From positions 1-32,410 of the forward strand of contig CANLQR010000022.1 in NCBI GenBank assembly GCA_947492135.1: a stretch of 32,410 nt of DNA, written 5' to 3'. Within the stretch, counting starts at the first letter, position 1; the number at the start of each line of letters is the position of its first letter. The notes under the pieces are model-generated. The model worked only from the letters and a program-made list of their open reading frames with translations. It did not search any database and was not told the DNA's origin. The translations under genes and the position numbers were made by a program. Below are positions 1 through 32,410 of this stretch, in pieces. Source of the stretch: Deltaproteobacteria bacterium. GTDB lineage: Bacteria > Myxococcota_A > Polyangia > Nannocystales > Nannocystaceae.

Positions 1-699
1 GATCCCTGCTTCGGCGGCCCCAAGAACCTGCCCATGTTGCTCGCTGAGCTCTACAGCGATCATGCCGACGGCGATCCCGAGTTCGCCCGCGAGCGCAGCT
101 ACCTGCGTGCGCATCTCAAGTGTTTCGACGAGCTCCGCGGGATGCTGACGCCCGAGGCGTACGCCCAGGCCTGTACCCCGCCGCTCGAGCACACGATCGC
201 ACCGTGGTTCGCCGACGCGCGCTGGTCGAGCTTCCTGGGCACGTTGCTCGCGATCAACGTCCGCTTCAAGGGTGGCCACCACATCTTGCCCAAGGTCGAC
301 GCGCTCGCGGAGCCTTTCGGTGTGCTGCCACGATCGCCGCTGTTCGCGAAGTCGCTCGTCGAACTCGCGTTCACGCTGCCGCCGGCCCTCAAGCTCGCCG
401 GCTCGGTCGAGAAATACCTGCTCAAAGAAGCGGTCCGCGACCTGCTGCCCGCGGCGATCGTCGATCGGGCCAAGAGCGGCATGCTGGTCCCCGTCGAGGG
501 CTGGTTCCAGGGCCCGCTCGCGGGCGCCGCTCGCACGCGAATCCTCGACGGGCTCGGCCCGCGACGCATCTTTCGACAAGCGATGCTCGAGCAGCTACTT
601 GCGGGCAAGAACCTCGGGCTGCGGCCGCGTCGCGGCGTGAAGATCTGGCTGCTCATCACGCTCGAGGCCCACCTGCGGGCGCTCGGGATCGATGCGTGA
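1..699 (+). CDS. Asparagine synthase family protein, C-terminal part (partial at window start)
   Basis: The frame is open from base 1, so the start and any N-terminal glutaminase domain lie outside the window. The visible 232 residues match the C-terminal half of the asparagine synthetase (AsnB/AsnO) ATP-pyrophosphatase domain. There is a 'HHILPKVDALAEPFGV' segment, equivalent to the LxKVDR...E...PF region of the family, then 'SLVELAFTLPP', 'SVEKYLLKEAVRDLLP', and 'DRAKSGMLVPVEGWF', equivalent to the R-K-G-P-W region near the end of AsnB proteins. The family transfers glutamine- or ammonia-derived nitrogen to an aspartyl-AMP-like intermediate. Members in secondary-metabolite or polysaccharide clusters use other substrates, so a role in asparagine synthesis is not certain. 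The gene converges on the regulator at 763, with a 63-bp gap and no clear terminator. Confidence 0.8.
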   Translation, partial: DPCFGGPKNLPMLLAELYSDHADGDPEFARERSYLRAHLKCFDELRGMLTPEAYAQACTPPLEHTIAPWFADARWSSFLGTLLAINVRFKGGHHILPKVDALAEPFGVLPRSPLFAKSLVELAFTLPPALKLAGSVEKYLLKEAVRDLLPAAIVDRAKSGMLVPVEGWFQGPLAGAARTRILDGLGPRRIFRQAMLEQLLAGKNLGLRPRRGVKIWLLITLEAHLRALGIDA

Positions 700-762
700 C
701 CCCGGTGCCGCTGCCCAGCGATCGCGGCGGGGCGCGGTCAGAGGCGTGGCACACCCGGGAGA

Positions 763-2058
763 TCAGGTCGGGCGGTCGCGCGGCCGTGGGATTCGATAGA
801 GTTCCAGTCGCGTCACGAGCGTCCTGCGCGAGATTCCCAGCAACTTTGCGGCCTGTGACTGGTTGCCGGCGCAACGCAGCAACGCGTCGAGGATTGCGCG
901 ACGCTCATCTCCGTCGCCCGCCGGGGCTGACACGACCGCGTCCGGCACATCGAGGGCGAGGTGCTCGGGTTGCAGCGCATCGGTGTCGCACTCGACGACG
1001 GCTTGGGCGATTCGCGCGTCGAGCTCGCGCAGATTTCCTGGCCAATGATAGTCCTCCGCAGCCGCCAACGTCCCCGTGGATGCCCGCGGCGGCGTCCGGC
1101 CCTGTGCGAGCGCGTGACGCCGTACGGCATCGATGACCAGGGCGGAGATCTCTGCCCCGCGGGCGCGTAGGGGCGGCACCTCGATCGCGACGCGCGAGAG
1201 TCGGAACATCAGCTCGCGCCGCACCTGGCCCGACTGCAGCAGCACCCCTACCGAGTCGCGGGAGGTCGCGATGATGCGGGCATCGATGGGCCTCGGACGT
1301 GCCCGACCGCGGCGTGTGAGCTCACCCGCGTCGAGCGCGGCGATGAGCCGTGCCTGCAGATCCAGCGGCATGCCGCCCACGTGGCGAAGCACCAGCGTGC
1401 CCCCTCGCGCGAGCTCGAGCGCACCGGCCACATCTTCCGCACCAAACAGCCGCAGCTCGAGCTCCTCGGGGCGCGATGCACTGCAATCGACGATCTCGAA
1501 GGGGCCGCCGCGTCGCCGCGAAAACGCATGGATCATCTGGGCCAAGCGGGTCTTGCCGACCCCGCTCTCCCCGACCAGCAGCACGCCATGATCCGCTTCG
1601 GCAGCGTGGTCGCAGAGCGTACGCACGCGAAGCATCGCGGCGCTGGTCATCGCCGACCCGTACGCGCTGAGGTTCGTGGGCTCCACGCCCCGCACGTGAA
1701 CGACCATGACACAGCCGCCGACCTCGATGGTCTCTTCGTGGCACAGCTCGACCGGCTCTTGCGGTCGCAGCCGTCGACCCCCGGCGCGAGTGCCGTTGCG
1801 GCTCCCGAGATCGACCACGCGCACCCGATCGGTGATCTCGATCTTTGCGTGGTGACGCGACACGCCTTCGTCATCGAGCTGAATCTCAGCGCCAGGGTCG
1901 CGCCCGATCTGCAACGAGCCGTTGCGCGGGAGCTCGCGCCGAGTGATGCCATCACTTCGCACGATCACCAACGTCAGCGGCCAGATCGGCAGAGGCTCAC
2001 GGTCGATCGGCCGGGTCGGCATCCCTGGGTTGAGAGTCATGATCAAGATTAGGGTCAT
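763..2058 (-). CDS. FHA domain / AAA+ / FIS-type HTH regulator, degenerate sigma-54 activator-like
   Basis: This is a cytoplasmic transcription regulator of about 431 residues. An N-terminal FHA domain (about 45-115; GR, SRHH and SRNGT motifs) should bind phosphothreonine, so its input is probably a Ser/Thr kinase. A sigma-54-activator AAA+ domain follows (about 140-365; Walker A GESGVGKT at about 163-170, WPGNLREL at about 339-346), then a FIS-type helix-turn-helix (about 385-425; NQSQAAKLLGISRRTL). Two hallmarks are missing. The GAFTGA loop that contacts sigma-54 is absent (the chain goes LFGAEDVAGALELARGGTL), and Walker B reads TLVLRH where LFLDE is usual. I infer it may bind DNA and nucleotide without remodelling sigma-54 holoenzyme. 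I chose the ATG at 2058; in-frame ATGs at 2040 and 2022 and a TTG at 2076 are alternatives, and none has a strong ribosome-binding site. It is divergent from the kinase at 2354. Confidence 0.88.
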   Translation of the reverse strand: MTLILIMTLNPGMPTRPIDREPLPIWPLTLVIVRSDGITRRELPRNGSLQIGRDPGAEIQLDDEGVSRHHAKIEITDRVRVVDLGSRNGTRAGGRRLRPQEPVELCHEETIEVGGCVMVVHVRGVEPTNLSAYGSAMTSAAMLRVRTLCDHAAEADHGVLLVGESGVGKTRLAQMIHAFSRRRGGPFEIVDCSASRPEELELRLFGAEDVAGALELARGGTLVLRHVGGMPLDLQARLIAALDAGELTRRGRARPRPIDARIIATSRDSVGVLLQSGQVRRELMFRLSRVAIEVPPLRARGAEISALVIDAVRRHALAQGRTPPRASTGTLAAAEDYHWPGNLRELDARIAQAVVECDTDALQPEHLALDVPDAVVSAPAGDGDERRAILDALLRCAGNQSQAAKLLGISRRTLVTRLELYRIPRPRDRPT

Positions 2059-2155
2059 TTCTCGAGGTCGCAGCAACCGGTTGCGGCACGGACACAGGCT
2101 TAAATGTGGCCACCGACCTGCGCGAAAACGGGCTCGCTGCCCTTACTCGCGCCGA

Positions 2156-2198
2156 TTTGGCGATTCTGCGCATTTGGCGCCCTTTGGCGCGTTTGGCA
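2156..2198. repeat. Cluster of four TTTGGC-type direct repeats in the divergent spacer
   Basis: TTTGGCG occurs at 2156-2162, 2173-2179 and 2183-2189, and TTTGGCA at 2192-2198, all in the same orientation with steps of 17, 10 and 9 bp. The cluster lies in the 295-bp spacer between the divergent FHA-regulator and kinase genes. The near-helical spacing of the last three copies would suit a regulator array. I see no clear -10/-35 or -24/-12 element nearby, so any binding role is inference. Confidence 0.4.
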
Positions 2199-2353
2199 AA
2201 GTGGAGCTTCGTGCCAGCGTTTCACCATGCCTGCGACTCGCGGATGCGTTGCTCTCAAGCATGGTGACGATGCGGACGAGAAATAGCTGAGCCTTTGGGT
2301 ATGCTTCTCACCCTTCAGGGCGTGACTCACGTCCCTCGGTTTCCAGACTCCAG

Positions 2354-5044
2354 ATGCCACACGGGCTTGAAGACGAGACCCCGAGGGGGCGGGAGCCGAC
2401 CCTCGGGGCAAGGACCACCGCCCACCGGGGTACTCCGGACTCACGCGACGATTTCGATGACGATCGCTCGACTCTCGATGCGCTGCAGTGCATCGGTCGC
2501 TATCTGATCCGGAGCCGGATTGGCGCCGGAGGCATGGGCACTGTGCTCGCGGGCTATGACCCCGAGCTCGATCGTCGGGTCGCGATCAAGCTGGTGAGGG
2601 GACTTCGAGATCGCGACGCGCTCGCCCCGTCAGGCGCTCGGCTCCGGCGCGAAGCCCAGAGTCTCGCCCGCCTGTCGCATCCGAATGTGGTCGCAGTTCA
2701 CGACGCAGGCATTCATGGCTTGTTCGCCTACTTGGTGATGGAACATGTGGAGGGCTTGGACCTCCGCGGGTGGATCAAAGCGGGCCCGCACTCCTGGGAA
2801 GCGCGGGTGAGCCTGCTGCTCGCGGCCGGAAGTGGCCTCGCCGCAGCCCACGCGGCGGGCCTTGCCCACTGCGACATCAAGCCCGAGAACATCCTCGTAG
2901 GCGACGACGGTCGTGTGCGCGTCGCCGACTTCGGCCTCGCCCGCCTGCGTCACGCCCTCGAGTCCGACGACCCGACGCCTGGCGTGCAGTTCGGAACGCC
3001 TGCATACATGGCCCCTGAGACGGCCACCAGCGGTACCGTGGGGCCCCTGGCAGACCAGTACAGGTTTTGCGTGATGGGAATCGAGTTGCTCACCGGGCGG
3101 CGCCCGAGCACCGCCCACGCCCGCGACGGATCACTCGTCTCGCGCCGCGGCTCTCGGCCGCGCGGGGCCATCCTCGCGATTCTCGAGCGCGGTCTGGTCG
3201 AAGATCCCAAGCAGCGCTTTGCGTCGATGGATGCGCTGCTCGCGGCGATTGGGCAAGTGCGGCGGCGGCGTGGGTTGTTCCGCTTGGGACTGGTCACGGC
3301 CGTCGGGCTCGCCACCGGCGTGTCGATCGCCGCCATGGCTGCCGACTCCACGCTCGGGTGTTCGGAGGTGGCGGACGCGCTGCGCTCGCACTGGGCCGCA
3401 CAAAAAGACCCTGTACGCGAGTGGCTGACGAGTCAGCCACATCCGCGATCCCCCGCCGCGTGGGAGCGCGTCGAGGCCCAGCTCGACACCTACGTCGAGG
3501 ATTGGTCCCAACGCCGAGACGCAGCATGCGAGGCCTTGGGTGGTACGGGCGGCCAGGGACAACTGTCGCAGCGCATCGAGTGTCTCGAACAGCGTCGCGC
3601 CACGGTTACGGTCTGGATGGAGTCGCTCGGTAGCGCGGACGATGCCTTGATCGAGAGGCTCGCCTCACAGGACTTGCAGCTCCCCGCCCTGGAGTATTGC
3701 GACGACGAGCGTGCACTGGCACAGCTGCCCGCGACGCCGGCAGATCCGATCACCGCGGTGTTGGTCGGCCAGGCCCAGCACGATCTTGCCGAGGCAGCGA
3801 CGCTCCGCGACGCCGGCCACTTTGCCGACAGCGAGACACTGCTCGATCAGGTCGAGGCGCTCGCGGTGCAGCGCAAGTACCCGCCGCTGCTGGCCGAGGC
3901 CACGCTCGCGCGTGGTCGCCTCCTGAGCCTGCGCCGCGACGATCACGCTGCCGAGGCGGCGATTCGTGGCGCGATCGTTCTGGCCGAGCATGGCGTGCAC
4001 CCCCGAGTCGTCGGCGAGGCATGGATCGAGCTTGCCGCCCACCACGTACGTCGTCACGGCTCGATCCGAGACGCCGAGATCCTGATCGCTAGCGCAGACA
4101 TGGTCATCGAGGCGCTCGGCCGGCCTGGAGATCTGGTCGGGCCGCTCGCGCTCGTGCGCGGCCGTGCGATCCTCGACGACAACCGCTTCGAGGAGGCGTG
4201 TGCCGTCTTCGAAGACCTCGAGGCCACGCAGCCGGGCATCGTCGAGCGTGACCAGCTCGCCCAGGCGCTGGGCGAGTGTTACACGGCGCTCAATCGTTTT
4301 AGCGACGCGATGCGTTGGCTCGACCAAGCCCTGGCGCTGCGTGAAGCCGAGCTCGGCGGAGTTCACCCGGCGGTCGCGCAAACGCTCCTTGCACAAGGTC
4401 GCGTCCACGTCCGCCAACAGCGGGCGCACTTGGCCGATGCCCCGCTGCGTCGCGCGCTCGAGATCCGCCGCAACGCTTACGGTGATGAGCATCCGGCGGT
4501 CGCGGATGCCCTGAACTCGCTGGGCGGCAGTCAGATGCGTCGTGGCGACCTGGTCTCGGCCCGGACTTCGCTCGAGACCGCCGCAGGCATCGTTGCGCGC
4601 AATCCGACGGTCTCGGACTTGGAGGCCTCCAAGGTGCTCTCCAACCTGGGCTCCACGTATTCCAAGCTTGGGATGCACGCCGAAGCCGACGCCGCGCTCT
4701 TGGATGCGCGTGCTCGACTCGTGCGCGCGGTCGGTCCCCAGCACACGAGCAACGCCCTGGTGCTCTTGAACCTCAGCGACGCCCGCGAGCAAGCCGGTGA
4801 CTTCCCCGGGGCAGTGCAGTGGCTTCAACGCGCCGTCGATCTGCTTGCCGAGGTCCCGAGTCGGCGGAATCAGCGAGTCCGCAGGTTGATACACATGGCG
4901 GATTTGCTTTGGGACCACAACATCGATCGCCATCTGGCCCGCGAGCGCATGCAAGATGCAGCCGCCATCGCGGGTTCGAGCCAAGCACCTGTCATCGCGG
5001 CCTGGCTCGCCGCTCATGGCGAGCCAGACCCCGTCGCGAAGTAG
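2354..5044 (+). CDS. Membrane Ser/Thr protein kinase (Pkn2-type, non-RD) with TPR tail
   Basis: This 896-residue kinase has the architecture common in myxobacteria. The cytoplasmic kinase domain (about 48-300) shows the glycine loop GAGGMG (57-62), VAIK with Lys79, Glu100 for the alpha-C helix, catalytic loop HCDIKPEN with Asp174 and Asn179, DFG (192-194) and an APE motif (220-222). The usual HRD arginine is Cys173, making it a non-RD kinase. A basic stop-transfer stretch (RRRRG) and one membrane segment follow (about 311-330). The rest, about 560 residues, is alpha-helical with recurring TPR-like units such as 'AEADAALLDARARL' and 'LGECYTALNRFSDAMRWLDQALALREAELG'. The tail probably senses or scaffolds protein partners across the membrane. 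The FHA regulator encoded divergently next door is a plausible phospho-target (inference). No strong ribosome-binding site precedes the chosen ATG. Confidence 0.93.
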   Translation: MPHGLEDETPRGREPTLGARTTAHRGTPDSRDDFDDDRSTLDALQCIGRYLIRSRIGAGGMGTVLAGYDPELDRRVAIKLVRGLRDRDALAPSGARLRREAQSLARLSHPNVVAVHDAGIHGLFAYLVMEHVEGLDLRGWIKAGPHSWEARVSLLLAAGSGLAAAHAAGLAHCDIKPENILVGDDGRVRVADFGLARLRHALESDDPTPGVQFGTPAYMAPETATSGTVGPLADQYRFCVMGIELLTGRRPSTAHARDGSLVSRRGSRPRGAILAILERGLVEDPKQRFASMDALLAAIGQVRRRRGLFRLGLVTAVGLATGVSIAAMAADSTLGCSEVADALRSHWAAQKDPVREWLTSQPHPRSPAAWERVEAQLDTYVEDWSQRRDAACEALGGTGGQGQLSQRIECLEQRRATVTVWMESLGSADDALIERLASQDLQLPALEYCDDERALAQLPATPADPITAVLVGQAQHDLAEAATLRDAGHFADSETLLDQVEALAVQRKYPPLLAEATLARGRLLSLRRDDHAAEAAIRGAIVLAEHGVHPRVVGEAWIELAAHHVRRHGSIRDAEILIASADMVIEALGRPGDLVGPLALVRGRAILDDNRFEEACAVFEDLEATQPGIVERDQLAQALGECYTALNRFSDAMRWLDQALALREAELGGVHPAVAQTLLAQGRVHVRQQRAHLADAPLRRALEIRRNAYGDEHPAVADALNSLGGSQMRRGDLVSARTSLETAAGIVARNPTVSDLEASKVLSNLGSTYSKLGMHAEADAALLDARARLVRAVGPQHTSNALVLLNLSDAREQAGDFPGAVQWLQRAVDLLAEVPSRRNQRVRRLIHMADLLWDHNIDRHLARERMQDAAAIAGSSQAPVIAAWLAAHGEPDPVAK

Positions 5045-5176
5045 GTTGAGGCCGGTCGGCCGCCGCCGCTCGTCACGGCCGCCCAATTGCACAACCTGCG
5101 CGACGCGATCCGATATTTTCGTGCGACTGTTGGCGCCGGTCGCCGTCCACAGCTCCAGCGGGTCCATCGCCCGCCA

Positions 5177-5194
5177 AAACGGCGATCGCCGTTT
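5177..5194. promoter_or_regulatory. 18-bp perfect palindrome between kinase and lipoprotein genes
   Basis: AAACGGCGATCGCCGTTT reads the same on both strands and lies 44 bp upstream of the lipoprotein start at 5239 and 132 bp after the kinase stop. It could be an operator dyad for the lipoprotein gene. It could also fold as a hairpin followed by a short T run and end kinase transcription, though the loop would be very tight and the T tract is only three bases. The sequence does not decide between these. Confidence 0.45.
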
Positions 5195-5238
5195 CACGCT
5201 CGCGCGTCCGCGCGACGCCGTCTCACCAAGGAACTCCC

Positions 5239-6231
5239 ATGATCCCCAGCCAGTTGCCCCCCCTGTTGCTCGCATTCGCCCTGATCGGAGCCGTCAGCTG
5301 CGACACGCCCGTGGAGCCGGTGAAGTCCAACGACAAGGCGGCCGAAAAGCCGACCGGACCGACCAAGGATCCCAAGGAGCTGTTCAGCGCCAAGGTCCCC
5401 GAGCTGCCCGGGCCGCTGGCCAAGCTGAAGTTCGGGATGACCGAGGACGAGATCAAGAAGGCCGCACCCGAGGTCGAGGCCTACGGCGCATCCAAGGAGT
5501 TCAAGGACACGTACCTGGGATACTACGTCCCTGACGACAGCAAGAAGCTGCAGAGCGTCCGCGTCGTGCTCGAAGGCGAGGGCGTCTCGCTCGAGAAGAT
5601 CCTGGTTGCCGCGTGGGGTGAACCCAAGCGTGGCACCGAGCTCAACAACCCCAAGCTGTTCTGGTTCAACCCCGACAAGGAAATCCGAGCCACGCTGATG
5701 ACGGGTTACGGCAAGGAGAAGGAGGTACAGTTCGAGCCCTACCTCCCGGCCAAGAAGCTGCTCGGCGAGGGCAAGGAGAAGCTCGGGATCGAGACCACAC
5801 CGCTGCTTGGTGCAACCCCGGCAGACCTTCAAAAGAACTACGCACAGTATCTCGAGGTGCTCACCAAGGAGCAGGCCGAAGAGCAGCGCAAGCGCATCGA
5901 AAAGCTGGCCGGCCAGAACCTCGACGCGCTGGGTGACGCGACCGCGAGTACGAATCTCGATCTGCTACCCACCGAGTACGGCAGCACGTTCACCCGCATC
6001 AACCCCACCCTCGAGGGCGGCAAGATCGTCCGATTCCGCGTGGGGATCCCCCACGAGCCCTTCCCGCCGGCCAAAGCAGAGATCCTCGCGCTGCTCGAGG
6101 CCAAGTGGGGCAAGCCCAAGGAGCAGGAGGAATATGGCCGCAAGCAGTGGCTGTTCAACGCCGCTGGGCCGCGCGTACTCGTGGAGGACGACGACATTTC
6201 CAAGCAGTGGGACATCGAGATCTCCCCGTGA
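5239..6231 (+). CDS. Putative lipoprotein with two related halves, function unknown
   Basis: The 330-residue product starts with a lipoprotein signal peptide ending in GAVS-Cys21, then a Lys/Pro-rich linker. No named family was recognised. The mature part seems to hold two related units. The first (about 55-160) begins 'LKFGMTEDEIKKAAPE' and contains 'VSLEKILVAAWGEPKRG' followed by 'PKLFWFNPDKEIRATL'. The second (about 190-325) begins 'LLGATPADLQKNY' and contains 'AKAEILALLEAKWGKPKEQ' followed by 'RKQWLFNAAGPRVLV'. The pattern of a short helix, a beta-meander and a 'W-G-x-P' turn recalls SmpA/BamE-like folds, but that is only a resemblance. An AAGGAA ribosome-binding site precedes the ATG. 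Its stop is 16 bp from the convergent cytochrome gene. It probably sits in the periplasm or outer membrane. Confidence 0.82.
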   Translation: MIPSQLPPLLLAFALIGAVSCDTPVEPVKSNDKAAEKPTGPTKDPKELFSAKVPELPGPLAKLKFGMTEDEIKKAAPEVEAYGASKEFKDTYLGYYVPDDSKKLQSVRVVLEGEGVSLEKILVAAWGEPKRGTELNNPKLFWFNPDKEIRATLMTGYGKEKEVQFEPYLPAKKLLGEGKEKLGIETTPLLGATPADLQKNYAQYLEVLTKEQAEEQRKRIEKLAGQNLDALGDATASTNLDLLPTEYGSTFTRINPTLEGGKIVRFRVGIPHEPFPPAKAEILALLEAKWGKPKEQEEYGRKQWLFNAAGPRVLVEDDDISKQWDIEISP

Positions 6232-6247
6232 ACCCGCGGACCGTGAC

Positions 6248-7798
6248 CTACAGCGTCTTGAGGTATTCTAGGACCGCTTCACGCTCGGCGGTCGAGAGCG
6301 CGTCGCCGAACTCGTGACCGCTGTTCCAGTGGCCTTGCAGCGTGGTGTCGTAGACGTGCTTGCGTTCGTCCGCGGGCGCGTCCTGCCACGAATACGGCAC
6401 CTCGACCCACGGCCAGCCGAGTGCAGCTTCGTCGAAATTCGTCGAGTCGTAGTCGATGCGCTTCCACCGGGTCGGCCGCGCGGCGCTGTCGAGCACAAGC
6501 TCGAGGGTGGGCACTGACCCGTTGTGGAAAAATGGCGCGGTGGCCCAGATGCCATCGAGCGGTGGCGCGGTGTAGCCGACCACCGGATCATCCACGACCA
6601 GCTGCGTGATCGCACCGTACACCGATCCGTTGAACCACTCGATCAGCGGCGAATCCCGCGAATACTCGGCCACGAGTGGATCGGTGCCGATGACGTCGAG
6701 CCCGAAGATCAGGTTGGGGTACCACTCGTCGGCATCGGACTCGGCGTAACTGCCGTGGCAGCCCGCGCACGTCGCAGCGAACACGTCGGCGCCGACCGCC
6801 GCGAGGTCGGGATTGATCGCGAAGGGATACGTCGGGGCCTCGAGCGAGGCGACATAGGCGCGAATGTTGTTGAAGTAGCTGAGGATCTGCTCGGCCTCTT
6901 CGACGGTGTCGGTGCACAGCGACGACGCAAACATCATCGTGCCGCGGTGATCGCCGCGAGCCATGCCGTTGTAGAACAAGCCGTGCTTCTTCTTGACCCG
7001 CCACCATGGCGGAGTATCGACCGGAGCCACGAGGTCGGGGATCTCCGAGTGGGGCTCGTCACTCCACGCCAGCGTGTCGCGATCGCGATGCGCTGCGAGC
7101 ACGACCGCGATCTCGTCGGCAGGATTGGTCCCGATCGTGTTCATCGTGATCGCCGGGCCAAGCACCTGGTAGCGCTGTACGAATCGGGTCAGCTCCTCGA
7201 GGCCGGGGATCGCGAGCGGCGGAATCACGAGCCCGCCGAGCAGATCGCCAAAGTTCTGGGTGTAGTCGGCATCGGCCCTGCCCAGGCCGATCACGAGCTC
7301 ACCGTTGAAGCGGCCCGCGTGGCACTCGAGGCAGTTCAGCGACGCGATCTCGGCCCCGCTGTCGGTGACGTGGACCGTCCAGTTGTAGGGCACCAGCGCG
7401 TTGTTCCCGGTGCGACCCGGCAACGGTTCTTCGCTCGCGAAACCACCGAGCAGGGGCTTGGCCAGCGCGAACATCACGAACGGGATCCCGCACGAGACGT
7501 AGCCCTCGTTGAGCAGCGCCCAATATCCGGCCTCGGGATCACCGTCCACCGGATCGCCCGGCGGGATCGGAAAGCCCTGCGTCCACGGTCCACCCGGCGC
7601 ACCGGTGTCGCCTTCGCCTTGCGACGTGGCGGTGCCCGTGGTCGTGCTCGGGTCTGCTGTGGTGGTAGTGGTGGTGGTGGCGATCGAATCGACGGTGGTG
7701 CTCGAGTCGACCGCGGTCGCGGCAGTGATCCCGGCGCCGTCGTTCGAGCACGCGGCCAATGTGCACGCCAGCGCGCACGCCCCAAGCGAGTGTCGCAT
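6248..7798 (-). CDS. Di-haem cytochrome c lipoprotein, RoxA / cytochrome c peroxidase-like
   Basis: The 516-residue envelope protein has a lipobox ending in LAA-Cys17, a Thr/Ser-rich linker (about 28-62) and two covalent haem sites, CLECH (156-160) and CAGCH (344-348). The C-terminal stretch 'YTAPPLDGIWATAPFFHNGSVPTLELVL' is the strongly conserved block of the RoxA-like and di-haem peroxidase-like families. 'PPWWRVKKKHGLFYNGMARGDHRG' between the haems is also typical of the RoxA-like branch. Known relatives are exported oxygenases or peroxidases: RoxA cleaves rubber using O2, and CcpA-type enzymes reduce H2O2. The substrate here cannot be told. I chose ATG 7798, which has a GGGGT site about 7 bp upstream, over a GTG at 7807. 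It ends a co-directional run that starts at trpS and lies 58 bp after the EEP-fold gene. Confidence 0.88.
   Translation of the reverse strand: MRHSLGACALACTLAACSNDGAGITAATAVDSSTTVDSIATTTTTTTADPSTTTGTATSQGEGDTGAPGGPWTQGFPIPPGDPVDGDPEAGYWALLNEGYVSCGIPFVMFALAKPLLGGFASEEPLPGRTGNNALVPYNWTVHVTDSGAEIASLNCLECHAGRFNGELVIGLGRADADYTQNFGDLLGGLVIPPLAIPGLEELTRFVQRYQVLGPAITMNTIGTNPADEIAVVLAAHRDRDTLAWSDEPHSEIPDLVAPVDTPPWWRVKKKHGLFYNGMARGDHRGTMMFASSLCTDTVEEAEQILSYFNNIRAYVASLEAPTYPFAINPDLAAVGADVFAATCAGCHGSYAESDADEWYPNLIFGLDVIGTDPLVAEYSRDSPLIEWFNGSVYGAITQLVVDDPVVGYTAPPLDGIWATAPFFHNGSVPTLELVLDSAARPTRWKRIDYDSTNFDEAALGWPWVEVPYSWQDAPADERKHVYDTTLQGHWNSGHEFGDALSTAEREAVLEYLKTL
7659..7680. repeat. GTG/ACC triplet microsatellite encoding a Thr tract
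   Basis: A short, slightly interrupted GTG triplet run on the + strand encodes the Thr-rich linker just after the lipobox of the di-haem cytochrome on the opposite strand. It could change length by slippage, in whole codons, without breaking the frame. I see no sign that it regulates expression. Confidence 0.5.
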
Positions 7799-7856
7799 CG
7801 CAGTCACCCCACAGGCACGGTAGCACGGGTGCAGCGCGCTCGGGAGGGTCGGCCAA

Positions 7857-8918
7857 TCACCAAGTCACGTCGACGACGATCGGCAGGTGGTCACTGCCCG
7901 AGACCTCGAGGATCTCCGCGCGAGCGACCCGCAGATCGTCCGACACCAGCAAGTGATCGATACGCCTGCCGGTGAGCCCGGAGCCGACCGTGCGCGCGAA
8001 GATGCCGCTGCCTGCGAGCGCATCGACGAACCCATCGTCGAGCACATCGCCGACGATGCGCCCCCACGCGCTGGCGTTCCAGTCGCCGCCCACGATCAGC
8101 GGCCGTGGCAGCGACCGCAGGTGCTCGGCGAGGCCGCGACCCTGCTCGCGGATCGCGGTGACGATCTCGCTCGCGGTGCCGTCGTGGGCCTCGCCGCGGT
8201 CGACGCTGTCCGCGACGGCGAACAACTTGGGCATCAGGTGCAGGCACGCGATCGAAACCACGGTGGTGTCTTGCACGACGCCGACCACCAGCAGCGGCCG
8301 TGCGGCGGGTCCGGGTGCCAGCGGCAACGCGCTGACCGACACCACAGGCAGTCGCGAGAGCGCGCGGACCTCACCGTCACCGACGAGCTGCCAGGGTTCG
8401 CCGAGCAGTTCGGGGAGCCTGGCGCTGTCTTCGTCTCGCAGCCAGCGGTAGCTGCCGGCCTCGGACAGACAGATGACGTCGGCCCCGATCGCCGCGAGAC
8501 CGCGGGCGATCGCTTCGAGACCACCGGCGCCCTTGGCGATGTTCCACGCCGCAACCCGCAAGCGCGCAGCTGCAGCGGTGGGCGGCGGCGAGGGGCGCAC
8601 GGCTACGACCGCGAGCGCGAGCAGCACCACGCCGATCGACGCCGTGAGTCGACGTCGAGGCCAGAGCGCGACCACCGAGGCACCGGCCACGAACACCCCC
8701 GCGATGAGGATTCGCGGCGGCATCGCACACACCACGGCCAGCACCAGGGTGTTCTCGCCGACCCAGTGCGCGAGCAGCATCAGCGCGACCACGGTGACGC
8801 CGACGATGGCGCCAACCAACCCGATTCTCCGGGCCCAGCGTGACGAGGCTGGCTGGGGCACCGGCAACGCGAAGAGACTACCGAAGATCCGGATGGCTCG
8901 CAGCGCCCCAGAATCCAT
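7857..8918 (-). CDS. Endonuclease/exonuclease/phosphatase (EEP) family protein with N-terminal membrane segments
   Basis: The N-terminal third (about 28-108) holds three hydrophobic segments. The rest is an EEP (DNase I-like) domain: 'VAAWNIAKG' near 122-130, 'CLSEAG' with the metal-binding Glu near 150, 'VGGDWNASAWG' near 275-285 and the terminal 'GSDHLPIVVDV' motif with the catalytic Asp-His. These are the residues that hold Mg2+ and attack a phosphodiester in the superfamily. Members with multi-pass N-termini are common in bacteria and may act on nucleic acid, phospholipid or inositol phosphates outside the membrane; the substrate is unknown. The ATG at 8918 makes a 41-bp overlap with the preceding lipoprotein gene. 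An internal TTG or GTG start is possible because no clear ribosome-binding site supports the ATG. It lies in the trpS-led co-directional run. Confidence 0.86.
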   Translation of the reverse strand: MDSGALRAIRIFGSLFALPVPQPASSRWARRIGLVGAIVGVTVVALMLLAHWVGENTLVLAVVCAMPPRILIAGVFVAGASVVALWPRRRLTASIGVVLLALAVVAVRPSPPPTAAAARLRVAAWNIAKGAGGLEAIARGLAAIGADVICLSEAGSYRWLRDEDSARLPELLGEPWQLVGDGEVRALSRLPVVSVSALPLAPGPAARPLLVVGVVQDTTVVSIACLHLMPKLFAVADSVDRGEAHDGTASEIVTAIREQGRGLAEHLRSLPRPLIVGGDWNASAWGRIVGDVLDDGFVDALAGSGIFARTVGSGLTGRRIDHLLVSDDLRVARAEILEVSGSDHLPIVVDVTW

Positions 8919-9852
8919 CGAGTCCGAACCCGACCACCACCACCTCGCCCGAGATCGAATCCATCGTGGCGATATTGCCGACCTGGTCGAACAACCACAG
9001 CGCCCCGCGAACCGACGCCATGCCCCACACGTTCGACAGTCCGGAGGCCAAACCGATCACGCCAAAAACCGTCCCCGTCGCCGGGTCGAGTGCCAGCACC
9101 AGATCGACGCCTGTGGCCGAAGGGCTGCTGAACACGGTCAGGTCATCGGACGTCGTCGTGATGTCGCCACTGGACGAATAGGGCGCTTCGATCTCGCCGA
9201 TCACCGTGACCGCCACCTCGGGCCCACGCAGATCGATCCGTGTCCACGCCGATCCGGCGAGGGTGACCAGCGTGTCGTCGTCGTTGTCGAGGGTGCCCAG
9301 CGGCAAGAAGGCCAACGAATTGCTCGGCACCGAGGCCAACGCCCAGCACTGGGCCGTGCTGGGATCACAGGCGTGCAGCACGTCGGAACCCAGCGCATAC
9401 AGCACACCGAAACGATCGATGGCGATGTCCGTGACCTGACTGAACGCATCGTCGGGGAAGCTGAAGTCTGCAATGGTCTCGACGATCGGGGCGCTCTCGG
9501 GCGCCAAGCTCGACAGCGTGAAGGCCGAGTGAACGTAGATGACGTCCTCTCGGGCGCGCCCGGGCCGATAGGTGTCGGTCGGAAAGGGGTCATCGGCATC
9601 GGGGACGCCATCGCCGTCGCAATCACTGCTGTGGCTGTCGAGGTCGCATTCGGGCGGATCCTCATCGGTGTCGGCGTCGCCCGTGATGGGCCATCCGCCG
9701 TCGTATTCGCCCAAACCGTCCGCGTCGCCGCCGGCGTCACCGCCCCCGCCACCCGTCGCGACGAGCACGTCCGATCGGCCACATGCGGCGATCAGCAGCA
9801 CGCTCGCCGCAGCGCCGCAACGCGCCGGTCGTCGTGGGTTCAGCTCGCGCAT
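8878..9852 (-). CDS. Putative lipoprotein with calcium-loop (TSP3-like) motif and beta-propeller-like body
   Basis: The 324-residue product has a lipobox (LIAA-Cys24), a Gly/Asp-rich linker and one acidic loop, 'DCDGDGVPDADDPFP' (about 77-91), like a thrombospondin type 3 calcium-binding repeat. The remaining 220 residues are beta-rich with recurring units of the kind 'VTDIAIDRFGVLYALG', 'SLAFLPLG', 'DLVLALDPATGTVFGVIGL' and 'GALWLFDQVGNIATMD'. These resemble the blades of a small beta-propeller of the sort found in myxobacterial surface lipoproteins. No enzyme motif is visible. It probably sits on the outer membrane. It overlaps the methyltransferase gene by 13 bp upstream and the EEP gene by 41 bp downstream on the same strand, so it is likely co-transcribed with them. 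Confidence 0.82.
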   Translation of the reverse strand: MRELNPRRPARCGAAASVLLIAACGRSDVLVATGGGGGDAGGDADGLGEYDGGWPITGDADTDEDPPECDLDSHSSDCDGDGVPDADDPFPTDTYRPGRAREDVIYVHSAFTLSSLAPESAPIVETIADFSFPDDAFSQVTDIAIDRFGVLYALGSDVLHACDPSTAQCWALASVPSNSLAFLPLGTLDNDDDTLVTLAGSAWTRIDLRGPEVAVTVIGEIEAPYSSSGDITTTSDDLTVFSSPSATGVDLVLALDPATGTVFGVIGLASGLSNVWGMASVRGALWLFDQVGNIATMDSISGEVVVVGFGLDGFWGAASHPDLR

Positions 9853-11030
9853 GCCTCGGCTTTCGGTGCGGTCAGCCGGGCGAGCAATCGCGGCATGATC
9901 CCAAGCGCTTCACAGCGCTCGCGGACGCCGCGCAGGCGATCGGGCTCGCCCGGTCGGCCTCGCAGCAGCGCGCGGATCAGCAGGTTCTTGGGGGTGTGCG
10001 AATCGCCGACGAACTCCAGCGTGTCGACCGACCAACCCATCGCTTCGAGGATGTCGATGCGCACCGCGTCGGTCAAGGTTGCGGCGAAGTCCTGGCGAAG
10101 CAGCCCCTGGCTGGCGATTGCCGGTGACAGAGCCGCCAGCGCCGCGGGACGCAGCTGATCCGCGAGTTCGTGCTGACAACAGGGTGCGACGAGCAACGAC
10201 GGCGCGCCCAACTCGATCGCCAGCGCGATGGCATCGTCGGTCGCCGTATCACAGGCATGCAATGCGACGATGAGATCGGGTGGACCGCCCAGCGCACCGG
10301 CGACTGCATCCCGGGCCGCGGGGCCGGATCCGAAGGCGTCGATGCTCGCGCACGAGAACGTCAGCTCGTCCCAGCCCAGTGACACCGCGCGGGCGGTCGA
10401 TCGCTCGATCACGTCGGCACGGACGTCGACGCCGTGGATCTTTGCGGGAATCTCCGCGAGCCGCAGCGCCTCGGCGATCACGAACGTCAGGTAGCCATTG
10501 CCGCAGCCCAGGTCGAGCACATGCAGGGGATGGCTGGCGTCGACGGTGCGCCGACGCGTGGTGGCTTCCCACACCGGCCGACACAGCTCCATGAAGTGGG
10601 TGATCTGCTTGTACTTCTTGGCGTGCTTGGCCGACACGGTGCCGTCGGCGTTCATGATCCCGATGGTGCGCAGCAGCTCGCCGCTGGTGTCGGGGCGAAG
10701 CCCACGGTCTTTGCCACCCATCATCTTGTCGACGCGGGCGTCATCGAGGGTCACGAGCTTGCCGCCGCCGTGCCGGGCATCGACGAGCAAGCGCGTGTGT
10801 TCATCGAGGACCCAGGTGTGTTTGACCAGGCCGTTCTTTGCCGCCGCAGTTGCACGCCGCAGCAGATCGGTGGTCATCGCGGCATCCGGTGCCTGACCGC
10901 TGCCCTCGAGGATCTCGTCGCCCTGCCCCTCGCTGCCGGGCCGCGCGAACACGGCGCGCACAAACCCGCGTCTGAGGTGGCGCGCAACCGTGCTGCGCAT
11001 GCGGGCGATCGTACCGTCGTGAACTGCCAT
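9840..11030 (-). CDS. SAM-dependent methyltransferase (PF13679-like, probable RNA methyltransferase)
   Basis: The 396-residue cytoplasmic protein has a class I methyltransferase core. Motif I is 'VLDLGCGNGYLTF'. An acidic 'GVDVRADVIE' ends strand 2. 'LIVALHACDTATDDAI' followed by 'LLVAPCCQHEL' is the characteristic pair of the Methyltransf_32 type (PF13679). An N-terminal extension of about 170 residues contains 'DKMMGGKDRGLRPDTSGELLRTIGIMNADGTVSAKHAKKYKQI', reminiscent of a substrate-binding region. Relatives are thought to act on RNA, but the target is not known. I chose the ATG at 11030 because AAGGAT lies about 5 bp upstream; the frame is open further upstream into trpS. It follows trpS by 14 bp, which fits a translation-related role. 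Confidence 0.85.
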   Translation of the reverse strand: MAVHDGTIARMRSTVARHLRRGFVRAVFARPGSEGQGDEILEGSGQAPDAAMTTDLLRRATAAAKNGLVKHTWVLDEHTRLLVDARHGGGKLVTLDDARVDKMMGGKDRGLRPDTSGELLRTIGIMNADGTVSAKHAKKYKQITHFMELCRPVWEATTRRRTVDASHPLHVLDLGCGNGYLTFVIAEALRLAEIPAKIHGVDVRADVIERSTARAVSLGWDELTFSCASIDAFGSGPAARDAVAGALGGPPDLIVALHACDTATDDAIALAIELGAPSLLVAPCCQHELADQLRPAALAALSPAIASQGLLRQDFAATLTDAVRIDILEAMGWSVDTLEFVGDSHTPKNLLIRALLRGRPGEPDRLRGVRERCEALGIMPRLLARLTAPKAEACAS

Positions 11031-11044
11031 GGGATCCTTGCGAC

Positions 11045-12115
11045 TCAGTAGGGTCTGCGTCGCGCTTTGGCGCGAGCTTCGGTGGCGGCCACCAGGCCGC
11101 TCCATAGGGACTCGAGGCCCATCGCGTCGCGGGCACGCGCCAGGGTGTGGTTGGCGACCTCACGGGCGCGGATCGTCCCGTCGACCAGGGTCTCCTCGAC
11201 CAGCCCGACGTCGCCAGCGAGCACTGCTCTGCGCTCGCGGATCGGCGCGAGCCGGGCATTGACCGCCTCGTCGATCAGGGCGTGGGCCGCCGCCAGGGAG
11301 GTGCTGCCGGCATCGAGCTCTCGCCGGAGATCGGCAGCCTCGGCGTCTCCGACGAACGCGCGGGCGAACATCAGCAGCGCCGCCTCATCGCCCAGTCGCC
11401 GATCGCCGGCGTCGTACGTCAGCGTCGCGAGCTTCTCGCGGACCCGCTCGGGCGGATCGCCCAGGTACACCGCGTTGCCCAGCGACTTCGACATCTTGGC
11501 CCCGCTGCCTGCGGGTCCGGTCGCCACACCGGGCAGCGCCGGGGATCGCGAGATCATCGCGTCGGGCAGCGGAAACAGGTCACCGTAGAGTTCGTTGAAG
11601 ACGCTTGCGCACTCGCGGGCGATCGCGATGTGCTCCTCGTTGTCGAGTCCCACCGGCACGATCGTCGCGCGGGCCATGAGAATGTCTGCCGCTTGAAGCA
11701 CCGGATACGCCAGCAAGCCCATCGTCATCGCGTCGTCGGACATCGCCGCGGCGCGGGCCATGCTGCGCAAGCTCTTGACCTGCTCGAGCCGGGCCTTGGG
11801 CACCAGCATCTGCAACAAGACCGCAAGGTCATACACCGCGGGTACCGCAGACTGCAGATAGAACGTGACCTTGCTCGGGTCGATGCCGACCGCAAGCTGG
11901 TCGAGCACCATCTCGCGCACGAACCCCGGGACCTCGCCAAACTCATGCTTGCGCGGCCGCGTCGTCAGGGTGTGCAGATCGGCGACGATGATGAAGCACT
12001 CGTGGTCATGCTGAAGCGCGACGCGATTGTCGAGACTACCGACCAGGTGTCCGAGGTGCAGCGCCCCGGTGGGTCGGTCTCCGGTGAGCAGGCGGGGCTT
12101 CGACGCTTCGACCAT
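11045..12115 (-). CDS. trpS: Tryptophanyl-tRNA synthetase
   Basis: The 356-residue class I aminoacyl-tRNA synthetase charges tRNA-Trp with tryptophan in the cytoplasm. The Rossmann fold begins at once with 'LLTGDRPTGALHLGHLVGS', holding the HIGH-type signature (about 18-27). The KMSKS loop 'GAKMSKSLGNAVYLGD' is at 205-220. 'YPVLQAADILM', 'VGLDNEEHI' and 'LDQLAVGIDPSKVTFYLQS' are typical of the TrpRS branch and separate it from TyrRS. Length suits a bacterial enzyme. The start ATG at 12115 is the first Met before the conserved core; the frame stays open upstream for 447 bp but that translation is low-complexity and not family-like. It heads the minus-strand run with the methyltransferase and is divergent from the lipoprotein at 12268. 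Confidence 0.95.
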   Translation of the reverse strand: MVEASKPRLLTGDRPTGALHLGHLVGSLDNRVALQHDHECFIIVADLHTLTTRPRKHEFGEVPGFVREMVLDQLAVGIDPSKVTFYLQSAVPAVYDLAVLLQMLVPKARLEQVKSLRSMARAAAMSDDAMTMGLLAYPVLQAADILMARATIVPVGLDNEEHIAIARECASVFNELYGDLFPLPDAMISRSPALPGVATGPAGSGAKMSKSLGNAVYLGDPPERVREKLATLTYDAGDRRLGDEAALLMFARAFVGDAEAADLRRELDAGSTSLAAAHALIDEAVNARLAPIRERRAVLAGDVGLVEETLVDGTIRAREVANHTLARARDAMGLESLWSGLVAATEARAKARRRPY

Positions 12116-12267
12116 GGGCCGTAGGCGTAGCAGGTTGGTTCGCGGGTGTGTTGGCCGGCTTAAAGTGAGCCCGAGGTCTATTCCCGGGTACGCGCGACGG
12201 TGTGGGCTGGCGCACCGCCGTGTCGCCGCGGCGCATCCCCGCGAGGAGTGCAAAGGACTACCGCAGC

Positions 12268-12957
12268 ATGACGATTCGACCCTGGACATGCTTGTTGCTC
12301 TCGTCCCTCGTGCTCGGCGCCTGCCGTCACGACACCGCGAGCGCATCCCCGGATGAACCCGCGCGCGACGAAGGCGACGCTGGGCTGTCGGTCGCGTCGG
12401 TCGAGCCGCCGACTTCTGCGGCTGGCGACTCGGCAGCCCTGCCGACCGAGAAGCCTCCGGTTTCTGCGACGGCACCCGCGCAGCAACCCACCGCGACGCC
12501 CGCCTCGACAGCGGCCGCGACGCCCACCGTATCGACCGTGGCGGCGAAGCCCGAGCCGGCACCCGAGCCCCGTTCGCTACTCGACCTGCCCGAGGCCTCG
12601 GTCACGATCGGCGAAGTCACCGCGGATGGCCTGCGAGTCGGCGAGATGGCCTGCGTGGTGTCCAGACCGTTGCTCGGTAGCCTGGCGATCGTCGCCAGCC
12701 TGTCGAAGCAAGACCGCGCCCTGGATCGATGCGCTGCTCGAGGCGACGTGGTGATCGCTCGCTGGACGGTCGAAAATGGCCGTCCTCGCGACGTCACCGT
12801 CAGTGGCGGCAGCTCTGCCAAGGTGAATGCTTGCGTGGCTGCGGCAATGCGCAAGGTGAGTGGTTCGCTGGATGCGCAGTGCCAGGCGGTGCTGCTCATC
12901 GGTGCGCCCGAGGGTGCCGACGCTGCTCGGGCGCGGTTGATCGCTGCCGCGCCGTGA
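12268..12957 (+). CDS. Lipoprotein with AgmX/PglI C-terminal-like domain
   Basis: The 229-residue product has a lipoprotein signal (VLGA-Cys19) and a long Pro/Ala/Thr-rich linker (about 25-105). A C-terminal domain of about 95 residues has paired cysteines and the sequence 'GDVVIARWTVENGRPRDVTVSGG...KVNACVAAAMRKVSG'. This is the pattern of the AgmX/PglI C-terminal or TonB-C-like domain in myxobacterial envelope proteins, where a basic function line ('V-x-F-x-I-x-x-x-G-x-V') is followed by a conserved Cys. Relatives belong to gliding or adventurous-motility proteins and other envelope proteins, but the domain alone does not prove a motility role. Start ATG 12268 has AAAGGA about 10 bp upstream; an upstream in-frame ATG at 12202 would bury the signal peptide. 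It is divergent from trpS and convergent with the LamG lipoprotein. Confidence 0.83.
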   Translation: MTIRPWTCLLLSSLVLGACRHDTASASPDEPARDEGDAGLSVASVEPPTSAAGDSAALPTEKPPVSATAPAQQPTATPASTAAATPTVSTVAAKPEPAPEPRSLLDLPEASVTIGEVTADGLRVGEMACVVSRPLLGSLAIVASLSKQDRALDRCAARGDVVIARWTVENGRPRDVTVSGGSSAKVNACVAAAMRKVSGSLDAQCQAVLLIGAPEGADAARARLIAAAP

Positions 12958-13017
12958 CGGCTGCTGGTCGCGCGCGAGGGCGTCGTCCAAGGGATCGGCG
13001 CTGTGCCGCAAGACCCA

Positions 13018-14988
13018 CTACAGCTGGGCGTCGAGGATCCCGCCGATGTCGATCATGTACATCTGCCGTCCGCCGCCATGCGGCGAGTCCACGACGATCT
13101 TGCGCCCGTCGCGGCTGTGTCGCGGATGATTGTCGCAGCGGTCTTCGCCGGTATAGCTCGGCTCCGAATGCAGGTGACCGAGCGCGAACACCTCGTCGCT
13201 CGGCACATGATAGAGAAATGGGTTCTGGATGCGCAGCGTGTCCGGGTAGGTGTCGCTGACCATCCAGTCGGCGTTGGGCAGGAACGTCTGATGACCGTTC
13301 GCGGAGTAGTCGAGCAGGTTCTCGACGTAGCCCACCTGATCCTCGAAGCGGGCGTAGCCATCGTAGTCACCCGAGTACGCCACGATGGTGGTGTCGTCGC
13401 GCCAGTCGATGTGGCTCGGATTGCCTTGGTCATCGAGCAGGAACACGTCGCTGCCGTCGAGGTTCGCGGTGAAGATGCGCGTGTAGGCCCCAACCCCGGG
13501 GATCAGCGCCCGATCGTAGAAAAAGAACCGCGTACTCGAGGGATTGACCAGCAGCGCGTAGAAGTAGTGCTTGCCCAGGCCTTGGGGATCCACGGGACTC
13601 GGAATCGCAGCGATCTGCTCGTAGGAAATGATCAACTCGGCGGCGCCAGTGGCCATATCGATGCTGTAGATCCCGGCATCGGCTGGGGCTGTGTCCCCGA
13701 AGTTGGGATCCGTGATGCCCGGATAGCCGTAGCCGGGGGTCATGTTCTGGTAGCGCTCGAAGTCGATGCCCAGCGCGACCTCGGCGTTGGGCGCGACGGT
13801 GAAGATCGGGCGATCGAGCGTCGACTCCTCGAGCGTGACGACGTTGAGGATGCGCGCGATGAAGCTGTCGTTCGCGCCCTCGCCCAGCCGGTCATTCCAG
13901 ATCACCTGCTCGGACGAACCCGGCACCCATTGCAGCATGCAGCCTTGCTGCCAGTTCCATGCCCGGGACTCGCCGATCGTCGTCCACGCGTTGGCGTTGG
14001 CGAGGTCGACCATGCCGAGCTCGAGAACGTCATCGGACGTGACCGGACGGTCCTCGAAGTCGACCGCCATGCCGAGCACGAAGCGATCGCTGGGGTCGAA
14101 CTGGAACTTGTCGTAGTAGCCGAACCAGTGGAACTTGGGGCCCGACGTCAGCGCCGTGATGGGTGGCAACCCCGGCAGCTCCGCGCAGCGACCGTGACTG
14201 ACCGCGAGGCTCGCGATCTCGTCGTCGGTCAGGGCGTGATCGAACACCCGCACGCGCCCGAGTCCACCGGCGAGGAATCCCTCCTGCGCGGCGGTGCGTC
14301 GTCCCACCGCGAGCTCGGCACTGCCGACATTGATCGACTCGAGAGCCTCGAATTGCTCGTGAACCTTGACCCCGTCGACGTACATCGCGATCCGCTCGCC
14401 GGGAACGACCACCGCCGCGACCTCGTAGGTCTCGCCGATACGCAGCTGCTGATATGCGCGGGAATACGCTTGGGCTGTGGGCGTGTGCGTGCCATCGGGA
14501 CTCAGCCACAGATACGGGATCTGGCTCTGGTCGATGCCGAACTCGAACGCGCGATCGGAAGCTGCCATGTCCCAACGCGACACGATGGCAGCCGACGCCG
14601 CGGGGCGCGGTTGCAGGCGCACCTCGGCCACGAAGGTCAGCGGGCCGGGGAGTTGGGTTGCGGTGGACTGCTGCGCCGTCGGCTCGCAGGTCGCCGCGAA
14701 CTCGCAGTCGATCGCCACCGTCGCGTCGAGGTCGATGGCGTCACCCGCCGCTGGGTCACCGCACTCGACGGGCGGCGGCAGCACGACGCCCGATTCGCCG
14801 CTGTCGCTACTGCCCTCGCTCGTGGTGCCACCGGTATTGCCACTGCTGGTCTCACCGGTGGTCCCAATGTCGACGGTTGTGGTCGAACCTTGGTCGCCGT
14901 TCTCGCTGCCGGTGCTCGGGATGATCTCTGGGTCGCCCTGACATGCCGCCAGCAGCGCCACCACAACCCCGACTCGTTTCCGACCCAC
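13018..14988 (-). CDS. LamG-like plus beta-propeller surface lipoprotein
   Basis: The 656-residue protein has a lipobox (LLAA-Cys16) and a Thr/Gly/Ser-rich linker (about 20-70). A concanavalin/LamG-like domain follows (about 110-250; 'PLTFVAEVRLQP', 'IAMYVDGVKVHEQF', 'GRVRVFDHALTDDEIASL'). The C-terminal 390 residues look like a TolB/WD40-type propeller. Distinctive blocks are 'FHWFGYYDKFQFDPSDRFVLG', 'RAWNWQQGCMLQWVPGS', 'VIWNDR', 'GYGYPGITDPN' and 'NHPRHSRDGRKIVVDSPHG'. Similar blocks occur in conserved proteins of planctomycetes and other bacteria whose function is unknown to me. LamG domains often bind sugars, so a carbohydrate-contacting surface role is an inference. The propeller half has the look of oligogalacturonate-lyase-type folds but I see no decisive catalytic set. 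It lies 31 bp upstream of the next gene's start-side neighbourhood and converges on the gene ending at 12957. Confidence 0.84.
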   Translation of the reverse strand: MGRKRVGVVVALLAACQGDPEIIPSTGSENGDQGSTTTVDIGTTGETSSGNTGGTTSEGSSDSGESGVVLPPPVECGDPAAGDAIDLDATVAIDCEFAATCEPTAQQSTATQLPGPLTFVAEVRLQPRPAASAAIVSRWDMAASDRAFEFGIDQSQIPYLWLSPDGTHTPTAQAYSRAYQQLRIGETYEVAAVVVPGERIAMYVDGVKVHEQFEALESINVGSAELAVGRRTAAQEGFLAGGLGRVRVFDHALTDDEIASLAVSHGRCAELPGLPPITALTSGPKFHWFGYYDKFQFDPSDRFVLGMAVDFEDRPVTSDDVLELGMVDLANANAWTTIGESRAWNWQQGCMLQWVPGSSEQVIWNDRLGEGANDSFIARILNVVTLEESTLDRPIFTVAPNAEVALGIDFERYQNMTPGYGYPGITDPNFGDTAPADAGIYSIDMATGAAELIISYEQIAAIPSPVDPQGLGKHYFYALLVNPSSTRFFFYDRALIPGVGAYTRIFTANLDGSDVFLLDDQGNPSHIDWRDDTTIVAYSGDYDGYARFEDQVGYVENLLDYSANGHQTFLPNADWMVSDTYPDTLRIQNPFLYHVPSDEVFALGHLHSEPSYTGEDRCDNHPRHSRDGRKIVVDSPHGGGRQMYMIDIGGILDAQL

Positions 14989-15019
14989 GTCGCGATCATA
15001 CGCGAGTCTCTGGCCGCGT

Positions 15020-15817
15020 CTAGCGATCGCGACCGACCAGCGGCCACGCGACCTCTTCGGCCCACGACACCGGCTCGACGTGCTCGAGCCCGTAGGCTTC
15101 GGGCACGCGGCGGGTGATCTTCGCGGTGCCCAGCAACACGTCCCACAGAAACAGAAAATTGCCGTAGTTGCCCTGATAGTGGGTCGCGTCGTCGGCGGCG
15201 TGGCGTCCGTGATGCGCGGCGTGGGTGGTTGGCGTCGAGATCACGCGCTCGATCACGAACAGCGCCGGCCAGGTCCAGCGCCGCGCGAGCAGCCACGCAT
15301 CCCACGGCACCGAGGCGTGCGCGCCGATCACCACCGCCATCTTCAGCACGGCATAGACCGCATACACCGGGCCAAAGCCCAGATGGACCAGCGCTGCCGA
15401 CAGCCACAGCCCCGGCATCATCGCGTAGTAGAAGACGTTGTTGCGGTAGGTGACGCGCACGGACATGTACGGCGCCGAGTGATGCGCGCGATGCAAGCGA
15501 AAGAGCACCGGCGAGGCATGCGACGCGCGGTGCCACAGGTACTGCGTGAGGTCGTCCGCGAGCAGCAGCACCGCGAACATCTGCCACCAAGGCCAGTCCG
15601 CGAGTGCGTCGGCCGAGCTGGGCGCGAGCACCTCGAGCACCGCTGGTACGATCGCGAACACCCCGGGGATCACCACCAGCGGCAGCACGATCCCGCACAC
15701 GCCTTCGATCATCCAGTCGCGCAGGGTCGCGCGTCCGGGCTGGAAGAACCGACCGGCGCGCAACTCGAGCAGTGCGAAGCCGAGGAACAACAGGGTGACG
15801 ACCGTGCGGTAGTCCAT
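15020..15817 (-). CDS. Sterol desaturase / fatty acid hydroxylase family membrane protein
   Basis: The 265-residue integral membrane protein carries the eight-histidine pattern of the diiron fatty acid hydroxylase superfamily: HRASH (96-100), HRAHH (109-113) and HAAHH (199-203), with other histidines near 167, 206 and 213. Four to five hydrophobic segments surround them. Members use O2 and electrons to hydroxylate or desaturate sterols, fatty acids or carotenoids. Some Nannocystis species are known to make sterols, so a sterol substrate is possible, but it cannot be told from the sequence. The ATG at 15817 has AGGGA about 7 bp upstream; a longer in-frame start at 15883 would overlap the TetR gene. 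It starts 10 bp after the TetR stop, so the two form an operon and the TetR protein probably controls the enzyme. Confidence 0.9.
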   Translation of the reverse strand: MDYRTVVTLLFLGFALLELRAGRFFQPGRATLRDWMIEGVCGIVLPLVVIPGVFAIVPAVLEVLAPSSADALADWPWWQMFAVLLLADDLTQYLWHRASHASPVLFRLHRAHHSAPYMSVRVTYRNNVFYYAMMPGLWLSAALVHLGFGPVYAVYAVLKMAVVIGAHASVPWDAWLLARRWTWPALFVIERVISTPTTHAAHHGRHAADDATHYQGNYGNFLFLWDVLLGTAKITRRVPEAYGLEHVEPVSWAEEVAWPLVGRDR

Positions 15818-15827
15818 CGGTGAATCC

Positions 15828-16412
15828 CTAGAGTTCGCCGCCCGCGGCCGAGAACAGCGCGCTGGTATGGGCAGCCAAGGCATCGTCGAGGAAGCCCGCG
15901 GAGGCCTTCGCGCCCAGACCAGTCGCCGCGCGGATCCACGGCTCGAACAACATCCACCCGAAGGTCAGCGCGATGCCCTGCGCGACGCGATGTTTGGGCT
16001 CGTCCACACCTTCGCGCTCGAGCGCGCCGACGAGCCGCCGCACCACCGGATAGGCCGATTGCAGCGGCGTCGGGATGTCGCCGTCGAGCATCGCGCGGGC
16101 GAGAATCCGAAAGAATCGGCGATCGTCCCGCGCGATCTGCATCGCCGCGCCGACCAACGCGAGGGGATCGTCGAGATCGACTTCGGCGAGGCGGGCCGCT
16201 TGCCCAGCCACGAGGTGATCGAGCACCGCGCGACGCAGCCCGTCCTTGCCGTCGAAGTAGTGGTGCACCAGGCCGTGATTCACCCCGGCCTTCGCCGCGA
16301 TCGCGCGGACGGAGACGTCGCCTTGCTCCGCGAGCAGATCGGCAGCGGCCTCGACGAGTGCCTCGCGAACCGCTGCTTTGCCCCGAGCCGGAGCGGTTGA
16401 CGTGGTGCTCAT
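15828..16412 (-). CDS. TetR/AcrR family transcriptional regulator
   Basis: This is a 194-residue one-component repressor. The N-terminal helix-turn-helix (about 10-58) reads 'REALVEAAADLLAEQGDVSVRAIAAKAGVNHGLVHHYFDGKDGL', the TetR_N signature. The C-terminal helical domain (about 65-190) is a variable ligand pocket. Its ligand is unknown, but the downstream diiron membrane oxygenase 10 bp away suggests a lipid or sterol-like effector (inference). A perfect 10+10 bp palindrome at 16418-16439 ends five bases upstream of the start codon and is the expected binding site, so autoregulation is likely. The gene is divergent from the DUF4136-like lipoprotein. Confidence 0.93.
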   Translation of the reverse strand: MSTTSTAPARGKAAVREALVEAAADLLAEQGDVSVRAIAAKAGVNHGLVHHYFDGKDGLRRAVLDHLVAGQAARLAEVDLDDPLALVGAAMQIARDDRRFFRILARAMLDGDIPTPLQSAYPVVRRLVGALEREGVDEPKHRVAQGIALTFGWMLFEPWIRAATGLGAKASAGFLDDALAAHTSALFSAAGGEL

Positions 16413-16417
16413 GGGGG

Positions 16418-16439
16418 GATTTAGTCATGTGACTAAATC
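16418..16439. promoter_or_regulatory. Probable TetR operator palindrome
   Basis: The arms GATTTAGTCA and TGACTAAATC are exact reverse complements separated by TG. The site sits five bases upstream of the TetR start codon (16412) and 74 bases from the divergent lipoprotein start (16514). Its AT-rich arms stand out in this GC-rich window. Length and position match TetR-family operators. Repressor bound here would block the TetR-desaturase transcript and perhaps the divergent gene. Confidence 0.75.
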
Positions 16440-16513
16440 GGTGTCAAGCTGCGGTGAACGCCGCGTAGGTCGGCGGCGGTTTGCGGGTTTCATGTCTGTC
16501 ATACTCCCTGCCA

Positions 16514-17080
16514 ATGACGACGTCTGCGAGTCCCGAAGTCCCCGCCCCGATCCCACGACGCACCCTCCTGTGCGGATTGTTCGCGGCCGCAGTTCTCGGT
16601 GTCGCTGGCTGCACCATGGGCGCGCAGACCGAGCGCGTGACCGACTACCCGCTCGAGCAGCCCCACAGCTACGCGTGGGTCACCGACGAACTCGTGCTCA
16701 TCCAGCTCGGAGACGATCAGTCCAACGTCCGTACGCCCGAGAACGAGAAGCGCTTGCGCGCCGCGATCGATCGTGAGCTGCAGGCCCGCGGTTTGACGTC
16801 GGCTCCGCGTGACGAGGCCGATCTCCTCGTCGCGTTCTCGGTCGGCACGACCGTCCGCTATCGCCTCGAGGGCCTCTCCACCGGCTCCTCCTATGGCGGC
16901 GTTAAACCGGGTACCAAGCAGACCAAGGGCACCCTCAACATCTACCTCATCGACCGCGCCCAACAGCACGAGGTTTGGCACGGCTGGATCACGAAGTGGT
17001 TGTCGAAGTCCGACGATCCCGATGCCGTCGTCAACGGCGCGGTGCAGAAGATCATGGCCACATTCCCCGGCGCGAAGTGA
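16514..17080 (+). CDS. DUF4136-like lipoprotein
   Basis: This 188-residue protein has a long n-region with a twin arginine (PRRTLLCGLF, about 14-23) and a lipobox ending VAG-Cys33. It may be a Tat-type or an ordinary Sec lipoprotein. The body (about 36-186) fits DUF4136: an early 'Y-x-W' segment ('PHSYAWVTDELV'), then 'NEKRLRAAIDRELQARGLTSAPRDEADLLVAFSVGT', a Gly-rich stretch ('STGSSYGGVKPGTKQTKGTLNIYLID'), 'HEVWHGWITKWLSKSDDP' and a terminal 'VQKIMATFP'. The family is found in envelope lipoproteins of unknown role. I chose ATG 16514; an upstream in-frame ATG at 16481 exists, and neither has a clear ribosome-binding site. It converges on the ATPase gene, 39 bp away. Confidence 0.87.
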   Translation: MTTSASPEVPAPIPRRTLLCGLFAAAVLGVAGCTMGAQTERVTDYPLEQPHSYAWVTDELVLIQLGDDQSNVRTPENEKRLRAAIDRELQARGLTSAPRDEADLLVAFSVGTTVRYRLEGLSTGSSYGGVKPGTKQTKGTLNIYLIDRAQQHEVWHGWITKWLSKSDDPDAVVNGAVQKIMATFPGAK

Positions 17081-17119
17081 CTCGCGCCGCACGACCGCGA
17101 GTCGCCGTAGCAATCCTAC

Positions 17120-20100
17120 CTACGGCCCCGCGGCGGTGCCACGCACGATCACCCGCCCCAGATCGATCGCCCGCACCGTAGGCACAACGTCATGCATCAC
17201 CCCCGCCCCAGGTAGTTCGGCCGCACTGAGATAATCCAGCGGACGGCAGGTCAACACGATCACCTGCACGCGCTCGGAGACCTCGCGCAGCAGCGATCGG
17301 AAAAACTCGACCCGATCCGGATCGGTCTGCGCAAGGTGATCATCGAGGATCACCGCCGTGTCGAGGTGCTCGGCGATCGCCAGCCGGACCAAGGTCGCGA
17401 GCTGTTCCTTGAGCCCCGCGGACAGCACCTCGATCGATCGCGCCGAGCCACCGATCCGCAGGCCATTGGCCTTGAGGTTGCGATCGAGTTCGAGCCGCGC
17501 ATAGCGGCCACCAGTCAGCTGTCGCAGTCGGGCCTCGACCGCCCCGCCCAACGCGTTGCCCAGATGTTGGCCCTGCTCGGTCTCGACCTCGCGCAGGGTA
17601 TCGCGCAACAGCTGCCAGCCGTCGTACTCGCGCTGGAGATCGGCTTCGGCCTGCTTGGCCTCGACCAGCTCGGTGTGGCTCTCGTCGGCGCGACGCCGCA
17701 TTGTCGCGCCGCCGATCTGCTCGAGGCTGCCCTCGGCCTTCTGGATCTCCGCGTCGGTGTCGCGCAGCTGGTGCTCGAGTCGGTCGATCTCGGTCGCCAG
17801 GGTCGACGCGGCGTCGGCGTCGAACACCGCCGTGGGGGGTGTCAAACGCGCGCTGTGGGCGAGGCAGCGCTCGAGTGCGGCTGCAGCAGCGTCGCGATCG
17901 ACGGTGGCAAGGCGTGCTGCGGCTTCGTCGGCGCGCGCTCGCGTGGCCGCCGCGTGCTCGCGCGCGGTGGTCAACTTGCGCTCCACCTCGACCTGCTGGG
18001 CCTTGGCATTGGCGACGCCCAGCGTGGCGGTTTCGAGCTGCCCACGGGCGTCGGCGGTCGCGAGCTGTCCACGTTGCGCAGCCCCCTGGATGTTGGCCTC
18101 GACCTGGGCGACCGCTCGCACCACGGCCGCGAGTTCGTCCTCGCACTCGGCACCTGCCGTCACCAGGTCCGCGGGCAATCCCCGGCGGGCGGCATCCGCC
18201 TTGTTTGCGCTGGCCTCGGCCGCGAGCCGCAGCTGCTCGACCTGGGCGACCGCCAAGCCCCGCTCGAGCTCGGCCTTGGCGAGCCGATCGCGGCGGGCCG
18301 CACGATCGCTGTGCAGCTGCGCGTGGCGAGCGAGTACGTCGTCGGGCGAACGCTCGCCGAGCTGGGTCGCGAGCTCGGCCACGCGCGCCGGATCAGCGCC
18401 GTGCAGCGCGTCTGTGGCCGCAGCAAGCCCCGCACGGGCCGCAGCAAGCGCGGCCTCGTCGACCGCACCGGCCGCCGCTTCGCGATCGAGTGCGCTGGCT
18501 TGCTGCTCGTCTTGCTGACAACGTGCGGACAGCTCGTGCCACTGCGTACTGGCGAGCACCAGGGCCTCGAGATTGGCGGCGCCATGGGCCGCGAGGATCG
18601 GTGCACCATCGGCCAACCACCGCGCGCGTGCGGTCGCGAGCTCGCTGCGCATCGCCGCCGACCCGGCTTCGATCTGCAAGGAGCCCCACTGCGCCACCGC
18701 AACCGTCATGTCGCGCAGTGCGGGATGCGTGGTGGTGTCCGCGACCTCCAGCGCCGCGCCGCCGTCGGCCGCAACGGTCGCGGATCGACCGTCGGCGAGC
18801 CGGAACGTGACGGCAAAACCGACCGCGGCTTGGTCCTCGGCCCGCCGCAGTCGGGCGTCCATCTCGCGCAACACCTCGAGCGTCTGCGCATCGGGGATCG
18901 GCGTGCGATCGAGCTCGGCCCGGCGGCGCGTCGCAGCTTCACGCAGCAGGCGCGCCCGGGCGGCCAGCGACTTGGCCGTCGTCGTCGCGAGTTCGGCTCG
19001 TTCGGCCACGGCGGTCGCGTCGCGCCAGCGCAGCAGTGCCACCCACTCGCCGACCTGCTCGAGCTCGCGATCGAGCGCCGCGAGCTCACCATGGATGAGG
19101 TCGAGTTCTTGTTGGGCACGACGTCCGGTGGCCACGGCTGCGGTCGCCTGGCGGGCATCGACGCCGGCGGTGGCGTCGAGCGCGAGCGCCTCGACGAGCT
19201 GCCGGCGACGCTCGCCGACGCGCTGAAGATCGCGTTGAAGCGTCAGCTCGTGGCGGCGCAGTTCCTCGACGCGCGCCTGGGCCCCATCGTCGCGTTCGAG
19301 CAAGGCCAAGGCCTCGGTGGCCTCGAGCTGGACGCGCTGGGCCTGCGCGAGCCCACCGCTTGCAACCTCGCTGTGTTCGATCAACACCCCGACCGTGGCC
19401 CGCGCGGCGTCGGCCTCGGCACGCAGTCCGTCGACGCGCGCGAGCTCGTGGTCGATCGATTCGAGCTGCGAGCGAGCCGCCTGGGTTGCGGCTTGGGCCT
19501 CGCGCCACACCGCACCGGCGTCGTACTCGGCCTGGAGTCGCACTCGCTGGGTACGCAAGGCGTCGAGCTGCTCGAGCAGTGCGGTGCGTCGATCTTGATG
19601 CGTGCGCAGCACCTCATGCACCGACTCGTTCTGCTCGGCCTGCCGCAGCAGGCCCTCGTACTGCGCGCTCACCTCGCGGATGCGCTCGGCGATGCGGCCT
19701 AGCGGCGCCTCGCGTCCGCGTCGCCAATTGCCGCGCGAGTCCTTCGAACGATCGACGCGGGCCTGAGCCTCGGCGAGGATCCGCTTGAACAGGGGATCCT
19801 CGGCGAGCGACTGCAGCGCCCCGCTGAGGCGCTCGCGGCCAGCGGGGTCGGAGTCCTCACCGAGGTCCTCGGCGAACAGCTCTTCGATCCGCGAGTTGGC
19901 GCCGAGCAACGCGGTGGTGATGAACGACTTGGGCAGGCCCTTGGGCGCCGCCTTGCCGCCGGGCTCGCGCACGCCCCAGCCCAGCATCTTGCGCAGCTCG
20001 GCGTCGACCGAGCGCCCGGTCTCGGCCTTGGACCACACGTGACCATCGGCGGACCGCTCGAGCAACGCCGTGCCGCGGGTACCCTCGCCCCAGGCCTTGT

Positions 20101-20350
20101 CGATGCGCCACAGGTGCTCTTGCCGCGCGAACACCAGACGAACCCGCGGGGGCTGGGTCGCTCCCCAGGCCTCGAACGCCTTGCGATCCGAGGAGGTCGC
20201 CGGCAGCAGCAGTGCCGCGCGAATGGCCTCGCCCAGCGAGCTCTTGCCCAGATCGTTGGCGCCGAACAGCACATTGAGGCCAGGGCCGAACTCGACCTGC
20301 GCCTGTTCGACGCACTTGAACGACTCGACTTCCAGGCGGGTAAAACGCAT
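17120..20350 (-). CDS. Coiled-coil ATPase of the Rad50/SbcC/YhaN type, no CxxC zinc hook seen
   Basis: The 1076-residue ATPase resembles SMC/Rad50 family proteins. The N-terminal head starts 'MRFTRLEVESFKCVEQAQVEFGPGLNVLFG' with Walker A GANDLGKSS (30-38). Long heptad-rich coiled-coil regions (roughly 230-480 and 580-910) follow. The C-terminal head carries the ABC signature 'LSAGLKEQ' (about 976-983) and Walker B 'AVILDDHLAQTD' (about 999-1010), with Asp-Asp in place of the usual Asp-Glu, as is common in RecF/YhaN-type proteins. No CxxC motif is present anywhere, so a Rad50-type zinc hook is absent. Neighbouring Mre11/SbcD-like phosphoesterase starts 21 bp upstream in the same direction, so the two should form a DNA-end-processing complex (YhaO-YhaN or SbcD-SbcC type; inference). 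It is the last gene of the helicase operon. Confidence 0.88.
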   Translation of the reverse strand: MRFTRLEVESFKCVEQAQVEFGPGLNVLFGANDLGKSSLGEAIRAALLLPATSSDRKAFEAWGATQPPRVRLVFARQEHLWRIDKAWGEGTRGTALLERSADGHVWSKAETGRSVDAELRKMLGWGVREPGGKAAPKGLPKSFITTALLGANSRIEELFAEDLGEDSDPAGRERLSGALQSLAEDPLFKRILAEAQARVDRSKDSRGNWRRGREAPLGRIAERIREVSAQYEGLLRQAEQNESVHEVLRTHQDRRTALLEQLDALRTQRVRLQAEYDAGAVWREAQAATQAARSQLESIDHELARVDGLRAEADAARATVGVLIEHSEVASGGLAQAQRVQLEATEALALLERDDGAQARVEELRRHELTLQRDLQRVGERRRQLVEALALDATAGVDARQATAAVATGRRAQQELDLIHGELAALDRELEQVGEWVALLRWRDATAVAERAELATTTAKSLAARARLLREAATRRRAELDRTPIPDAQTLEVLREMDARLRRAEDQAAVGFAVTFRLADGRSATVAADGGAALEVADTTTHPALRDMTVAVAQWGSLQIEAGSAAMRSELATARARWLADGAPILAAHGAANLEALVLASTQWHELSARCQQDEQQASALDREAAAGAVDEAALAAARAGLAAATDALHGADPARVAELATQLGERSPDDVLARHAQLHSDRAARRDRLAKAELERGLAVAQVEQLRLAAEASANKADAARRGLPADLVTAGAECEDELAAVVRAVAQVEANIQGAAQRGQLATADARGQLETATLGVANAKAQQVEVERKLTTAREHAAATRARADEAAARLATVDRDAAAAALERCLAHSARLTPPTAVFDADAASTLATEIDRLEHQLRDTDAEIQKAEGSLEQIGGATMRRRADESHTELVEAKQAEADLQREYDGWQLLRDTLREVETEQGQHLGNALGGAVEARLRQLTGGRYARLELDRNLKANGLRIGGSARSIEVLSAGLKEQLATLVRLAIAEHLDTAVILDDHLAQTDPDRVEFFRSLLREVSERVQVIVLTCRPLDYLSAAELPGAGVMHDVVPTVRAIDLGRVIVRGTAAGP

Positions 20351-20371
20351 CGACTCGTCCCGATCCCAGTC

Positions 20372-21523
20372 CTACTCGACCCCGGTTTGGCGCGCCACCT
20401 GGTACAGCTGCACCAGCGCGCGCTCGGCCACGTCGGCACGATCGCCCGCGGCGATCATCGCCTGCAGCCGCCGGGCGGTCTCCCGCACCTGCTCGGGCAG
20501 ATCATCGAGCGCGAGCAACACACCGCTGGCGTCGAGCGCGAGCTTGCTGCGGTCGATGGTCGCGATGCCGATCTTGCCGCTCTGGGCCTCGTTGCCGGCA
20601 AGCTCGCGCAGCAACGCTTCGGCCTGGGCGTGCTCTTCGACCGGCAAGGTCATCGCCACATGGAGTCGCATCACCGTGTGACGATGATCTTCGGCCTTGA
20701 GCGCGCGCAACTCGGCGAGCGTCGTGACCGTGCGTTCTTGCCAGCGGTAGTGTCCAACTGGCTCGACCTGCAGCATCGGCGTGCGATCACGCTGCTTGAA
20801 CAGTGCGACGGTGACCGTCCCAGCGTCGGTCTCACCAAAGCGAGTGGGTTCGGGGGCACCGGAGTAGATCATCGGGCTGCGCAAGGGCGGATGCACCCGG
20901 CGGGCGTGGGTGTCACCCAGCGCCACGTAGTCGAAGCCCGCGACGGTTGCGGTGTCGAGCGCGATCGGAAAATTGGTCGACAACCCGGGAAAGCCAAAGG
21001 TCTGACCGTGCAACATCGCGATCCTTACGCGCTCGTCGCCGGGCTCGCGGTGGGGCAGATTCGCGGCCATGTTTTGCTGGCCGGCGGTGCGCCGACAGGG
21101 CACCGCATGGATCACGGCGGTGTCGCCCAGCGCCAGGCTGAAGTCGTCGCGATCGACGACGTGGACCCACGCCGGGAGTGCCTCGCGAAACGCTCGATTG
21201 CGCCACACCGAGGTCGGGATCAACGGATCATGGTTGCCCGGCAGCAGCACCACGGCTCGGCCGGGCGACACCGCCCGCAACAACTCGACCAAAGGCGCCC
21301 ACCACAGCTCGCCGGGGTCGGGCAGGTCGAACACATCCCCGGCAACGAGCACGGCGTCGACCGCATAGCGCTCGGCCACACCCAGAATGTTGCGCACGGT
21401 GGTGAGCCGCTGCTGCGTCAGGGTGCGATCGTGCTCCCCGAAGCCGAGAAAGCGCAGGCCCAGATGCCAGTCGGCGGTGTGCAGGATCTTCGTGGCCATC
21501 AGGTCGTCCGGTTCGCGACTCAT
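20372..21523 (-). CDS. Metallophosphoesterase / DNA exonuclease subunit (SbcD/Mre11/YhaO-like)
   Basis: The 383-residue calcineurin-like phosphoesterase has the family metal-site motifs: 'LHTADWHLG' with Asp18 and His20, 'AGDVFDL' near 59-65, 'LLPGNHDPL' near 95-103, 'MLHGQTFG' and a last motif 'ALGDTHARRVH'. In SbcD and Mre11 this last motif is usually GHxH; here it is GDTH. The C-terminal third may bind the ATPase head. The likely role is a Mn2+-dependent nuclease working with the ATPase encoded 21 bp downstream. I chose ATG 21523 because it overlaps the helicase stop in an ATGA arrangement, a sign of translational coupling; the next in-frame Met is at 21499. Confidence 0.88.
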   Translation of the reverse strand: MSREPDDLMATKILHTADWHLGLRFLGFGEHDRTLTQQRLTTVRNILGVAERYAVDAVLVAGDVFDLPDPGELWWAPLVELLRAVSPGRAVVLLPGNHDPLIPTSVWRNRAFREALPAWVHVVDRDDFSLALGDTAVIHAVPCRRTAGQQNMAANLPHREPGDERVRIAMLHGQTFGFPGLSTNFPIALDTATVAGFDYVALGDTHARRVHPPLRSPMIYSGAPEPTRFGETDAGTVTVALFKQRDRTPMLQVEPVGHYRWQERTVTTLAELRALKAEDHRHTVMRLHVAMTLPVEEHAQAEALLRELAGNEAQSGKIGIATIDRSKLALDASGVLLALDDLPEQVRETARRLQAMIAAGDRADVAERALVQLYQVARQTGVE

Positions 21524-24456
21524 GGCGAGGCGAACTCCACGTCGAGGATCCGCTCGATGCGCGGTGCAGTGTAACGGCGCTGGTGGGCCTGTTGCATCCA
21601 CACCGCCCAATCAGGGTCGTCGCGCTGGCGCAGGCGCTCGATCGACTGTTCGGCGAGCTCGAGGTCGCGCTCGATCTCGACGACGGCCCGCTCGGCGCGG
21701 GCGCGGGCGTCCGAGCCGGCAGCGGCCTCACGACGCGCCCGCGCGCCGACGAGCTGTTCGCGCACCTCGTCACGGCGCCGCACCCACACCACCCTGCGGT
21801 CGTCGAGGCAGCGGTCGATCCGCAGCACGACGTCGTCGAAGTGCTTGCGTTCGTGGCGCTCGATCTCGCCGACGGCGACGAACAGCGCGGCCTCGACGGC
21901 GTCGTCGACGTCGCGTGGATCGACGACCACCGGCGCGAACTCGGCGTCGTCGAGCTCGGCGCCGAGCAGCGCCTCGACCTGCGCGGGGGTCAGCGTGGCA
22001 CCGTCGGATTCGCTCACCGCGATCGGCAGCAACTCGACCACCGGCTCGAAGCCCTGCTGCTCGAGTCGCACGACCACCAGCCGTCCGCGCAGCGGCGCGC
22101 TCAAGGCCTCGGGCCGTCGTCGCAGGCGCACCCGAAAGCGGCCGTCGCGGCTGGCCCGGCGGGCCTCGTCGACGGCGCCGTGCACCAGCGGATGACCCAG
22201 ATGCAACGCGTCCCCCAGCTCGGCATCACGATCGCCGATCAGCGCCACGAGACCCTCGGCCACGGCCTTGGGCAGCTGGCGATCGGGCGCGATCGTCAGG
22301 CGCACGCGACCACCGACCACATCGCGCTGCCATACCACAGCGACAGCGTCGAGATAGGCCGTGACCACCTGTTCGAGCGCGCGATCGAAGCTCTCCAGAC
22401 CGCCTTCGAGATCGCGCTCGATGGTGCGAAACGCGTTGCGTACGCTCTCGTCGAACCGCGACTCGATCAGGCCTGCGGTGCGTTTGTGCGTGGCCTCGAA
22501 GGTCTCGCGAACCTCGCCGAGGTCGTCACGCAACGTCTCGAGCTGCGCGGTGCGCTCTTCGATGGTCCGCGAGGTCTCGTAGATCCGGCGCAGATGGCCC
22601 TCGAGCTCGGCACCGACGATGCTCGCGAGCGACTCGGGCGAGCGCGCGCCGGCCTCGTGCAAGATCACATCGGAAGCATCGAGCACGGTGCCGAACAGCT
22701 CGAGCTTGCGGCTGAGAATGTCGAACACCAGGCGCTCGGCCTCGTTGTCGGTGGCCAGCAGATTGATCACCGTCACGTCGTGGCGCTGGCCATAGCGGTG
22801 GCAGCGGCCGATGCGTTGCTCGATGCGCTGGGGATTCCACGGCAGGTCGTAGTTGACGACGGTGTCGCAGAACTGCAGGTTGAGGCCCTTGGCGCCCGCC
22901 TCAGTGGCGATGAAGATGTGCGAGCGGGTCTCGAACTCGTGCATCAAGGCCAGCCGCACGGCGACCTGCGCGCTGGGACGCGCATGGCTAGGCAGACGAT
23001 CGCCGACCTCGGCCTGCCAGCGTGCGAGGGCTTGACGCATGCGCGGCCCCTCGTTGGTGCCGCGAAACAGCGTGATCTCCTCGTCACTGACGTCCCCAGC
23101 CCCGGCCAGGACCTCGCGCAGGTAGTCCTGAGTCGCGAGCGATTCGGTGAAGATGACCAGCTTACCGCTGCCTTCGCCACCGACGAATCGCTCACGAACC
23201 AGGCGCACCGCGTGCACCAGCTGCTGGGCCTTGCTGTCGATGCCGATCGCATCGGCCTGTGCGATGAACCCCCGCACGCGTTCGAGCTCGGCCTCGATGC
23301 GCACCGCTTCGGGCGGCGGGCCCTCGTCGGTGTCGGTGTCGGCGGTGTCGTCGAGCTCGAGATCCGCGGCGAACAGATCGACGGTGTCGTCGTCACCGAA
23401 CACGCCCGCGAGCTGGCGTTCGAGTCGGGTCGCGACGTTGCGCAGGCTGGCCGCGAGCGCGCGTTGTGACGACGCCATGCGCCGATGAAACCCGATGATC
23501 AACAGCCGGCGATGGCCACCACGAAACGCACAGGCCTTGGGATCGAGCAGGTACGCGGTGACGCCATCGTAGAGGCTGCGCTCGGCCGCCGTCATCGTGT
23601 AGCCGAACAGCTTGGCCCGCCGGCGCATGAACGGCTGTTTCATGAACTCCTGGGCCTGACGCCGCAGAGTCCGCTGGCACACCGCGCCGATGCGCTCGCG
23701 CAGCTCGTCGTCTTGGCCCTCGCGCAGGGTCCGATCGTCGCCCGCGCAGAAGATCGCGCGGAACGTGCCCAGATCGCCCAGCAGCGTGCCGGTGGGCTCG
23801 ACATACTGCACCAAGCCCCACAGCTCGGTCAGCGAGTTCTGGATCGGCGTCGCGGTCAGCAGCAGCACCGGCGAGCCGGCGATCGCGGTGCGCACACGAT
23901 GGGCCATGCGGGCTTGCTTGGACGCATCCTTGGCGATGCCGTGGCGATCGAAGCGCTTGTAGATGCCCGCGAAGATCTCGTGGGCCTCGTCGATGACGCA
24001 CAGATCGAAGCGCGGGGCGGCCCGCAGCGCCTCACTGCCAGCTTCACTGCCTGCCCACTCGCGGCCCACGATGTAGACCGTGGAGTCCTCGAGCGCGGGT
24101 GCAGGCCCCGAGATCTCACGGACCTCGATGCCGAACAACGTGTACAGCTCGTGGCGCCATTGACCCAGCAGCGGCTTGGGCGTGATCAACAAGATGCGAC
24201 CCGCGCCCTCGGCCCGGCGCTGCGCGATCACCAGTCCGGCCTCGATGGTCTTGCCCAGGCCGACCTCGTCGGCCAGGATGCAGCCGCCTTGCGGAATTCG
24301 CTGCAGCGCGAAGATCACCGCGTCGATCTGATGAGGGTTGGGGTCGATGCGACCGGCCCGCTGCGACGCCACCCAGCGCTGCTGCTCGTCGGCGCGACGT
24401 AGGCGGACCAGCTGTTCGGCGAAGAATCGGCGGGTGACGGGGTGCGTGCTCGTCAT
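21520..24456 (-). CDS. SNF2/RapA-type DEAD/DEAH helicase
   Basis: The 978-residue ATPase shows all superfamily 2 landmarks: motif I 'ADEVGLGKTIEA' (62-73), motif II DEAH (156-159), motif III 'LLTATPIQNS' (199-208), and in the C-terminal lobe 'KLVIFTES', 'TEAGAKGLNLQFCDTVVNYDLPWNPQRIEQRIGRCHRYGQ' (motifs V and VI). This is the RapA-like branch of SNF2 proteins that translocate on double-stranded DNA. After the motor a roughly 390-residue C-terminal region with an Arg/Glu-rich, coiled-coil-like part (about 560-700) has no recognised nuclease or methylase domain. It is followed in the same operon by phosphoesterase and ATPase genes, so it probably feeds DNA to or clears protein from that complex (inference). 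No clear ribosome-binding site precedes ATG 24456. It lies 171 bp downstream of the HEPN gene. Confidence 0.9.
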   Translation of the reverse strand: MTSTHPVTRRFFAEQLVRLRRADEQQRWVASQRAGRIDPNPHQIDAVIFALQRIPQGGCILADEVGLGKTIEAGLVIAQRRAEGAGRILLITPKPLLGQWRHELYTLFGIEVREISGPAPALEDSTVYIVGREWAGSEAGSEALRAAPRFDLCVIDEAHEIFAGIYKRFDRHGIAKDASKQARMAHRVRTAIAGSPVLLLTATPIQNSLTELWGLVQYVEPTGTLLGDLGTFRAIFCAGDDRTLREGQDDELRERIGAVCQRTLRRQAQEFMKQPFMRRRAKLFGYTMTAAERSLYDGVTAYLLDPKACAFRGGHRRLLIIGFHRRMASSQRALAASLRNVATRLERQLAGVFGDDDTVDLFAADLELDDTADTDTDEGPPPEAVRIEAELERVRGFIAQADAIGIDSKAQQLVHAVRLVRERFVGGEGSGKLVIFTESLATQDYLREVLAGAGDVSDEEITLFRGTNEGPRMRQALARWQAEVGDRLPSHARPSAQVAVRLALMHEFETRSHIFIATEAGAKGLNLQFCDTVVNYDLPWNPQRIEQRIGRCHRYGQRHDVTVINLLATDNEAERLVFDILSRKLELFGTVLDASDVILHEAGARSPESLASIVGAELEGHLRRIYETSRTIEERTAQLETLRDDLGEVRETFEATHKRTAGLIESRFDESVRNAFRTIERDLEGGLESFDRALEQVVTAYLDAVAVVWQRDVVGGRVRLTIAPDRQLPKAVAEGLVALIGDRDAELGDALHLGHPLVHGAVDEARRASRDGRFRVRLRRRPEALSAPLRGRLVVVRLEQQGFEPVVELLPIAVSESDGATLTPAQVEALLGAELDDAEFAPVVVDPRDVDDAVEAALFVAVGEIERHERKHFDDVVLRIDRCLDDRRVVWVRRRDEVREQLVGARARREAAAGSDARARAERAVVEIERDLELAEQSIERLRQRDDPDWAVWMQQAHQRRYTAPRIERILDVEFASP

Positions 24457-24550
24457 TCGCCGACCGCAGGTGTAACAAATCCGGCGATCCTCCGGCGCAG
24501 CCCGACGCTTTGCGGGGCGCGGGCCAAGATGCGGGCCAGGCCGCGGTTTC

Positions 24551-24587
24551 GCGACAGGGGCGATCGCGGTCGACCGCGGGTTGTCGC
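24551..24587. promoter_or_regulatory. Nested inverted repeats between the HEPN and helicase genes
   Basis: A 14-bp perfect palindrome, CGCGGTCGACCGCG (24565-24578), lies inside a 6-bp outer inverted repeat, GCGACA at 24551-24556 and TGTCGC at 24582-24587. The dyad is about 95-130 bp upstream of the helicase ATG and 41-77 bp after the HEPN stop. It could be an operator of the helicase operon or part of an end-of-transcript structure for the HEPN gene. No U-run follows, so a plain intrinsic terminator is unlikely. Confidence 0.35.
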
Positions 24588-24627
24588 CCGCGCGTCCGCC
24601 AAGACCTGAGTCTTCCGACGCGCGGTG

Positions 24628-25062
24628 TCAGGCGGGTGGGCTGCGAAGCTCCGGCAACTCGGAAAGCGCGTGGGCGAGGCCACGCAGATCCTCGAGTCGC
24701 CCATCGACGAGATCCCAAAGCAGCGCGTGGTCGATCCGAGCGTAGTCGTGAACCAGAACATTGCGCAGCCCAGCGAGCCCGGCGAGCCGCGCGGCGAGTT
24801 CGGCGGGGACGATGCCGGCGCTCGCGAGTGCGGGCAGGACCTCGCGGTACTTCGCGGGAACCGGCGCGCCCCGGCCAGCGAGCACGTGATGACCGATGTC
24901 AAACGCGGCCTCGGCAGCCACGTGAAGGGCACGCTCGAGTGCCAGGCGCAGCAAGGGATCCTTCCGGAGTTCGGCGTTGCTCCCGGCGAGGCCGCCGAGC
25001 ACGGCGAGCATCTCGCCCAGGGTCGCGAGTCGAGCGAGCACGACCTCAGGTCGCACCGTCAC
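24628..25062 (-). CDS. HEPN domain protein (HepT/DUF86-like), probable toxin or RNase of a HEPN-MNT module
   Basis: The 144-residue alpha-helical protein carries the HEPN active-site motif Rx4HxY as 'RNVLVHDY' (about 98-105 from the start). It is preceded by helices rich in conserved acids and Leu ('ALERALHVAAEAAFDIGHHVLAGRG') as in HepT proteins. HEPN proteins of this kind are metal-independent RNases; the paired MNT protein can inactivate them by adding AMP to the motif tyrosine, as shown for MntA-HepT. The start here is GTG 25062, which overlaps the MNT stop by four bases (GTGA), so the two are translated together. Role as toxin in abortive infection or persistence is inferred from the family. 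Confidence 0.85.
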   Translation of the reverse strand: MTVRPEVVLARLATLGEMLAVLGGLAGSNAELRKDPLLRLALERALHVAAEAAFDIGHHVLAGRGAPVPAKYREVLPALASAGIVPAELAARLAGLAGLRNVLVHDYARIDHALLWDLVDGRLEDLRGLAHALSELPELRSPPA

Positions 25063-25457
25063 GGACGTTCGCTCCCGGTCTGCGCCAGCACGACCATGCG
25101 GAGCCGGCGCGACTCATCTTCCGCGGCGAAGCGCGACCTGCGTAGGAAGTCCTCGACCGTACGGGGCTCCGCCTCGAGCACCAAGCGCCCGGTGGTGACG
25201 ATCTCCCAGACGAGCACCGGCGGTGCGATGGCAAGATCGACGAGGTCGATATCGGCGCCGAGCGCGTTGCCAACCCGATCCATGACCGCCAGCCGTTCCA
25301 CTCCCAGGGGTGGCTCACACAAGATCGCCAGGTCAATGTCCGAGTCAGCGCGGGCATCGCCGCGCGCGTGGGAACCGAACAGCCAGATCGCCTGCACCCG
25401 TCGACCTACGATCGCAGGGTCAGTCGTGAGCGCGTCGAGCGTGGCCGAGAGCTCCAT
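25059..25457 (-). CDS. MNT-family nucleotidyltransferase (MntA-like antitoxin)
   Basis: The 132-residue minimal nucleotidyltransferase shows the polymerase-beta-like motif 'GSHARGDARADSDIDLAI' (about 28-45), holding GSxARG and the metal-binding DxD, and a third acidic strand 'GADIDLVDLAI' (about 69-79). All three acid positions needed for activity appear intact. In MntA-HepT systems this protein AMPylates the HEPN partner and so neutralises it. It is the first gene of the minus-strand block; its start (25457) is 179 bp from the divergent HEAT-like gene. No clear ribosome-binding site or promoter was identified. Confidence 0.87.
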   Translation of the reverse strand: MELSATLDALTTDPAIVGRRVQAIWLFGSHARGDARADSDIDLAILCEPPLGVERLAVMDRVGNALGADIDLVDLAIAPPVLVWEIVTTGRLVLEAEPRTVEDFLRRSRFAAEDESRRLRMVVLAQTGSERP

Positions 25458-25540
25458 GGATCGATGCTAGCACTCGCCGACGGTGCCAGCGGAGGTCTAG
25501 GGAGGCACTTCGCAGACAGTCGATGGTCAGCAAGGATGCG

Positions 25541-25560
25541 GCCGGGGGCTAGCCCCCGGC
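25541..25560. promoter_or_regulatory. 20-bp perfect palindrome in the divergent MNT/HEAT-protein spacer
   Basis: GCCGGGGGCTAGCCCCCGGC is self-complementary over its whole length and is centred on CTAG. It lies 83 bp upstream of the MNT start (25457) and 76 bp upstream of the HEAT-like gene start (25637). Its position between divergent genes argues for an operator over a terminator, but cruciform or hairpin formation by such a GC-rich dyad is also likely. Confidence 0.5.
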
Positions 25561-25636
25561 GACCGCGCGCACCCCTGAATCGTGGCTTTTCACCGGTTTC
25601 CGCCCACAAATTTGATGGATTCACCCGTCCCGGGCC

Positions 25637-26173
25637 ATGGTCCAGATCGTCGTGACGCCTGAAGTGATCTGTCTTGCGATCGCGCTCGCCACTGGCGCCG
25701 CGACTCCCGCCACCCACCGCACCGCTGCCACCGAGCGCGCCGCCGAGCACGTCACTGCTCGATTCGAGGCCTGGCTCGCCAACCCTTCGCCGGCTGCGAG
25801 CGCGGCGATCCGTGAGCGGGTGCAGCTCGGAGCGCCACCCATCGCGCTGGTCGCATTGCTCGAGGGTTTGCAGAGCGCACCGAACCGCGACCTGCTCGAC
25901 GTGGTGCAGTCGCTGGCGAGCTATCGCCGGCCGCAGGTGCGAGCCCACGCGATCCTGGCGTGGGCCGAGCTCGGACCGGACCAGGCAGCGCGCGCGCTCG
26001 CTGCCGCGTGCGCCGATCTCGATCCCTCGATTCGTCGACTCGCGCCCGCGATCGCGGCGCGACATCCCAGCGACGAGGCCGAGCAGCGCATCGTCGACCT
26101 GCTCGAGCGCGACCCCGCGCTGGCCCAAGCGCTCGCCGAGGACGACATCGTCGAGATCGAGGCCGACCTGTGA
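25637..26173 (+). CDS. HEAT-repeat-like exported protein, function unknown
   Basis: The 178-residue product begins with a hydrophobic segment (about 5-24, ending near ATPA) that may be a signal peptide. The rest is alpha-helical with HEAT-like units: 'LLDVVQSLASYRRPQVRAHAILAWAELGPDQAARALAAACADLDPSIRRLAPAIAARHPSDEAEQRIVDLLE'. Such proteins are protein-binding scaffolds; no catalytic motif is seen. Its stop overlaps the GTG start of the next gene by four bases (GTGA), so the two products are probably made together and may interact. No name can be given. Confidence 0.77.
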   Translation: MVQIVVTPEVICLAIALATGAATPATHRTAATERAAEHVTARFEAWLANPSPAASAAIRERVQLGAPPIALVALLEGLQSAPNRDLLDVVQSLASYRRPQVRAHAILAWAELGPDQAARALAAACADLDPSIRRLAPAIAARHPSDEAEQRIVDLLERDPALAQALAEDDIVEIEADL

Positions 26174-28020
26174 TCGCCGGTCGGATCCGACGAATGCTCG
26201 TGGGCCTCGCCGTGGCCGCGACCGCAGGCTGTGCGACGCGCGTGCTCCCGGCCGAGGCGCCCGAGCACGGCAACTTGGCGGCCGTCGCGGCCGACCACGA
26301 CGTCGAGCAAGCGCAGAAAGACTCGGTCGCCGCCGCGCTGCCGCTGGTGGTGCTGATCGAGCATGCCCGCGTGGTCGCCGTCGATCCGATCCACGGTCGC
26401 GAGCACTGGTCGTTGCCACTGGTCGTGACCGGACATCCGGTCGCGAGCGCCCACACGGTGTACCTGCCGGTGCGAGGCCAAGGCGTGGTCGCGGTCGATC
26501 GGCAGCGTGGAACGACGCGCTTTGTCACCCAGCTGCCCGGCGAGGCCCTCACCGGGCTCGCGGTGTCCGAGCCCATGCTCGTGGCCACGGTGCTCGATCC
26601 GCGGGCGGAGCGTCCGGCGCAGATCGTCGGCGTATCGACGATCGATGGCGACATCCGCTGGCGGCGACCTGCCGCCGCACGCCTGGGCATCCCCGACGTC
26701 GTGGGCGAGGTTGCCGTGGTCGGCATCGGCAATCAGATCGCCGCGATTCGCCTCGAAAACGGCCGCGAGGTCGCGCGACTCGACGTCACCGCCTCCAGCC
26801 AACGTCGTGCCGAGTTCGAGCGTGTCGTGCATCGCCGCGGCATGTGGTTCGTCGGCCGCGGGACCCGCTGGATCGATGTCGGCACCCGAGGTTCGGGTGG
26901 CGAGTCGCGGGCGCTCGCTCGCAGCTACGCGCCGGCGTTTCGCACCGTCGATGGCATGGACGACGGCCACGGCGACGACGAGCGACTGCGGCTGTGGCTG
27001 CGCTGGTCGAGCATCGACGCGACCCCGCGCGATGCGATTTTGCTGTCGCGCCGGGCAGTGATCGCCGCGCGTCTCGACCGTGACGGCCAGCCCGTGCGTC
27101 CGCGGTGGGTTCATGTCGAGCGCGACGGCGAGTTCGTCGCGATGGAGGTCACCGGTCGACGGGTGATCCTCGTGCGCGAAGATGGTGCGATCGTCACCCT
27201 CGACGACGACGACGGCCACGAACTCAGTCGCATCGACGGCGACGAGCCGGTGCAGGGCGCGTTGGTGCTCGGCGCGAGCGCCCAGCCACGTGGCACCGTG
27301 CGTCGCAGCGACGATCCGGGCGCCACCGACGATCTGCGGCGCCTGCTCGGCCAGGACGATGTGCGCTTGCTGCCCGCGCAGCGCTTCGCCGCCGACCTGC
27401 TGTGGAGGTCCGACGATCCGCGGGTCCGGGCATGGGTGCGTGAGCTCGCCGAACGCGAGCCGGTCGGCGTCGCCGAGAGCGCGGCCGCACTGCGCGATCA
27501 TGCCGCGGCGCTGGTACGCACGCCCTGGGGTTCGGGCTCCGATGCGGACGCCTCGGCACTGCTGAGTTCGCTGCGCGCCCGCCCGCGGTTCGGCTCGTCG
27601 ACGGTCGTCGACCTCGACCAAGCGATTCGCGCGGCCGTGCGCTCGGGCAGCCCCGATGTCGTCGCCGAACTCGGCGCGTTGCTCCTCGATCCCGGGACCG
27701 CCGCAGACGACCTCGTGCGCATCATCGGCGCGCTGGCAGCCCTCGATGACGTTCGCGCGCTCGAATCCGTCTCGACGTTCGTGGCGCGCTACCACGCCGA
27801 CGCGCAGACCGTCGCCGAGTCCACCGCGTTGCACAGCGCCGCACGGTTGCTTTTCCAGCATGCCGACGACGCACAGATCGGCCGCGCTGCGCTGGCAGTG
27901 TTATTGCGGGTGGTCAACGACCCGCTGTGCGATCCGAGTCTGCGCACCGTGATCGTGCGCGGGCTCGCCGAGCTCGAGGCCGGCGCCGCGGGCGATGTGA
28001 TCCGCTCGGTCCGCGGCTAG
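26170..28020 (+). CDS. Lipoprotein with PQQ-like beta-propeller and HEAT-like C-terminus
   Basis: The 616-residue protein has a lipobox ending TAG-Cys21 from the GTG start (26170), which overlaps the previous stop by four bases; ATG 26194 is an alternative. The N-terminal half (about 40-360) has repeats of the PQQ/BamB type: 'VVAVDPIHGREHWSLPLVV', 'YLPVRGQGVVAVDRQRGTTRFV', 'IVGVSTIDGDIRWRR', 'IAAIRLENGREVARLDV' and 'GAIVTLDDDDGHELSRIDG'. The C-terminal half (about 400-616) is helical and HEAT-like, echoing the small protein encoded upstream. The propeller suggests a scaffold or sensor at the membrane; redox activity is not implied because no PQQ ligand set is visible. Sure about the architecture, unsure about the role. 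Confidence 0.83.
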   Translation: MIAGRIRRMLVGLAVAATAGCATRVLPAEAPEHGNLAAVAADHDVEQAQKDSVAAALPLVVLIEHARVVAVDPIHGREHWSLPLVVTGHPVASAHTVYLPVRGQGVVAVDRQRGTTRFVTQLPGEALTGLAVSEPMLVATVLDPRAERPAQIVGVSTIDGDIRWRRPAAARLGIPDVVGEVAVVGIGNQIAAIRLENGREVARLDVTASSQRRAEFERVVHRRGMWFVGRGTRWIDVGTRGSGGESRALARSYAPAFRTVDGMDDGHGDDERLRLWLRWSSIDATPRDAILLSRRAVIAARLDRDGQPVRPRWVHVERDGEFVAMEVTGRRVILVREDGAIVTLDDDDGHELSRIDGDEPVQGALVLGASAQPRGTVRRSDDPGATDDLRRLLGQDDVRLLPAQRFAADLLWRSDDPRVRAWVRELAEREPVGVAESAAALRDHAAALVRTPWGSGSDADASALLSSLRARPRFGSSTVVDLDQAIRAAVRSGSPDVVAELGALLLDPGTAADDLVRIIGALAALDDVRALESVSTFVARYHADAQTVAESTALHSAARLLFQHADDAQIGRAALAVLLRVVNDPLCDPSLRTVIVRGLAELEAGAAGDVIRSVRG

Positions 28021-28137
28021 CGGCGCAGCGGCGGGCCGCGGCCCACCGGCGCGGTGCAACCGCGCGGCAGGCCAGCAAAGCCCACCGTTGGGCCGGGTGG
28101 TTTCGAGCCGCGGGCGGTTCGCGGTAGAGTCCGCGCG

Positions 28138-28803
28138 ATGAACCGCCGCCTCGCGCTCGCCCTCGTCATTGCCTCGGCTGCCTGCCGCAAGGACTCCACG
28201 TCCGCGACCCCTGCCGACACGGCTGCAGTTACCCCGACGACGGCCACGACTCCCCCTACGCCGGCAACGGATCCCGCACCGACTGACCCAGCCCCGGCCG
28301 AAGCGACCGACGCCGGGCCGCCAGTGGCCGAGGTCGATGAGGTAGCACCAGTCGCCAGCGGACCTGCCAAGCCGATCACCGATCCGGCCGACGGACTCAC
28401 CGAGCCCAAAGACTTCGCCGTGGTCAAGCTCGAGGTCAAGCAGCCCAACAAGAAGATCTACAAGGACGCGACCGGCCAGATCGTGGACTGGTCGGTGCCG
28501 ACCCAGATCGAGGTCGACTTCGACGGACACAAGCACCTGTTCGTCTTCACCGCGAAGCGTTCGGGCAAGTCGGCCGTGATGGTAGAGCTGGACTACGAGC
28601 TCGATGGTGCAGAGGTGCTGCGTTCGGCCGATCTCGAAACGAAACTCAAAGAGCGTGGCGTGCTGCTCGTCGAAGGCGGCACCGCGATCGCCGTGACCGT
28701 CGCGAACAAGCGCGTCAAGCCCAAGGCTGCGCCGCCCAAGGACACGATCGAACAACCCGCAGGGAAAGACCCGCTGTCGGGGGCCGAGAAGCACAAGGGC
28801 TGA
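28138..28803 (+). CDS. Small lipoprotein with Thr/Pro-rich linker, function unknown
   Basis: The 221-residue product has a short lipoprotein signal (ASAA-Cys16), an 80-residue linker of Thr, Pro, Ala and Asp, and a C-terminal domain of about 110 residues: 'LKVELEVKQP'-like start ('FAVVKLEVKQPNKKIYKDATG'), 'IVDWSVPTQIEVDFDGHKHLFVFTAKRSGKSAVMVELDYELDG' and a Lys-rich tail. The domain is beta-rich and has no motif I recognise. An upstream in-frame ATG (28054) would hide the signal peptide, so the ATG at 28138 was chosen. It follows the propeller lipoprotein by 117 bp in the same direction. Confidence 0.78.
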   Translation: MNRRLALALVIASAACRKDSTSATPADTAAVTPTTATTPPTPATDPAPTDPAPAEATDAGPPVAEVDEVAPVASGPAKPITDPADGLTEPKDFAVVKLEVKQPNKKIYKDATGQIVDWSVPTQIEVDFDGHKHLFVFTAKRSGKSAVMVELDYELDGAEVLRSADLETKLKERGVLLVEGGTAIAVTVANKRVKPKAAPPKDTIEQPAGKDPLSGAEKHKG

Positions 28804-28824
28804 AAAAAACCTGCTCGCGACGCG

Positions 28825-29267
28825 CTAGTCCGCGCCGCCCGTCAGCACCGCCCAGGACGTCCACGATTCGCCGCCCAGGGCGACCCACGTTGCGCCCCAC
28901 TCCAGCACGCGATCGGCCGCGGGCGCCGTGGGTGACGCGCCGTCCAGTCCGAGCCTTCGCGCGGCGTGTTGGAGGTGGGCGCGCGCGTGCTCGGGGTACG
29001 AATCCCGACCCGGCGACCGGCGCCTTCTTGTTCCCCGAGCAGTGACGCGTGCGCGAACGTCGGCAGGCGAGTCCGCTGGACGGTGGGCCAGCGGGCGTCG
29101 TGGCTGTCGCACACCGTCGCACCATCGCCCACGCGGCAAGTGTGTCGACCGGTTTGGTTGAAGGATCCACGCGCCAGAACCCATACTCTATGGCCACGCC
29201 CCCTCCCAGTCGCCGCCGACCATCCCGCCGAGCAATCTCGGACCCGAGCTGACGTCGATGAACACAC
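28825..29267 (-). pseudogene. Possible frameshifted gene remnant in an otherwise gene-free stretch
   Basis: 28804-29257 (454 bp) has no clear intact gene. On the minus strand, coding-like composition seems to move between frames. One frame reads 'GDGATVCDSHDARWPTVQRTRLPTFAHASLLGEQEGAGRRVGI' (about 29140-29010). A second, ending at the TAG at 28827-28825, reads 'SYPEHARAHLQHAARRLGLDGASPTAP' and on to 'LEWGATWVALGGESWTSWAVLTGGAD'. Both have strongly G/C third positions, and the switch lies near 28990-29020. That would fit one gene broken by a frameshift, or a sequencing error. No family was recognised, and GC-rich DNA makes such frames by chance, so this is tentative. Confidence 0.3.
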
Positions 29268-30994
29268 GCTCTACAACGATTGCCCTCGCGGCGCTGGTCA
29301 CCGCGACAACGGCGGTTGGTTGTCGCAACGACGGCGACACCGCCCAAGCCGACGAAACCACCGGCGCCGGCACGGACGCGAGTTCCACTGGTGGTGGCGC
29401 CACCACCAACGCCAGCACGTCTGGCGCCGATGAGACCTCTTCCACCGGAGACACCTCTGAGCCCGACACCTACTTGCCGGCGCCCGGCGGCCTGCGTCGG
29501 CTGCTCGCGCACCAGTACGTCGCCAGCATCGAACACCTGCTCGGACCCGACGCAGCGGCCGCAGCGATCCCACCGCTGGATCAGAGCCTGGGCGGCTTCG
29601 ATGCGATCGCCGCCGCCGAACTCTCGCTGTCACCGATGGACGTCGAGCAGTACGAGCGCTCGGCCAATGCGATCGCGTTCGCTGTGCTCGGGGCGCCCGA
29701 GACGCTCGCATCGACCGTCCCGTGCATTGTCGACGAGGTGCCCAATGACGCGTGTTTCACGACCCTCGCCCGCGACTTCGGCCGCTTGGCCTGGCGCCGC
29801 CCGCTGACCGAAGAAGAGCTGCAGATCTACGCCGGCGTCGGCGTCGACGCGCGAGCCTTCGACGGTGGCGAGTTCTGGACCGGAGTCCAGTTCATGCTGG
29901 TCGCGCTGCTCCAATCGCCGCGGTTCTTGTACATGGTCGAGATCGGCGAGCCCGCCGACGACGGCCTCGCGCGCGAGCTCAATCCCTACGAGCTTGCCTC
30001 GCGGATGTCGTTCTTCCTGATCGGGCGCACACCCGACGCCGCGCTACTCGATCGCGCGGCCGCCGGCACGCTGGGGTCCGACGACGAGATCCGCGACGCC
30101 GCCTGGTCGTTGCTCGAGCAGCCGGGCGCGCGCGAAGTCGTAGCGCGTTTCTACGATGAGTTCCTGACGATCCGGGACCTCGCCCACAAGGGTAAGGACC
30201 CGGTGCTCTTCCCGCAGTTCACGCCCGAGCTTGCGACGGCGATGCGCGAGGAGACCCAACGACTGATCGCAGCGATCGTGTTCGACCAAGACAGCGATGT
30301 GCTCGAGCTGTTCGATGCCGACTACACCTTCGTCGATGAGTCGCTGGCGACGCTCTACGGCGTCGCCTCGCCCGGCGAGGGTCAGTGGGCGAGCGTGTCG
30401 CTGCCGGACGAACAGCACCGTGCCGGTGTCCTGACCCACGCCAGCGTGCTGGCGATGATGTCGCACGGCTCGCTGAATTCACCGACCCGGCGGGGCTTGT
30501 TCGTTCAAGAGCAGCTGCTGTGCACCGACATTCCGCCGACGCCGCCCGACGTCAACCCCACGCTGCCCGACGTCAGCGAGCCGATGAGCCTGCGGCAGCG
30601 ACTCGAAGAAGTACACCTCAGCGTGGCGAGCTGCGCGGGCTGCCATCTCGCGATGGATCCCATCGGCTTTGCGTTCGAGAACTTCGACCCTATCGGTGCG
30701 TACCGCACCGAGGACAACGGCTTCCCGATCAACTCCGCAGGCGAGGTCGAGGGCATCGGCGAGTTTGCCCATGCCGCAGACCTCGCGGCGCTGGTCAGCG
30801 CCGACCCTCGCCTGCCGCAGTGCCTGGTGAATCAGGTCTACACCTCCGCGCTGGGCTTCACCTACGCGCCCGAGCAGGAGTCACCGTTGGCCGATCTCAA
30901 CGACACCTTCGCGTCGTCCGACCACAACATGCGAGCGCTGCTGGTCGCGCTGACCACCAGCCCGATCTTCCGTCGTGTCGACGAGCCCAAGTGA
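29258..30994 (+). CDS. DUF1592/DUF1588-family haem-binding lipoprotein
   Basis: The 578-residue envelope lipoprotein (lipobox AVG-Cys22, Thr/Ser/Gly-rich linker about 25-65) has the domain order of planctomycete- and myxobacterium-type cytochrome proteins. A DUF1587-like start ('LRRLLAHQYVASIEHLLGP', about 75-93) is followed by DUF1595 ('FGRLAWRRPLTEEELQIY'), DUF1592 ('LNPYELASRMSFFLIGRTPDAALLDRA'), DUF1588 ('HRAGVLTHASVLAMMSHGSLNSPTRRGLFVQEQLLC') and DUF1585 at the end. A single haem-c site, CAGCH, sits at 459-463. The family's reaction is unknown. Directly downstream, 10 bp after its stop, begins a DUF1552 gene; these two families are usually adjacent and likely act together, with electron transfer or oxidation of a polymer as the inferred role. 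Confidence 0.92.
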   Translation: MNTRSTTIALAALVTATTAVGCRNDGDTAQADETTGAGTDASSTGGGATTNASTSGADETSSTGDTSEPDTYLPAPGGLRRLLAHQYVASIEHLLGPDAAAAAIPPLDQSLGGFDAIAAAELSLSPMDVEQYERSANAIAFAVLGAPETLASTVPCIVDEVPNDACFTTLARDFGRLAWRRPLTEEELQIYAGVGVDARAFDGGEFWTGVQFMLVALLQSPRFLYMVEIGEPADDGLARELNPYELASRMSFFLIGRTPDAALLDRAAAGTLGSDDEIRDAAWSLLEQPGAREVVARFYDEFLTIRDLAHKGKDPVLFPQFTPELATAMREETQRLIAAIVFDQDSDVLELFDADYTFVDESLATLYGVASPGEGQWASVSLPDEQHRAGVLTHASVLAMMSHGSLNSPTRRGLFVQEQLLCTDIPPTPPDVNPTLPDVSEPMSLRQRLEEVHLSVASCAGCHLAMDPIGFAFENFDPIGAYRTEDNGFPINSAGEVEGIGEFAHAADLAALVSADPRLPQCLVNQVYTSALGFTYAPEQESPLADLNDTFASSDHNMRALLVALTTSPIFRRVDEPK

Positions 30995-31004
30995 GGCCAA
31001 CACC

Positions 31005-32393
31005 ATGCATCTGCTCCGCAACTTCCGCTTGAGCCGCCGCAAGGTCCTGCGCGGCATGTTGGGTGGCGCCGCCGTCGCGGTGGCACTGCCGCCGCTCGAG
31101 GCGATGCTCAACCGTCACGGTGATGCCCACGCCGACGGCTCGGCTCTCCCGCTGCGCTTCATCTCCGTGCTTTTCGGTTGTGGCGTCCAGCTCGATCGCT
31201 GGGAGCCCGCCCAGGTCGGCGCCAACTGGGAGCTGTCGCCGCAGCTGATGCCGTTTGCCGACGTGAAGGACTACCTCACGATCTGCACGGGTCTGCGCAA
31301 CCGGTTCGGTGGCTCGGCCATCACCCACCATGAAGGCATGTGCGTCTTCAATGGCTATGACTTCGCGCTGCGGCCGGACCTGCCGGGCTTCGCATCCGAC
31401 TGGGCCGGGCCGACGATCGATCAGGTCATTGCGGATGCGATCGCAGCCCGCGGCGGCGCGACGCCGATTCGCTCGATGCAGCTGGGCTGGACCAAGTTCG
31501 ACAGCCCCGCCGACAACGGCAGCACCGCCAAGGCGCTCTCGGCCCGCGGCGAGCCCGGCAACCTCACGGTGTTGTATCCCGACTCGAACCCCGCCAGCGT
31601 GTGGCAGAGCTTGTTCGGCGAGTTCTCGGAGCCCAACGACACCCGCGAGGTGCGGTTGTCGATCCTCGATGTGATTCGTGAAGACACCCTGCGGCTTCGC
31701 AACGAGCTCGGCGTGAAGGACCGCCAGCGCCTCGACGCGCACCTCGAGGGCGTCAGCGAGCTCGAGACCAAGATCTCGGCGCTACCACCGTTGTGCCAGT
31801 TGCCGCTGCAACCCGATCACACCAACGCCGAGGGCAACGCGCAAGAGCAGCTCACGATGGTCAACGACCTCATGAGCGATCTGTTGGCCTATGCGTTCGT
31901 ATGCGACGTGACCCGCGTGGCCTCATATCAGATGCTCAGTGTGGCCAGCGAGGTGCAGTTCGGCGAGATCGCGCATTCGACCACGCAGCACGGCGACAGC
32001 CATGCCGGTGACGAGAGCTACAATCAAGGCATCGTCTACGTCATGGCCCGCATCGCGGACATGATGAAAAAACTCGCCGACACCACCGACGCCGACGGCA
32101 CCAACCTGCTCGACTCGACGCTGATGTACTGCAGCACGGAGGTCTCGCAGGGCTGGTCGCACAGCTGGCAGCGCCTGCCGATCATCATCGGTGGACACGG
32201 GCGAGGCTATCTGCGGTCACCGGGGATCCACTATCAGGCGATCGCACCCACGACCCCCGGAGACGACTTCACGTCGGAGGGGAACACCAGCGACGTCCTG
32301 CTGACGCTGCTGCAGGCGTTCGATCCCGAGGCCCAGAGCGTCGGTGCCGGGGAGCCGATGTCGACGACGCCGCTGGTTGAACTCCTCGCCTGA
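31005..32393 (+). CDS. Tat-exported DUF1552 family protein
   Basis: The 462-residue product starts with a twin-arginine signal (SRRKVLRGML, RR at 11-12, followed by 'GGAAVAVALPP'), so it is exported folded. The body is DUF1552: 'PLRFISVLFGCGVQLDRWEP', 'LTICTGLRNRFGG', 'GPTIDQVIADAI', 'LDAHLEGVSELETKI', 'TMVNDLMSDLLAYAFVCDVTRVASYQM', 'STTQHGDSHAGDESYN' and 'TLMYCSTEVSQGWSHSWQRLPIIIGG'. His and Asp residues here resemble the alkaline-phosphatase-like fold of the related DUF1501 and sulfatase families, but the enzyme reaction is unknown. ATG 31005 has GAGG about 8 bp upstream, and the gene starts 10 bp after the DUF1592/1588 gene stop, so they are one operon. Confidence 0.93.
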   Translation: MHLLRNFRLSRRKVLRGMLGGAAVAVALPPLEAMLNRHGDAHADGSALPLRFISVLFGCGVQLDRWEPAQVGANWELSPQLMPFADVKDYLTICTGLRNRFGGSAITHHEGMCVFNGYDFALRPDLPGFASDWAGPTIDQVIADAIAARGGATPIRSMQLGWTKFDSPADNGSTAKALSARGEPGNLTVLYPDSNPASVWQSLFGEFSEPNDTREVRLSILDVIREDTLRLRNELGVKDRQRLDAHLEGVSELETKISALPPLCQLPLQPDHTNAEGNAQEQLTMVNDLMSDLLAYAFVCDVTRVASYQMLSVASEVQFGEIAHSTTQHGDSHAGDESYNQGIVYVMARIADMMKKLADTTDADGTNLLDSTLMYCSTEVSQGWSHSWQRLPIIIGGHGRGYLRSPGIHYQAIAPTTPGDDFTSEGNTSDVLLTLLQAFDPEAQSVGAGEPMSTTPLVELLA

Positions 32394-32410
32394 AGCGGAC
32401 GGGTGCTCGA

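Follow-up and report, generated by a model that had tools for sequence, protein, structure and literature searches.

The FHA-AAA+-Fis HTH regulator encoded near the start of the window (the whole stretch of 32,410 nucleotides that was analysed) is, with moderate confidence, a sigma-54-independent, phosphothreonine-gated DNA-binding regulator that probably binds ATP without hydrolysing it. The ancestor of the gene would have been an FHA-type sigma-54 activator. The FHA domain would bind phosphothreonine, the most likely source of which is the Ser/Thr kinase of the divergent gene, acting either on itself or on a partner. The AAA+ domain would still fold, would probably bind nucleotide, with Walker A, the arginine fingers and sensor II kept, may oligomerise, and is predicted to be unable to hydrolyse ATP or push sigma-54. 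The Fis HTH would bind DNA, plausibly in the intergenic region shared with the kinase gene, and the regulator would activate or repress promoters that depend on another sigma factor.

The open reading frame extends over 763-2076 (-) when read from the upstream TTG and encodes 437 residues, or 431 from the ATG (Table 1). Pfam matches over cut-off were obtained to Sigma54_activat (residues 144-298; 110.8 bits against a curated cut-off of 20.2), FHA (57.5 bits), HTH_8 (47.7 bits) and AAA_lid_14 (44.1 bits). GC content by codon position was 0.75/0.51/0.80, similar to neighbouring genes. The source genome is a single draft assembly of 8 Mb in 754 contigs, 89.8% complete, with 32 Sigma54_activat matches at E <= 0.001 and 1 sigma-54 match; since sigma-54 is encoded there, the loss of the regulator's motor is not due to its absence.

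Table 1. Features of the regulator gene and its surroundings (positions in the window)
Feature	Position	Strand	Basis or remark
FHA-AAA+-Fis HTH regulator gene	763-2058	-	ATG at 2058; alternative TTG at 2076; stop codon 763-765
FHA domain PF00498, residues 57-120 of P0001	1717-1908	-	Pfam and conserved positions
Walker A GESGVGKT, kept	1549-1572	-	Alignment with relatives
L1 loop site LFGAEDVAG, GAFTGA absent, nine residues short	1423-1449	-	Alignment
Walker B region GTLVLRHVG, R231-H232 (1381-1386) in place of D-E	1375-1401	-	Alignment
Sensor I stretch ATSRD, residues 270-274	1255-1269	-	S-R opposite T-N of most intact relatives
Arginine-finger segment RRELMFR, R286 and R292 kept	1201-1221	-	Alignment
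Sensor II segment WPGNLREL, kept	1021-1044	-	Alignment
Fis-type HTH PF02954 (HTH_8), residues 391-425	802-906	-	Pfam and conserved positions
Regulator-kinase shared intergenic region	2077-2353		Four TTTGGC at 2156, 2173, 2183 and 2192 (+)
Ser/Thr protein kinase with C-terminal TPR repeats (P0002)	2354-5044	+	Pfam; divergent from regulator
Asparagine synthase C-terminal part	1-699	convergent with regulator	Truncated by contig start

The AAA+ motifs were compared with those of relatives by alignment. The L1 loop reads LFG-AEDVA-GALELA, against 14 residues from LFG to G in intact relatives (for example LFG-HEKGAFTGAVQAKP-GLLETA), which leaves it nine residues shorter overall. Walker B reads GGTLVLRHVGG against, for example, GGTVFLDEVGE, with DE replaced by RH. 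Among 71 reference relatives the Walker B D and E are 100% conserved and five of the GAFTGA residues 97-99%. K175, R286, R292 and R350 were kept, the arginine fingers sitting in VRRELMFRLSRV; L1, D231, E232 and N197 were altered. The names and roles of the Glu-switch, sensor I and sensor II come from PspF work. The preliminary description had claimed the loss of GAFTGA and the Walker B acids, which was borne out, and the retention of Walker A, WPGNLREL and a FIS-type HTH, which alignment and Pfam confirmed. Two further changes lay beyond its list: sensor I reads IIATSRDSV against FVAATNRDL-like sequence in most intact relatives (ungapped alignment), and the Asn of the VNC motif, at the N197 position, is Asp. 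With L1, Walker B, sensor I and the Glu-switch Asn all altered, the sequence gives good support to its expectation that the protein would neither hydrolyse ATP nor engage sigma-54 in the normal way. Because GAFTGA and the Walker B acids were tested for and neither was found, the regulator was not classed as a functional sigma-54 activator.

That these differences stem from an assembly or sequencing error is highly improbable. The single draft assembly of 754 contigs leaves room for one, but an in-frame nine-residue deletion stands beside separate substitutions at D, E, sensor I and N197. The open reading frames of the two other frames across the stretch were inspected and contain no GAFTGA, and the change of DE to RH is a two-codon substitution.

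Conservation was scored against the 71 FHA activator relatives, in which 100 columns were at least 90% conserved. The 71 relatives are what is left of the 91 FHA rows once the regulator, 15 members of the other main clade (including 3 loop-less ones) and 4 other loop-less rows are set aside. Point variants of the loop occur in four 'intact' reference rows (L172, L202, L217 and L197), and the point variants AAFTGA, GAFTSA, GASEGA and GAYTGA were not scored as loop-less. The loop-less L152 and L027 lack an FHA match. The regulator kept 12/12 conserved positions of the FHA domain, 14/14 of the C-terminal part (residues 391-432) and 50/74 of the AAA+ domain. All 24 changes lie within AAA+, with a chance of 2.2e-4 under an even spread, or 2.0e-3 without the 7 GAFTGA and DE columns. 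In the 71 reference rows the median share of AAA+ positions kept was 0.97 and the lowest 0.81, the rows being favoured because they defined the columns. Elsewhere in the same main clade, loop-less rows kept 0.69-0.81 of AAA+ and 0.92-1.0 of FHA positions. In the loop-less L040 the C-terminal share was 0.07; as almost all of these positions are gone, the HTH is not kept by every loop-less protein. The FHA positions kept by the regulator include G58 R59, S73 R74 H76 and N94 G95 T96, and the GR, SxxH and NG residues, which have a role in phosphothreonine recognition, are present. The pattern can be read as both ends of the protein still being in use with the motor released. Intact FHA and HTH positions together with the adjacent kinase strengthen the earlier suggestion that the protein may be phosphothreonine-gated in its DNA binding.

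The AAA+ domain was modelled with pLDDT mostly 90-98, the FHA part being of low confidence in places. The AAA+ model matched FlrC with Z 29.5 and 1.6 Å over 238 residues; FlrC, NtrX, NtrC4, NtrC1, LuxO and FleQ were the closest structures, with VpsR slightly lower (Z 27.0). ATP binding without hydrolysis, which the preliminary description had not considered, is possible, and the kept Walker A, arginine fingers and sensor II may simply be leftovers from the ancestor. The retention of the same three motifs, with the residues for hydrolysis and sigma-54 contact gone, also fits a non-catalytic subunit in mixed rings with an intact FHA paralog, tuning or blocking it, the arginine fingers serving the ATP site of the neighbour. 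Intact FHA paralogs are present in the source genome (G000:C95, C328). In the excerpted text of PMC4132715, DNA remodelling by PspF tolerates alternating hydrolysis-defective subunits, and a hydrolysis-defective Walker B variant of PspF remodels its target in a manner that is still ATP-dependent. Identity to intact relatives is only ~36-43%, there is no sign of interaction, and the full HTH and FHA suggest independent binding, which makes a mixed ring quite unlikely.

In the best-scoring lists the nearest relatives of the regulator, at 36-43% identity, are FHA activators from its own genus, family and class, and nearly all of those aligned have GAFTGA and DE. Searches of 29 family genomes (at most 60 candidates scored per genome, E <= 1e-58) and 317 class genomes (five candidates scored per genome, E <= 1e-57) found no ortholog; these protein searches could miss a match that is weaker or ranked differently. 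Because no ortholog was found, selection on the regulator itself was not measurable. A scan of genome contigs with the regulator picked up 53 loci with identities of no more than 38%, almost all aligned outside the FHA part. The Walker B variant GGT-x-x-x-H-V/I-G was found in 2/377 phylum genomes (the source genome and G036) by a DNA pattern scan that covers this one motif form, the backwards control pattern giving 1 match.

A tree of 91 FHA activators was calculated with the loop and Walker B columns left out and with the 25/116 non-redundant activators lacking an FHA match omitted. The regulator has an end branch of 1.09, the second longest (median 0.45), and no supported sister. The preliminary description had raised the prospect of a conserved degenerate clade; with no ortholog in the searches and no supported sister, this was not borne out. 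As candidates for a clade sharing the defects, only G036 has an xH Walker B, and it stands apart in the tree; the best match in G245, a congener of G036, was 35% identical. The loop is deleted or shortened in 8/91 FHA rows (the regulator, L171, L184, L219, L220, L221, L040 and L153), which is not a natural frequency because the sample was chosen by similarity to the regulator. Loop loss has occurred repeatedly among FHA activators. On this tree it takes 6 changes (shuffle mean 7.8; 12/500 shuffles as low), and at least 2 are required by well-supported branches. Among the FHA rows, only the regulator and L171 (G036) have lost both Walker B acids. L171, at 7738-9177, is an FHA activator that has TH in place of DE and whose loop is shortened, and its defects are apparently independent of those of the regulator. 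A second loop-less FHA activator of the source genome, with DE retained, was located at 462-2438 of L153 (also in L258; G000:C152).

The long end branch of the regulator also fits early decay. A decaying gene or redundant paralog that had recently lost its motor and was on its way out would account for the branch and for the lack of an ortholog. It would also account for the surroundings of the neighbouring lipoprotein gene, whose orthologs in G002 (81%) and G003 (71%) have no FHA gene match in the 14.2 and 13.6 kb around them. Decay nevertheless appears unlikely: the conserved FHA and HTH positions are intact, every change is in AAA+, and the frame holds 437 codons with ordinary codon-position GC.

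Loop loss in progress was seen in another FHA activator, represented by an ortholog set (at least 62% identity) in 23/29 family genomes, 3 of the 23 being partial matches; this set was not found in the source genome. Of the 20 sequences aligned (L225-L244), 4 have both GAFTGA and DE intact (G001, G002, G003 and G021), and the loop is degraded or deleted in 16, with remnants of differing lengths and with FHA and HTH conserved. Six of the 16 retain DE and the second arginine finger; in the other 10 both changed together (Walker B to DD or ED; arginine to L, N or M), which is 1 change on the tree. The loop itself requires 2 changes by unweighted parsimony, or 4 losses if no regain is allowed, and a single clade of the 16 loop-damaged orthologs was not rejected at 0.05 (p-AU 0.07). 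Uncorrected pN/pS was 0.10-0.25 for the whole protein and 0.00-0.03 for the C-terminal part in five loop-less pairs, and 0.12-0.14 in two intact pairs. The loop-degraded ortholog set is under purifying selection. In a comparison of L251 with 11 other loci, the ortholog gene is directly followed by same-strand genes present in 9-10 of the 11; those of L251 match Pterin_bind (folP-like), DAC (c-di-AMP cyclase), YbbR and phosphoglucomutase (glmM-like). Upstream, fabZ-, ompH- and bamA-like genes are common to 6 of the 11. The conservation of the set despite loop loss means that FHA activators without the loop can be maintained and remain in use. A broader reading, which we put forward only tentatively and hold to have less than an even chance, is that FHA activators of this family repeatedly become ATP-binding, non-hydrolysing, kinase-gated, sigma-54-independent switches. 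The ortholog set would then supply the intermediates (with L1 lost first and Walker B and the second arginine finger afterwards), with the regulator as an extreme end point.

The kinase P0002 is likely the signalling partner of the regulator. In 36/143 flanks of 80 FHA activators (regulator included), the first P0002-like kinase is no more than 1 kb away. Counts of the first kinase in the next four kilobases were 6/131, 5/124, 5/117 and 0/112 flanks, where flanks with a nearer kinase stay in the later denominators, gene limits are stop-to-stop frames and related loci are not independent. Kinases flank FHA activators well above the local rate. Within 700 bases a kinase was found in 17/70 upstream and 15/66 downstream flanks; of these 32 kinases, 13 are divergent and 11 follow the activator on the same strand. 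Many FHA activators lack a neighbouring kinase. As a rough control, 1/16 non-FHA activators of the source genome has a kinase within 700 bases, with flanks of ~1.3 kb or less. An adjacent kinase was found for 2/7 loop-less activators (the regulator and L184), so the pairing is a general trait of FHA activators and not of loop-less ones. L184, at 6963-8633 (G254), is a loop-less FHA activator with Walker B intact and a kinase directly downstream. The excerpts of PMC4320627, PMC12288465 and PMC2875238 contain nothing on the pairing of FHA activators with kinases.

P0002-like Ser/Thr kinase-TPR proteins form a very large family, with 30-50 matches per genome at E <= 1e-60 in four genomes of the genus. 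No close ortholog of P0002 was found in the genus, the best-scoring match being 37% identical, with up to 42% over shorter stretches. The lipoprotein stretch of G003 contains two other kinase matches (31% and 43%), and no lipoprotein match was found in G001. The regulator-kinase pair looks lineage-specific. A defence system was considered and rejected, as PADLOC matched only AAA+ and kinase domains common to many proteins.

The four TTTGGC copies of the shared intergenic region fall within 42 bases (2156-2197) at spacings of 17, 10 and 9; none of 5000 shuffles equalled this arrangement, which was a post hoc find. Paired TTTGGCG recurs at just two other sites in the source genome, including a 12-base tandem repeat. 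Scans of 600-2500 found no sigma-70-type promoters or terminators. Upstream regions were also scored with the -24/-12 consensus. Among activators that are not loop-less, 11/81 have an upstream -24/-12-like site equalled by at most 2/100 shuffles (~2 expected by chance), and 10 of the 11 point away from the activator. Such a site was found in 1/8 loop-less activators (L184, upstream, facing away), which speaks against a simple rule. Between the regulator and the kinase no -24/-12-like site was found beyond the level of shuffles (89/100 as high), which would fit regulation at promoters of a different sigma factor. The loop-less L184 and a score far over the Sigma54_activat cut-off are what could be cited for a regulator that still activates sigma-54 through a different loop and different catalytic residues. 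With the near-invariant D, E and GAFTGA residues missing and the upstream site no better than shuffles, such activity is extremely unlikely.

FHA-type sigma-54 enhancer-binding proteins of myxobacteria were reportedly treated by Jelsbak et al. in 2005. They share the FHA-AAA+-Fis HTH layout of the regulator, which differs from them in that GAFTGA and the Walker B acids are gone and the defining output is not expected. VpsR, TyrR, DhaR, HupR and YplP presumably have other sensory domains and no FHA, unlike the regulator. Like it, they are sigma-54 activator paralogs in which GAFTGA is lacking or altered, and TyrR, DhaR and HupR are sigma-70-dependent (PMC3162934, in excerpt). According to the excerpts of PMC10274813, Caulobacter NtrC has an eight-residue deletion spanning GAFTGA, Rhodobacter capsulatus NtrC lacks GAFTGA through a larger in-frame L1 deletion, and both are reported to act at sigma-70 promoters; the regulator's in-frame L1 deletion is of nine residues. 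NtrC, as presented there, is a two-component response regulator without FHA, whereas the regulator has one, and Caulobacter NtrC still requires the Walker B Asp that the regulator has lost (PMC10274813). Because GAFTGA-less activators are described in these excerpts as working without sigma-54 (PMC10274813, PMC3162934), the proposed mechanism would not be unique. Sigma54_activat homology, a lost L1 and a kept Fis HTH, the features of a GAFTGA-less activator paralog, were all found in the regulator, and we infer that it works like such a paralog with an FHA input. The whole words GAFTGA and FHA occur together in no paper of one open-access literature collection.

The regulator unites two themes, the abandonment of sigma-54 by activators and Ser/Thr kinase signalling through FHA domains. 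Orthologs whose GAFTGA is intact, damaged or deleted form a natural series that makes the fate of an activator after the loss of sigma-54 directly testable. If the proposed mechanism is true, the reading of phosphothreonine would here be wired to DNA without an ATP-burning motor.
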